This document shows, in pieces, positions 1 to 64,000 of a stretch of 64,000 nt of DNA. Origin of the DNA: Eremomyces bilateralis CBS 781.70 (taxonomy: Eukaryota > Ascomycota > Dothideomycetes > Eremomycetales > Eremomycetaceae); assembly GCF_010015585.1 (NCBI RefSeq), contig NW_022985103.1:1-64000 (forward strand). Reading direction: 5' to 3'. The notes below the pieces were generated by a model, which made no database searches, was not told the origin of the DNA, and saw only the letters and a list, made by a program, of their open reading frames with translations. A program made the position numbers and the translations under genes. How positions within the stretch are numbered: the stretch's first letter is position 1; the number at the start of each line of letters is the position of its first letter.

Positions 1-1
1 A

Positions 2-1627
2 AACGGCTCGCCAACGCCGGAACGAATTCCGAAGACTATAATCTTTATAGACTCCCGACGTGATATCCAAAAATGTGCGGAATGTCTGCGAGGCTGGCTA
101 CAGAAACTCTCAGCTGGGGCCGTCGGGGCCCACGACTGCAAGCAGATTATCCAGGTCTACCATTCACACACCACTCCAAACGACAAGAATGCTATATACG
201 ACCAGTTTTCCAAAGCGGACTCTAAGATCCGAATTATGGTGGCCACAGAATCATTAGGAACGGGGGTAGATCTCTCGGATGTCACACGAGTTGTCCAATA
301 CGGCTTCCCTCTGGAACGACTCTTATGCGTCCTTATCCAACGATTTGGCCGTGCAGCTAGGATGGCTGGCATTAAAGGAGAGGCCATCTTCTTGGTGGAA
401 AGTTGGGCGATAGGTGACAGGATCTTATCGACAAGACCGGCGCTTCTATCCAGAACTCAGACGCCGTCGTGTTTAAGACGGCCTTCCAACACGAGCCGGT
501 TAGCTCAGTCGTACTCTGCTGATCCAGGAGTGGGCGGTGACATCCTAGATGATGAATCGGATATTGCCGTAGACGCCATTAAATATGATATACCAGGAGA
601 GCAGCACCGACGCAAAACGGAGAGAGAACGCCGAACAGACCTACACGATGACTGTCCGGCGCTATTCAATCTTGTTAATCGATCCGCATGCCTACGCCGA
701 ATCCTAATGGATTGGCTACAAGAGAGTCTATCGGATCCAGCATCTAGGTTACCGGCTCCTGAACCGCAGGAGTGCTGTAATGTCTGTAACCCAGATCTGG
801 CGCGGGCGGTACCTTTCCCATGGGATACCACAACTGGTCTTCGTAAGCCCCAGACTGGAACGGCATCCGGCGCATTTTATGACCGCCTGACCCTCTGGGG
901 AGATAACGTTGTGAATTCGGCACATCGGATGATGAAGCCAGAACTCTCAGCACGGTTATTCGCGCCGAAGGAAGAGTGGATATCAATATCGAGAGAGTAT
1001 ACGAACATCCGCTCGGCTGCTGAGTTGGAGAAGTTTACGAAATCGGCTTGGATGAAAGACCATTCCCATGAGCTGTTCGAAGAGTTCAATAAAATCAAGT
1101 CCTATGTAGTGAGGAACTGGCCCGGACGCTATACACCAGGAACCGCAGCGGCAGCTCAAGTTCTAATACGAAGGGCGCCATTCGAACACGCTCATCCCAC
1201 AGTCGAACAGCAAGTATCTCAACACAGAGGTCGGAAGAGAAGATTGTCTATAGAAGCAGAGACTCTGATAACTCCTGATCAGGAACGAAGAGTATTACTC
1301 GCGCGTGAGCGAGAAGAGTACGTTTCCTCGCTAGAGCGGATCATTGCTCAGGCAAGGGAGGTGTCAGCCTCGTGCTCTTCCCATCTACCTACCCTACCAA
1401 TGACCATAGTATCAGCGAACTCGTCATTTACATCTATGGGTAGGTTGATGACATCTACAAACGTAGATTATTCTTCTGCTAGGTCAGGTGTTCTCGAAGA
1501 CGGCGAGAATGAGGTATCAGGTGTAATTGATGGTAATCGGGCCTTGAAACGTCCCATATTAACCCGGGGGGGGGAAGTAGAAACGAAACGGGTCGTCCTC
1601 GGCGTTCTAGACTCTAACGCAAGGTGA
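2..1627 (+). CDS. RecQ-family DNA helicase, C-terminal part (5' end outside window)
   Basis: The reading frame is open from base 2, so the start lies left of the window. The visible part holds the second RecA-like helicase lobe: a motif IV-like TIIFIDSRRDI near base 40, motif V ATESLGTGVDLSD near 240-285, and motif VI QRFGRAARMAG near 340-370. A RecQ-type zinc-binding segment follows (CLRRILMDWL, then ECCNVCNP, near 690-790). The last ~230 residues are Arg/Glu-rich and match nothing I know. RecQ enzymes are ATP-dependent 3'-5' DNA helicases acting in the nucleus. The motif VI spelling differs from host RecQ/SGS1 (usually QExGRAGRDG) and resembles the multicopy helicases of fungal subtelomeres and mobile DNA. 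A run of nine G lies near the 3' end of the frame (1566-1574). The gene converges on the DUF6589 gene with about 150 bp between stops. Family call is firm; whether it is still functional is unknown. Confidence 0.85.
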   Translation, partial: NGSPTPERIPKTIIFIDSRRDIQKCAECLRGWLQKLSAGAVGAHDCKQIIQVYHSHTTPNDKNAIYDQFSKADSKIRIMVATESLGTGVDLSDVTRVVQYGFPLERLLCVLIQRFGRAARMAGIKGEAIFLVESWAIGDRILSTRPALLSRTQTPSCLRRPSNTSRLAQSYSADPGVGGDILDDESDIAVDAIKYDIPGEQHRRKTERERRTDLHDDCPALFNLVNRSACLRRILMDWLQESLSDPASRLPAPEPQECCNVCNPDLARAVPFPWDTTTGLRKPQTGTASGAFYDRLTLWGDNVVNSAHRMMKPELSARLFAPKEEWISISREYTNIRSAAELEKFTKSAWMKDHSHELFEEFNKIKSYVVRNWPGRYTPGTAAAAQVLIRRAPFEHAHPTVEQQVSQHRGRKRRLSIEAETLITPDQERRVLLAREREEYVSSLERIIAQAREVSASCSSHLPTLPMTIVSANSSFTSMGRLMTSTNVDYSSARSGVLEDGENEVSGVIDGNRALKRPILTRGGEVETKRVVLGVLDSNAR

Positions 1628-1779
1628 AGCCCTCGCAACAAGAAAGGGAATAATAGCCGCTACAACCACAGCGAGTGGACATTATAGATAGGTTACTCTG
1701 ACTCGACGTCCGAAGGTAAACCCCATTCATGGGCTACATCTCTGTCTGCCAAGGGCTGGCGACGTCTGTTAGCACGAGA

Positions 1780-4420
1780 CTAGAAACTCCATGAGCATGC
1801 GCATACCAATATCGCCATCGTGTCGCTATTAGGATCTAAATCAGCCGTGGCTCCTCTCCTCTCATAAGGTGGTACGACTATTCGATCTTCATCTCTTATG
1901 ACCTTTGCATTAAACACCTCCAATTTTTGAGTTGCTACTCTTCCGAGCCCGATCGTATGTATGTCTGGTGCTTGATGTCTTGCCTCCCTGCCGCCGTCAT
2001 AAAATTTAATCGAGTCGCATGCCAGCTCAAAGGCTAATGTATGAATATCATCCATCGCGGAGGGCACAGAATGTGTGGAGTTGCCCTTCCGGGCGAATGC
2101 GTCCTCTACTGCCCTGCGTAGACAAACAGTATATTCTGCCGTTAATGAGGTAGTCTTGAACAGAGCATCCAATCCGAAAGTCGACGTTCGACGGGCCCAA
2201 AGCTCTCTTTTCAGCTCCAGGTTCAGATATTCAAGGCTACGATCGACTTCTTGCCAGGTGTCCCGACAGCCATGCGGGTTAACGAGGCTATTCGAGAGTA
2301 TTGCGCGCCGAAGCTCCTTGTCACAAGCTTTGGTGCTAGTGAGCCGCTTTAGATAGAGCATTTCGAATGCGTAGTTTGATTGTCCAGTCCCCTCGAAGTA
2401 AAAGCAACAGACACCAATGACTCGGTCGATGAGTCCTATATCTCCGTTTTTGATGCCGTACTTCAAGGTCTTGTACACAACCATTTGTTGAAGGTATCGA
2501 GCATGACTAAGGAACTCCTCATCGACTGTATTGTTGGTATGCTTCTCCTTCGATGGTCGCCAGGCTTCCGGCTCAAATGCGGATCTGCGAACATCCTCCA
2601 CCAGTTCCATGAACCCTCTAGTATCCATGTTCCGAATTGCCTTGTCAACCCCCTCTTGATCGGAGATATCGATGCCGTACTGCTCGAGGCGAGTATAAAG
2701 TAGTCCAACAACTCGAGCGTCGAAACTGTGAAGCACTAGCTCTTCTAGAACCTGAAAAGCTGCACGGTCCGCTGGAATATTCTTTCGTCCCCAGAAGTTG
2801 ATGTTGTGATAGAGAGTTGAAGCGTCCTGTTGCTCCATGTTTCCGTAATGTGTCTTTTGCATGAGCCATAGAAAATTCATACGCAGGTGAAAGAGAGCAG
2901 CGACTCCTATCAGCCAGTCTTTTCTATCATACGCCATAGACGCGTCGACTTGCTCAGCCTGCATAGATCGGATAAGTGAAGAGGTTTTTTGATCGCCAAA
3001 CGCCAAGAACAGACGGTTGTCGAATTCTTTATTATCTAGTTGGAATTGGTGCTTGTAGATGCTCTCTATAACCTCGTAGGAGCCATCTAGAGTACCTTCG
3101 TTGAAGAGAATCGGACCGAGCGTCTTGCTGTCTGTCTTTCGAAGCTCGAGTAACTCGACTGTTGGCATAGCGGGGTAAGGTATACCGGACGTAGAGAAGA
3201 TAGATTTGATCGCGAGTGGATATACCGATCGAATTGCCTCCGCTATAAAGTAGGTATCAATCTTGGCGGCGGTCTCGTCATATACTGCTGCACCAGGAGA
3301 GTATAGAAGATCCTCTATTGTAAGTGGAACCTCGCGGTGCAGCATTGACTGCTTTAAACCACCAGAGGGGATATCGGCGCCTCTGAAAACCTTTCCCGTT
3401 GTCACAGAGCGCATTTCTGCGTGATTTGAAATGAGCTGGTGCTTAATACCTTCTCGATAGTCGAAATTGTCATACACAACACAGGCATCTAGTTGCTGAC
3501 CATATCGACGGACCGTTCCCTAGTTGCAATCAGTCGACGTCTATGCTGAGAGGCGGTGAAGATGCCTTTGCTTGTTCTGCCACGGTTTCGAGATGTCTGT
3601 GGACTCCCTTGTAGCCTTCACAAACCCCAAACTGGTGAAGAAGATCGAGGATACGCCGTTTCACGCCATTTGAGTGCAGAAAGGCACCAAATACGCGGGG
3701 AAACTTGTTGCTCCCTTCCGACGCCCGAGAATAGCAGAGAATCGACGTGATTATCGCAATCCTGTGGTTGAATTTGACAGGGTCCCGTAGTGATCGATCT
3801 TTTCTCTCTCTCTTGGGCGCCATGATGCCATTAAGCAATCCACATAGAAGAGGAGCATGAGTGTTAACTTGCTCGTACATCTGCCCAAACTGCATATCGC
3901 CCAGTATACGCTCGTAGTCCTCGACTTTCTGTCCCTCTGGCTCTTTCTCCCTTCCCATGCCGGCAGGTGAAGTTCTCTCTTGGACACGGTCGACTTGGTA
4001 GGCACTAAACATACCTCCGGCTTCTTCCAGTGCCTTCATTTCCTTCCTCAGACCCTTTATAGTGACAATTCCTGTCGCACCAGACGCGGGGTGTTCTTGC
4101 AGCGCGTCTAAGACCTCTGGTTGACCGTAGACGGCCTCGGCGAGCCGTTTGGCACGCGTGGCAGGGCGCTCTCCATAACCACCAGACCCTTGAGTCGTCG
4201 CGTAGACATGGATAAATTCTCGTAATGTAATTTTTTTTTTCCGCATGAATTGGCATATCTCGTTTACTCTCTGCGCTTTACTGCGTCTTTGAGACCTTCT
4301 TACTTTCTGACGAGGTGCATTAGATGTGTTTGAAGCAGCAATATGCCGAGGACTTGGAGCGGGAGGCAAGATGGGCGGGTTCAACCGCGCACTCTGACGA
4401 CGCTGGTTTTGGGCCGACAT
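1780..4420 (-). CDS. DUF6589-type protein, in two frames
   Basis: Two adjoining minus-strand frames make one protein of the fungal DUF6589 kind. The first (4420 to 3530) holds the family's N-terminal region, with ICQFMRKKKITLREF near the start and later ITSILCYSRASEGSN and HSNGVKRRILDLLHQFGV. The second (from about 3519 to 1780) holds YDNFDYREGIK, VTTGKVFRGAD, then AFGDQKTSSLIR and ALFHLRMNFLWL. The frames meet near 3520-3532 where a stop interrupts frame one. The join needs either a short intron ending at the CTAG whose last base is 3520, or one frameshift. I chose ATG at 4420; nothing upstream continues in frame with an ATG. The function of the family is not established. The conserved Asp residues in YDN and GDQ could belong to an RNase H-like fold, which is inference. 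It converges on a RecQ-like helicase. Confidence 0.7.
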
Positions 4421-5171
4421 GGCCCAAAATTCAATCAATTATGGAAAAAGCCCAGAGGAATCGAATGGATGTATTCAATTGATGATGCACCATGTGGTTG
4501 TGGATAAAAATGGAGTTAAAGATGGTCTTCTATTTGGCATGAAAGTTCACGGCACACGCCGAAATAGGTGGACAGAATCCTCAGGCTATTTGTTCGAGGA
4601 GCACATGTGACTTACCGATTAGGTATAGTCCGCTCCGGTGCCTTGGCACGACCACAAATAGCCTGAGCTTGCTGAGGTAATCCTGGTGTGGCGCTAGGTC
4701 ACGTGCAAGCCTGAGGTGGTTAGGACAACAAACAAACTAATGACGTAATGATGTAGCGGAGCGGATCTTCAACATCGATGGATGATGTGCGGAATAATCG
4801 ACACTCGTGCTGTGTAGTCTAGACATAGATGGCTACACTACGTACTTAACTGTAATATTCGTATAAATATCTGAGTATCCCACCAATCATCTGGTTTGCT
4901 TAGCAAACCCACTGATGTCAGAATCACGTCAAGTCCAAAGCCGGCGAGCGATCGAAGCTAACATGCCGAATTGGAGACTCGGAGCTCCATCCTTGGATAA
5001 GGAAATTGATGATGTAGTCAATCATCGTCGATGATGCTGTCATTGCGAATCAGGCTTTCCGAATACCAATCGCACTTCAAGTGCTACCTACTCCCCCCTT
5101 AAATCGTGGCGCTCTGGTCAATTCACGTCTTAAACCTATTCCTGCTTCCTTTAGTGTCCATCCAATCTTAC
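4421..5171. other. Intergenic gap between DUF6589 gene and catalase
   Basis: No convincing frame. The sequence is mixed in composition. The right part should hold the catalase promoter. I could not find terminal inverted repeats that would mark the edge of an element. Confidence 0.5.
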
Positions 5172-7445
5172 ATGCAAGCTGTTTCAGCTATGACAGGAGA
5201 ATTACTGAAGAGTGGCCTTGAAAAGGCCGAGATGATGGTGGGCGGGGAGCAGAACGCGAAGCTTGCCCAGTTCAAGGTGAACACTAAAGATGTCACCTCA
5301 GGGAACGGTGTCATCACCTCCGACTATGGCGTGAAGCAGGTCAATACGGACGACTGGCTGAAGGTCGTGAACGAAAATCATACTGGTCCTGCGCTTCTTG
5401 AGGATCCATTCGCAAGGGAGAAGGTATATCTACAACTAGTCCAGCGTGCCAAGTTCCTAACACGGTGAAAGATCCATCGCTTCGATCACGAACGAATCCC
5501 GGAGCGTGTTGTCCACGCTCGTGGTTCTGGAGCCTTTGGGACCTTCCGCCTCCTCGAGAGCGCACAGGATGTGACAAGCGCAGGTATCCTAACAGACACG
5601 TCTCGAGAGACCCCACTGTTTATACGCTTCTCTACCGTGCTTGGTTCTCGCGGATCCGCCGACACCGTCCGGGATGTTCGCGGGTTTGCCGTCAAGTTCT
5701 ATACCCAAGAAGGCAATTGGGACATTGTGGGCAACAATATACCCGTATTCTTCATCCAAGATGCGATCAAGTTCCCCGACGTCATCCACGCCGGCAAGGC
5801 CGAGCCGCACAATGAGGTCCCCCAGGCGCAAACTGCGCATAACAACTTCTGGGACTTCCAGTTCATGCATACGGAGGCGACGCATATGTTCATGTGGACG
5901 CAGAGCGATCGGGCCATCCCCAGGAGCTTCCGAATGATGCAGGGATTTGGCGTCAATACGTACACGTTGATCAATAGCGAGGGTAAGAGACACTTTGTCA
6001 AGTTCCATTTCGTTCCGGAACAGGGCGTCCACAGTCTGGTGTGGGATGAGGCTCAGAAAATTGGTGGGCAGGACCCTGACTTCCACCGCAAGGATCTGTG
6101 GGACGCCATCGAAGCTGGCGCGTACCCGAAGTGGAGGTTTGGCATCCAGGTCATTCCGGAAGCCAATGAGCACGAGTTCGATTTCGACATCCTTGATGCC
6201 ACCAAGATCTGGCCGGAAGACCTTGTGCCTGTCCGGTTCATTGGCGAGATCGAACTCAACCGTAACCCGGACGAGTTCTTCCCTCAGACTGAACAGATCG
6301 CGTTCTGCACCAGTCACGTGGTCCCGGGCATCGGTTTCTCGGATGATCCCTTGTTGCAAGGGCGGAACTTCTCGTACTTCGACACCCAGCTCTCACGTCT
6401 TGGCGTCAATTGGCAAGAACTGCCCATCAATCGACCCATCTGCCCGGTTCTGAACCACAACCGAGATGGGCAAAGTAGGCATACGATCACCAAGGGCACG
6501 GTGAACTATTGGCCAAACCGCTTCTCTGCTGGACCGCCGGCTGAGAAGTCGGATCCGACGTCGTATGTCGATTATCCTCAGAAGGTCGAAGGGATCAAGG
6601 TTCGCACTAAGTCAGCCAAGTTCAAGGAGCACTTCAACCAAGCACAGCTCTTCTACAACTCCCTCTCACCCCCGGAGCAAGCCCACATCCAATCCGCACT
6701 GTCCTTCGAGCTGTCCCATTGCGACGACCCGACAGTCCATGAACGCCTGTGCCAGCGTCTGGCCGATATCGACCTGGGCCTGGCTCAGCGGGTCGCCCAG
6801 ACCGTCGGGTCGCCGGCACCCCAAAAATCAAACCACCCGAACCACGGCAAGAAGACGATCCATCTCTCCCAAACCGAATTCCCAGGCTCCAACACGATCC
6901 CGGCACGAAAGATCGCGTTGCTTATCGCGAACGGCTTTGACAGTACGGTGTATCAGACCATCGAAAAGGCGTACAAGGCGCTTGGTGCCTTGCCAACTCC
7001 AGTCGGCCCAGTTCGTACTCCCATCCAGCCCGCCTCAGGGTCTGCGGTGCAACCCATCCACCACCTGGAATCGGCACGTAGCACGCTCTTTGACGCGGTT
7101 ATTCTCATTGGCGGCAACGAATCCTACCAGGCGACACTTTCCAACAACGGGCGTGCCGTGCACTGGGTACGTGAAGCGTTCGGACACTGCAAGCCTGTCG
7201 GCGCGATCGGCGGAGCCGGCATTGCGATCCTCAAAACGGCGGTGGGGACGGTGCAGCAGGTGCAGATTGCCCAGGGATCGAGCGTGCTGGAAAGCTTCGG
7301 AGTTGTCACGGCAGGGGAGCAAGCGACACTTGGAGACGAGATGATGAAGCAAGGTTCCTTCATGACGACCTTCACGCAAGTTCTGGCTAAGCATCGTGCT
7401 TGGAATCGAGAGACGGAAGGCTTGACGACGATGGTGGCATATTAG
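5172..7445 (+). CDS. catA: Large-subunit catalase, conidial CatA type
   Basis: Haem catalase that splits hydrogen peroxide to water and oxygen. Two exons, 5172-5423 and 5472-7445; the 48-nt intron has GTATAT, CTAAC and AAAG signals, and splicing restores EKIHRFDHERIPERVV. About 741 residues, right for the large-subunit (clade 2) class. Visible motifs: the distal His in VVHARGSGAF, the Asn in DIVGNNIPVFF, the proximal haem ligand Tyr in RNFSYFDTQLSRLG, and a C-terminal class I amidotransferase/DJ-1-like domain from ARKIALLIANGFDS to the end. The first in-frame ATG is 5172; a second at 5190 (MTGELLKSG) is equally possible. The frame extends further 5' only through a GTG, so a signal peptide from there is not supported. 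In Aspergillus this type is linked to conidia; expression here is inferred. Confidence 0.93.
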
Positions 7446-8700
7446 GCATTGGGCGAAGAGCTGATCGTTAGCAAATCGTGTACCTACCAATTTCATGAGT
7501 GTGTAATGCGAAGTCGTGACATGGAGACTTTAACCATGTTTCTCTGCGTTCGAAACTCGCGAGTAGTAGAAGTATGGTGTGACCATTCCCATCAGTATGC
7601 AAAACCGGCGATTACGACACGTAAGCTGGCGCGGACACGCGATTCTCATAAACATTTCAAAGCAAGATGAGAAGTTGATGAGTGAGGAGCCATATAGGAT
7701 CAGATGTCGTCGCTCAGGAAGTTGGGATGTAGTCAAATCGTGTCGGAGTCGACATCACTGTCCATTCTCCGTGTCCGATGAACCTAACCCCAGTTGACCA
7801 GTTCCCATGGATGGACATCTGATCCGTGCAGTCGCCAAATCGCGCTTTCATGGACAACCTCGGCGCGCGAGTTGCAACAGGGCCTGGCATAGGTTCGGCG
7901 TGGAGAGGTGTTGAGCGACAAGAAACCAAAGACCACATGCAGGGAGGCTGGGACTGGGGTATAGGTATGGTATGGAATAGGGACTTATCAGTTGACATAT
8001 GCGTGTATTTTGATTTGATCTATGGATGTGGATACTCTGTATCATGATGACTATCATCTCATTCATCTGGGACAGTTTTTAAGAAGGGAAGAATCATGAA
8101 GCACGTGCATTCGGGTCGGCATCTTTCGTCAACCGCTGAGCTTCACCAAACACCTTTCACATGCGAATCCCGTCGACGATGATGTTAGTTTCGGTTGCTC
8201 CTGTGTAAAGCCGTAATCTGTAATCTGTACGGAGTACAGACTGTCCTATTAGACTGTAATCCCGTAATCCCGCAACTACCTTAATACCTATCCAGTAGTG
8301 ATCGGGCGCTGGTCTAGTGGTTACGGGTGGTATGTAATGGTAGACATCATCGCCGAATCCCCATTTTCCCCCATGCAAATCATCCCATGCCACCCCCCAT
8401 GACATCGGACTTCCCCATGCCGCCTTGCCATTAATATAACCTCGTCGGCTCCCTGTGACAGTCGTAACTCGTAGGTAGCTAGGAACTACGCGTACCGGTA
8501 GCGATTCGCTTAACTAGTTTCCCCTCCCTTTAAGACCACCGCCATCACCGTGCCTGCTTCATCAGTATCTTCCGTTCCTTTCCCATATCCATCCTCTCAT
8601 TCCTCCGGTCTCCATCCCAGCTCCCACATCAACCCATATCTTCGATATCCTCCCTTCTCACCGCCCATTCGAACCGTCCCTCCGACTGAACTTCATCACC
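7446..8700. other. Intergenic gap between catalase and SCP2 gene
   Basis: No gene seen. From about 8520 the strand is pyrimidine-rich, as expected for the core promoter and leader of the SCP2 gene. A tRNA A-box-like word (TGGTCTAGTGGTTA) sits at 8310-8323 without a full cloverleaf. Confidence 0.5.
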
Positions 8701-9155
8701 ATGTCTCTCGCCGATCCCGCCTTCCCGTCCTCTGCGGCCTTCGACGCCATCAACTCGGCCCTGCAATCCGACGACGCCGAGCGGAAAGACGCCATCAAGA
8801 AGACCGGCGTCGTCTTCGCCTTCACCATCAAGAACGCTGACGGAAAGGTCGAGAGCTGGAACATCGACTTGAAGGAGAAGGGTGTCGTGTCCAAGGGCGT
8901 CGGGAAGCCGAATGGTGAGCACTCTTCCACGATCCGTTCACCACGACAATGGGGCCGCACGAGAGCAGGGCTAACGATTGTTTCCTTCTAGTCACCCTCA
9001 TCCTCTCCGAGAAAGACTTCGCCGGCCTCCTCTCCGGAAAGGCCAACGCACAGAAGCTGTTCATGTCAGGAAAGCTCAAGGTCAAGGGCGACGTGATGAA
9101 GGCCACGAAACTGGAGCCGGTGCTGAACAAGGCCCGGACGAAGGCGAAGTTGTAA
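8701..9155 (+). CDS. Peroxisomal SCP2-domain sterol/lipid carrier protein
   Basis: Small SCP2-family protein of 125 residues. Exons 8701-8914 and 8992-9155; the 77-nt intron has GTGAGC, CTAAC and CTAG signals. The single SCP2 fold fills the chain: FAFTIKNADGKVESWNIDL, then VTLILSEKDFAGLLSGK and LFMSGKLKVKGD. The C-terminus is AKL, a type 1 peroxisomal targeting signal, so it should act in the peroxisome matrix, binding acyl-CoA or sterols during beta-oxidation. It resembles Candida POX18 (non-specific lipid-transfer protein). The CT-rich leader directly before the ATG fits a highly expressed fungal gene. The exon start is the first ATG after that leader. Confident. Confidence 0.93.
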
Positions 9156-9456
9156 ATGTGCGTGTAATTATAGACTGCGCGGTTGGGTTTGGGAGGACAA
9201 TATGCCCGGCAGTATGTGCGGTTCAATGGACCCGATGCCACAGGTGTTTTGTTTAGGTTGTCTGTCCACGTCCCATACGGATGAGAGAACGGCGCTACTG
9301 TACGAGTATTCGAAGTATGGGATTCAAGAAACTCCTTATGTCATTACTTCCAGCTGCTATGGCGGCGTTGAGCCTATATCCATTCTAGAATACCCTTTTG
9401 AAGTGTGTTGAATGTGACTAGTCATCACCAAAGCTCTCGCGACCCGATTTCGCGCT
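9156..9456. other. Convergent 3' gap
   Basis: About 300 bp between the SCP2 stop and the deaminase stop on the opposite strand. It probably holds both 3' UTRs. No gene seen. Confidence 0.5.
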
Positions 9457-11388
9457 CTATTCCGCCGGATCGGTGTTTTCATCCACCCCATACTCGTCCA
9501 CGATCCACTGGCAAAACCGCTCCCACTTGACCATCCACTCCTTCAACCGCTCGGCTCGGACGCCCGTCCCCATGGCGCCCTCTCGCAGCTGCTTCTGCCA
9601 CTCCTTCGCATCGCAATCGTCAAACGCCGCCCACCGGACGCTGTTCTCTGCCAGCGACCCCAGACCCGCCAGCCCCAGGTTCTCCCACCCCTGCAACGCC
9701 TGCCAGAAATCATGCGTCATCCCGCTGGCGCCCTGCCCGAGGATTGCCGGGTCGTCGTTGCAGAGCGACGCGGGTACTCCTTGGGCGAGCAGGGCCGGCA
9801 ACGGGTGCTGGAGGATCGAGGCGGTCAGGCGGAGGATCTCGTTGCTGATGGGACAGGTCTCGATCAGGATCTTCTTGTTCTTCACGAGGTCGATGAGGAG
9901 GGGGTGCTTGAACAGGGAGAAGCCGTGGCCGATGCGTCGCGTGCCGAGGGCGATGGCATCGAACAGGTTGTGGTCGGTAGCGCCGCCGGACGAGTTCGTC
10001 TCGCCGGCGTGGAAGAAGAAGGGGACGTCGAGGCCTTGTTCCGCGCAGGATTTGCGGAACCAGAAGAGTTCGGGGGTGAGGTCGTCCAGGGTCCTTCCAG
10101 GATCTTCTTGGCCGACGAGGTCGTAGCCAGCGAGGAGTTCGGGGTACTGCTTCTTGATTTCAATGCACTCCTTCATGGCTAGCGAACACATCAGTTCCGT
10201 ATTCCAGGTTGCAGTGAAGTAGAAGATGACTTACAATCGACGACGGCATATTTATCGAAGGACCGAATGGTGGTCCAGATGAATCTGGCGCCCCAAAAGT
10301 CCTTGCCAACGTCTGAGCTCTTGAACTTGTCCAACTCTTCTTGGGTAATTCGGAACAGCTCGCTATAGCCCTTTTCCGGCTCGTTCTTCCCTTCGCAGAG
10401 AAATGGGGAGACAAACGTCGAACGCATATCCACGTACTGCACGCCGTCTTCCACGAGCTCCGCCCAGAATTTCTGGAGGAACTTTCGGTATATGGGCTCG
10501 TAGAAGGCCAGGTTCCCCAGGACGAGAAACGTCGAGGTGAATTTTCTCCATATCTCATTGAGTCCGTGGTGGTGCAGTAAGGACTCCTGTGGAGTGACTG
10601 TGCCGCGGTCTACGAGCCACGCGACGAACCCATCACGTCCTCCTTCGGGGAAGCTGTCCGCTGCAGCGGAGGCGGGAACCACCGAATTCGGTGTGTATTC
10701 CGCAGTCCAGATGGACTTGTCAGACGAGAGATCGGTTTCCCCAGGCTGGAACACAAAGTTCAATGGTCCCTTCACCCGCTCCTTCGCCGTGGACAGCTTC
10801 CCCGGCGAACTGAAGAACAGACAGCCCGTCTCCAGAGCCTCCCGAACTAACCATTCAACATCGACCATGGCCTGTAGATGACAATGTAGGAGCGTCCCTT
10901 TTGGCATCTTCTTGACAATGGACCATAGCTTGCTCTGCTTCTCCATTCGCTCTTTTGCCAGCATGAACATCATGCCCGGGTAAATGTCCCCTTCTCCTTG
11001 CCCTAGCGAGTCCTCGTAGTCCCGCGTCCATAGCGTCTGTTGCTCTTCGAAGCGGATCTGGTCGACGATGGCGCATGCTTCACGTGCGGCTGGGGAGAGA
11101 TTCTCGCGGAACCAATGGTCTGCCCTCCAGCAAAGAGATGTCGTCAGAGGGCTACGGTGTGCTATAGGATCGACTTGACGCACCACTTCGTTGCTTGTTT
11201 TCCTGTTCTATTAACGCATCTCTACTCTGATAGTATTTTTGAATGAAAGGATCATGCAGCTGAGGAAATCCTATAGACTCGGCCCATTCCTTCTCGTCGA
11301 CTGGTTCTGGCATGATGGATTCGCGACAACCAGGTGTTCCAGGTGTTCCAGCGAAAGTGTTGTGAGGCCACGAGAGATCTGCTGTCAT
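9457..11388 (-). CDS. ADGF/ADA2-like adenosine deaminase family protein
   Basis: Amidohydrolase of the adenosine deaminase-related growth factor (CECR1/ADA2) group, about 603 residues. Exons 11388-11184, 11119-10235 and 10178-9457; introns of 64 and 56 nt with CTGAC/CTGAT branch sites. Splicing restores QRSDHWFRENLS and AVVDSMKECIEI. Metal and active-site motifs: LLHCHLQAMVD (HxH), FFHAGETN, RIGHGFSLF, ETCPISNE and CNDDPAILG. The residue after HxHL is Gln where adenosine deaminases have Asp, so substrate use may differ. No signal peptide is evident, unlike secreted animal ADA2. The start at 11388 is the longest; the Met of MPEPVDEKEW, about 25 residues in, is an alternative. Deamination of adenosine or a similar nucleoside is inferred from family. 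Confidence 0.9.
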
Positions 11389-12806
11389 GTACAGTCAGAA
11401 ATCGAGAAAAGCCTGCGATATAAACCCCGTACAGGGTTACATATAATAGTTACATGCGACACCGAAGTCCGAGAAGGGCAACGGGATGGGGGCAGGGGTG
11501 TAGGTAGGGAGCAGTTAAGCACAGTAACTTAGTACTGTGTACAATTGGCTACTAAGTACTTAAGTACTTACTCACACTGTTAGTCTGTTACACACAGTAA
11601 CTAGCCGACGTAGCCGTACAGTCTTCAGAACAGGAGGAGATACCTAAGACCACGATAGGACTAATTAATGGGACAGCTGAGGATGGACTGGAGGGAGTGA
11701 GCAGTGCGGGGAACGTCAAGGTCAGGACGTCAGGTCTTGACATGAATAATGTTGAATCTTGTCCTTCCACTTGGGTTGACTATGGTTCGAGTCATTTCTG
11801 ATCATTTCCATGTGACCAACCGAACCACTGCGTTTGTTGATGCGTTTGTTGATGCATTTGTTGAACTGCGTTTGTTGACTTCACCCGGCAGCTTGATTTC
11901 CTTAATATTTCTTCCTTCAGAATTCCTTCAAGTCTAAAGTATTTCCATTTTCCATCTTTCATCTTCCATCTTTGCCAATCTCTATCTGCTGTGTGCTATG
12001 TTAAGCTGGTAGTCATTATATATTCGTAGTCCACCTTGATTAGTTAACGGCTTTATGATTTATTCGAAGGAAGTATTGTCGTAGGAGGAACTACGAGTCG
12101 TTTCAAAGTGTGCGGCGAATGATGGACTGAGTAGCATTTTCTTTATCGGTAACTAGACAGTAGACATTCAAACACAGGGTAGTCAGTGTCAAGGATACTT
12201 TATCTAAGAGGAAATTGAAGAGACACTCTTGTGACTCGAAACCCTTTTTGATGCTATCAGTCATGGTATGATCCATATATGATTTCTCTCGTTTTCCTAA
12301 GACTCACAGAAGTGTGCCCTCTCTGCCTAAGCAAGACCTCACCCACATCAACAGACTAGAAATCGAAGCCGGCCAAAATGCACAATACTTAAGGACTTAG
12401 GATTTGGCTTCGTCCCGGTAGGCGAAGTTGAAAGACCTATCTCCGCCTTCTCGACTCCCTTGAGCTGCCTCACCAAACCGGGTACACAATACAAAGCCTT
12501 CATCTTTAGAGAGGCAAACTAAGGTAACGCTTAATGGATTTCGAAGTCTTGGGGAATATTTTATGGTCAATGAATGTTGTCTTCGCAACCAGGTTTGGTA
12601 GAGGATGACATGGTTCAACGATACGCGATGTCCTCTACCCATGCCGATCTCTCAATCTCTGCTCCCCTTATTACTTCGTACCACTTACTGTACTGCAGTG
12701 ACGATGCAACTATGACTGTGATCTTCTCTCCCTTCTAACTACCCAAGATTCTATCGCTGTGCAATTTGATTTCTTATATACGGCATGGATGAGATATTGA
12801 GACGCC
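11389..12806. other. Intergenic gap between deaminase and lipase genes
   Basis: No gene supported. It holds a perfect 16-bp palindrome (11554-11569, two AAGTACTT units) and a short tandem repeat at 11829-11878. Both flanking genes start at or point away from this gap, so it carries two promoters. Confidence 0.5.
11829..11878 (+). repeat. Tandem repeat of a 12-bp unit
   Basis: Four copies of TGCGTTTGTTGA: 11829-11840, 11841-11852, 11853-11864 (one change) and 11867-11878 after a 2-bp spacer. Confidence 0.9.
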
Positions 12807-14259
12807 ATGGGATATTTTCGCCTGGCGTTGACGGGTCGCGTCGCACGACGTCAATGGCGATACTTCAGCACAAGCCGACGATTAATGAGAGATCCACAAC
12901 TGGAAGAATATGACCGTATGTTCCAAAATGAATTTGGGTCATTAAAGGACAAATACGGTAGGGACGCCCGACCGATTGCCCGCTCATTGCTAACGGGACT
13001 AGATGCACCGAAACATCCGATTGTGCTTGCACACGGTCTCTTAGGGTTCGACGAACTTCGCCTCGCTGGCTCTTTTCTGCCAGGGATTCAATACTGGCGA
13101 GGAATCGTGAATGCGCTACGATTACAGAACATCGAAGTAATAACTACGGAAGTTCCGTCGTCGGGCTCAATTGAAGCACGAGCGGAAAAACTGGCTATGA
13201 GGATTGCGGAAAAGGCTGGAGGGAAGAGCGTGAACATCATCGCGTATGAAACATCAATCTTATCAGCTGTGTCTAGCGGAGCTGACAATCGACAGACACA
13301 GCATGGGGTAAGCAATTCCTTGAGAACTTTGAAGGCAGCCTCTGCTCCCATATACCGTCCTAATATCATCCGTAAAGGGGCTTGGACTCGAGGTACATGA
13401 TCAGTAACTTAAAGCCCGAAAACGTTAAAGTCTTGTCCCTCACAACGATTGCTACACCACACCGTGGATCATCTTTTGCAGATTATCTTCACGAACAATT
13501 AGGCCGTAAGGAATAGCTACCTTACCAAACGTTATGTCTGCTAAACCGTCGCAAGCGATCCACTTCAAAAGACTTTCTCGAGTATTAGGCCAAGTTGGAA
13601 TGGAATCGGGCGCATTCTCGCAGTTGACACAGAAGTATCTGATAGAAGAATTCAATCCAAAAACGCCGGATCGGGATGACGTCCGGTATGTCGTCCCTTG
13701 CTGCCATCAATCCGGAATGTTCTAATGGTATAGGTATTTCTCATATGGCGCATCACTTGAGCCCACGGTATGGTCTGTCTTCTGGTACTCGCACCGGATC
13801 ATTAAGCAGAGGGAACAAGCGATGAATGATGGACTTGTCAGGTAAGCAAGCCCTTTCTCAGATTGCGCCTTTCTGACCTGCGCTCCAGCGTACCAAGCTC
13901 TCGATGGGGTAAATATCAAGGAACTTTGACAGGAGTTAGCCATCTTGATTTAATCAATTGTACGTCAAGAGCTTCCGCTGAATTCCGAAAACATACTCGC
14001 CCTGAGTCTCCCCTATGGATAAGCTATTGACAAATGGTGTAGGGACGAGCAGAGTGAAGGTTCTGTTTTGGCTCTTGACCGGTGTCAAGAGAAGGTTAGC
14101 TACCGAGCCCCTTTTACCATCCATTAACTACTCACAGTTCGTTCAGTTTCAATGCGCATGCATTATACCTTGAAATCGCTGGTACGATTATGCCTTACAC
14201 GCTCCGCCTTGTCACACATTGATTTGAATCCAGATATGCTCGCGAAAGAAGGCTTGTAA
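12807..14259 (+). CDS. TGL2: Mitochondrial triacylglycerol lipase, TGL2-like
   Basis: Alpha/beta-hydrolase lipase, 332 residues. Nine exons: 12807-13243, 13296-13307, 13378-13505, 13556-13685, 13734-13841, 13889-13959, 14043-14094, 14147-14181, 14234-14259. All eight introns start GT, end AG and are 47-83 nt. The N-terminus (MGYFRLALTGRVARRQW, then FSTSRR) is Arg-rich without acids, a likely mitochondrial presequence. The lipase core has PIVLAHGLLGFDELR (oxyanion region), then AHSMGG with nucleophile Ser148, then LTTIATPHRGSSFADYL and later VPSSRWGKYQGTLTG and VSHLDLINW (catalytic His). The Ser codon lies in exon 2, which is only 12 nt long. The acceptor of intron 7 has a near alternative 9 nt upstream. 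Read without splicing, the gene stops at 13398 and loses its catalytic residues. Close to yeast Tgl2 in layout. Confidence 0.88.
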
Positions 14260-16616
14260 CGCAGGAAGGTTGACACGGTTTCTCGTCCTATAATTCCTAC
14301 AATGCGCTTGGTAAGATGTCTTATAAACTGGGGAGTCCTTCCGTGCAATGGTCAGCTCCAAGTTAGCGTGCCTCCCCTTGGTTCAATACACTGCGGATCG
14401 GACAGTGCACTGCAAGTTTTGGATTGAGCAGGGACTTTAAGCGGAGAACAGAAGTGCATAACAGCAGGAACTGGTTGTCACCTGAGTGGCTTTGTACTAG
14501 GGATATGCATCAAAAACCGCCAGAACTTACCCCACGGCTTGATGAGATGTCCAGAACAGCTGCCAGGCCACGACCAAATGGTTGATTCCTCTGTCTAAAA
14601 CTTTATGGGCAGCAGATCAAGTATGTGAGCCTTAATCGTGGGTGAGCATTGGTTCAAGGCGCCAGAAGCGGTCTGGATGCATGCCCTTCTGCTGCCGCCA
14701 ATTAGGCTCATGCTGCCCTGGCTCCGGGGCAACGTGGTGGTACACAGGCAAATTTATGTTGCCTGATTCACCGGAGAAAAGAGGAAATGAAATGTATCAG
14801 TGCCTTATAAATTTCGGAAAGGCTTCCAATGAACCGTTGCCACCTGGTTAGGCATATTTGCAGTTGTCACACGTCACTCAACTGGTTTTCCAACATCGGG
14901 ATCGCAGACCATTCGCGCTTCTCGAGCAGTAATGTAATATTCTTGTAGATTCGGACGGAACACCGATCTTTTCGAGTGGTTGAACAGTAGCTTCAAACTC
15001 TGTAGCAGATGATTCGGAGCCCAGTTGATATGATATAAGTAAGACCTGCACTGGGCAACGATGAAAACTTAAGCCTTTCAAGAACTTCATCCAAGGCGGG
15101 TCAGATTTCCGCCACGGCGAAATTGATACACCTCCAGTCAGCCTAACTGCGGAAAACATAAAAACTTCCCCGACTAAATGATATTTGACGGGTGAGAGGG
15201 CTGTACATCTAGGTACCGCAAAGTCCCATATTGGAAACTGGTTTGGAGGCTCTGGGGATATGCTTCAGGGCCGGCGGTCTCGTCCACCCGGATTCGATTT
15301 CGAAGTTCCTAAGCAGGCAGTGTTATCCGGTAAAAAGGCAATTTGAGGGTGCTAGGAACACTGTTGACCGACCCCATAACGTCATCCAGCACTGAATGAA
15401 GTCAATGCTTGACACACACGACCTTCAGGGCCCGGTCAGTGACTCGAGTGCCACGGATGAAGAGACCACTAGTGAGTAGGAAAGAGTACATGAGCATTGC
15501 ACACTAACCAAGATACACAGTTCCTATATACTCATTTCGGGTTGTCCGTGACCACTCCAGGCTGTGTGCGCAACTCTGGTGGCCTCCCCCTCTTTGAAAC
15601 TCCTTCCAAGGACCCACCAAGGACCCAATGCAAATGGAGCTCAGCCTTAACAAATCACGGGCGACCCGGCATATCTGTATGCGGCCTCAGTGTACAGACC
15701 ACGGCGAGGCTCTACCAGTGGGTGCCGAGGAGTGGTAGCTGTCCAAAATTGCGGTTAGTCAACACCAACCACTGATATGCTGGCGTTCAGAGACTCAATC
15801 TCGGAACTCACATCGGATGGAATGTCTCTGGAAGAGAGTCACCCTACTGCTATTTTATCAGCCTTAATGTCTGTGGATTGTCTGCCTAGCCATGGTGGAT
15901 CCCATTTCTGGGGCGGACGTGGTTCCGAACAACTGCCAGGCGGACCCCCCTGAATGATGTGTCGGCGGGAAATTGCTTGGTTACAGCAGTTGTGGCTGTC
16001 AAACCGTTAGCCGTTGCACATCCGATAGCAGTTCAAAGACTATCCCCTGAAAAACGCCTACGAGAGGACGCCACTTGCCAAGCGGAATGGACGGGTGTGG
16101 AATGGACGGGCCCTTATCCGCCTCTCCTATCCCCCGCCCTTTCACCACCGGACGCTCAGATCGTTGCTAAAATGAATTCATCTCCCATGGAGTGCAATCG
16201 ATGGTGGTTCTTCTCCTAATACCAAGTTTAACTCCAGGAAGCTCATGACGCAAGACTCCCAGAAGGCTCAGGAGGCCGCGATCCCGAAACCACTTTCATT
16301 ACGGTCGAGCCAACAAGATACCTCGAGTCCAGACGGGAAATCATTCCGCCAAGAGGTCGGAAATGGCCTGCTGCTGGCTGAGCCATTCAAGTTTCGATAA
16401 CCAGTCGTCCTCTCCGCCCAGTCGGGCAGCCATGAGGTATCACAGTGGTGATCAGGACGATGCCCGAGAGCTTAATGGCAGCTCCATGGCCACAGGGCGG
16501 AAATGAGTTTGGAAAGAGTCTGAGACAATGGGCGCAGTGAGATGTAGCACTCATGAAGGGGCAGGGAGATGAGACTTTGGCGTGGAGTTTCAGTGTGAAC
16601 AGTGAGGAAGCTGGGA
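14260..16616. other. Gene-poor gap between lipase and small Cys-rich gene
   Basis: No intact gene seen in about 2.3 kb. Part of the minus strand near 14878-15241 reads like an old exon (separate entry). The rest shows only short random frames. Confidence 0.5.
14878..15241 (-). pseudogene. Possible relic exon, weakly alpha/beta-hydrolase-like
   Basis: The minus strand is open for about 120 codons and reads like protein: IWDFAVPRCTALSPVKYH, then LTGGVSISPWRKSDPPW, PVQVLLISY and QPLEKIGVP. The order GGVSISPW followed by PVQVLLI and LEKIGV faintly recalls the C-terminal half of alpha/beta-hydrolase fold 3 esterases, but no catalytic triad is visible and I found no flanking exons. It could be chance. 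Confidence 0.2.
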
Positions 16617-16617
16617 A

Positions 16618-16624
16618 TATAAAA
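16618..16624 (+). promoter_or_regulatory. TATA box of the small Cys-rich gene
   Basis: TATAAAA lies 105 bp before the ATG at 16723, a usual fungal spacing for a core promoter with a short leader. Confidence 0.5.
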
Positions 16625-16722
16625 ACCCGACTCACGGATCGGTTCTTACGACACAGTTGCCAACCAGACTGTGCCAGATCTTCTTGGTTAGAAATTGCGA
16701 TCTTTCCTAAAGCCATTTCGAC

Positions 16723-16899
16723 ATGCCATCCCCTCCAACCCCTCCGCCGTCTCCGCCGCTGTTCGTGTATGTGTGTAACAAGTATTGCTGCTACTGTGGA
16801 CATGGACCATGGCCTATTTCGTGGTATGACCACTGCCAAATTTGCCAGCATGAGTTATGTGACGGTTGCAGAGAAGTGGATGAAGAGGTTGCCCGATAA
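16723..16899 (+). CDS. Small Cys-rich putative zinc-binding protein, 58 residues
   Basis: Short frame starting MPSPPTPPPSPP. After this Pro-rich head come evenly placed metal-ligand residues: C22, C23 and C25, then C38 and C41 (HCQIC), H43, C46 and C49 (CDGC). The spacing CxxC, 12 residues, CxxCxHxxCxxC resembles small fungal zinc-ribbon-like proteins whose consensus I recall as CCxCGxGP followed by CxxCxHxxCxxC; no function is known to me. A TATA box stands 105 bp upstream and the leader is free of other ATGs between. A second exon is possible, since a GT lies close before the stop. The gene is below usual length cut-offs and would be missed by most gene callers. Whether it is expressed is unknown. 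Confidence 0.5.
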   Translation: MPSPPTPPPSPPLFVYVCNKYCCYCGHGPWPISWYDHCQICQHELCDGCREVDEEVAR

Positions 16900-17167
16900 G
16901 AGCCGTCCCTTATTTGTTACTGGTTGGAAGAAGACGAGAATACATGGTCAATCTGCACAGAACGCACGACACGGATCTACCTCGCCCCTTCTACAGTTCC
17001 CAGGTTGCCAACGGAGGGAGCCCAATCAAAGCAGGTAGTTTCTATTTGTCAACTGGGTAAGTGTACAAAGGGAGATTTTATACAATGTTCGGAATTGCTT
17101 ATGCCACGACAGCACATACAACCCGTTACCGCTTCCAACGATCTCGACTTTCGTCACAATACCGTAT

Positions 17168-18799
17168 CTAGGACATCAGGCGGGTCATGTCCGCCCTGAT
17201 ACGAGAGTAATCCAACAATCCTTCGATCTTCCCCACGGCAGAGATGGCGATGTCCTGGTCCCACAACTTCCGTTTGGCAAAATTCATCACGTCCTTCTCA
17301 GTGATCTGGCCAACGACACGTTCAACCTCTTCCGGAGACAGGCGACGGCCGGTGGTGACGATCTGGCGGCCAATGTCTTCGGCAACGGCGGTGGTGCCAT
17401 CGAGCGACAGGAGGATGGATGCCTTCAGTTGGGCCTTGGCGCGTTCCACCTCGGAGACTGAGACATTGAACGACAATCTCGACCACTCCCGGAGAGTGAA
17501 ATGGACAAGATCATCAATGCGTTCCGTGGCCTCAGTGACCATATAAATGCCCCACAATCTGTTTTATGTATCATTAGTCCATTACTCATACTTGGAATTA
17601 TGATTCACACTTACCCAGTGTCACTGTAGCTTGTTGAAAAGCTCATGAAGCTATTCGCGAGGTTGTGCTTGTGGACGAAAGTGCTCAGCTTGCTGCCCAA
17701 GTATGGTGAATTGCCCATGGCTCGGTCCCAGTTGCCGACAATCGCTTGCGTGACCAACGCCGTGAAGTAGTCCGGGTCGTTCCAGCTCACGCCCTCGACG
17801 GCAATGGCGATGTTAGCGGTGGGCAAACCATCGTCTCGCATCCGCACATCGGAACCGACAAAGTCGGGCTTCTCCTTATACTTCTTGGCGCTCAGCGTCG
17901 AGCTCGGGAGCTTGGCGAAATATTGTTCCGCAAGCTCGACCAACTGCGCGTGGGGCACGCCACCGGCACCAACGAGAACCATACGGTCAGCGGTGTAGTT
18001 CTGACCGATATAGTCGACCAGATCTTGGCGCTTGATGCTTTCGATGTTGGCCCGAGGTCCTAGGATCGTACGACCGAGAGGTTGTCCTTGGAAGGCAGTG
18101 GCATGGAGATGATCAAAGACCACTTCCTCCAGTTGCTTGTCGACCTCTTCTTGCTCGCGCAAGATCACATCACGCTCCCGTTCGATGGCCTGTGACTCGA
18201 GCCGGGAGTGTTGAAGGATATCGGAAAGGATGTCCACGCATTTGGGGACGTCGGAATTGAAGCTCTTGGAGTAGTAGACGGTATTTTCTCTCTGCATGGT
18301 GGTTAAGACGAATTCACTGTTGGGAGGTCATCGGAAGACATACTGAAGTATACGCGTTCAAATGTCCGCCCATATTCTCGATTTCCATCTCCAATTGCTG
18401 CTGGGTTCGCTTCTCCGTACCCTGGAATGGATAAATTAGTCGAGATCTCGAACATGTTCCCATTGAGATGTTACCTTGAAGGCCAGATGCTCCAGGAAGT
18501 GCGCGGTGCCATTGTTCTTGTCGGTCTCGGCGCGGCTGCCGGCATCGATCCAAACACCAACTGTCGAGGTCTGAGCCCATGGCGAGTGTTCGGTAGCGAT
18601 CTACCAGGAGTCAGCATTAGAGGAAGAGATGTTTAGCGGGTAGACGAACCGTGAAGCCGTTGCTCAAGGTGGTGCTCTCCGTTTTTGCCCCGTGGCTCAC
18701 GGGAGTCGCGAGACCTCTCTTGACGGGCCGGATGGCATTGATGGCAGCGCGGCTCCGTAAGCTCTGATTGAGCGTGAGGGCTAGCCGCCTGGAAGCCAT
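17168..18799 (-). CDS. MAS1: Mitochondrial processing peptidase beta subunit
   Basis: Catalytic subunit of the matrix peptidase that removes presequences from imported proteins; M16 metalloprotease, 473 residues. Exons 18799-18650, 18600-18475, 18421-18344, 18291-17615 and 17558-17168; introns of 49, 53, 52 and 56 nt. The start [17 protein letters not shown] is itself a presequence. The inverted zinc motif HFLEH is present in [13 protein letters not shown], and the distal Glu lies in [14 protein letters not shown]. Splicing restores [15 protein letters not shown] and SDTGLWGIYMV. The length is normal for the family. The gene is divergent from SDH4, with 618 bp between their ATGs. Confident; the alpha subunit is excluded because its zinc site is degenerate. 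Confidence 0.95.
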
Positions 18800-19417
18800 T
18801 GCTGGAGTAATGAATGGATGTCCAGCGGGATGTGATGGGGTCGGATGGGTTGGAGATTCAGTGAATGAAGTATTCCATGAAGATTGAGCTCGACTTCGGA
18901 TTCAAGATTGGTCGGTGCACAGGAAAATACGCGCTAGGATTGAAATGGAAAATAACATGACTAAGCACAGGGCTCTCCAATTTCGGGTATATCAAAACGA
19001 TCATATAGGTAATAGAACACACCGACGCAACGCCACCCTTTTCGAAGACAAGATCATAGTGGCTGGGAGAATGGTTCTGGATTAACCTCCGCCTTGGATT
19101 ACAGATAGTTTTGTATTGTACAATTGTTTCATCCGGATGAGAATATGAAGCATCAAGTCTGAACTCAGAATCAAGCCAGACTGTAACGTACTCAGCTCAC
19201 CAATTCGACTGCTCCAATTGGTCCATTCACCTCGCCTCGTAGCAACTAAGCACCTCCACAGCGCCGGTCATTCCCGAGGCCCAGCGCCATATCACGGGAA
19301 TCTTCGATCAACGCCGAGCAACGCCAACGGCACAGAAAGCTGCCAATTAATCCTGAGACCCTCCCATCACCGATCCCCCATCGTCCAGAATCTTTCCAAC
19401 CCCATTTACCATCGACA
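18800..19417. promoter_or_regulatory. Divergent promoter between MPP-beta and SDH4
   Basis: 618 bp separate the two ATGs. Both genes serve mitochondria, so a shared bidirectional control region is likely. This is inferred from position; I could not assign a specific factor site. Confidence 0.45.
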
Positions 19418-20288
19418 ATGGCGGCCATCATGCGACCTCAGATGCTTCGGCAGACGTGCGCCGCCGCGGCCGGCACGCGATTCATCTCGTCCGCCGCGCT
19501 GGCCTCGTCCCGGGCGGCGTGGCAGACCCCGCTGGTTCAGCAATGCAAGCCGCAGTCCATCGTTGCGAAGACCGCTCGATCGGCCTTCGTGAGGGAGCGG
19601 CTGCCCACCGTGTCGAAGGTTGCGGCGTTCCATACGTCGAGGAAGAATCAATTGCTTCCCCCGCCGGCTCGTAAGTCTTCGATGATGCTGCTGTCCGTCC
19701 ATAATACTGACACTGGTCGCAGAACGGATAACTGGTGGTGGTACGTATCACCGAGTTGGATGATTAGCTAGGATGAGTTGCTAAGAAGGATGACAGTCAA
19801 TGATCCGGCACCGGTGCTGCCAGCGGACCCGGTACACGGGAACTATCATTGGGACTTTGAGCGGTGGGTGCATGGAATCCATGATGGATGCAGCCGACGT
19901 ATCTAACGCATACCAGAATCATCGCCGTGTCTCTCATCCCCTTGACCATCGCGCCGTTCGCAAGCGGCTCCTTGAACCCCCTCCTGGACGCCACCTTTTG
20001 CGGCCTCATCGTCATCCATTCCCACTTTGGCTTCGAGTAAGTGGTCCCCAAACCCCCCGATCCCCAAATTTCGCCGGTTCCCTCCCTGGATATGGGACCC
20101 GCTGACATGATCGCCCACGTAGGTCGTGCATCACCGATTACTTCCCGAAATGGCGCGTGCCCAACACCCAACGGGCCTTGAAGTGGGTGCTGAACGGTTT
20201 CACGCTGCTGGTTGCCTACGGCCTGTATGAGTTCGAGACAAACGATGTGGGCGTCACCGAGGCTGTGACGAGGGTCTGGAAAGCGTGA
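19418..20288 (+). CDS. SDH4: Succinate dehydrogenase membrane anchor subunit (CybS)
   Basis: Small anchor subunit of complex II in the inner mitochondrial membrane, 207 residues. Exons 19418-19670, 19723-19740 (18 nt), 19797-19863, 19917-20036 and 20123-20288. The start is a long Arg/Ala-rich presequence ending near AAFHTSRKNQLLPPP. The mature part reads HGNYHWDFERIIAVSLIPL, then GLIVIHSHFGFESCITDYFP with the His of the haem/quinone region and the Asp-Tyr pair, and a last membrane helix WVLNGFTLLVAYGLYEF. Three hydrophobic helices are visible, as expected for CybS. An alternative Met lies four codons downstream. The tiny 18-nt exon 2 encodes RITGG plus split codons. Confident. Confidence 0.93.
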
Positions 20289-20906
20289 GCGATGGATTTT
20301 GAGGCGGGCGAGGGCACGTTTGATCCGGCGGCATGGACGCATGGCATTTCAATGGCGGTGTATCATATAGTTTGCTTAGAACTTCCGCAGGTCAAAATCT
20401 GATGGGTTATTTCGATTGGAACTGCACATAACATAGACTTAGAAGTGATGGACCTTCCATTGTATGGCTTCCTTCTCGAATATGCACTAGGGAGCGTGAG
20501 GATTCTCCCAACACATGCGCGTCACACAATGCATCTGGAGTGGGTAATGTAATTCTGTTCGTTGTTCTAAGGAAGCTAGGTAATTGAGGGTTACCAGCGA
20601 CCGTTGGACCCGCTTTCACAAGAAGCCAGCATAAAGAAAAGAGTTGACAAGCATAGCAAACGTTTCTTCCTTTCCCACCTTAGGCCATCAACACCGTGGG
20701 ACCTATGACGATCCACGTTTCTACTTCACACTCAGCAATGTAGACCGCCCCGTGTAGCACTATACGTTAAAGGAAACCGAGCCCCAGATCATGCCAGGTA
20801 TCGTTGATTTTGTCTGGGCGGATAGCAAATCGATCCCAACCCATTTCAACCTGTGTCGAGTCTGTTTTGCCTCAGGGGATCGATGCATGGTGGGGGGGGA
20901 AGAGAT
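20289..20906. other. Convergent 3' gap between SDH4 and 14-3-3
   Basis: About 620 bp that should hold two 3' UTRs. No gene seen. A run of eight G lies near 20890, just after the 14-3-3 stop. Confidence 0.5.
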
Positions 20907-21918
<1,012 letters not shown>

Positions 21919-23226
21919 GGTTCTGGACGCAGTTAGTAAATGTGGGGGGAAGGTTAACGCGTGGCAGATCGATGGATGCATGATGCCAAAATCAACGATA
22001 TCGGGTCGAAGCTGGTGGCAGGTGTGGGCAAAAGGAGAACGATTCGAGGCTGGGGTCCGATGCGGCTCCAAAGGCGGCTCCCCTAAGCAAAGACGCCTGC
22101 TAACATGAAGGTGCCGCTCGAAGAGATGCCATCCTCATGCTATCGGGATCGTATTCGGGGATGTAGGGGCCGGGGCGGCGCTCGCGCATTAAGGGGCAGT
22201 GCGGACACGATAATGGCGATGTGAGCCGTCGTCGACGGCACCCACCATTCCCAGCATCCAAACCAACCGCATTCGACGGTCGCGAGTGTGGCGACCACGT
22301 TGGCGGATGGTGATGGGCGGTGCGGCGTGCTAGGAAAGGTGTTGCAAGATGATGTTGGGAATGACGAAATAAGCGCAGCTCCTCACCTTGAGATTGGACG
22401 GATACCTGGGAGGGATGGAAAAGTCGGTGGTGCGATGGGATTGATGAGAGGACGGTGGAAAGTCGATGGAAGGGGAAGTTCACAATGGGGAGGGGATCGG
22501 GATGGTAGAAAGTCGAAGTCGGAAGTAGTTGGCGAGAAATGGAGAAATGGAGAAATTGGGTGTTTGTTTTGTGCTGGGGATGGATTGACTGGGGCAGGAA
22601 GGCGATGAAGGCGAGAGACGCTGAGACACACCACAACTCACAACCAAGAGAGCGAGTTGGACGTGAGAACTGAGGTGAGACCTGGGAAACAACACTACAT
22701 GTAAGTTACGGATAATTATGTTAGAAGGATGATGGGTTAATGCCACTTTACGGATTAGTAATTGGCTTTATACAGCATTAGATCCGAAATCTATAATAAC
22801 TTAGGTATTGTATTTATCTATTTGGATTAAGTGACCGGTATGTACAGTACAGTATTGAATATCTGTCATCTGCCACTAGTATCAAGGTAAGTCCGACTGG
22901 GCTATGTGAGGAGTGGATCGGATAGTCAACTGAGGCATCAAGGCATTAAGGCATCAAGGCTGACGTAGGGTGCACCTGACCCCGAGTGAGTCGCCTGATA
23001 TCATGGCATCTCCCTTTGGACTTTTGTCAACGTCGCTCTCGTGACAAGTCACATGACCTCGAGCTCTGACCCAAACAAACTCAATCACCATCTTGCTCCT
23101 CCCTCCATCGACTGACGCACTTGACAACCATTAAACCCGCTTCCTCTCAGCCCACCTCGACACCTTTTCCATCCCATCGCTTTCCCATCGAGTCACTCTT
23201 GACCATCCATTCGCACCCCATCGAAC
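21919..23226. promoter_or_regulatory. Divergent promoter and leader region, 14-3-3 and IF1
   Basis: 1.3 kb between two divergent ATGs. The part next to the 14-3-3 gene (about 22100-22650) is pyrimidine-rich on the minus strand and reads as a long leader; a 178-codon open frame there is Ser/Pro/His-rich and not protein-like. A short repeat lies at 22933-22960. Confidence 0.45.
22933..22960 (+). repeat. Short tandem repeat, 8-bp unit
   Basis: AGGCATCA, AGGCATTA and AGGCATCA in a row, followed by a partial AGGC. Confidence 0.9.
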
Positions 23227-23702
23227 ATGTCCAGGACCGCAATTGCTCGGGCTCTCCGCCCTGTGCCTTCTTCCCTCCGCCTCTTCTCCGTATCTTCCCG
23301 CACAATGGGCGCCGGTGATGCCGGATCGGGTTTCTCGCGGCCAGGAGGCATGCGTTCGGGGTATGTTACCACCGATACCGAACTGGTGTATAGATCGCTG
23401 ATCCGTGCCATGCAGTGATAGCTTCACCCGTCGCGAGAAGGCGGTCGAGGATCAGTACATCCAGCAGGAGGAAAGGGCTAAGTCAGTCCAACCACCATCT
23501 TTCAAGCTGTCGCAGGATCACTGACGAGCACCCGGTTAGACTGCAGCAGATCAAGGAGAAGCTGGAGCAGCACCAGCAGCATCTGAATTCATTGAAGCAG
23601 ACCATGTAAGCGGAAACCGCCTTGCCTTCGCCATTCGATCACGGCTGATATACCATCCACAGTGACGAGATGTCCAAGGAACAAGGTGGCGAGCAGCACT
23701 AA
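23227..23702 (+). CDS. INH1: Mitochondrial ATPase inhibitor IF1
   Basis: Inhibitor that stops ATP hydrolysis by F1F0-ATPase when the membrane potential falls; 101 residues. Exons 23227-23360, 23416-23481, 23540-23605 and 23663-23702; introns of 55, 58 and 57 nt with clean signals. Presequence MSRTAIARALRPVPSSLR, then the Gly-rich linker (GAGDAGSGF), then the inhibitory helix FTRREKAVEDQYIQQEE, and a coiled-coil tail LQQIKEKLEQHQQHLNSL. Exons 2 and 3 are each 66 nt. Without splicing no frame longer than 65 codons covers the gene. Confident from the inhibitory helix. Confidence 0.92.
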
Positions 23703-23984
23703 GGGACATAAACTATGGCACGAATCTCGGACATTTGATGCTTGTATTATTTTTTGGAATCCTGTTGCGTATCTGCCATCGCCTCTCGACTCGGTCTGAA
23801 GCTCTTGGCCTGAGCAACCTTCTCAACAATGTCATCGACTCGAATGCCAATGATCAAATCCTGTTATAAATCTCCCCAGTGCGCCATTATCCTAAGTCCA
23901 TGGTGCCCTGTTGTACACTATAGTCCAATGATTACGTCGTGGCATGTTCGGAACTGGCAGACATGGTATCATCCTGAATCGCCC

Positions 23985-26252
23985 TCAACGCCTGACACGG
24001 AACGATCGGTAGAAATCGGCGGCCGGATCACTCCCCATCGATTGAGACCCGTTCCATGACGCATTCGCGCGAACGCTATCCTTTTGCGCTGCCTCGACCT
24101 TCTCCTTCAGACCTGCCGTAGCAGTGTCCACCTGCTGCAATTGCTGAAGGTGGCTGTTGAGCACCTTGACGACATGTGAGAGCTGCACATCGTGGTTAGT
24201 AGGCAATTCACTGTGAAACGAATCTTCAAACTTACCGGATCATCGGGGTTGTTCGTTTTGCTAAGAGATGACGACACGTTGTTAATCTCGTCAATGACAT
24301 CCGTGACATCGCGGTTCAGCCCATTGACTCGCTCCGTCAGCCTCTCCGCAAGTTTGTACCTGGAATCCATTAGCATCTAAAGTCAAGGGGATGGACACGA
24401 GCAACTCACGTTCTCTCCCGCTCCTGGTCGACCCCTTGTAATCCAACGCCATCCGGGCCCATGACACCACCCTTCACCAACAGCTCGTCGATCTCCCGTT
24501 CATATCGGTCGAGAAAGTGCTGGAGCTCATCCTGCTGGCTCTCCACCGTCGATAGCTGCTTATCGATTTCGGCCGCATCCCTCTCAGCATGGAAGGTCTT
24601 GCTGTACAGCTTGGAGATCTTGTCGGAATTCTCCACGAGCAGCTGGTCCCATCCCGCGACTTGCTGGGCGGATCGTGTGAACTCTTTTTGGTATTTGGTC
24701 AGGTCCGTCGCCCACTTGGTAATGATCTCATCCATCGACTTATTCTTCAACCGGGAGGTCGGGTCGGGAGTCGGACCGGTCGATTGGTGGAGTTGCGCAG
24801 GACTAGGTCCCATTCCTGGCGGAGCCATCGCCGCCGTGGTCGCCTTCGCCGCTGGAGCAGCGGCTTGGGTTGATGCTGGAGCAGCGGTAGAAGAGGCGGG
24901 GGTGGTTGTCCCCGTTGTCCCCAATGCGGACGACGTAGCGGCTCCGGGAAGTCCCGATTTCTGGAAGAGCCCCGTGCCAAGGGTGGGAGCAGTAGTGGCG
25001 GGTTGGGCGGCAGAAGTCGTTGTGGATGCAGGAGCTGCAGTGTTCGCTGCGGTGGAGGTCGGAGGCCCCGACGTGGGAGCGTCGGCTTTAGTGGGGAAAG
25101 ACTTGAATAGACCTCCGGTTGCAGGCTGTTGTGCAGGCTGCTGTGAGGATAGTGGCGCGGTTGAAGCTGGCTGATTAATCTTGGCTCCACCAGCAAAGGG
25201 GGAGCTCGAGAACCCATCGCTAGTTCTGCTGAAGAGAGATGACCCTGCAGTTTGAGTGCTCTGGGCCGATGCTTGGGGTTGCGAGGCAGTATTCTGACCG
25301 AACAGGCTAACTGCAGAACCCTGCTGAGGGCCGCTTGGAGCAGCAGTCGCGGGGAATGGTGTGGAGGTCGAAGGGGTAGATGCCGAAGAAGGCTGCTGTC
25401 CCGCTATCCCGCCTTGCGGTTTACCGACTCCGCCAAAACCAGCCATCGCAGTTGGGCCAGTTGAAGTGGCTCCCTGATTTGCTGCGACGCCCCCGAAGAG
25501 TGACGCAGGCTTTTGCGCGTTTCCGAACGCGGAACTCGTCGTTTGCGATCCGCTAGTTGGGAATGATGGCCCTGATGTCGCGGGAGGAGGGCCAGCTGGA
25601 GTGGTGGATGTCATGAATGAGAGCGTCGGTTTACTGGTGGCGGGTGTACTGGTACCAGCTGGTCCCGAAGCTGGCGCAGGAGAGAATAAACTTCCGGATC
25701 CCGCTGGCTTGCCAAACATTGAGGATGCTGCTCCGCCTGCATTAGAAGCCGGTGTAGTGTTGGTGAAGTTGTAGGAAGATCCTGGGGTATTCGTCGATCC
25801 TGGAGTGGGCTGATTGCCTCCGCCGCCCGAATTCGAGGGCGCATTTCCAGCTGGATTCGGCTTCTGAAACAGACCGGAACTTCCAGCTTGTGGTGTCGTG
25901 CTCATGAAAAGCCCAGGCGTCTTGCTCTCCGCCGGCGTAGGTGTGGCTCCCGACACTCCGAACGGTTTGGGACCCTCGTCTTTCTGTGCGGGCGCTCCTC
26001 CGAAGGGACTAGATCCGCTGGGTTGGCCTGCTGCAACGAGTTAGCTTGGTCCACCAGTTTGAAGCAGGAACACCTACCAAGACCACCAAAAAGGCCGCCT
26101 GATTGGGGTGGCTTTGCGCCGAACGGTGATGAAGATGGTGGGTTTGCAGCACTTCCTCCGAAGAGGGAGGAGCCAGGGGTCGAGGCGGTCGCGCTGAACG
26201 GATTCTTCTTCTCACCGCCCTGAGAGGTTCCTCCAAAATTAAAACTAGACAT
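23985..26252 (-). CDS. NSP1: Nucleoporin NSP1
   Basis: FG nucleoporin of the central channel, homologous to yeast Nsp1 and animal Nup62, about 705 residues. Exons 26252-26078, 26030-24410, 24359-24236 and 24182-23985; introns of 47, 50 and 53 nt. The first ~430 residues are Ser/Thr/Ala/Gly/Pro-rich with scattered FG and LFG units (SSLFGGS, GGLFGGL, ASLFGGV) and lack charged residues in long stretches. After a short linker the C-terminal coiled-coil domain starts near PTSRLKNKSMDEII and runs through ERTYKLAERLTERVNGL and LSHVVKVLNSHLQQL to DFYRSFRVRR. This domain binds Nup57/Nup49 and Nup82 partners in yeast. Intron 1 ends in a tandem CAGCAG acceptor, so one Ala may be included or left out. 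Confidence 0.93.
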
Positions 26253-27156
26253 GTTGCGTGGTTGTAAGGCTGGCGAAATGAATGCTTGAGAGTAGGCGAG
26301 TTTCCGAAGCTTGATCGGGTCGTTGCACTAAGATTCCGGCGAACTCAGGCTGTGGAAAGGCCTGGTCTTTATCCACCCGCGATAGAACGTGTCAAATTGT
26401 AATAAACCAGCAACACGGGATCGATGGATCGCAGGAAAGGATGGTGGTGGAAGAAAATCAGGATGTTCGGAGGTTCATCGTGGTTTGTAGCTTGGATTGA
26501 AGGGATTAGAAGTTTCGAGGTGAAAGGGGTCTGAGTTCAACAATGAATGGAAGCAGCGTAAGACGGGAGCCTGTCTTTGCCTTAGACTCTTCCAGACTCT
26601 TCAACTGTACAGAACAACACACTGCAGGTAAGCTGGATCAAAAGTCGCGTCGCGTGTGTTACAGTCTTGCAGCAGTTAATACAGATCCCTCTCAATAGAT
26701 ATGGCACGTGATGGCCAGAGTTTGGAGCAATGATTTTGCAAGGAACATCAATTATTAAGATTATTTATCATGAATCCATTCCATATCTGGTAATTTGATA
26801 CCGATATGTATCCGTAAAATTGTCAAATAATACCAGACATTCATGTCCGACGAATAATTAGTAATACAAATCAGGTGTCACGTGCAACCCCGGACTACAG
26901 CCCAGGCTCCTCTGCCATAGGGTGGTGGTTCGATCCCCTACACCCAGACCTCTCAGGCTGTAAGAATCATCTGTCCTCCATACACCCTCCGTACATAATA
27001 TTCAGTATTTCATGTTATTATTGCACTGCCCCATTCAAGCGCTCACTTTCACCTCGCTCTCACCGGCACACCTTGGCTCCTTCACACGTGCTTTTCGATT
27101 CTGCTGTCCCTATGAACCTCTGAACCGCTTAACCTCCCAGCTGCAATCTATTGCGC
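26253..27156. promoter_or_regulatory. Divergent promoter between NSP1 and LAA2 genes
   Basis: About 900 bp. The middle (26700-26880) is AT-rich. A B-box-like word GGTTCGATCCC lies at 26927-26937 but the surrounding sequence does not fold as a tRNA. Confidence 0.4.
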
Positions 27157-28824
27157 ATGAAAATGGAAGATCTACAGCCTCCTAGGAAAAGCGTAGAGCT
27201 GGAGGATGCAGGAGCACATGAGCTTGGTAATATTTAAATCCCCCGCTTGATCTGGACTGTAGCTGACAATGGCCCCAGAATCGTCGGATGAGAACGACCA
27301 CTTTTCAGATGCAAGCGAAGGCCGAGAACCTATATCGAAGGAGTCCGGATCCGAAGACCACTCGTCTATACCGATTACAAGAGTCGAGAGAGTCGACAGC
27401 CAACCCGGATACGGCGAGGTCCCCGGCACCGAGGCATACAAACGTCGGGTGACCGATGCAGTCCCTGATGAAGTCGAAGTCGTACCGGAGGGATTAAGAA
27501 GCCGGAGCTCTTCGCGAGTAGGAGGGCGGGAGAGATCCCACACCATCGGCGGGACACCAATTCCTCGTACCGTCGTTGAAAAGGTGGACCCTGATGCCCC
27601 GAGCTATGGCGAAGTCCCTGGGACTTCGGCATATCACCTACATCTAGCAGATGCCCAACCCGATGAGATCCACAGAGCGCCTCCACAAGCAACTTCTCCC
27701 ATCGCAGGTATGTAAGTCTACTTAGTCTCGCAACTTTCAGGAACCATTGACCAATGAAGGGTTGCCAACGCTGTCTCATGATAGATCCGAAATATCCTCT
27801 GTTTCCCGAGAGGACGAACACCAAGGATCGTCCATGAGTGCTACTCAGGACGATGGTGGGGGTGGGAGTGGAGTAGACGACGAAGACCACCAAGAGTCTG
27901 GTGACGACTTCGACGATTTCGAGAGTGGGGAAGACGAAGATTTTGGGGATTTTGGAGAGGAGATAGGAGAGCAGCTTCCGCAGCCTAGTCTGACCGACCA
28001 ACCTCAAATCCATGCGTCCGTTGATGCACCTCCCCCGCATTATGTGAGTAGAATATGTCGATTTTTAATAGCATCGACCCGTCAAACCTTACCTCACGAC
28101 TAAGATGCTGATATTTCCATGCTAGAAACCCTTTGATTTCATGAAGTTTACATCAGCAGAGCAACTGCAAGGTGCATTACAACCCCATATTTTGGAGATT
28201 TTCTCCGAATCACCCAACGCGAACCGCAGAGATCCACTGGGCGAGGCCAATCCAATGTTGATGTCGGAGCGGAGTCAGTCCCTGTGGTCTCAGCTTGTAG
28301 CACCGCCGCCCCTGCAGCCCCCGAATTGGGTCCGGTCACGAATACGTCGCCTCTTTCTTGTTTCCTTGGGAGTTCCCGTCGACTTGGACGAGATCTTGCC
28401 GGCGAGCAAACAAAAGAAACTCATCTTACCATCCATCAACATCCCCGGTGATCGATCACCAAGAGTGTCATCCGACGAGCGAGGCATCGGTGCCATATCT
28501 CGCCTGAAGAAAAATAACGATTCCTCCGCATCGGTTACATCAACGGCTTCGAAATCAGAACGCAGGAGACGCGGTCCGCCGCCTCCACCTGCTTTAGATG
28601 TCAACCGTGCCAATTTACTTTGTTCCACGACTGATGCGGCCCTTGGCAACTTTACCGATGAGGAGCTTAAAGTTCACGTTCAATCTCTCCAGGTCTTCAT
28701 TGAGCGCGCCAAAGAGGTGCGGGAATACTGGGAGAAGCGGAAAGAGAGTGCGATCGGAAACAAAGAGGCATTCGAGGGTGTCATTGAGAATTTAGTGAAG
28801 CATGCAAAGAAAGTACGGAAATGA
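27157..28824 (+). CDS. LAA2: LAA2/DUF5102 protein, AP-1 clathrin accessory factor
   Basis: Fungal protein of the DUF5102 (YBL010C/LAA2) family, 493 residues. In yeast Laa2 helps the AP-1 clathrin adaptor and its partner Laa1 at the trans-Golgi and endosome; the role here is inferred. Exons 27157-27226, 27279-27707, 27760-28043 and 28126-28824. The N-terminus carries SSDENDHFSDASEG and two copies of a YGEVPGTxAY unit. The middle has an acidic patch DDFDDFESGEDEDFGDFGEE, the kind of DF/EF motif that binds adaptor ear domains. The C-terminal domain (FTDEELKVHVQSLQ to ENLVKHAKKVRK) is the conserved family part. Exon 1 is supported by a clean splice giving HELESSDENDHF. The second intron (27708-27759) is the only one that keeps frame, but its 3' end is weak. 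Confidence 0.85.
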
Positions 28825-30798
28825 GGTAGCTTCATACCGGGCTATGCCTCATTTCAGGACGAGTCCTGGCTTATTGGAGACAACACTTCTCCAAGGCGAT
28901 CATCTAGTTTCGCAATGCTGGACGCGATGCAGCACTTGTCTTCAAAATCCGTCATGCTTGGTCAGATGTCAAGCATGCACCGACGAAACATTGACGGACA
29001 GTTATGAGATTGAGACGGGTGGTCTAATGGATCACATTCGATGCGTGCGTACCTACCGCAAGCCTTGTATTAGATTCGATACGACCAACGTTAGGAAGCG
29101 CACGAAACAATTTGCAGCACGAGGCCGAGCTTCTGCTGTGGCCAGCAGCGACTCAGTGTCCTGTCCGGGTCCATTCCAGTAGCCGCAATACATGCATTGG
29201 ATGTGTATAAACCACTACAGCATGGAGTCATGAACACATGCATACCTTGTATCATGGTTTCAGGTGTGAAATGGATCTGGGGCGAGCGTCTCGACACTCC
29301 CAGCGTCTAGCCGGCTACTGGCGATGTGAGCGCATTGGGAAGAAGTACTATCAAATAGTTAGGGAGATATCAGACCTCGTACGCAGTATATAGTTAACAT
29401 TACTGGATGCCGATATTGTTGTAGGGCAGTTCCGCGTGCCAAATCGATGTGCATGAACGAAGCAGCTGGCCCTTTTGACCACTTGTGCTATCTCCACAAG
29501 TATATCATCGACGTATGTACACACCGTACAACCTTCAGATCTAGGGACGAGAGGTTGAAAGAAATCGCCCTCGCACATGGAGCCAGCTTTACTATCCGAC
29601 ACCACGATACCTAAATTTAGAGAGCCTCGAGGTTTCTCCTCTCTGGAAAGATTCGGTCGGCTAATTAGTTAAGTTCCGGAGTAGCTCCCGCAGTTTTGAG
29701 CAACAATCCCATGGAAGCCATGATACCCAATCTCCAAAATCAATCTGGCATTTTGGCCATTGATATTCGGTCAGGGGTTCCACCAGTGACTTATTCGTTA
29801 TTACGAAGTAAGTTAATATTTCAGTCTCCAGCTTATTACCGACATTTCCGTCTAGCAGTAGGAAGCCGCTGGAGGCGTGTAGGACGCAGCAGTCATCGTA
29901 GCACACTGCGCACTCTGGTCCGGCTGTTCTCAGTCCTACCTGAAGAAAGCTTGAAGGACACGACGGGATAAGGCCCGACCGAATTAAAGCATTTTCGTTT
30001 CTGAATGGCGAAAAAGGGTGACACGCTATCAGGCTCAGAAATCCGAACCTAACAGAAGCGTTAGTGGTGGATCGCACACGCTTTCCGTCCATGCTACCAA
30101 ATACAACATGAACCGAATGATGCTTGCGATCTTGTGGTTCCCTTGTCTTAGTTGAACGCCTTAAGTTAAACAATACACCTCATACAATATACATATAAAT
30201 ACCCATCCCAGAACTGAAGTGTCCGTCCGGTATCCGAATGAGCTTATTGTATTTCCTTCTGCCGCCTGCACCCTGCAGGCCCGTAGCCTCGCCTCATGCT
30301 TGCTATTGCCACTGTGCTAGGGGGGCCAGACCCCCTAAGGCCTATTAAGTCCACCGTCAATAATAAGGCTAGGCTGGTGATTTGGTGACTGACGTCCAAG
30401 CCAAGCGGTCTAGTCCGGTCTTTTTCCATACCCCTTCTTCACCCTTCGGCTACCTTGTCTGTGCTGAGGATCGGGAACTGAGGCTCTTCCATGCGTCTGT
30501 CCTTTCAGCTTCGTTCTGCGGCCAACGATGTACATCCGACTGCCACGCGCCAGCAGCTCGTACCCTCGTGAGAAAATACGCGGAAGGCGAGTTGGTGCGC
30601 CGGAGTCCTCCCCATCGACCTGCGAAATATGAGACGGAGAACGATATTCTGCAATTCGAATTCGAAGTCTCGATCAAGACGAATGAATGGGAGTTGACCG
30701 CGGTGTTGATCGGCGGTCCATTGTTCCTCGCGGCTGATCCTCCCAAAGCCTGGCATTGTGACGATCATCTCGACGCGATTATGTTAAGCCCGTTCAGA
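28825..30798. other. Intergenic gap before SLN1-type kinase gene
   Basis: About 2 kb. No gene supported; the longest minus-strand frame (29661-30173) has no recognisable domain and is within chance length. From about 30380 the plus strand is open in frame with the kinase but starts with low-complexity residues, so I treat it as leader. Confidence 0.45.
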
Positions 30799-33700
30799 AT
30801 GCGAATCCCGATCCGGGAACAGCTTGCACTTCTGGTTTTGATATCCGCCTTGGTTGGACTTACTGTCATATCCGTCGCAACATGGATCACCAATCAGAAC
30901 TTCGTTCTAAGCGTTCGGTAAGGCTGGCATTCCCGCACTGTATCCTCAGAGGACTGACACAGAAAACAGGGCATCGGAACTCGCACTGACGGCGTCCCTG
31001 AAAGCGGCGCAACTCGCATCGAACTTGCAGTTGATGCAGTCCCTCGTCAGCACAGTCTCTACTCGATTGATCATCCAGCTCGCCCTCGAGCGCTATTACG
31101 GTGGAAATGATACCGAATCGAATTGGACGCGGTCCTTCGATGACATCCAGGCGGCTGTAAACGGAGTTCGCGACGGTGGTTTGGCTATGCAAGCCACCGT
31201 GTCGCTCAGAAATGAATCTACCGTCGTAGTGAATGCTACGGCTCCCGATCCAGTCGAGCTGCCGTACACATATCCGAATGGGACTCGAGTCACCCTTGGA
31301 GATGACAGTCCTGCGTACCCTCGTATAGGCTTCCCACCGCCGCTCTACCCGAATTTCACGTTCCTTTGTATTCCGCGAAACGAGAGTTTCTGTGAGCCTA
31401 GGGTGGAGTCGGACGGCTTCGTGCTGAGCCAGGACAATTCCCTGCTCCTTGGTCCATATATGATCAACGAGACGTTCGCCATGGTGTCGATCACTCGACC
31501 GATCATCAATAACGCATTGAACGCGGATATTCTGGGTTGGTTGACAACATGCTTTGACGCTCGGTTGATATTGGACGTCATCACGTCACGAGAAGGTTTG
31601 GATCAAACTGGCATCACCCTCGTTCTTGGTTCCGCGAACTCCACGAACCTTTTCCCTCCTGGCGTCGTATACAATGAAGGTGAATTCGACCAGTCTGCGC
31701 TCAACGATGAGCCTGTACGTTTTGTGCTATCTCCGAACGATACGTATGGAAGACATGGATTTCGTGCTACCTCCTCCTTACTGGAGAGTTTCCGTTTGGG
31801 TGACTTCCGAGGGCTTGCTCACGCTTTCAAAAGGTCGGACATGATCAACAATGCTGGAAGCATTATCCGCGCAAAGAACGAGGAGGGCAAGGAAGTGTCC
31901 ATTGGCTATGCCATGGCGCCGACGAATATTGTAAACTGGGTCATTGTCATCGAACACGCTCGTAGCGAGATCTGGGCGCCTATCAATAAACTTCGGACTA
32001 TTATTCTCGGTTGTATATTCGGAACAATTGGCGCCGTTCTTATCTTGGCCTTCCCGGCCGCTCATTACTCGAGTCGGCCTATCCGTAGACTGCGGGAGGC
32101 AACCAAGCAGTCAGTCGACCCTCCAGGTTACTCGCCAGAGGACGACCATCTATCCAGATCCAGTGGTCACAGCGACGGCCATGACGAGGAGCTAGCGCGG
32201 AAGGAAGGCTTCTTCGCGACCATTCGTCATTGGGGTCGCAACCGTGACTTGTCACGGGAGGAACGTCAGGATCTTCAACGCCGATGGCAGTTTCGCATCC
32301 CAGCGAAAGTGCGGGAACGAAAGCACCTGGTTCAGGATGAGCTTTCCGACTTGACCAAGACCTTCAATGAGATGACGGATGAGCTAATGATGCAATACAC
32401 GAAACTGGAGGAGCGTGTTCAGCAGCGTACGGCGGAGCTTGAGACGAGCAAGCGAGCGGCAGAAGCGGCCAACGAGAGCAAAACCTTGTTTATCGCAAAC
32501 ATCTCCCACGAGTTGAAAACACCGCTGAACGGCATTATGGGCATGTGCGCCGTGTGCATGGGCGAAGAGGATCCCGTCAAAGTCAAGCGTAGCCTTGGAA
32601 TCATCTACAAGAGTGGCGACTTGCTTCTCAACTTATTGACCGACCTCTTGACATTTAGGTACGTACGTATGATCCATGCGCTTATTCCGCTCCCTAACAA
32701 TCAGCAGTAAAAACCAGGTTGGACAGTACCTATCACTCGACGAAAAAGAGTTCAAGATCCGTGATATTAGTTCTCAGATTTTGGCCATTTTTGACAAGCA
32801 GTCGAGAGACAGCGGTATCAAATTGGCCGTGAAATTTGAAGGACCAACTGAAGCCAACATTGTGGATGGTGGACTTTCTGATAAACGAGAGATGGGGCCG
32901 TTTGGTACAGGCAAAGTCCGCAACTTGGTCCTCTGGGGTGACCAACACCGCATACTGCAGGTTGTGATCAACCTTATATCAAACAGTCTGAAGTTTACGC
33001 CGTCGAAAGGCAGCATAACCCTTACCATTCGTTGCCTCGGCGAGTGGGATCAGGCTAGCAGTAGTCGAAAGGGGTCGTTTGGGTCAAAACACAACAGTGG
33101 ACGCACATCCCAACCCAAAGCGTCGGATTCAGAAGGCAGCGTCGCAACTGGCAAGAATCACAGCACTGCGAACGAGATCAATCCATATGATCGACAATTT
33201 AGCAAGTTCCACGAGCGGAATTCCAGCCCTCCGCCAGGCAAGATACTGTTGTTCGAATTCGAGGTCAAAGACACTGGCCCTGGCGTCCCAGAACCTCTTC
33301 AACAGCGGATTTTTGAGCCATTCGTCCAAGGAGACTTGGGTTTGAGCAAGAAATACGGCGGAACCGGCCTCGGGCTCAGCATCTGTGCCCAGCTGGCGAG
33401 CTTGATGAAAGGTCACATGGTCTTACAGAGCGAAGATAGCAAAGGATCCACATTCACGATGCAGATACCGTTACGACATTTAAGTTCCCGCGCTGACAGT
33501 ACGGCTTCGTCCAGCTTGTCAGGAGCCGATCCGCATGCATCCGCAGACGATCTGAGGGCAACTCTGAAGACACCAGATTCAACACAAAGCGCGCCTGCCA
33601 GCACCGGACCTGGTCCAGTGCCTTTCGAAACGGACAGCAAGCCTCGATTAGTCGGGTTGAGTACGCCATTCTTCGCCAGCACGTCGCCGCTCGAAGGTCC

Positions 33701-34393
33701 CAATAGCCAGCAGGCGGCCATTCAAAGGGTTACTGCGGAGGCGACGAAGCGTGGAGATAAAGTGAAGGTTCTTGTTGCAGAAGACAACAAGACCAATCAG
33801 GAAGTGGTGCTGCGGATGCTGAAACTGGAGGATATCTTTGATATTACAGTCGCAGAAGATGGTCAAGAGGCGGTAGACCTGGTCCGGCAGAGTATGGAGA
33901 CGCACAATCCATACAACTTGATTTTCATGGATGTGCAGGTAAGTGAACTCTATCGTAATCCGGTCCCTCCTATCGTGACGCTGATGAATATCCTACGCAG
34001 ATGCCCAACCTAAATGGTCTGGAGTCTACACGCCTTATCCGACAATCTGGATACACGGCCCCGATCGTCGCTTTGTCCGCCTATTCCGAAGACGTTAACA
34101 TCAAAGAATGCCTCGAGTCGGGCATGAACGATTTTATCTCCAAGCCCATCCGCCGTCCACGACTCAAACAGGTCCTAAAGACATATTGTCCGCCGATTCC
34201 CGAAGAATCGGAAGAAGCTGGGCCGTCGCGGTCCAACTCGGACAAGGCCAGGGTGGATGGTAACTCCGGCGAGGAGTTGGCCGACGATACTAGAAATTTG
34301 TCGGTCGTCCACAACGCTGCTTCTGAGAACCCAATCATTGTTGGGGATGTCTCAACGCATGATTATCATAGAGGGAATCAACCAAAAAGTTGA
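30799..34393 (+). CDS. SLN1: SLN1-type transmembrane hybrid histidine kinase
   Basis: Osmosensing phosphorelay kinase upstream of the HOG MAP kinase pathway, 1143 residues (TcsB/Sln1 group). Exons 30799-30917, 30970-32658, 32708-33938 and 34001-34393; introns of 52, 49 and 62 nt. Order of parts: first membrane helix [18 protein letters not shown] near residue 12; a large N-glycosylatable outer domain; second helix [17 protein letters not shown] near 330, then HAMP-like [12 protein letters not shown]; a coiled coil ([20 protein letters not shown]); H-box [15 protein letters not shown] with the phospho-His; N-box [14 protein letters not shown]-boxes DTGPGVPE and GGTGLGLSI; and a receiver domain [20 protein letters not shown] (phospho-Asp) and ISKPIRR. 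All signature residues are present. A Met 6 codons upstream (30781) is an equal start choice. Confidence 0.93.
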
Positions 34394-35342
34394 TTCCTCA
34401 CAAAGTGCTTGGGCGATTTCGAATACCCCGTTTCCTACTCGTGGAGTTTTGTACATGGTTTGCTGCATCTTTTGTTAATGTGAGGATGCTACGACTACAT
34501 ATACCTGGACCTGGTGCTTATCGTACACCTGGAAGACCCCGTCCGGCTCCAGCATTTGTGGTTTGGCGTACACAGGACCAAGGGCACATATTGAAAAGTG
34601 TTTTGGACAGGATTTACGCATTCGAAGGCCAATGGTTGGGCTACGTTTCCATATACTGAGCGCTGGAGTTAGAGCATGGCAATATCTTGGAGGGGGAATT
34701 TCATCTGCTTGGACGTTATTTGGATATGACATTGTATATGTTCCGCAAGCTACGCGTCGAAGCTTCACGGAATACCATATGCCTTACGGAGAGTTTGCTG
34801 AGCGGGCTGGTTGTCTCTTCACATCTATTCCGTATTTTGGATAGGGACGAATCGAGGCTTTCCCAACGTATGGTCATCACACATGTAATAAATATTACAG
34901 TCTTCTAGGAGAAGAATTGATGGTAACACGCCATTGGCATACCCTTCAAGCCCACCCGAACTATCTGTACCTCTATCGCCTACCCAGGATGAAATTGCCA
35001 TCAAAATAGTAAATACCACCAGACACCACCAGCTCAGTTCTCGGTCCTCAGTCCTGGAGTCTGGACTGAGGTGAAATATCCCGAATCAGACTAGTGTCGG
35101 CAATAACTCAAAATTCAAAATTCCGTCTGTCTAATCACTAATGTCTAGCCGGCTTTGCCTGGGACCCGCGGGTTCCAGAATCCAAACCAAGGAACTCATT
35201 AATAATAGTGAATAGAGAGCTACTCTGACAGTATGTAGCTTGAGCCTTTTGCATCTCTACTACATATATCGGATTTCATATATTTGGAAGTTGCTTTTTC
35301 AAGCCACTCGGCGTGTGCTGTTGGATGCTGGATGCTGTTGCG
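34394..35342. other. Intergenic gap between SLN1 and MFS gene
   Basis: About 950 bp holding the kinase 3' UTR and the transporter promoter. No gene seen. Confidence 0.5.
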
Positions 35343-37469
35343 ATGCCGGACTGGTACAACAGGTTACTGGGGCGAGAACATGGTGCTACATATACCGGAA
35401 CGAGACCGATCTTCTTTGATCTACGCAGCAACAAGTGGTTCGTCATAACATCCATCAGTTTAGCTGTATTTACAGTAAGTTGATTGCTTTTCCGCCTTCC
35501 GGAGTCCCGTCAGCATTACCAGACTCCCCTTCTTTCATTATTATCGGTCCTTATGCACCTGGTTGCCTCGAGGGTAGATGAAATTCGTGGCACACCATCT
35601 TTGACGAACTCGTCCACGCTGTCATAAAGACCAAAGATGGACATGTTAGACCGTTTGGCCAACCGGAGAATCATGTGGCTGTTCTTTGGCTTCCAGATAA
35701 AGTAATGTCTCAGGCATAGAACGCCTAGGCGTTTTCAAAACTCTAGAAGAGAATGTCAAAGGCTGGCAGACCATCAATTTCATCCATGCTGGGGTTATAC
35801 TGGTACCTCTGCTAGGCTTGAATGCGTGTCAGAGGTACCAGAGGCATCGAAGGCATCGCACTGCAGCGCTGAGTGGATGCCGAAAGGATCGAAGCTAACA
35901 AACAAACGACAGGACATCTTCCTCTACGCTGTTATAGTTCCCGTGATACCATTTGCCCTTTCGGGACGCTCAGGTGTTGCACCTGAACGAGGTGAGACAT
36001 GTCGCCGTTGTAACATGTACCCTACGGATGACTTATATCGGTACAGTTCAGTACTGGGTATCGGTTCTAATCGCCGTCTACGGCGCAGCATTATTCGTCG
36101 CTTCCCGTACTGTGACCTTAGGTTTTGAGTTTCAGTATACTCAAAACCCCACCCTCTACAGACGTCTTTCGCTGACTTTCATCCAGCAATATGCGGTTTC
36201 TTAGCAGACCGCACCAGCTCGCGTCGACTCCCTCTTCTCTGGGGTTTGATCGCTTTGGCTGCATCAACTGTGATTCTGAACGTCGGCTCTTCCGTCGCCG
36301 TGCTGATCGTTGGCCGGATTCTTCAGGGACTTTCCGCTGCCGTTGTTTGGGTGGTTGGCCTGGCGCTTCTCGTTGATACCGTAGGAGCCGGTGGTATTGG
36401 CGAGGCGGTCGGATGGATTGCCCTTTCAATGACCATGGGACTCATGCTTGGGCCACTACTCGGCGGTGTGGTCTACCAGCGAGCCGGATATAATGCCGTG
36501 TTTGCCATGGCGTATACACTAATCGGCATCGATATTATCCTGCGACTCATGCTTATCGAGCAGAAGGTTGCTCTTAGGTGGATCGAGAGAAAAGACGGAA
36601 AAAAGGAGGCGGTACAGCTAGAAAATCGCGATTCGAAAGACCCCCAGGAGCAATGCAAGCCTAAACCGGCTGTTGGTACGGAAGGGGCGGACGAGGGAAT
36701 CTCGCAAGGCATTGCACCCTCAGCAACGACCTTGCAGGGTGCGGTGGCTGTGCATCCACCGGTGCCAAAGCAAAAGGCCATCTTCGATCGTCTCCCTCCA
36801 GTCATCACACTCCTTGCTTCCCGCCGCATGCTTGCCGCGGTCTGGGGCATTATGGCGCAAGCATCTCTCTTGACGGCGTTTGACGCCACTCTACCGCTCT
36901 TCGTCGCCCAAACATTCGGGTGGGATTCTGTTGGTGCAGGCCTGCTATTCCTTACCATCGTCATCCCATCCTTTGTCTCACCAGTGGTTGGCAAACTCTC
37001 CGACAAATACGGTCCTCGGATCCCAGCGGCATTTGGATTCCTGTTCTCTGCACCGTTTCTAGTCCTGCTTCGATTCGTCGATCATAACTCCCTACGACAG
37101 AAGGTATTACTCTGTGCTTTGCTATCCATGGTGGGCTTCGCACTGGCTACCTGTCTCCCACCGCTCACAGCAGAGATATCATATTTGGTCGAGGCGAAGG
37201 AACGCCGTTCTCCCGGCCGGTTCGGTGCCAATGGTGCCATGGCACAAGCGTACGGCCTCTTCAACATGGCCTTTGCGGCTGGTTGTGCGATCGGTCCTAT
37301 TTGGGGAGGAATGGTGCTCGAGAAGGCTGGGTGGCCGACGATGGGCTGGAGCCTAGCCCTATTTAGTGGAGTCAGTGTAATTCCAGTTGCCATTTGGTGT
37401 GGTGGTAGCATCTTTAAAAAGAGGAGGCGGGCAGATGAAGAAGAGACGGGAAACGTTGGAAACGTATGA
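35343..37469 (+). CDS. MFS transporter, VMAT/DHA1-like
   Basis: Twelve-helix major facilitator of the fungal drug:H+ antiporter group, 517 residues. Exons 35343-35474, 35913-35991, 36047-36106 and 36187-37469. Exon 1 gives the cytosolic head and helix 1 (RSNKWFVITSISLAVFT), exon 2 continues helix 1 (DIFLYAVIVPVIPFAL), exon 3 helix 2 (VQYWVSVLIAVYGAALF), and exon 4 begins with motif A, CGFLADRTSSRR, followed by VGRILQGLSAAVVW. A long charged loop (about residues 200-270) lies between the two six-helix halves, and a second motif A copy reads GKLSDKYGPR. The splices restore the family order exactly. Intron 1 is 438 nt, far above the ~50-nt norm here. The substrate cannot be told from sequence. 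Without splicing the N-terminal quarter would be missed. Confidence 0.88.
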
Positions 37470-38467
37470 GATTAATGACCCAGCCCGCTCCGCGGTGGCC
37501 GATTGATGGTCCCGAAGTTACCTCCAGAGGTTTCGAACACTCGCCATCTCCAGTCCCATCCGTCTTATTCTAGAAGGCCGCCAACTATCTCCTCCCCTTA
37601 CAAAGCATCGTTTCGTGATGGATTGTTGCAAGGGGCGGCACCAAGCAAGTTAGACCATCAACTTCAGGCCGCCACGGAAGTCCTTGTAAGTATCACATCT
37701 CCCCTCAATCTATAGAAGCATCTAGCGTGCCCGTTCACAATTCACATGTCATACCAGAGGAATACTCACTTCGTGTACACTCTTCATACTAAAGATATTT
37801 TCTGTCACTGAATTGGGGAACATTGTACTCGGGTCAAAGATAGGGGATGCGAATGCTCTCGCATCCTAAAGTGGTTGAACCAACCCCCTCACTGGAATGC
37901 GTTCTCTGCATAGCATCTACCCCAACCTCAACGTCATGCGTAATCATCGCATTATTTCCAGCCTCGCCAACTCGTACCGTGCAGTTTTCATATGAAATCT
38001 TCCATATATAAAGCAACTGTTTGTAAGGTCCCCATTTCCGTTTAACAGACTTATAGCACTCACAAAATGTTGTCAGTGACTATCCGAATTCCGATCCTTT
38101 ACTTCCTCATACTTCTCAGCCCGCTTGTCAGCCATTGCCTGTCGCTCCATGCTCATCGTCACTCGAACCGACATATGCACCGCCATTGAGCTGTCACGAG
38201 CATCCCCGGTATAATAACAATGCCAAAGGCAGACGGTTGAATCAGTGACCGCCCTTCCGGCACCAACAATTTTCCCACGGCGGACCCGGCTGTCGAGATC
38301 CTCCAAGATGTCCAGTTCCTATAGTCCCTCGTGAGTGAGCTGCCCAAAGACCTGCGGGATTTTCTCAAGGACATCGAATCAAGGCTCAATTTCTTAGAGA
38401 GCGGCCGAGCTGCGCTCTTGCCATCGGAAACATCAGGGCTCATTTCCTCAGGTCCTCAATCAGAAAA
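37470..38467. other. Gap after the MFS gene
   Basis: About 1 kb. Short frames exist on both strands (plus 37503-37715; minus 38073-38306) but none carries a motif I recognise. Confidence 0.4.
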
Positions 38468-39028
38468 ATGCGCTGTGCCACTGGCTCCACAGGCGACGGA
38501 AACTGCCTTATTTGTCAGTCTCCTTCCCCCTTTTCCTCGCCCCCCAGCAACCTCACCCTTGAACAAACGTGTCGCGCCAACTCCAGTACCACCGTCTTCT
38601 TCCTCATAGAATCTCTCCTGCCTCCCCACGTCTCTTATCTTCCCCGTTGCATCGACCCCTCCCCCTCCCACTCGACCCAAAGCATAGTGCCCGACTGCAG
38701 TTCCCTCACCGATGAGGCATTCCAATGCCAGATGTTTGGGCAAGTTGTTCTCGGAGCCATTTCCACAACCATGGATCTCTCAACCGGGCCGTCTTCGGCC
38801 CCAGGTGGTACTTCGGCGTTCGCATCCGCAGCCGAGCTATTTTGCCTAATTGACCTCGGAACGGGACCGGAACAGGGCCCCAAGCCTTTGGGCGATGCAC
38901 AGATCAATGGATTTGATATCTATGTACCGCAGATGCGGGAGGGGGTGGAAGGGGCACCTGGGGATGCATTAGTGAGGAACGAGTGGTTCGAGGTGTTTTA
39001 TCGCGGAGTTAAGGACAAGGATGGTTGA
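38468..39028 (+). CDS. Doubtful hypothetical protein
   Basis: Open frame of 186 codons. Its C-terminal half reads like protein (LTDEAFQCQMFGQVVLGA, then INGFDIYVPQMREG and NEWFEVFYRGVKD), while the N-terminal half is Ser/Pro/Cys-rich and may be intron or leader. Upstream the same strand is open in another frame (DLRDFLKDIESRLNFLES near 38345-38400), which could be an earlier exon. No known family. A frame of this length can occur by chance about once in a window of this size. Confidence 0.3.
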   Translation: MRCATGSTGDGNCLICQSPSPFSSPPSNLTLEQTCRANSSTTVFFLIESLLPPHVSYLPRCIDPSPSHSTQSIVPDCSSLTDEAFQCQMFGQVVLGAISTTMDLSTGPSSAPGGTSAFASAAELFCLIDLGTGPEQGPKPLGDAQINGFDIYVPQMREGVEGAPGDALVRNEWFEVFYRGVKDKDG

Positions 39029-40634
39029 AAAAGGGTATTTGTCCGGCAGTGTGCCATGCAGAGTGGATCCTGCTGTCGAAATGAAAATAAACACCACATT
39101 GGATGTGGTGTATTACCAGGAGGAGCGCTAAGACCATTAGACCAGCACTATAAGCAGATGTGAAAGCAGCTATCATCGTCTTACATTTAGTATCACTGTT
39201 GTTCCATATCTGACACAGAACTAATTAGGAGTTCGAGATCAATCATCAAACATGTGACCATCCAAGGAGGTACAATATTGATAGCATTAATAGTAAGAAT
39301 TCATACTATCCACTGAAGGCACTAAGAACCCATAACTCGAATTATTCTCTCCAATTAAATTAATCATTCCTTTTTCAGGTCATCAACTGCAGGATGGCTA
39401 TCGATTACTACAATATATGTACCATTAGCAGCACTTAAAATACCGGTCCGGTACTGTACCCTGCCATGTAAAGTACAGTGCTGATTCTCTAGTCAGTATT
39501 GAACTAGTCTGGTCAACAATACTGTTTACCAATAACTACTGTATACTGTACATTTTAGTACCACTTGTCCTATACCAGGCTAATATAACGTTTCCGTCTC
39601 ATTACTATCACATCTTCAGCACAATTATGAACATGAAGTAGTCTGTAGTAGACACACGCCTCACAACTCACAACTCACAAGAACTCCTAAGCACTCCTGT
39701 GATCCTTTCCCTGGCGCACCAACCCGTATCTGCATTATTCTGCATCGGATTCTGTATTCGGTATCACCACAGGACAGTGACAAGACACAGAAGACACAAG
39801 TCCCTGACCAGTGACCGGGAAAGACCGTTCCAGCTCCCGGCCCATTACTCCCTGTAAACACCACCTGTACTGGAATTTGGATCCAAGAATCCAAAGAAGT
39901 AAAGGATTAAAGAACCTCCCAGGATCCATTGATTAATCATTCAGATATTTGTGTTGATCCAGAATCCGGGATTGGGTTCGAGCTACTGTCATTTGCTGCT
40001 CTTGTGGCAGGCGGTCTCCGTCCTCCACACTCACTCCACAATCCACACTTTCATTCAGTGATACAACAGGACTGATCTGGAACTCCCTTCTACAATCCGC
40101 TCCGACCTGTTCCATTCCCTCCCTTCAACTCGCCATTTACGAGCCTTGCATCGCCTTCAAATCAACTCTTCCACCGACCCTCCACCTCCTTTCTTCCTGA
40201 TCCTCCCACCATTCCCATCTCTCCACCGATTCTGTCCTTGCCGACCGCCCTCCCACCCGCAACACTCAAACCGCCTCGTTTCAGGAGCCCGGTCGCTGCG
40301 CCTTGTTTAGCTGCTGCACAGGAGCTGTTCACGCCTTCGTTTTTACCCGTTTCGCGGCTCCCAACCCATCTGGCTCCGAGCACAAGACCAACCCAAAGTT
40401 CCGACCCTAAATTCCTCCCTTAACCCCCTCCCTGTTTACGAGGTCTATCCATCTGCCGCCGCTCCGATTCCCACCCTCCTACTTACGTCCATACGCACCA
40501 GTCGATTACTGAACTTGCAGTAACACCGGCCTTCGAACGAAGAACGAGGGCGTCCTCGATAGACGTCACGCGCGAATCTCCAAGCGTTTACAGGTTGTGG
40601 GTTTTCGAGAGGAGTAGCTGAACCGGCCAGCGCA
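39029..40634. other. AT-rich gap and leader upstream of the 525-residue gene
   Basis: 39050-39660 is AT-rich with several TACTGTA/TACAGTA words. 40100-40630 is CT-rich and reads as the promoter and leader of the next gene. No coding region seen. Confidence 0.45.
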
Positions 40635-42212
40635 ATGCGGCGCCAACACAAAATCTCCGACCTCGTTCACCGCAATATCTTCCCGAATCCTGGCCCGGCC
40701 GATCCACCCGACTTTGCTACCCACCTTCAAAAGAACCTCGTCAGCGAAGTACGGGTTGAAACAACCCGGTTTTATGGCTCCCTAGACACCGTCGAAGCTC
40801 GTTATCCGGGTCTCAACTACAGCCACCCTCCTCACCGAAGACGGCTTTCACGCTTTCCACACCATGCACGCCTTTTTCAAGCCTTCGATGATCTGGGACT
40901 TACGGAAACGGAGATCGGCATGCTGTGCCGTTGGGAGGGAACGCTCTGGGCTCGAGAGCGATACGAACGAGACGAAGGGGTGAAAGTTGTCGACACGACG
41001 GGCACGGAGATTGGAAAATGGGTCGATCCTCGCCGGTCATACGCCAGAAGAAACGGAGCAAATGGCGCCTCGGATGGGAATGGAGCCGCCTCTGGGAAGG
41101 AAATCAAGGTTATGACGGACATCGAGGTGGAGATCGAGGATGCTAACCAAACAACAGCTGGAGCATCTTCCTCCAGTATCCCGGCTTCCATGGCCTCGGT
41201 GATCCGTAGGTCTCGGGACACTCCAACGAGCCGCGTCCACTCCTCACGGCGAATGCTCTCTTCCGCGATCAATGCCCGATCGAATTCCCAGGCGGCATAC
41301 ATGGCGCGCGATATGCAGGGCCGTCGATTCCGAGCCTCTCCCCTGCGCACAGAATCGCCTCGACGAATGGGAGTGGAAACCGGCGATGTTGGCGATGGAA
41401 ACACAACGGCAGGCGAAGCGCTGCTCGATCGTGGCCTGACCACTCTCCTGAACCGCTTTAACGCAGTTTCCACAATGCCTGCGAACCCGAACCCCCCTCC
41501 AACATCCACGACCCCCTCTTCCTCTCTGCTCTCGAGCGACGTCGAGGAAGGCCACCCGACCGTCGATCCCTCCCTGGTCTCGCGCAATACAGCTGGTCCG
41601 ACATCGGGCTACTCTTCAGCATCGGATGCCACGTCCACATCCGAACCCCTTTCTTTCGGACGCCCTTCTACTCTGACCGCGCTATTCAACCTTCCCAATC
41701 CTCAGCGCAGATCGCTCACATCACTTAACTCGCTCCGTCTACCCATTAATGCTACAAATGCACGGAGTTTTCCCATTCCTCCAGCCAACCCTATACTCCC
41801 TCCTCTTGATGTCACCTGGGAAGATATCGCTCGAATCCTCCCCCCCGATGTTGACCGCGCGGCCGTGGCTGAGATCTGGGAGAATCTGATCAAACATCTA
41901 TCCGAGTCGATGGACGGACAGGAAGGGTCGACAGACACGGCACTTGATCCTTACCTTGACGCGAATACCATTGCTGCCACAGCCGCCAATGCGTTGCATT
42001 CGGAAACCGGCGAGGATGCGGGGAATCGCAGCGAGCGCGGGACACACCTCGCTGACTTCTCCCGCATGTCACACCCCGAAGGGGCTATGGAATTGCACCA
42101 GCAGTTACAGCATCACCAAGAGCAGATCGGGCATATGACCAGGGCAATCCAGGAGTATTACCGTATAAGGAGAGAATTGGACGGGGGCCAGGGGGCCACT
42201 GCCTCGAGCTGA
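40635..42212 (+). CDS. Conserved-looking fungal protein of unknown function, 525 residues
   Basis: Single uninterrupted exon. The N-terminal ~110 residues look like a folded domain: MRRQHKISDLVHRNIFPNPG, RFYGSLDTVEARYPGLNYSH, then LFQAFDDLGLTETEIGMLCR and WEGTLWARERYERDEGV. The middle (about 130-380) is disordered, Ser/Thr/Arg-rich, with several RxxS sites. A second ordered stretch LPPLDVTWEDIARILPPDV and EIWENLIKHLSESM comes near 395-440, and the C-terminus is a Gln/His-rich coiled coil (LHQQLQHHQEQIGHM). The head may belong to the fungal DUF4050 family, but I am not sure of that name. ATG at 40635 follows a long CT-rich leader. No function is proposed. Confidence 0.75.
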   Translation: MRRQHKISDLVHRNIFPNPGPADPPDFATHLQKNLVSEVRVETTRFYGSLDTVEARYPGLNYSHPPHRRRLSRFPHHARLFQAFDDLGLTETEIGMLCRWEGTLWARERYERDEGVKVVDTTGTEIGKWVDPRRSYARRNGANGASDGNGAASGKEIKVMTDIEVEIEDANQTTAGASSSSIPASMASVIRRSRDTPTSRVHSSRRMLSSAINARSNSQAAYMARDMQGRRFRASPLRTESPRRMGVETGDVGDGNTTAGEALLDRGLTTLLNRFNAVSTMPANPNPPPTSTTPSSSLLSSDVEEGHPTVDPSLVSRNTAGPTSGYSSASDATSTSEPLSFGRPSTLTALFNLPNPQRRSLTSLNSLRLPINATNARSFPIPPANPILPPLDVTWEDIARILPPDVDRAAVAEIWENLIKHLSESMDGQEGSTDTALDPYLDANTIAATAANALHSETGEDAGNRSERGTHLADFSRMSHPEGAMELHQQLQHHQEQIGHMTRAIQEYYRIRRELDGGQGATASS

Positions 42213-42691
42213 AGCCAAGCGGTTCAGAGGGAATGTCGAGAGAGGAATCTATCAAATTTGTGTGTTGAGCTCATCCGCTAATGGAAAAGATCACGTCCGA
42301 CGGGCACCCAATGCTTGATGAAGACGGTCAAAATTCAAGAGAGTTTTCAGCTTGTGGCGGGGAATAAATGGGGTTATCACAGCCCGTGGGACGTCTGGGG
42401 ACCCAGCAAAGCTCTAAGACGAAAGAAAGTACAGGTTTGAAGCTGAGGCGGTCAAATACTCGAACCGACAATACATGGTTTATAAATGTTCAAAACCTCG
42501 TTTCTAGACGCCCAGGTGCAATTCTTCTCCGTGAAGACCGACAACCGGCCGCTCTATGGTGCGTACGCGCCGCCCCATGATGAAATCCAACATGCCAGCA
42601 GATACGCCTTTCCCACTACTATTAAAAGAAATGAAGTGATCTCTTCCGCGCGTATCCAAATTTCTCAATGCATTCGCCCACAAACCTCCAC
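42213..42691. other. Convergent 3' gap
   Basis: About 480 bp between two facing genes; likely both 3' UTRs. No gene seen. Confidence 0.5.
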
Positions 42692-43888
42692 TTACTTAAA
42701 CTCACACGCTTGCTCCGGGGGCGGCACCCCCGCCCCCGTATTCGCGTCCCGCTCACAGCCCACCACGACCTTATCAATCAACGAGGACGCCCGATCCTTC
42801 CACGTCTCCTGGCACCGCCACCCGACGTCCTTGTCGTTAAGGCAGAACCGCACGCAGCAGCCCGATGTCCGCGGCGTGAAGATGTACGACTCTCCCATGA
42901 ACGGGAGCACGAAAATCCCCGCGCCAGGCACGTTCGCGTTGATTCCGGAGTAATTGGCCTCATCGTATAGCGCGAGGGAGAAGTTGGCCGCGGGCCACTG
43001 AGGAGATTGCACCGCGAGCGTTGGGGCGGCGGATGACGAGGAAGAGGTGGACGAGGGCGACGCGGACAACGAAGCGGACGACGAAGCGGAGGAAGACTCG
43101 GTGGAATTGGCGGCGGCACTGGAGGGCGCGGGTTTGGGGCTCTTCGCGGCGATGCTGCCGCCCACGCCTCCGCCAATCGCGGCTCCCACCACGACTAAGG
43201 CCACCACGATGAGGACCAGCCAGAACACGTTCCGCTTCATTCCCAAAATCGGTCGTTTGGCCTTGGGCTTTCCCTCGCCGTTCTCCGCATCGTTGCCGCC
43301 CGATCTCGGCGCAATCGGCGCACTGGATCCCGCCGCAGCTGGAATGTCGTCTGCCACATGCTCCGGCGCATAATGCGCTCCGGAAAGATATCCCGGCGGC
43401 CGTCCGATCACCTTGTGGTGACCGACGACGATGTATTTCTGCTGCGCCTCTGGGGCGGTGTCGTCCGCGACCAGATACTTGGGCGAATCCTCCGCTGTCT
43501 TCTCGTCTTGGAAGATGTACTTCCTGGGGTCGGCCTCGGATGTCGCCGATAGGGGTTGCGGGTGCGATAGAGGGGTGTCTGGAGTCTCCGAAGTTGGCGA
43601 GTGCGACCCCGAGCGCGGCACGTCGGAGGCGTTGGCAGCGACGAAGTACTTGGGTTCAAGTTCGCTTCGTCTTAGGCGTGGATCATGGGATGGGGAGATC
43701 GAGCTTGGGACGAGGTCGGACTCGCTAGGGAGATCTGTCGGGGAGGCGTTGTCCGTCGGGCTGGTTGGTGGATTGCTGACGGGAGAAGCGACGGCTCGGA
43801 GATTGAAGTCATGATGATCTTGAGGTCCGATGGGGGAGACGATATCGATAGGCGGCGAATTCGCGGTGGCACCAGGGCGGTCGCTCAT
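42692..43888 (-). CDS. Single-pass membrane protein with repeated cytosolic KY motifs
   Basis: One exon, 398 residues, no known family. Residues 1-215 are Pro/Ser-rich and contain four similar short motifs: EPKYFVA (~78), DPRKYIF (~120), SPKYLVA (~135) and QQKYIVV (~149). A basic stop (GMKRN) precedes one membrane helix, VFWLVLIVVALVVVGAAIGG (221-240), which continues Gly-rich to about 247. Then comes a Ser-rich spacer of about 50 residues and a C-terminal domain of about 100 residues with six or so Cys (GCCVRFCLND, VGWRCQETW, VGCERD, QACEF). The layout, N-in with a Ser-rich outer stem, resembles fungal cell-surface sensors (WSC/MID type) in plan, not in sequence. The Cys-rich domain may be secreted-side and disulphide-bonded. 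Start chosen at the longest ATG. Confidence 0.75.
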   Translation of the reverse strand: MSDRPGATANSPPIDIVSPIGPQDHHDFNLRAVASPVSNPPTSPTDNASPTDLPSESDLVPSSISPSHDPRLRRSELEPKYFVAANASDVPRSGSHSPTSETPDTPLSHPQPLSATSEADPRKYIFQDEKTAEDSPKYLVADDTAPEAQQKYIVVGHHKVIGRPPGYLSGAHYAPEHVADDIPAAAGSSAPIAPRSGGNDAENGEGKPKAKRPILGMKRNVFWLVLIVVALVVVGAAIGGGVGGSIAAKSPKPAPSSAAANSTESSSASSSASLSASPSSTSSSSSAAPTLAVQSPQWPAANFSLALYDEANYSGINANVPGAGIFVLPFMGESYIFTPRTSGCCVRFCLNDKDVGWRCQETWKDRASSLIDKVVVGCERDANTGAGVPPPEQACEFK

Positions 43889-45714
43889 GATCGCGTCCAG
43901 ATTTCCACCCTTCTACGCTCGAAACCCACGAAACCCACGAAACCCGGACAAGAGCACCCGTAACTTTTTTGGCTACATCCAAACGTACGACAAATATACG
44001 CAACTTGATGGCAGTGGACGAGGAATGAGGTGAAGAATATGAAAGAGAACATTTCGATACGTACATTCGGACTACGGGGCCATGATTCTCATTTTCTAGC
44101 TCTCTTCCAAGTTCCAAGTTCCAGGTCAAAGCATTCAAGCCATTGAGCACTCAAGCACTTGAGCGGGAGTATAATTACCCCTCCAATCTACTTCCGCTAA
44201 ATGAGGCTGAGCGGGTCCAAAGCTCGTATTGCGATGCAGGCGGCATGGAGTCTGGGGACTGGAGAATGTTCCTGTTCAACGGCGCCATGGCTCTGATTCG
44301 CCCTTCGGATTTCTCTACCCTGTGCTGTGAAACGGGCCGATCGCTGCTTGGGAGGCGGATTTGGAAAAAAGTCTGGCCATTTGGCAATTGGCATGATGGT
44401 GGGAAAACTCGCATGCCGGGGTCTGGTTGCACTCTGCAGTGGTGACGCCAGTCTGAGACTCCGTCCACCTCGCCTGTGTAATATATTAGATACATCTTCC
44501 AGTCCTGGTATCGTTCCATGTTCCACCACTGCTAAAAATAATCGTGGTTTCAGCGGTTACATGCGTCTTCTGTCCTCTGTACACCCCTCAGTGGTGACTT
44601 TGAAGTTTGCACCACGGGAGTGAAGTAAGAGACCGGATTGAGCATTACTATTTACACGCGCTGCCAAGTGCAATCTCCGTCCCGCCGTCTCTAACAATGA
44701 CTCCTTTATTGACCTTGTTAATTGCCTACCTAAGCAGCTGCTTCATGCCTTAGGATCGCTAGTTAAGCATTAGCACGTTTAGCACAGTCTTTGTGCTTCC
44801 TGTGTGAGCGGTCGGTCAGTTTGCTAGTTGATATGGTCAATCCATCGATGAAATATTTGAACGGGAGATGATCATCATATGCCAGACCAGAATTACGGTA
44901 CCTCCGTAAATCAGTAACTCTCTCTCTCGTGAGATGATGAGAGAGATGAAATCGAAGAGTCAAGAGGCGAAAGCCGGCGAAATATTCCGTACCGGTATGG
45001 GGATTTTCACCACCTTGGATACGTCTCGGAGCACTTCTCCATCACCAACTTTTGTCTACCACAGACCACAGCCCACATATCCTCGAAAGACCGAGAAATG
45101 CGTAACTATGAGGACCAATCTTGATTCTTTTGCCCTTAGAAACCTAGGATTGCTCGCCAGCCGATATTAAATTGTTAATAATGCACACCTAATGCCAACG
45201 AGCTTTGTTGACCATCGGGGACCAACTCAGCCTGATTTCATGTGGAGTGCACCGCATTGCAGGGAAGAGTTCTTAACTTGCATCAATTGCGAGGCAACCC
45301 CATCTTTTGTATCCCTCATCCTGGAGGGGTTATGCGCTCATATAACCAGGGGAAGGGAGAGAAGCAGTTGGGAGTTAACAAAAATCTTGTGATTGACTTT
45401 GGAATTTGCATGAAGTGGAGCTGGGTAGAAGTGTCCATATCCACAAGACGAGCACATCTCTTGAGCATGGCGAGCTCTCCCCCGGCCGGATACAGACGGT
45501 CTAGGTCAGTGGAGATATCACATAAGATTTAAAAAGACCTGGTCTCAGTCTAGACCTCGGAATATCTCGCTCCAAAGATATCCCGTAATGGACACTCGAG
45601 AAGCTACCTGTCAGCAAGCTAAATCTGCAAGTCATTGGGATAGGAGAGCTTCTGGTCCCCAAGCTACATTATCGAAGTACAGCACAAGTACAGCACAAGT
45701 ACACGTGGATCATC
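43889..45714. promoter_or_regulatory. Divergent intergenic region, membrane protein and LRA1
   Basis: 1.8 kb without a supported gene. The part next to LRA1 holds a CreA-type site on the minus strand (CCCCGG at 45480-45485, about 230 bp before the ATG) and a direct repeat at 45675-45705. Confidence 0.4.
45675..45705 (+). repeat. Direct repeat just before the LRA1 start
   Basis: Two perfect copies of AAGTACAGCAC (45675-45685, 45686-45696) and a partial third (AAGTACACG), ending about 10 bp before the ATG at 45715. It must lie in the leader or at the transcription start. Confidence 0.85.
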
Positions 45715-46622
45715 ATGCCCAACCTCCTCAAAGACAAAGTCGCGGTCATCACTGGCGGGACAAGCGGCATCGGAAGAGCTATCGCGTTGGAATATCTCAA
45801 AGAAGGTGCCAGTGTGGTGATCAATCATCTTGGCGATGACCTCTCAACCCGGAATTTGGAGGGTATGAAAAGCGAGGCATCGTTTGGTTCCACTTTGTTG
45901 GGAATCGCCGGGGATATCTCGCAGCAAGAGACGGCCGTCGAGCTGATCCGGTTTGCGCTGGAACAGCTCGGCCGAATAGACATCTTCGTTAGCAACGCAG
46001 GAGTCTGTCAATTTGCCGAGTTCCTTTCGTACGTCCTTGCGATATCATGGCCTAAATTGCATTCCCGCGGTGTGTGGATACGCGTTGACGTGTTCAAGGC
46101 TCGAGAAGGACCTCTTCGACTCCACCATCTCCATCAACCTCTCCGGCGCCTTCTATGCGACTCAAGCTGCTGCACGCCAAATGGTAGCGCAAGGAACTGG
46201 CGGCTCGATCATTGCAATATCGTCCATATCAGCATTGGTCGGGGGTGAGTATCAATCCCATTATACCCCCACGAAGGCAGGCGTCCTGTCACTTATGCAG
46301 TCTTGTGCTTGTGCCCTCGGCAAGTACAACATCCGGTGTAACGCGTTGCTGCCGGGGACGATCAGAACACAGTTGAACGAGGAGGATCTGAAAGACCAGG
46401 AGAAACGGAAGTATATGGAGGGTCGCATTCCGCTGGGCAGAACTGGGGTCCCAGAGGACCTCGCTGGACCAGCGGTGTTCTTAGCGAGCGACATGAGTAG
46501 ATATGTGGTATGTCTTCAAACTGGTGACTGAGTGAAGCACTATGAATGTGGATGCACTGACACACTCACAGAATGGAGCACAACTTCTTGTAGATGGAGG
46601 ACTATTTGTCAACCTTCAATAA
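45715..46622 (+). CDS. LRA1: L-rhamnose 1-dehydrogenase
   Basis: Short-chain dehydrogenase, 257 residues, oxidising L-rhamnose to L-rhamnono-1,4-lactone with NAD(P)+; first step of the fungal non-phosphorylated pathway. Exons 45715-46028, 46099-46507 and 46572-46622; introns of 70 and 64 nt. Rossmann motif TGGTSGIG (13-20), VSNAG, catalytic Ser in ISSISALVGG and YTPTK (Tyr/Lys). The stretches VVINHL, HYTPTKAG, EEDLKDQEKRKYMEGRIPLG and the C-terminus NGAQLLVDGGLFVNLQ match my memory of Scheffersomyces LRA1 almost word for word, which is why I name it. Exon 1 joins as FAEFLSLEKDLF, about one residue shorter than the yeast protein at that point. It is convergent with LRA2, with 11 bp between stop codons. 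Confidence 0.9.
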
Positions 46623-46633
46623 GTGTAAGACTG

Positions 46634-47872
46634 TCACGGATTAGTCTTTTCAAGCCAAGAATCATTTTTCAGGCGATATGCTTCAGTAGCTGTGCCGATC
46701 CATATTTTTTCCCTTTCGTTCTCGGAGGCAGTGTATCGCTCGACAATCAGTTCCACCACATTCCTCCGGTGCCGCCAGGACTGTTCCAATCCTGGTCCTC
46801 GGACGGTGCAGACAGGCCAGTCACTGCCGAACATAATCCTTCGCGGTCTGAAGGAGTCAAATATGACATCTAACCACGGCTTCATATGGGACATAATCTG
46901 GGCCGGCTGTATATTCTGGGCGTCTTGTGGTCGCATGTCAGAAAAGGCGCCCGATAACTTCAGGTACGTGTTGAGGAATGCTGCAAAAGCGCGCATGAAT
47001 TTGCTCCATTTTTGGAACGCCTGGTCCTCCTTATCCCATTCTTCCGCGCTGTTTTCCATATCAGCTTTGCACAGATGGTCTTTCCTTCAGTCAGCCCAAG
47101 CCCTGATAAGTTATAGACATGTACTGTACGTACTCAATACGAACGTCACCCTCTTCTCTCCTCCCTTTTCAGCTGCCGCATTGACTTTCCTCATCATCTC
47201 GACGACCATTTCCATCTGCCAGACACCGACACTCCTCGAATCGACGCCTATATCGAAAGCCAGCCCCTGCCTTCCAAGTTCTAACAGAGAACTTTCAAAA
47301 CTCCCCCTGTCAGTCTGCATCCGCTGCAGGGCTTCCGGCTCGGTGGCGGCTTGGAGCAGCAACCGTACTCCACAGACTTTCCCCCATAGCCGCTCTCCTG
47401 AAATCAGTTTCGCTCGTTCCAAGTAATCACGCATGACCTCTTCTCCACGATCCATCGGTCCCCAAATGACCATTCCTTGCACTGTCCCGTTGCCACTACC
47501 GGCTTCCTCCTCTTCGAGCTCAATCATTGCCCTCACATCGGCAATCTCGGCAAGCTTCTCCGTCGCCCAGCCATCAATGTTGTCGTCTGGCAGACCCCTG
47601 GGGCCTTCAGTTCTATCCGTTTCTATGTATATGGCGCCGACGACGATGTACGACGAGTCGGACGTCGATTGTGCCTTGCTAACAGAGCGGTACTCTGCAA
47701 TGGTGGCTGGAAAGGCCAGTATATGTTTGGCGTCCGATGATGGGGGTTCCATCCAGGGGTGAGGGAGTGGGGAGGCCGCGTGGGAAGGCCATAGGTGGAT
47801 ATGGGAGTCGAGGATCAGAGTGGGAAGCATTTCCAGCCCATCCGTTCGCTGTAGGCTGGGTGGATTGGACAC
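46634..47872 (-). CDS. LRA2: L-rhamnono-1,4-lactonase-type amidohydrolase
   Basis: Amidohydrolase-2 family (TIM barrel) protein, 394 residues, expected to open L-rhamnono-lactone to L-rhamnonate, step two of the pathway. Exons 47872-47134 and 47079-46634; the 54-nt intron splices to TFVLNHLCKADMEN. Metal site: HxH in LDSHIHLWP (His24, His26), His in VLNHLCK, and Asp in MFGSDWPVC. A second Met (MLPTLILDSHIH) at residue 15 could be the true start. The middle holds an insertion rich in Glu (LEEEEAGSGNGT), probably a surface loop. Its naming rests on family plus its place beside LRA1; by family alone it could act on another sugar lactone. It is divergent from the aldolase gene. Confidence 0.82.
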
Positions 47873-48526
47873 CTTAGACTGCTGTTAGATAAGGTAACTA
47901 TCAGTAATTCCTCGATTATTCTCCGCTACCTCGAAACCTGGCAGATCTCCGAATTGTATGTATGTGAGTTCAGGAAGAGCCACTCCAGGTTACATCGTCC
48001 ATTATCGTTCGGCGGAAGGTGAATCTGATTTACGGAAGAAGGCATCTGCTTCGCTAGTCCTTACGAAGCCCCACTGTTCAGAATTCAATACGGGCACTTT
48101 CAATGATTACTGAATTCATACTTGGCCTGTAGATGATCTGAAATCAAGCCTTTTTCGAACAAGCACCAGAGTTGAAGTCGTCACGCCCCATCCATTGAGA
48201 GTGTGTGGACACGACCGGCTGTTCTATTCTGTTGAATACATGTGTGGGGCATCCCGTACCCCGCGTTCGGTGGAAAGGGTCCCGAGTCGGATAAAAGGGG
48301 CGATAATGATGTCGGACGGATGATCTCACACGCTGCAGCTAAGAAAGGTGTCGTGTCTCGTGCGGAGTGCCGACGCCATTCACTTTCAGCAGTCCTCCGT
48401 ATACGATAGAAGTGGTAGAACAATCCCAAGCCCTCACTGTTTGCGTTTATTGAATCGTTTACCGATTGCCAGGATCAATTTCCTTATTCTAGTCATATAT
48501 ATTCCAACCTGAAGTCAAGCGCAAGC
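47873..48526. promoter_or_regulatory. Divergent promoter, LRA2 and aldolase
   Basis: 654 bp between the two ATGs, so the lactonase and aldolase genes probably share control. Two CreA-type (SYGGRG) sites lie head to head within 21 bp. Confidence 0.5.
48244..48264. promoter_or_regulatory. Pair of CreA-type sites
   Basis: GTGGGG on the plus strand (48244-48249) and GCGGGG on the minus strand (48259-48264). Closely spaced SYGGRG pairs are the form that mediates carbon catabolite repression by CreA in Aspergillus. Function here is inferred. Confidence 0.4.
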
Positions 48527-49701
48527 ATGGTCGCTTCTCCACCGCCAGGGATATTTGTGCCGGTACGATTAGGTGGCTTATATTGTAGAAACGACGCAGA
48601 AGTAAATACTGATATGCCTCTTTTTCTATACAGGTCCCTACATTCTTTGTTTCCAGATCGCACCTGTCCTACAATTCAGCTAATCCTCCCATTGATCTCG
48701 CTGCGCAATGTGCCCACGCATTACACCTGGCCTCAAACGGCATCCGTGGGCTAGTCCTCCTCGGCTCGACTGGAGAAGCAGTTCATTTGACGATGATGGA
48801 ACGGGATCACGTTCTAAAAGGAGTCCGAAAAGCGCTAGAGGGGGGAGGATTCAAAGGATACCCGCTCATTGCCGGTACAGCGAGTCAGAGCATCGAGGAA
48901 GTACTCCTCCAGTTACGTCAAGCCGCCGATGCGGGCGTACAATGGGGATTGTGCCTAGCCCCAGGCTACTTTGCGAGTAATGTCAGTCAGGAAGGAATCA
49001 AACAGTGGTTCAGAGAGATCGCAAATAAGAGTCCGATACCGATTATGGTGTAAGTGGAAATGTGCTGATGCACCCAGTACTCGCCATTAGTACAGCGGTC
49101 AACAACTCCCATTGAAAGTCGATGGCCCTGGCGCGCAAATGGAGTGTGGACTAACTCTACGCCCAGATATCATTACCCTGGAGTGTCGAACAATATCACC
49201 GTGTCTCCAGCAACCATGGCAGAGCTTTCTCAACATCCCAACATTGTCGGCTGCAAACTCTCCCATGGCGCTGTCGATGACCACGCTCTTGTTTCTCTAA
49301 ATCCAAAGATAAACCACGAACAATTCCGCCTCTTCACTGGATTCGGCCAGCATTTACTTCCCGTGCTCTCTGTCGGGGGTGCTGGGGCCATTGACGGACT
49401 AGCGGGGATTTTCCCCAAGTGTGTCGTGAGGTTATATAACCTTTTCGAACAGGGTCGTAACGGAGACGAGAGAGTCTGGAACGAGATGCGGGCGCTGCAG
49501 TTTGCAATCTGCGGAGGGGAAAAGCTGATTGCCAAATGGGGGACTATTGGTATCAAAGAAGCAACCAGTCGGATTGTGGGAATAGGGGACAGGGATGGAG
49601 GGAGACTGCCGTTACAAGGTGGAATTCCTGGAGGCGATGCGGAATGGGAGCAGTGGAAGACGGTTATGGATGATCTGGTGGCTATAGAAAAGAGCTTGTG
49701 A
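48527..49701 (+). CDS. DHDPS/NAL-family aldolase, candidate 2-keto-3-deoxy-L-rhamnonate aldolase
   Basis: Class I aldolase of the dihydrodipicolinate synthase/N-acetylneuraminate lyase family, 328 residues. Exons 48527-48562 (36 nt, MVASPPPGIFVP), 48634-49049 and 49167-49701; introns of 71 and 117 nt. Motifs: VPVPTFF at the N-terminus, GSTGEAVHLT (carboxylate-binding loop), catalytic Tyr in MVYHYPGVS, and Schiff-base Lys in VGCKLSHGA. These enzymes split or form 2-keto-3-deoxy acids with pyruvate. Placed beside LRA1 and LRA2, the fourth step (L-2-keto-3-deoxyrhamnonate to pyruvate and L-lactaldehyde) is the natural guess. I am not certain that the proven fungal LRA4 enzymes belong to this family, so I give no symbol. 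A galacturonate-pathway aldolase is the main alternative. Confidence 0.85.
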
Positions 49702-52209
49702 GACTAGTAGAGTGACTGATGTTGATCATATTGCACATAAGCATCCACGGTCCGAGTCTCACCCAATAAGGCCGCCCATTATCCGTAGAAAATCAATGGT
49801 TAGAAAAGCGCCCTCTTTGGTATGCCCCTGGCTATCATCTTCCCCCTTTGCTAAATTCATCAATATAATCTAGGAAGTGATTCGGCCTCAGAGGTGTTGC
49901 GATGCATAACACCACCTTGTATGCCTGTCTAGAAGCTGGTGGTATACTGACCCTTTTGACAGTCTGTATGGGCATCAGAACCAGATTATTCGCTAAATTG
50001 ACTATTCCAAAGGATGGCTTCCCTGAACTCGTGAACCAACAGCGAGAGTTGGTTGAATCGATAATTAAGCCGCCATATGCTGTTGAGCTTATGGAAAGCG
50101 GCCACTAACCGACCACCATCTACTGCTTGATATGATTCGCATGAGGCATTGGGGCCCCGCAAACGTCGGCAGCCATCACTGCCTTTCGAGCTGGATTTTG
50201 GCCAGGGGTATTACCGGGTGCCCTCCTTTAATTGCTTGGAATCAAGCTCTACATCAACAAGGTTGGTGCGAAAGGTTTGTAGTTCAGTCCGTTCAGTCCG
50301 TTCAGTACCGGAGACAATGTCCACACACACTCCCTGAACTAGCGCATTGATCCCACATGCATCGATATCGACTAAGTTGCAGGCAATGGAGGCAATCAAG
50401 AGCACTCATTCGCGTGGGATTGACTGATAGTTTCAAATAGGAGAGAAGGAGATGGATTACCGCAGTCATCAAGTCAGGTTTGCCATTTCCATTTGTATAT
50501 TCTAGATTTCCGTATGTCGGCCTATCGACGAACCAAACAGAACCGGGGTATCCGGATTTGAAGGTGTAGATGGCACTGCAGCCTCGCTCCATCCTTCAGC
50601 CTACATCAGCGAAGTGTTGTACCGACTTATACAAAACTAAACGATCATACAAAAGGGGATGTTAACTTAGGCTATAAGTGTGACGTCGAGAAATTTCGAA
50701 CCCGTGGATGTACGCGTCCGCCCGGGAACAGTGTTATACATATCAGGATGACAGGCCGTACTCTATCTAGTGTCCCCAGAACCGATATCAGGTCGTACTA
50801 AACTTTGACGACTAAGCAACGACTGGTATAATGCGTTACGGAGCCGGACGGATGGTGAATCGCTTGAATGCAAATCTTTGGGACCTGCCACATTCTTAGC
50901 ATCATTACGGTTTAGTACATTTGTCCCGTACAAGGATGCGGACCCGTATCTAGGATGTAATAGGAACTACACTGATCAAGACCAGGGGGATTGTTGAACG
51001 CTGAACTACTAGCCTACTAGTATTCCGTATCGGCTACTGTGCTATGGCTCTATATCGGCAGCGTACTTACCCCAGTCTAGTCTTGGGTTAGGTTAATTGC
51101 GCAATGCGGGTATCAATGTACGATGGTTCGGTTACATGGTAGAATGCCCAATGGAATTCCTCTGTTAAAATGCTCATGCAGTCTCTAGCGCCATAGAAAA
51201 TTTGAAAGAGAATCCCCAGCATTCCCATCAATTCGACGCCATAATCAGTCAACAACTCAGGGGAGACCCAGCCACTGCAGAGTGTTGTGGAACGGTAAAT
51301 ACAGTAAGGATTAATAAGGAGTGATCGAACGATGCATGCGGTATGCTAGTTCGGTCGTCAAGAGCTATGATGGGCTTGAGATGACTTGCATGCACCGTAT
51401 TAAAGCTGATTTAGCGCACTGATTTGCATCGTGACTGGTGTATATTTCCTCGAACAAACCTGGCTGCTTAGAGTGTATCTAAGATGGTCTGATCTTCCAG
51501 TGAAGATGCCTTTCTCGGACATCTTGATTCTTGCCCTATCGCCGACCGCGTCCAATATCGGATCGAACTATCGGGAGGAAGTGGGCCCTAACAGCTAAAA
51601 CCTGGAATATATGACGAATCCGGAGGACGCCATGGTAGATCCGACCCTTTGACGATCAATGACCCCAAAGATCAGCTCTTTATACGACGTTACGGTACCA
51701 AAAATCCATCCCATCCGCTAATGTATTCTGGCAACATAGATAACAAGATCATGAACATCTTATGGAGCGAATAGCGCGACACTAGATGATATTCCGTATT
51801 ATAGGTGTGTGCATAAGACCTGTGAGGGGGGGATGCCTGTCTCTACAACAACCAGAAGTCTGAACAACGACACACCGATGACTCCTACAGGCCCCAGAAA
51901 GAATACGAATCTTGAGATACAATGATCCAGTTACAAATATCGCAATGAGCTCTTTCCTGCGCTCGAGAATGCGTTAAACATTAATACGAACCAGGTGACA
52001 GAATTCAATTTCCATAAAAACTCCCATAAACTCCGTGATTTGAGCGATGCAACTCGCCAATGCGATTGGACACTATTGGACTTGATCCAGACACACATGC
52101 GCTGAAGAATAAACTTTTGAATAGAAACAGTCGAATGAAATATTGGAGCATTCGGTGGTTTAGTGCGGGTAGTCATCCAAAGGACCGCATGCACATAAGC
52201 TGCAGCTGC
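49702..52209. other. Gene-poor gap after the rhamnose genes
   Basis: About 2.5 kb. From 50600 to 51900 no frame reaches 60 codons on either strand. A 69-codon frame at 49902-50108 has no recognisable family. Nothing like an L-rhamnonate dehydratase is present. Confidence 0.5.
50282..50308 (+). repeat. Short tandem repeat, 9-bp unit
   Basis: GTTCAGTCC twice (50282-50290, 50291-50299) and GTTCAGTAC (50300-50308). Confidence 0.9.
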
Positions 52210-54211
52210 TTAGACAGCAGCCATCCTTTGGATATCTCGCTCACGTCCGAAGCCTGAGCTGCCCTTGTGGGGAAGCATTTGCTGCTTAGACTCGAACTTC
52301 TTGGGCCGTTTTGTCATGCCTGTCGGCACGGATATTGGGGAGGGCTTCTGTCTCCGTCCTGAACTCTGACAGCCCAGGTCCCCAGATGGTTTGACGGGTT
52401 CCCCAACGGCGGTAGCCGCCTCATAAAGAGGCAACGGCGACATGTCGTCGTGCAGGTCGCCAGACATGTGAGGTTCCAATAAGGAATTTTTGGGAGCCTC
52501 GCGGAGGTAGGCTGGAGGTTTGATTAGACGTTCGGAGTCATTCTCGTCAGCACCTGGTCTGCTACCCCAAGCTGTCTAAAAATGAGCAAGTTAGCTGAAT
52601 GGACGGGTCGTCCGAATTGGGGAATGACGCGCAGGACAGAGTGAACGTGTCCTTGTCACCTTCAGTTGATGTTGATGACAGCTCCAGACTTCGGAGTGGG
52701 GACAGCACTGCTGTACGACGCTGAAAAGCCGAGAGAGGTGGAGAGAAGCATGGGGGACAACTACTTACCCTATTGATGGTGCACATGGCCCAAAACTTGA
52801 TGATAATCGTATGAAGGTAGCCAACAAATGGCAAGAGAGGGAGGTACACCAAGTCCTCAGGGTACTGTTTCCAATGCTCAACGTATTTCACGGCTCGACA
52901 ACCCCAGAAAATCCATAGGCACATTATCGATCTTAGGCAACATTGCCACCCGAAGGATATTCCTGCCGTCATATTCCAGAACGAAGTGGAAAGGGCAAGA
53001 TCATAAATGGGCGACCATGATGTTAGGGTGGTTTGGAACACCGCGAAGGAACTCCACGGGTACCTCCTGAATTGGAGCGATTAGCAAACATAAGTCCCTT
53101 TATGGTTTGGACGGGATGTGCTTACTTCCAGATTGTCCGTTCTTGGAACATGCTCTTCAGGTTGCTTCGCCAGTTCGTCCTTGACCAGCGGAGGCATTGG
53201 CTGATATAGAGCGGATTGTTTTCCAGTGTGGTCAAAACCTCACAATCGGGATGATTCTGGATCCACGTGTTCCACCCATGATTGACCATCCAGCGGGTCA
53301 AAAAGTTGTCATCATCAACATTCAGGAGATATGTGCGCCATGTTTCGTGAGTGAATTCCCACATGAATGCCGGGTCCTGCAGGATTTTCGCCCGGTAGGC
53401 CACCGTTCGTCCAGAGAGGCATGGAAGGCCGCCGTCAATCTGCGCGCATGCAGTGCAATCGAAATTCCTGCGGATCAGGTATTGCGAATTCAAGAAATCC
53501 CAGAAGGTGGACTTTGGCCCCTTCATCACCCTTTGATTGGTCCCCACCCCTCCGATTTTGGGATCTCCGTCGAAGGGGGCTAGCATCCATTTTAATAGGT
53601 TTCGTGGCCAGACAACATCGTCATCTGCAAGAATGATGATCTTTGTCGAGACCCCCGGCAGGGCCTCCAAAATTTGCCTTCGTTTATTTGGCCGCTCAAT
53701 GCTCAAGACCGTAATGCGGGTTGAAATCGACTCGGCAAGGGTGACTGCCTGGCCAAGCTTTTCGTCAATCGTAACAAGGAATATCTCTTTCGGGTTATTT
53801 TGGACACATGTAGGGAGAAACCGTCGGAGGCTTTCCTGAGAAGGATCCAGCGCTGGAACAATGACGGTAACGTCCTGAGGAGTCAGGGGTTCCTCTGAGT
53901 TGTATTCAGGTGAAGGTTCACGGCAGGCTTGGAAAGACTTCGTGGGTTGATCATCTGATAGATCGGATTGGGGGGCGAAATCCTTGTTGCCCGGGGACCG
54001 AATCAACCTGGGAGCAGTCCCGGGGTGAATGGGTTTGTATGTCCCATACCCAATGAGATTCCCAATTAGGCGAACATATTTAAAGAAACTGATCGAAACC
54101 AAGTCAGTAGGAGTATGGAATAACAGCATCGATTAAAACTTTGGCAGGATATCAATCCACTCACAATAAAAGCCCGAACGCAATAGGTAGCGTTGTGAAA
54201 GACCCAAACAT
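52210..54211 (-). CDS. Cps1-like polysaccharide synthase, GT family 2
   Basis: Membrane glycosyltransferase of the hyaluronan/chitin-synthase-like GT2 group, 557 residues, like fungal Cps1/CpsA proteins that affect wall or capsular polysaccharide. Exons 54211-54165, 54088-53126, 53066-52769 and 52575-52210; introns of 76, 59 and 193 nt. Exon 1 gives MFGSFTTLPIAFGLLF and joins to FFKYVRLIGNLIGYGTY, the first membrane helix. Catalytic motifs: VTVIVPALDPS, ILADDDVVWP (DxD-like), GGVGTNQR, LPCLSGRTVAYR, NVDDDNFLTR and QCLRWSRTNWRS (QxxRW). Helices follow in WSPIYDLALSTSFW, MCLWIFWGCRAV and VYLPLLPFVGYLHTII; the tail after TAWGSRPGAD is hydrophilic. The exact sugar substrate is unknown. Confidence 0.88.
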
Positions 54212-57200
54212 GTTTAAAATATACCGCTGGACACTCCTAAGAATAAAGATGACTGAGGAACGAACGGCATGACAAGGTGGACGGAAGTTCCTCCACCTGG
54301 GACATATACTGGGAAGGAGATCTGGAAATGATGACGAAACTTGGAGAAGGAATTAGCTGCTGATATATAGCAAACCGAAGTCGAGCGCTTCAGAGCAGGA
54401 GAGGCTCTGGGAACCAGACCACATCCAAATCAGTCTGTCGCATTTGGTGACTAGCAACCAGCGGCATTCCCGGACAAGGTGCAGGGCCAGGAAGCGTCAG
54501 GGCAACTGGCCGCCTGGCGGCTTGCATCAATTGCCCCCATGTCCTTTTCCTTGAACGGTGGGTCAAGATAGGTGGTGTGCTCTTGATCGCCATCCCGAAA
54601 GCCGTTCAAATTCCTCGTGTTATTGAGAGTGCCGTAGCGGATCCAGGATGAACCAAACCGAAATCAATAGGCCCCGCAGTGGGAGTGAGGTGAGAAACGC
54701 TGAGAGGAGAAGAGGGATGTGCCGGACCTTGTCGCTTGGCACCATCGAATGCGGTCCAAAGTCCAAACACAGACAAGGAAGCATCGCGGCAAGCATGAGC
54801 AAGAAAACATCCCCGTCTGACGCCACGTCCGCTATGCACGCCCTCCACCCTGAGTCCAGAGTCCACCATCGAATAATAGTTAGTGGAAATACTTCTGAAG
54901 TTCTGGATAGGATCTGGTCTACGTCGCCTAGACTCTGGAGGAGGTCGATTGGAGGAATCGGGATTGCGGGACCATTAGACTTGGGAGCAATAAATCATCA
55001 TGCCTCCACCCTGCGCGGACGCAGCCGCCGTGCGTACGCTGCACCCTCTCCGGCCGTTTCGTATGGTCGAAGTCTCTCCACAACAGGCGCTTCCCACTCA
55101 AGTTGCGACCGCACAGCAGCGCAACGCCGGTCACTCGTGCCGTCTTGCGATCGTGGCCAAGTGGGCTGCGAGCCTGCGACAGGCTGGACTCTGGATAAAC
55201 GGAACCACAGATGGCGGCCTGGGGCTGGACAGTGGACCCTGTCAAATGTCAAGGTCTCAGGAAGCAAGGAAGTTAGGAAGTTCGGAGCGTCGCACACTAC
55301 ACCACACGCCAACTTCTGACATCGGGGGAGGCCACCGAGTCCGAATCGGTGTTCCGCTTACGGAGGTAAGGTATCGCTGCAACAATACAATCAAACTATC
55401 CAGTTTCCCGGGAATGCGAATGAAGCGGTTTCGGCTCTGCGACTGTTCGCTTCCGCTTTCATGCTCACACGGGCGACACGGCAGCCCATGTCGGTGCAAA
55501 GCTTGCAGTTTGCATGTTGCAACGATCACCTCGGCCAATAGACCGGCTACCTTTTCTTAACCGTCGTCGCGAAAAGACGATCTCATTATTCTCGGCAGGC
55601 CCGTTCTGGAGGCGATTTTGCCATCGAGGGCATCAGTTATTAGTCCGCTGCAGGTGTTCATGAAACAGGAAACGTTAAGCTGGACGACGCGTGATAAGTC
55701 CGGACGAGTGCATTGGAGTGGCGTCTTCGGAGGTACTCTGTAGTCGACGGCCGAAATCAATCGGGGAGAACCGTCGGGGCGTCATTCAATCGGCTTCTCG
55801 AGTGCGGACAATCTGTCATGGCTGGATCATTGTGCAGAGGCGGGCGGCGATAGCTGCTTTTGACCATCCCGTTCTGCTATCGAGTGCTTAAGTGCACCAT
55901 TCCCTTGGGTTATGCAATTTCCCTCGAAGCGCCCTAGAGAATACACAGTAGGGATCGGTTGGACTCACCTTGAACTTGTGGATTCTCCTTCCTGATGTTA
56001 TCATTCTGATGCTCAGATTGGGGCTGAGTCCTTCAGACAATGTATACAGGTTATTAACTAATACTTCGTGAGTAAGGAGTAGAGTAACAATCCACCAAAC
56101 AGTCATTTGTCCAATATGGTTGTCGGTTGCTTGTCTCTGGCGCCCCACACCTTTGACGCCATTACTCGCCATGAGGATGTCGTACACTTACTAGACCAGA
56201 CGCGACATGATCGGAATCGCGACGGGCCGGCACGTATGGTCGCTCGACGCAAAGCATCCGAATCCTCCCTGGTTCTCCCTCTTTCGTTTAGAATTCAGAC
56301 AGCAGTCCGTAGGGAAGGTTCAATTCCTTCGAGTCACCGTAACCCCCACCGCGCCCCCCCCCCCCGATTTCTGCTGTCCAAATTTCCAGGCAATTTTTCC
56401 CCATTTCAAGAAACGAGATTTTATTAGCTGCAATGAAGGTTTAAATACTGCTAGGGACCGCTGCTCTTGCATTCGGGAGCGCTTCCCCGTAACAAGGTTT
56501 GGTTACTGGTATTTGGCATGTCGCATGGTGTTAAAAAGGTGCATATCCGTAGACGTGGGAGTGGTGGGATGTTCGACACATTGGGCTTCTTCTGCATCAC
56601 TTGATTTCTATTTCGCAAGCCCGGGGTGGGATTGGAAGGAGCTAGGGGTGGTTCGGGACTTTGCGCGACTGTGACATATCAAGTCGAAACCAAAGACTCG
56701 CACAAGAGTCCAAAGGTCGACTTCATAGCACGTGAAAGGTAAATGATCCTTCTGGCATAATCAAGCTCTCTGGAAAAAACGTGCGAACCAGGATCCGGCG
56801 AAAGGATGCGACGGGCCGCTGTGTCGCCTTCCACGAGGTCTTGTGCATACCGACATCTACAGGGCTGCATAAGATCGAACCGGTGTGAAATTGGAGGCAC
56901 GATCTCGACGATTGATGGACATGAACGCCATTCCACTCCCTCCTGAAGCATTGGCCGACGCCACAGCCGTAGATAGGAAGATGAAATATCTGCTCCGGAG
57001 CGTGAGAGTGTATATATGTAAGAATGTTCCGAATTCGGCATCTTCGTGCATAGCTTCTAGTTAAGCAACGTATCGATCTTGGAAAGGTCCCTAAGGTGCG
57101 AAAATATCACATAGTGTAGCTGCTCCCCCCAAGGCATGGCCAATTGCTATATCTGACAGTGGCTCTTCAGTGAAGGGTGTCCGTCGCTTCGTAGAGTACT

Positions 57201-60158
57201 GGTAACATAGCCGTGGACCTGTACTCGAGAACTCCTAGATCATAGAACCTTACGGACCTAGAAGAAACGGCCAAGACGTTTCGGCGGTGCCTAGGAATAG
57301 GAGGGCTCATTGATCCTACCAAGATTGTTCGGAGGTTTGGCCATGTCAGATCCCCTCGCGGTGCCACTGATGGACACCATCGGAGGCGGGCATCCGTAGA
57401 CCAGATCTGGCGTCCCCGGAACCGCGCGGTTGTTCCCCAGAGGAATTCGTACAATTGTACTGCAGTCAGGTACCTTGCATGACCCCGATCATGTCCGTCC
57501 CTGATAATAGTATTTGTCCCACCTTGTTGAGTGGCCAGGGAGATCCGTTCAACAACAAAGGCAAGTTCCAGTGTGCAAAATCTGCAGCCCTGCGACATGT
57601 GACAGGGGGTGGGATCACAAAGTCCCAGAATGATCTTTGAGTGCCTTCTTCGGACAGGAATTGGCTGGAATTAATGCTGTCTGTTCAACTTTCGCCCACT
57701 GTAGAACCGACAGCAGTCGTGAAAATAGGCAGGAGAGTGTAGAGGTTGTGAAAAAGAATTAAAAAAGAAAGACGTATGTTACTCTAACAAAGCTTCATGA
57801 CTGACGGCGACTCTTCTAGGGCCATTACACTTGATATAGGGTAGAGGTTGTCCCAGGACCATCGAGCTACTGCGTTTGCACGCGCCTCTGATTACATACG
57901 CCATACAGAATGCTTTGGCTTGTTGACTTGCTTATCGTTATTTTGCTGTGAAGGCGATCAATTGAAATTCCGGTATCTTTGCGGGCTTTCAATCCCATGG
58001 CGTTGGGAACGGATGAGGCACAGCAGTTTCATGCATACGAATTGTGCTTCCGGAGAAAATCTGATGGAGCTACTGAACCATCCCGAGTCAAAAGGGGTAA
58101 CGAAGGACAAGCCAAACGAAGGAGCCAAACGAAGACACAATACGCACTCTTATTGACAAAGTACATGTAGAATACAAATACTCATGACAATGATGAACTT
58201 GGACGTTGAAAGTTGAAAGGTGAACGAACGCAAGGGCCTTCGCTAAGTACCGACTTACATGTAAGGTAATTATCTTCACACGTCGACGCGTTTTCCAGAG
58301 CCTGGGACTTCCTCATGCCCGGCAATTACCTGCGTTTTTCCCACTCCTCCACCTCTGCCTGACTAATATGTCCGAAAATGTTTTCATCGTCCGATTTCCT
58401 TGTTCGGTGCTAGTTCTTTACAATGTCAATCGTCTATGGCTGTTAGTCTCGACTTTCGCTTGACTTGAAAGAGGGGAAACGTATGCTGTAGAAGGGATGG
58501 TCGACCAACGTTTTCAAACTGGCAGAAAAAGGGGGAATATATGGGGCAATATTTCATGGAAGATGGAATTATCATAATTCATAATCTAGGTTAACTTCCC
58601 GAAGCTGGATGATCGATGGATGGAGGCATCCGAGACCTATCAACTGAAGCTGTCAGACTAGAGAGTTAGGTCACAGCCACCACAGCATCGATTTTTTCGC
58701 AGTTTGTGAGGGACTGTGCGCGAGTCTAGTCATACGGGCTACAGCAGTCAGTCAATTTTCCCAATATGCCAACTGTCTCTCAGGGGAGGAACTGGTCGAG
58801 CCGCTGAAAGGCTCGCTCACTAGTCACTACCTACTAACTCTGCTTTGGAATGCCAACCACTATCCACGAATAAAACGTCTTATCCATCTACAATGGTTTG
58901 TTACCCTTCGACAACCGGAATCTGATACCTCCAAGAGAAGGAGAAAAGAAGGCGGGAATTATGCACGCGGATTATAAATCTCCAACATAAATATAGGATG
59001 GATACTCTACAGTTCCCCTTTTATTTAGGGGTCCAGGTCATAGACTTTGGTCTAGCGGAAGCCCCCTACAGTATGCTGTATGCTACCTACTTGCCGGCAC
59101 TACTTATTCATAATCACAGCTCGATATTCCATCTGATACAACCCACTTTGGGCGTTACCCCACAAGTAGGATTGTCCATCGCGCCGTGACGTGCTCAGGT
59201 GTCATCCAAAGCGACCCGACATCAGGAACGCAGTGTTCTGAAATTGAATGTCCCCGCGGGTATACTAACTTATCCCGCACTGCTACGACTCTTCACGGGT
59301 TTTCCAATCGATCTTGTTAGTCTCGTAGGTAATATGTCTCGGGCGATTAAGTACCAGGTTTGAGACTTTGAGCGGATCCCTTGGGCTAAACGAAGGGGGT
59401 GTCACTTGTCAAGTAGTCTTATTATGTTGCAATTCGATTGACGACACTACATAACATGTGTCTACGAGTTCACTTGCCTGGTCTCATTCCTCCGTTCTAA
59501 GCCAGTGCAGCATCCTAGCTAGCTGTCTGGAACAGCTTCTCAATCGAGAAAACCCGCATTCTCTTCACCAGGATTCTGTTGGTATTCCTATCGGAAGGAC
59601 CGAGAACATGATTGGTTTTCTAAGGCGGAGAAACCAAGCATTCCTACTCCTAATGAGTTCTTTCGAACCTTGAAGGGATTGGGGCGCACTCGACAAACCG
59701 TCAAGGTCGTTGCCAACGTATCCTTGGGTTGGAGGACGGAATTTTGGACCGAAGTACAGTGTGGATGCTTCTGGATTAGGACATGCACTAGACAATTTAA
59801 ACGCCATGTTTAGCGCCGATCCGGAACGGGGAAGAGGTTCCGCGAAGGCCTTAATTCATGGTATCCGAACGTGCTCATCCCCACGTCGGCGGTCTGTATT
59901 ACCTCGTCGCCTGGGATTGAAAGCACAGCGTGGGAGGCAGATGCCCTTGAGACAAGGAATTTTGCTTAGGACACGTGTCCTCACTTCCGGTCCTCTTCGA
60001 CCCGAGTTGCCATGTATATTTCGTAGTCTTCAATTCTCTGACGCCGTGTCCAAATGCCGATCATGCTATGCGCTAGAAGGTGTGCCTCAAAATCCACTCG
60101 CTATGCAATATCAAATCATCAATCGTCTCGCAACGCACCGCGTCTGGAACCGTTATGG
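54212..60158. other. Six-kilobase stretch with no convincing gene
   Basis: Many frames of 60-220 codons occur on both strands, none with a recognisable domain or a splice plan that extends it. The longest (plus 54648-55319) is Arg/Ser-rich and lacks coding character. A run of twelve C lies at 56354-56365. A T-arm-like hairpin at about 56323-56339 has no matching acceptor stem. Confidence 0.5.
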
Positions 60159-63100
60159 TCAATATCGCTTGTATTTCTGAGACAGGATTAGGCACAATAA
60201 TTCGTGATCGATTCGTGGGGAAGATCCTTACCTCATCCATCTTCCTTTGACTGTCCTTATCCAGCGCATTGCTTGCCCCTAACAGAGTCAATCCAATTGC
60301 TTTGGACGCTCCGATGACGGGTCGTAGAATAACTGTTGGCGCTCTTCGCGCCATCGCTGCTACTGCACCAGTGGGGTTTTCACTCTCGATCACCTCCGCC
60401 GGTACCGCCACAATGGCATCTCGGGTCGTCAACAGGTCTCGCTCCAAACTCCTTGCAGCCCCTCGTAATCCTGCGAACACGCCCATCGGTTGGTTTGAAT
60501 AATGAGAGACGGCCCGCTGAGCATCCGTCGCAGGAGAAATGCTCCCTGGTGGATAAGACGCTACTTCCCAGTCCGAATCACCACGGGGCGTGGATGGCCC
60601 TGCAACAGTGGTAGGTGACAGCAAGCCTTCCGCGCCAGAGAGCAAGTCGTGCGTTCCAAAAGCAACTTTAGCTCCTAGCCGGGCCAATTCTCCCGTGGTG
60701 GTTCGGGCAAATGAAGCGGCTCCTTTCTGAATGCTTCGGACTATTCTACCATCTTTCTTGTATTCTCGCAGGGGGATGGTAACCAAGTCAAGCACACCGC
60801 CGCCAACATTGACGAAGGGTCGAACCGGAGCCAGTCCAGCCAAGACCTTGGGGAGTTGATTTCTCTTGACATCGGGCACCCAGATATCATTCAGCATGTT
60901 GTGGAGCCTATCGAGTCCAGAAACGCCATAGAGGATGACTCTTCGAAGGAGAATATCGGCTTGGTCAAGGATAAAGAAGTTCATGAATTCGGTGGTGTGA
61001 CCAGATCGTAGGCCCGTGTAGTCGACCTTCTTCGGTTTGTAGTCCAATCTGAGTCGGACAGTATTGATCTCCATCCTCTGGATGAACAAATCATCGCTGG
61101 GGGTAGCTGATCCCTTGTGTGGTTTTGTGTCGTCCTTGAACTCGAAGAATCGCGTGATGAACTCCAGCGCGTCTTGGTCCACATGGAGACGCAGTGGCAA
61201 TACATTTACCTTGATAACTAGCTCTGAAGCGGCGAGTTCGGGTACAGGGCGGACGTTCAAAACTTGCAGTTGTATCATCGGCCTACCGGTTTCTCGTTCG
61301 CCAGCGTCGTGCATATAAGTGCAGAACTTCTTCCATGTTGATGACGGTACATGATCGAAGATTTCCAGGTCATGAACCTGCAAAACCAGGGACTGCTGCG
61401 TTTCGCCGGAACCGGGAGGGAATACTATTAGATCAACCGATATTCCTTTTAATTCGAAAGTGATCTTGTGGTGTTGGCTTCTTTCCAATCTGAGCTTCCT
61501 GCGTTTTCGTGGAGCCGGATTCTGTCTGGTTGCAGTCCTTGTGGTCGAATTTGAGACAGCATAACTTTCCGATTCGCTTGCTGCATCGTCAATGTTTCGG
61601 TTGATATGACGACGGAGGTCCGCGGCTTCGCGATTCGGGGGCACTTCAATCCAAATAGAATTGAAGAGAAAATCCCCAACGGCAGACTCTTCATCCTCAG
61701 GCTCTGCGGAGATGCGTCGTTTCCGGCGGCGTTCCTCCGCTTTAGACTCAATATCCTGGACAACTTTTCCAATGACATCCCGGGTTTTGGGCCAGTCGTA
61801 GCCATCGAAAAGGTTCCAAATGAAATGAACGTCTCGAACGCGGAGTTTGAGAGGTGCACATTTGCGATTGGATTCGTCGGGATCGAGGAACTTGTTGTTT
61901 ATCGAGTCCCACTTCACTCGTCCGCGCCGAATCCGAGGATGTGAAATAATGTGATTCTCTTCGAAATCTATGCGTTCGGGTGTAGATTCGGCCAGGATCG
62001 TGCCTTGAAATGCACCGACTCTGTTGATATTCCGTCCACTCGTCCTTGGCCCCAGGGGTCGGCGTTCTCCAAGAGAATATTGATCAACTCGATCTGAAGC
62101 GTGATCAGAATTCGGATGGTAGAAACTGCCCACAAACTCCATGTCGGCGAAGAAATCATCGGCAGTTAGGTCGACCTCATCCGGAGACCGCGATTCTTCT
62201 TCGAGTTCTTCTTTCTCCACAAATGCATCGCCAGTAAACGAAGCCATCATGTCCTCCATGGGCACCACCTGTGTTCGATACTTCTGTTCTTCGCTTATTG
62301 GTGGGGATTTCGGCTTCAACCCGCTGGCCATACCGATGAGAGTTTGAGTCGAGTCGGCACATGTTTCCATTACGAACAGCTCATCTTTGAAGTCCACCTC
62401 AACTGCCTTTGCTCCATCAGCGGCCTCATCGACCTGGATTACTGCCTGGGCAGCAGAGATGACACCAATGGAAACATAGCCTTGATCTTGTAGATCTCGT
62501 GCATGCTTGCTTTCGCCAAAGGTCATCGCCGGTTGTCTTGGGGGTCTTTCTACGAATTCATCTAACCTCTCAACGTCGTCAATCAGCAGCAAAGATGCCT
62601 TTCGGATATCCAGGACGGCCTTGATAGGGTGATCGATGGGCAGCGCGCCATGGAGCCTGGTGTTCGTACAAAGAAACAGTGCCTTTGCAGTAGAATCATA
62701 CGGGTTTAACCCCACCGCACAATCTCGGAGCAAAATATCCAATTGTAATGGTTTTCGCTCGAGCTTCTCTGGGCTAGGTTGTCGGGTCGACACATTCTCA
62801 GAGTCCATCGTGATTGTGGCGATAGATAATGCGAGTTCCGTTGTGAGTTCTTCAACTGTTCCTTCTTCGTCAAGACCAAGTATTGCCATGACAGTACTGA
62901 CATTGTATTCACAGCAAAGGTTGTGCAGTTTGATTTTAACCGTCGGCTCCATCTCGCCGCCAACCATGCGCGCCATGATCATGGCAGAGTCCTCGGAGGC
63001 CGGGAAACGTAGGACCGGTTTGATGATTTCTTCATCGTCGCCTCGGAAAACCGAAATAGTGCCGACCTCTACGGCTGAAAGGGGTGGGAAGACGACGTGT

Positions 63101-64000
63101 GCAACCTGAGCGTTTTTGCACTTCACCCGAGCACTCCCAAAGCGAGCATTTACGGGCATTTCGAGGTCGATATCCTTGATAAGACAGAGGATCAACGGCC
63201 CGGGACTATCATCTTCAGGGAGGTACTTGGTGACGGTCGAAAGTTTGGTGATCTCTTCGTTCAACGACCGCATCTGATCAAGGCCTTCAGGGTTGACGAT
63301 GTTGATGCGGACAGCAGAGGACGTCAAGCGAACAACAGGGCCTCTTTTGCGTTGTCTCAAAAGGATCTCAAGCAATATGTCGTCATCATCCTCATACTTG
63401 TCCTTGGATGGGGTAATCAGGGACACGAGCCTCGTCAGGTCTGATTCTTCCGGTGCGAAACGGAATTCGAGACGCGAGTTGTCGATATCCACCGTAACAG
63501 GGGGGCCGTTCTGCCCTGAAAAGTCATTTGCGCATGTCAATCGAACGGCATCTATCTGCGCGCCAAAAACGGTCTCCCGGAACACGAGCTTAATGGCGGT
63601 CGTTCGAAGCGCAACGGAAGCAGACCTGCCGGCGAGAGTGAAGGTAAAGCCCGCAATACGGGCATTCAGTTTTATTTTGGCTGCAGCATCGCTCGTGGGC
63701 GGGCTCACGGTCGGAGTTGAAGGAGCGAAATGAACACCCTGCGATTTGGGTTTCTTCGGCGTAATAATTGGAGTAGGACTGTTCGAACTGATCGAATTGC
63801 TCAATTCCAGGACTCCGCTCAACCCTCCAAATGCACTCAATGTTTCGTCCAATAGAGGCATATCCAAATTGAAGATAACTGGAAGCGTGGAAACTCCAAT
63901 ATCGAAGGTATTCGCCTTTTTGTGCACCCATGCAGATATAGCTTTCGCTTGGACTTCCTTCAGCACCCTAGTGGATGTTCTCAAGCTTGCCGAGTCATCA
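60159..64000 (-). CDS. ATG2: Autophagy-related lipid-transfer protein ATG2, C-terminal part
   Basis: Bridge-like lipid-transfer protein that feeds phospholipid from the ER to the growing phagophore. The frame enters from beyond base 64000; about 1260 C-terminal residues are visible, roughly the last 60 per cent. The best-conserved family part is near the end: WVPDVKRNQLPKVLAGLAP, FVNVGGGVLDLVTIPLREY, and KDGRIVRSIQKGAASFART, followed by GASKAIGLTLLGASNALD. The last intron is 60231-60177 (GTAAGG to CTCAG), giving a final exon of only 15 nt plus stop that encodes KYKRY, the usual ATG2 terminus. Without that splice the frame runs on to 60073 and adds a false tail. An acidic loop (DDFFADMEFVGSF) in the middle resembles a short interaction motif region. 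Confident. Confidence 0.95.

Follow-up and report, generated by a model that had tools for sequence, protein, structure and literature searches.

Micro-exons embedded in conserved motifs of fungal enzymes are already known. In the Fusarium gene CYP621A, a 1-nt exon is reported to complete the PKG motif, with 18 SRA reads in its support, and CYP5141A1 of Phanerochaete is described as having an exon of 8 nt within its AGHETT motif (PMC12940212); exons as short as 6 nt have been recorded among Phanerochaete P450 genes (PMC1184071). For the skipping of such an exon, the best precedent is the 15-nt exon II of rtnA in Aspergillus niger, where a fully spliced cDNA without the exon was reportedly found, produced via a stwintron, and a predicted intermediate made up fewer than 5% of clones (PMC6616335). 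A 20-nt micro-exon in Xlr2 of Trichoderma virens has been called “switch-like,” its use being glucose-dependent and described in terms of separate transcripts, not of an exon 1-3 junction (PMC11121469). A described enzyme similar to the one considered here is the yeast lipase Tgl2, which is characterized by a (G/A)XSXG motif, a Ser144-Asp259-His281 catalytic triad and kinship to the lactonizing lipase LipA (PMC11889585). Of its three alanine variants, none is reported to complement an mcp2 tgl2 double deletion; S144A is described as devoid of lipolytic activity, and less complex is seen with the S144 variant, although the account gives no lowering of its steady-state level (PMC11889585).

Here we describe a lipase gene of Eremomyces bilateralis CBS 781.70 in which a 12-nt exon very probably represents a real feature of gene structure and would hold the catalytic serine. 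The window, that is, the whole stretch of DNA analysed, comprises 64,000 nucleotides (contig NW_022985103.1, positions 1 to 64,000), and the features of the gene are collected in the table below. Like the P450 cases, this locus combines a very short exon, two short introns and a strictly conserved motif that the protein needs and that annotation easily misses. It differs in belonging to another enzyme family, in that its exon holds the nucleophile itself, and in being predicted from sequence, whereas reads bear out the exon of CYP621A. No micro-exon at a lipase elbow was described in the titles and abstract openings of the open-access literature that we searched. Most likely, the lipase exon is a further example of an established class, one that carries a catalytic serine and is spliced constitutively.

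Features of the predicted lipase gene, with positions given in the window
Feature	Position	Strand	Description
Exon 1	12807..13243	+	437 nt; start codon ATG at 12807; covers residues 1-145 plus two bases of codon 146
Intron 1	13244..13295	+	52 nt, phase 2; donor GTATGA, putative branch site GCTGAC (A at 13285; picked by score), acceptor CAG
Micro-exon (exon 2)	13296..13307	+	12 nt; completes AHSMG with the predicted nucleophile Ser148
Alternative 6-nt exon 2	13302..13307	+	Candidate only, from sequence; needs the AG at 13300-13301 as acceptor
Intron 2	13308..13377	+	70 nt, phase 2; donor GTAAGC, putative branch site CCTAAT (A at 13363), acceptor AAG
Exon 3	13378..13505	+	128 nt; GLDSRYMISNL..TIATPHRGSSFADYLHEQLG
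Exon 4	13556..13685	+	130 nt
Exon 5	13734..13841	+	108 nt; Asp268 of the likely triad
Exon 6	13889..13959	+	71 nt; His290 of the likely triad
Exon 7	14043..14094	+	52 nt
Exon 8	14147..14181	+	35 nt; possible start at 14138 through another acceptor (+9 nt)
Exon 9	14234..14259	+	26 nt; DMLAKEGL and stop

Rebuilding the gene gives nine exons across 12807-14259 that form a closed frame of 999 nt, or 332 amino acids plus a stop; the 333 codons put forward in the sequence-only reading of this DNA, made before the present analysis, are thus borne out once the stop is counted. The same reading had proposed that a 12-nt exon rebuilds AHSMGG, and both its letters and its coordinates stand as claimed. 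Removal of 13244-13295 and 13308-13377 leaves exactly this exon, and the junctions run ..ATCGC / intron 1 / ACACAGCATGGG / intron 2 / GGGCTTGG.., with both introns in phase 2, such that the 12 nt encode HSMG through split codons. Judged on the gene model, an internal coding exon of no more than about 30 nt between two introns fits the anatomy of a fungal micro-exon. The remaining exons are likewise intact and keep the frame, the introns of the gene measure 47-83 nt, and the N-terminus encoded by exon 1 is hydrophobic and basic. The border of exon 8 is uncertain between 14138 and 14147, as intron 7 (14095-14146) offers two in-frame acceptors 9 nt apart, at 14137 and 14146, that would give proteins of 335 and 332 residues, respectively; the former, which adds three residues, outscored the latter in the first of our splice-site models (n = 93 introns). 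A search of the organism's own 26.6-Mb genome at E<=10 placed all six match rows inside this gene, which is accordingly single-copy. The placement among Eurotiomycetes implied by the sequence-only reading gained no support from a 5.8S rRNA search, which gave no match. Altogether, the nine-exon structure constitutes a well-supported model of predicted splicing.

The exon is singled out when the surrounding splice sites are combined exhaustively. With GT or GC donors, AG acceptors and introns of 40-200 nt allowed, 296 models with one intron and 8,067 with two could be built around the site. An [AG]HSxG elbow appears in eight of these, every one of which passes through the same 12-nt exon, and none of the enumerated models restores the elbow without it. 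The longer string AHSMGGLDSRY occurs in two models, both of which again use the exon, but the second requires a GC donor at 13115 and yields 43 residues fewer; VNIIAHSMGGLDSRY is produced solely by the model of the sequence-only reading. When the 134-nt stretch was shuffled 20,000 times with its dinucleotides preserved, AHSMG was never recovered, and an in-frame micro-exon carrying any [AG]xSxG arose in 55. The real stretch contains one other in-frame micro-exon candidate, namely the 6-nt exon 13302-13307.

With the 12-nt exon included, the (G/A)XSXG nucleophile elbow reads AHSMG at residues 146-150. In a PDB search with the spliced protein, 27 distinct sequences matched at E<=0.001, the best being 1ex9, a lactonizing lipase (2.5e-19), and the elbow is free of gaps in each of the three alignments printed from these 27. 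With the exon, the protein draws 11 Pfam families at E<=1, two of them (DUF676 and PGAP1) above the cut-off; without the exon, both passing matches are lost and one family is left, below the cut-off. Among homologous loci, an initial scan with a pattern that included the elbow retained 40 of 82 loci as spanning it by a coverage rule and dropped the other 42. AHSMG was ungapped in all 40, a result that we set aside as circular, given that VNIIAHSM was itself one of the search patterns and is present in all 40 rows. In these aligned homologues, the Asp268 column holds D in 37 and the His290 column holds H in 34.

Because the pattern of the first scan included the elbow, the homologue search was repeated without it. 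A query restricted to the part after the elbow found matches in all eight chosen genomes and, within a single bacterial class, in nine of 75 genomes, with one genome shared. In the resulting bacterial loci (16/16), AHSxG lies directly before GLD, the variable position being M in 13, K in two and Q in one. Six of the 16 (L113, L118, L122, L123, L124, and L125) lack VNIIAHSM. The genomes of eight of the loci (L110-L117) had already been selected by the elbow-including scan, and the remaining eight may in part come from genomes represented in that scan as well. The loci obtained from the genome and viral contig scans carry titles of bacteria, archaea or viral contigs; no fungal orthologue was found in either the genome contigs (245 stretches, 106 relatives, best 80 kept) or the viral contigs (14 stretches, 2 relatives).

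The position of AHSxG before GLD in all 16 homologues, together with the PDB and Pfam matches, supports the conclusion that the four elbow residues belong in the predicted protein. Ser148 (exon 2), Asp268 (exon 5) and His290 (exon 6) are its likely catalytic triad. Motif, triad and PDB kinship each point to an alpha/beta-hydrolase lipase of the lactonizing-lipase or Tgl2 kind. The likeness to yeast Tgl2 extends to the (G/A)XSXG motif, the Ser-Asp-His triad and the kinship to lactonizing lipases, 1ex9 being our best PDB match, and is drawn from the published description of that enzyme (PMC11889585). The name Tgl2, which comes from the motif and from the sequence-only reading, thus denotes a presumed orthology, and a mitochondrial location is likewise presumed. 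That the exon would encode a nucleophile serine which a Tgl2-like lipase needs, as had been suggested, agrees with the homologues and with the Pfam matches lost on skipping; that the motif is essential, claimed at the same time, is consistent with the reported phenotype of yeast S144A (PMC11889585).

Both introns were said to have good splice sites, which is a fair description. Measured against the consensus given for A. nidulans (GURWGY / RYURAY / YAG; PMC6616335), they are near-canonical: intron 1 agrees at 5/6 donor, 6/6 branch and 3/3 acceptor positions, deviating at the sixth base of the donor, and intron 2 agrees at 6/6, 5/6 and 2/3, its acceptor being AAG. The putative branch adenosines at 13285 and 13363 lie 10 and 14 nt from the respective intron ends. 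We also scored the sites with three models built on introns that had been picked mechanically from the window plus 200 kb of genome (n = 93, 93, and 271); these sets are noisy, the first including a false intron (13381-13462) inside the lipase gene itself, and their percentiles are a rough guide only. On this basis, the summed scores place intron 1 at percentiles 70/87/75, intron 2 at 28/77/30 and, for comparison, intron 3 at 0/69/32. The site does not fit a stwintron. In that arrangement, a splice element of the external intron is broken up by an internal one, with no coding exon between, whereas 12 coding nucleotides needed by the protein separate the two introns here, and neither a nested intron nor an AG|GT was seen within 13244-13377.

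We consider it very likely that this is an ordinary, constitutively spliced Tgl2-type lipase gene in which the codons of the nucleophile elbow are interrupted by two short introns lying 12 nt apart. In filamentous ascomycetes, splice sites are reported to pair across the intron (PMC6616335), and a 12-nt exon between short introns should therefore present no obstacle, with constitutive inclusion as the default. The 52- and 70-nt introns would each be recognised across itself by intron definition, and the exon would simply be ligated into the mRNA, exon definition not being required. The ligated exon would then restore AHSMGG and, as predicted, an active enzyme, while a failure of splicing would be expected to leave an intron retained, and with it a premature stop, rather than an inactive enzyme in frame. 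Inclusion of the exon in the mRNA is what the logic of the sequence suggests, and its constitutive character is suggested by the anatomy and by published averages. Variants may nonetheless arise, for which intron retention or the second acceptor 6 nt downstream is likelier than skipping; a degree of in-frame variation may occur, given how close that acceptor comes to the main one in score.

Were the AG at 13301 used in part of the transcripts, a 6-nt exon would result and the protein would remain in frame at 330 residues, lacking His147 and Ser148. This acceptor shares the branch site of the main one, is likewise a CAG, and reaches percentiles 62/80/73 against 70/87/75 in our rough intron sets, and a survey covering 23 fungi attributes 23% of alternative-splicing events to alternative 3' sites (PMC3925392). 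Its product would, however, be dead. The first AG after a branch site is usually the preferred acceptor, which likewise disfavors the downstream site, and we regard its partial use as highly unlikely.

The sequence-only reading had proposed that skipping the exon could switch the enzyme off without a frameshift. In part this holds: removal of 13244-13377 as a single intron does keep the frame and gives 328 residues without Ser148. The off-switch itself finds no support, cassette exons being rare and the introns short, and an in-frame exon length alone does not imply regulation. What speaks for a regulated cassette, with HSMG lost in a 328-residue off state under some condition, is that the length of the exon is divisible by three and skipping leaves the reading frame open, and that precedents exist in the skippable exon of rtnA (PMC6616335) and the switch-like exon of Xlr2 (PMC11121469). 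The former is similar in size and also keeps the frame when skipped, but its skipping depends on a nested intron of a kind not seen within 13244-13377. The latter likewise covers residues central to a conserved domain (PCRRCE in the zinc cluster), but belongs to a transcription factor, and its 20 nt are not a multiple of three. Furthermore, the 134-nt skip intron would be longer than any intron of the lipase gene, and its percentiles (9/55/25) fall below those of both real introns in all three rough models, a weak comparison in that the skip intron is built from their parts and is not independent of them. In fungi, where retention prevails over skipping (PMC3925392, PMC4046813), cassette exons are rare: 60 exon-skipping patterns are reported from A. 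nidulans (PMC4046813), and skipped exons represent 3% of the events in the 23-fungi survey (PMC3925392). A regulated cassette is, in our estimation, very improbable. Equally slender is the chance that the lipase is tuned at its elbow, whether by skipping or by the AG at 13301, through dead 328- or 330-residue proteins acting as possible dominant negatives in mitochondrial lipid turnover; were this true, such near-full-length forms could join the complex of the enzyme.

Regulated retention of either intron 1 or intron 2, or of the two together, could instead lower the amount of enzyme through products truncated at 176, 150 (by a TAA at 13309-13311) or 197 residues, respectively. Retention is the commonest type of alternative splicing reported for fungi, at 61% of events (PMC3925392), but it would not be peculiar to the micro-exon, and we give its regulated form even less credence. 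That the gene model is wrong or the copy decaying, with the 12-nt exon unused, is barely credible when every other exon is intact and in frame, the gene is single-copy and no other enumerated model restores the elbow.

For a constitutively spliced elbow exon, the consequence lies chiefly in annotation: software that discards very short exons when predicting genes would call an active lipase dead, with no frameshift to give warning. Should pairs of introns like these be common in the Tgl2-like genes of fungi, automated reports of a missing catalytic residue will have to be checked. Regulation would be of greater consequence, but nothing supports it so far.

Several minor observations accompany the gene. 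Two bacterial homologues, L018 (5001-5945) and L002 (5001-5780), share 31-36% identity with the predicted protein over residues 7-332 and 55-332; bacterial and fungal lipases thus align over nearly their whole length, which may bear on the origin of the gene. Elsewhere in the window, a long open frame at 5469-7442 (+) corresponds to a large-subunit catalase, with Pfam matches to Catalase, Catalase-rel, Catalase_C and DJ-1/PfpI and with many matching PDB catalases, the best being 1sy7, Catalase 1. An open frame at 17614-18327 (-) matches Peptidase_M16 and Peptidase_M16_C, and a 579-residue open frame at 1783-3519 (-) matches DUF6589 over nearly the whole profile.
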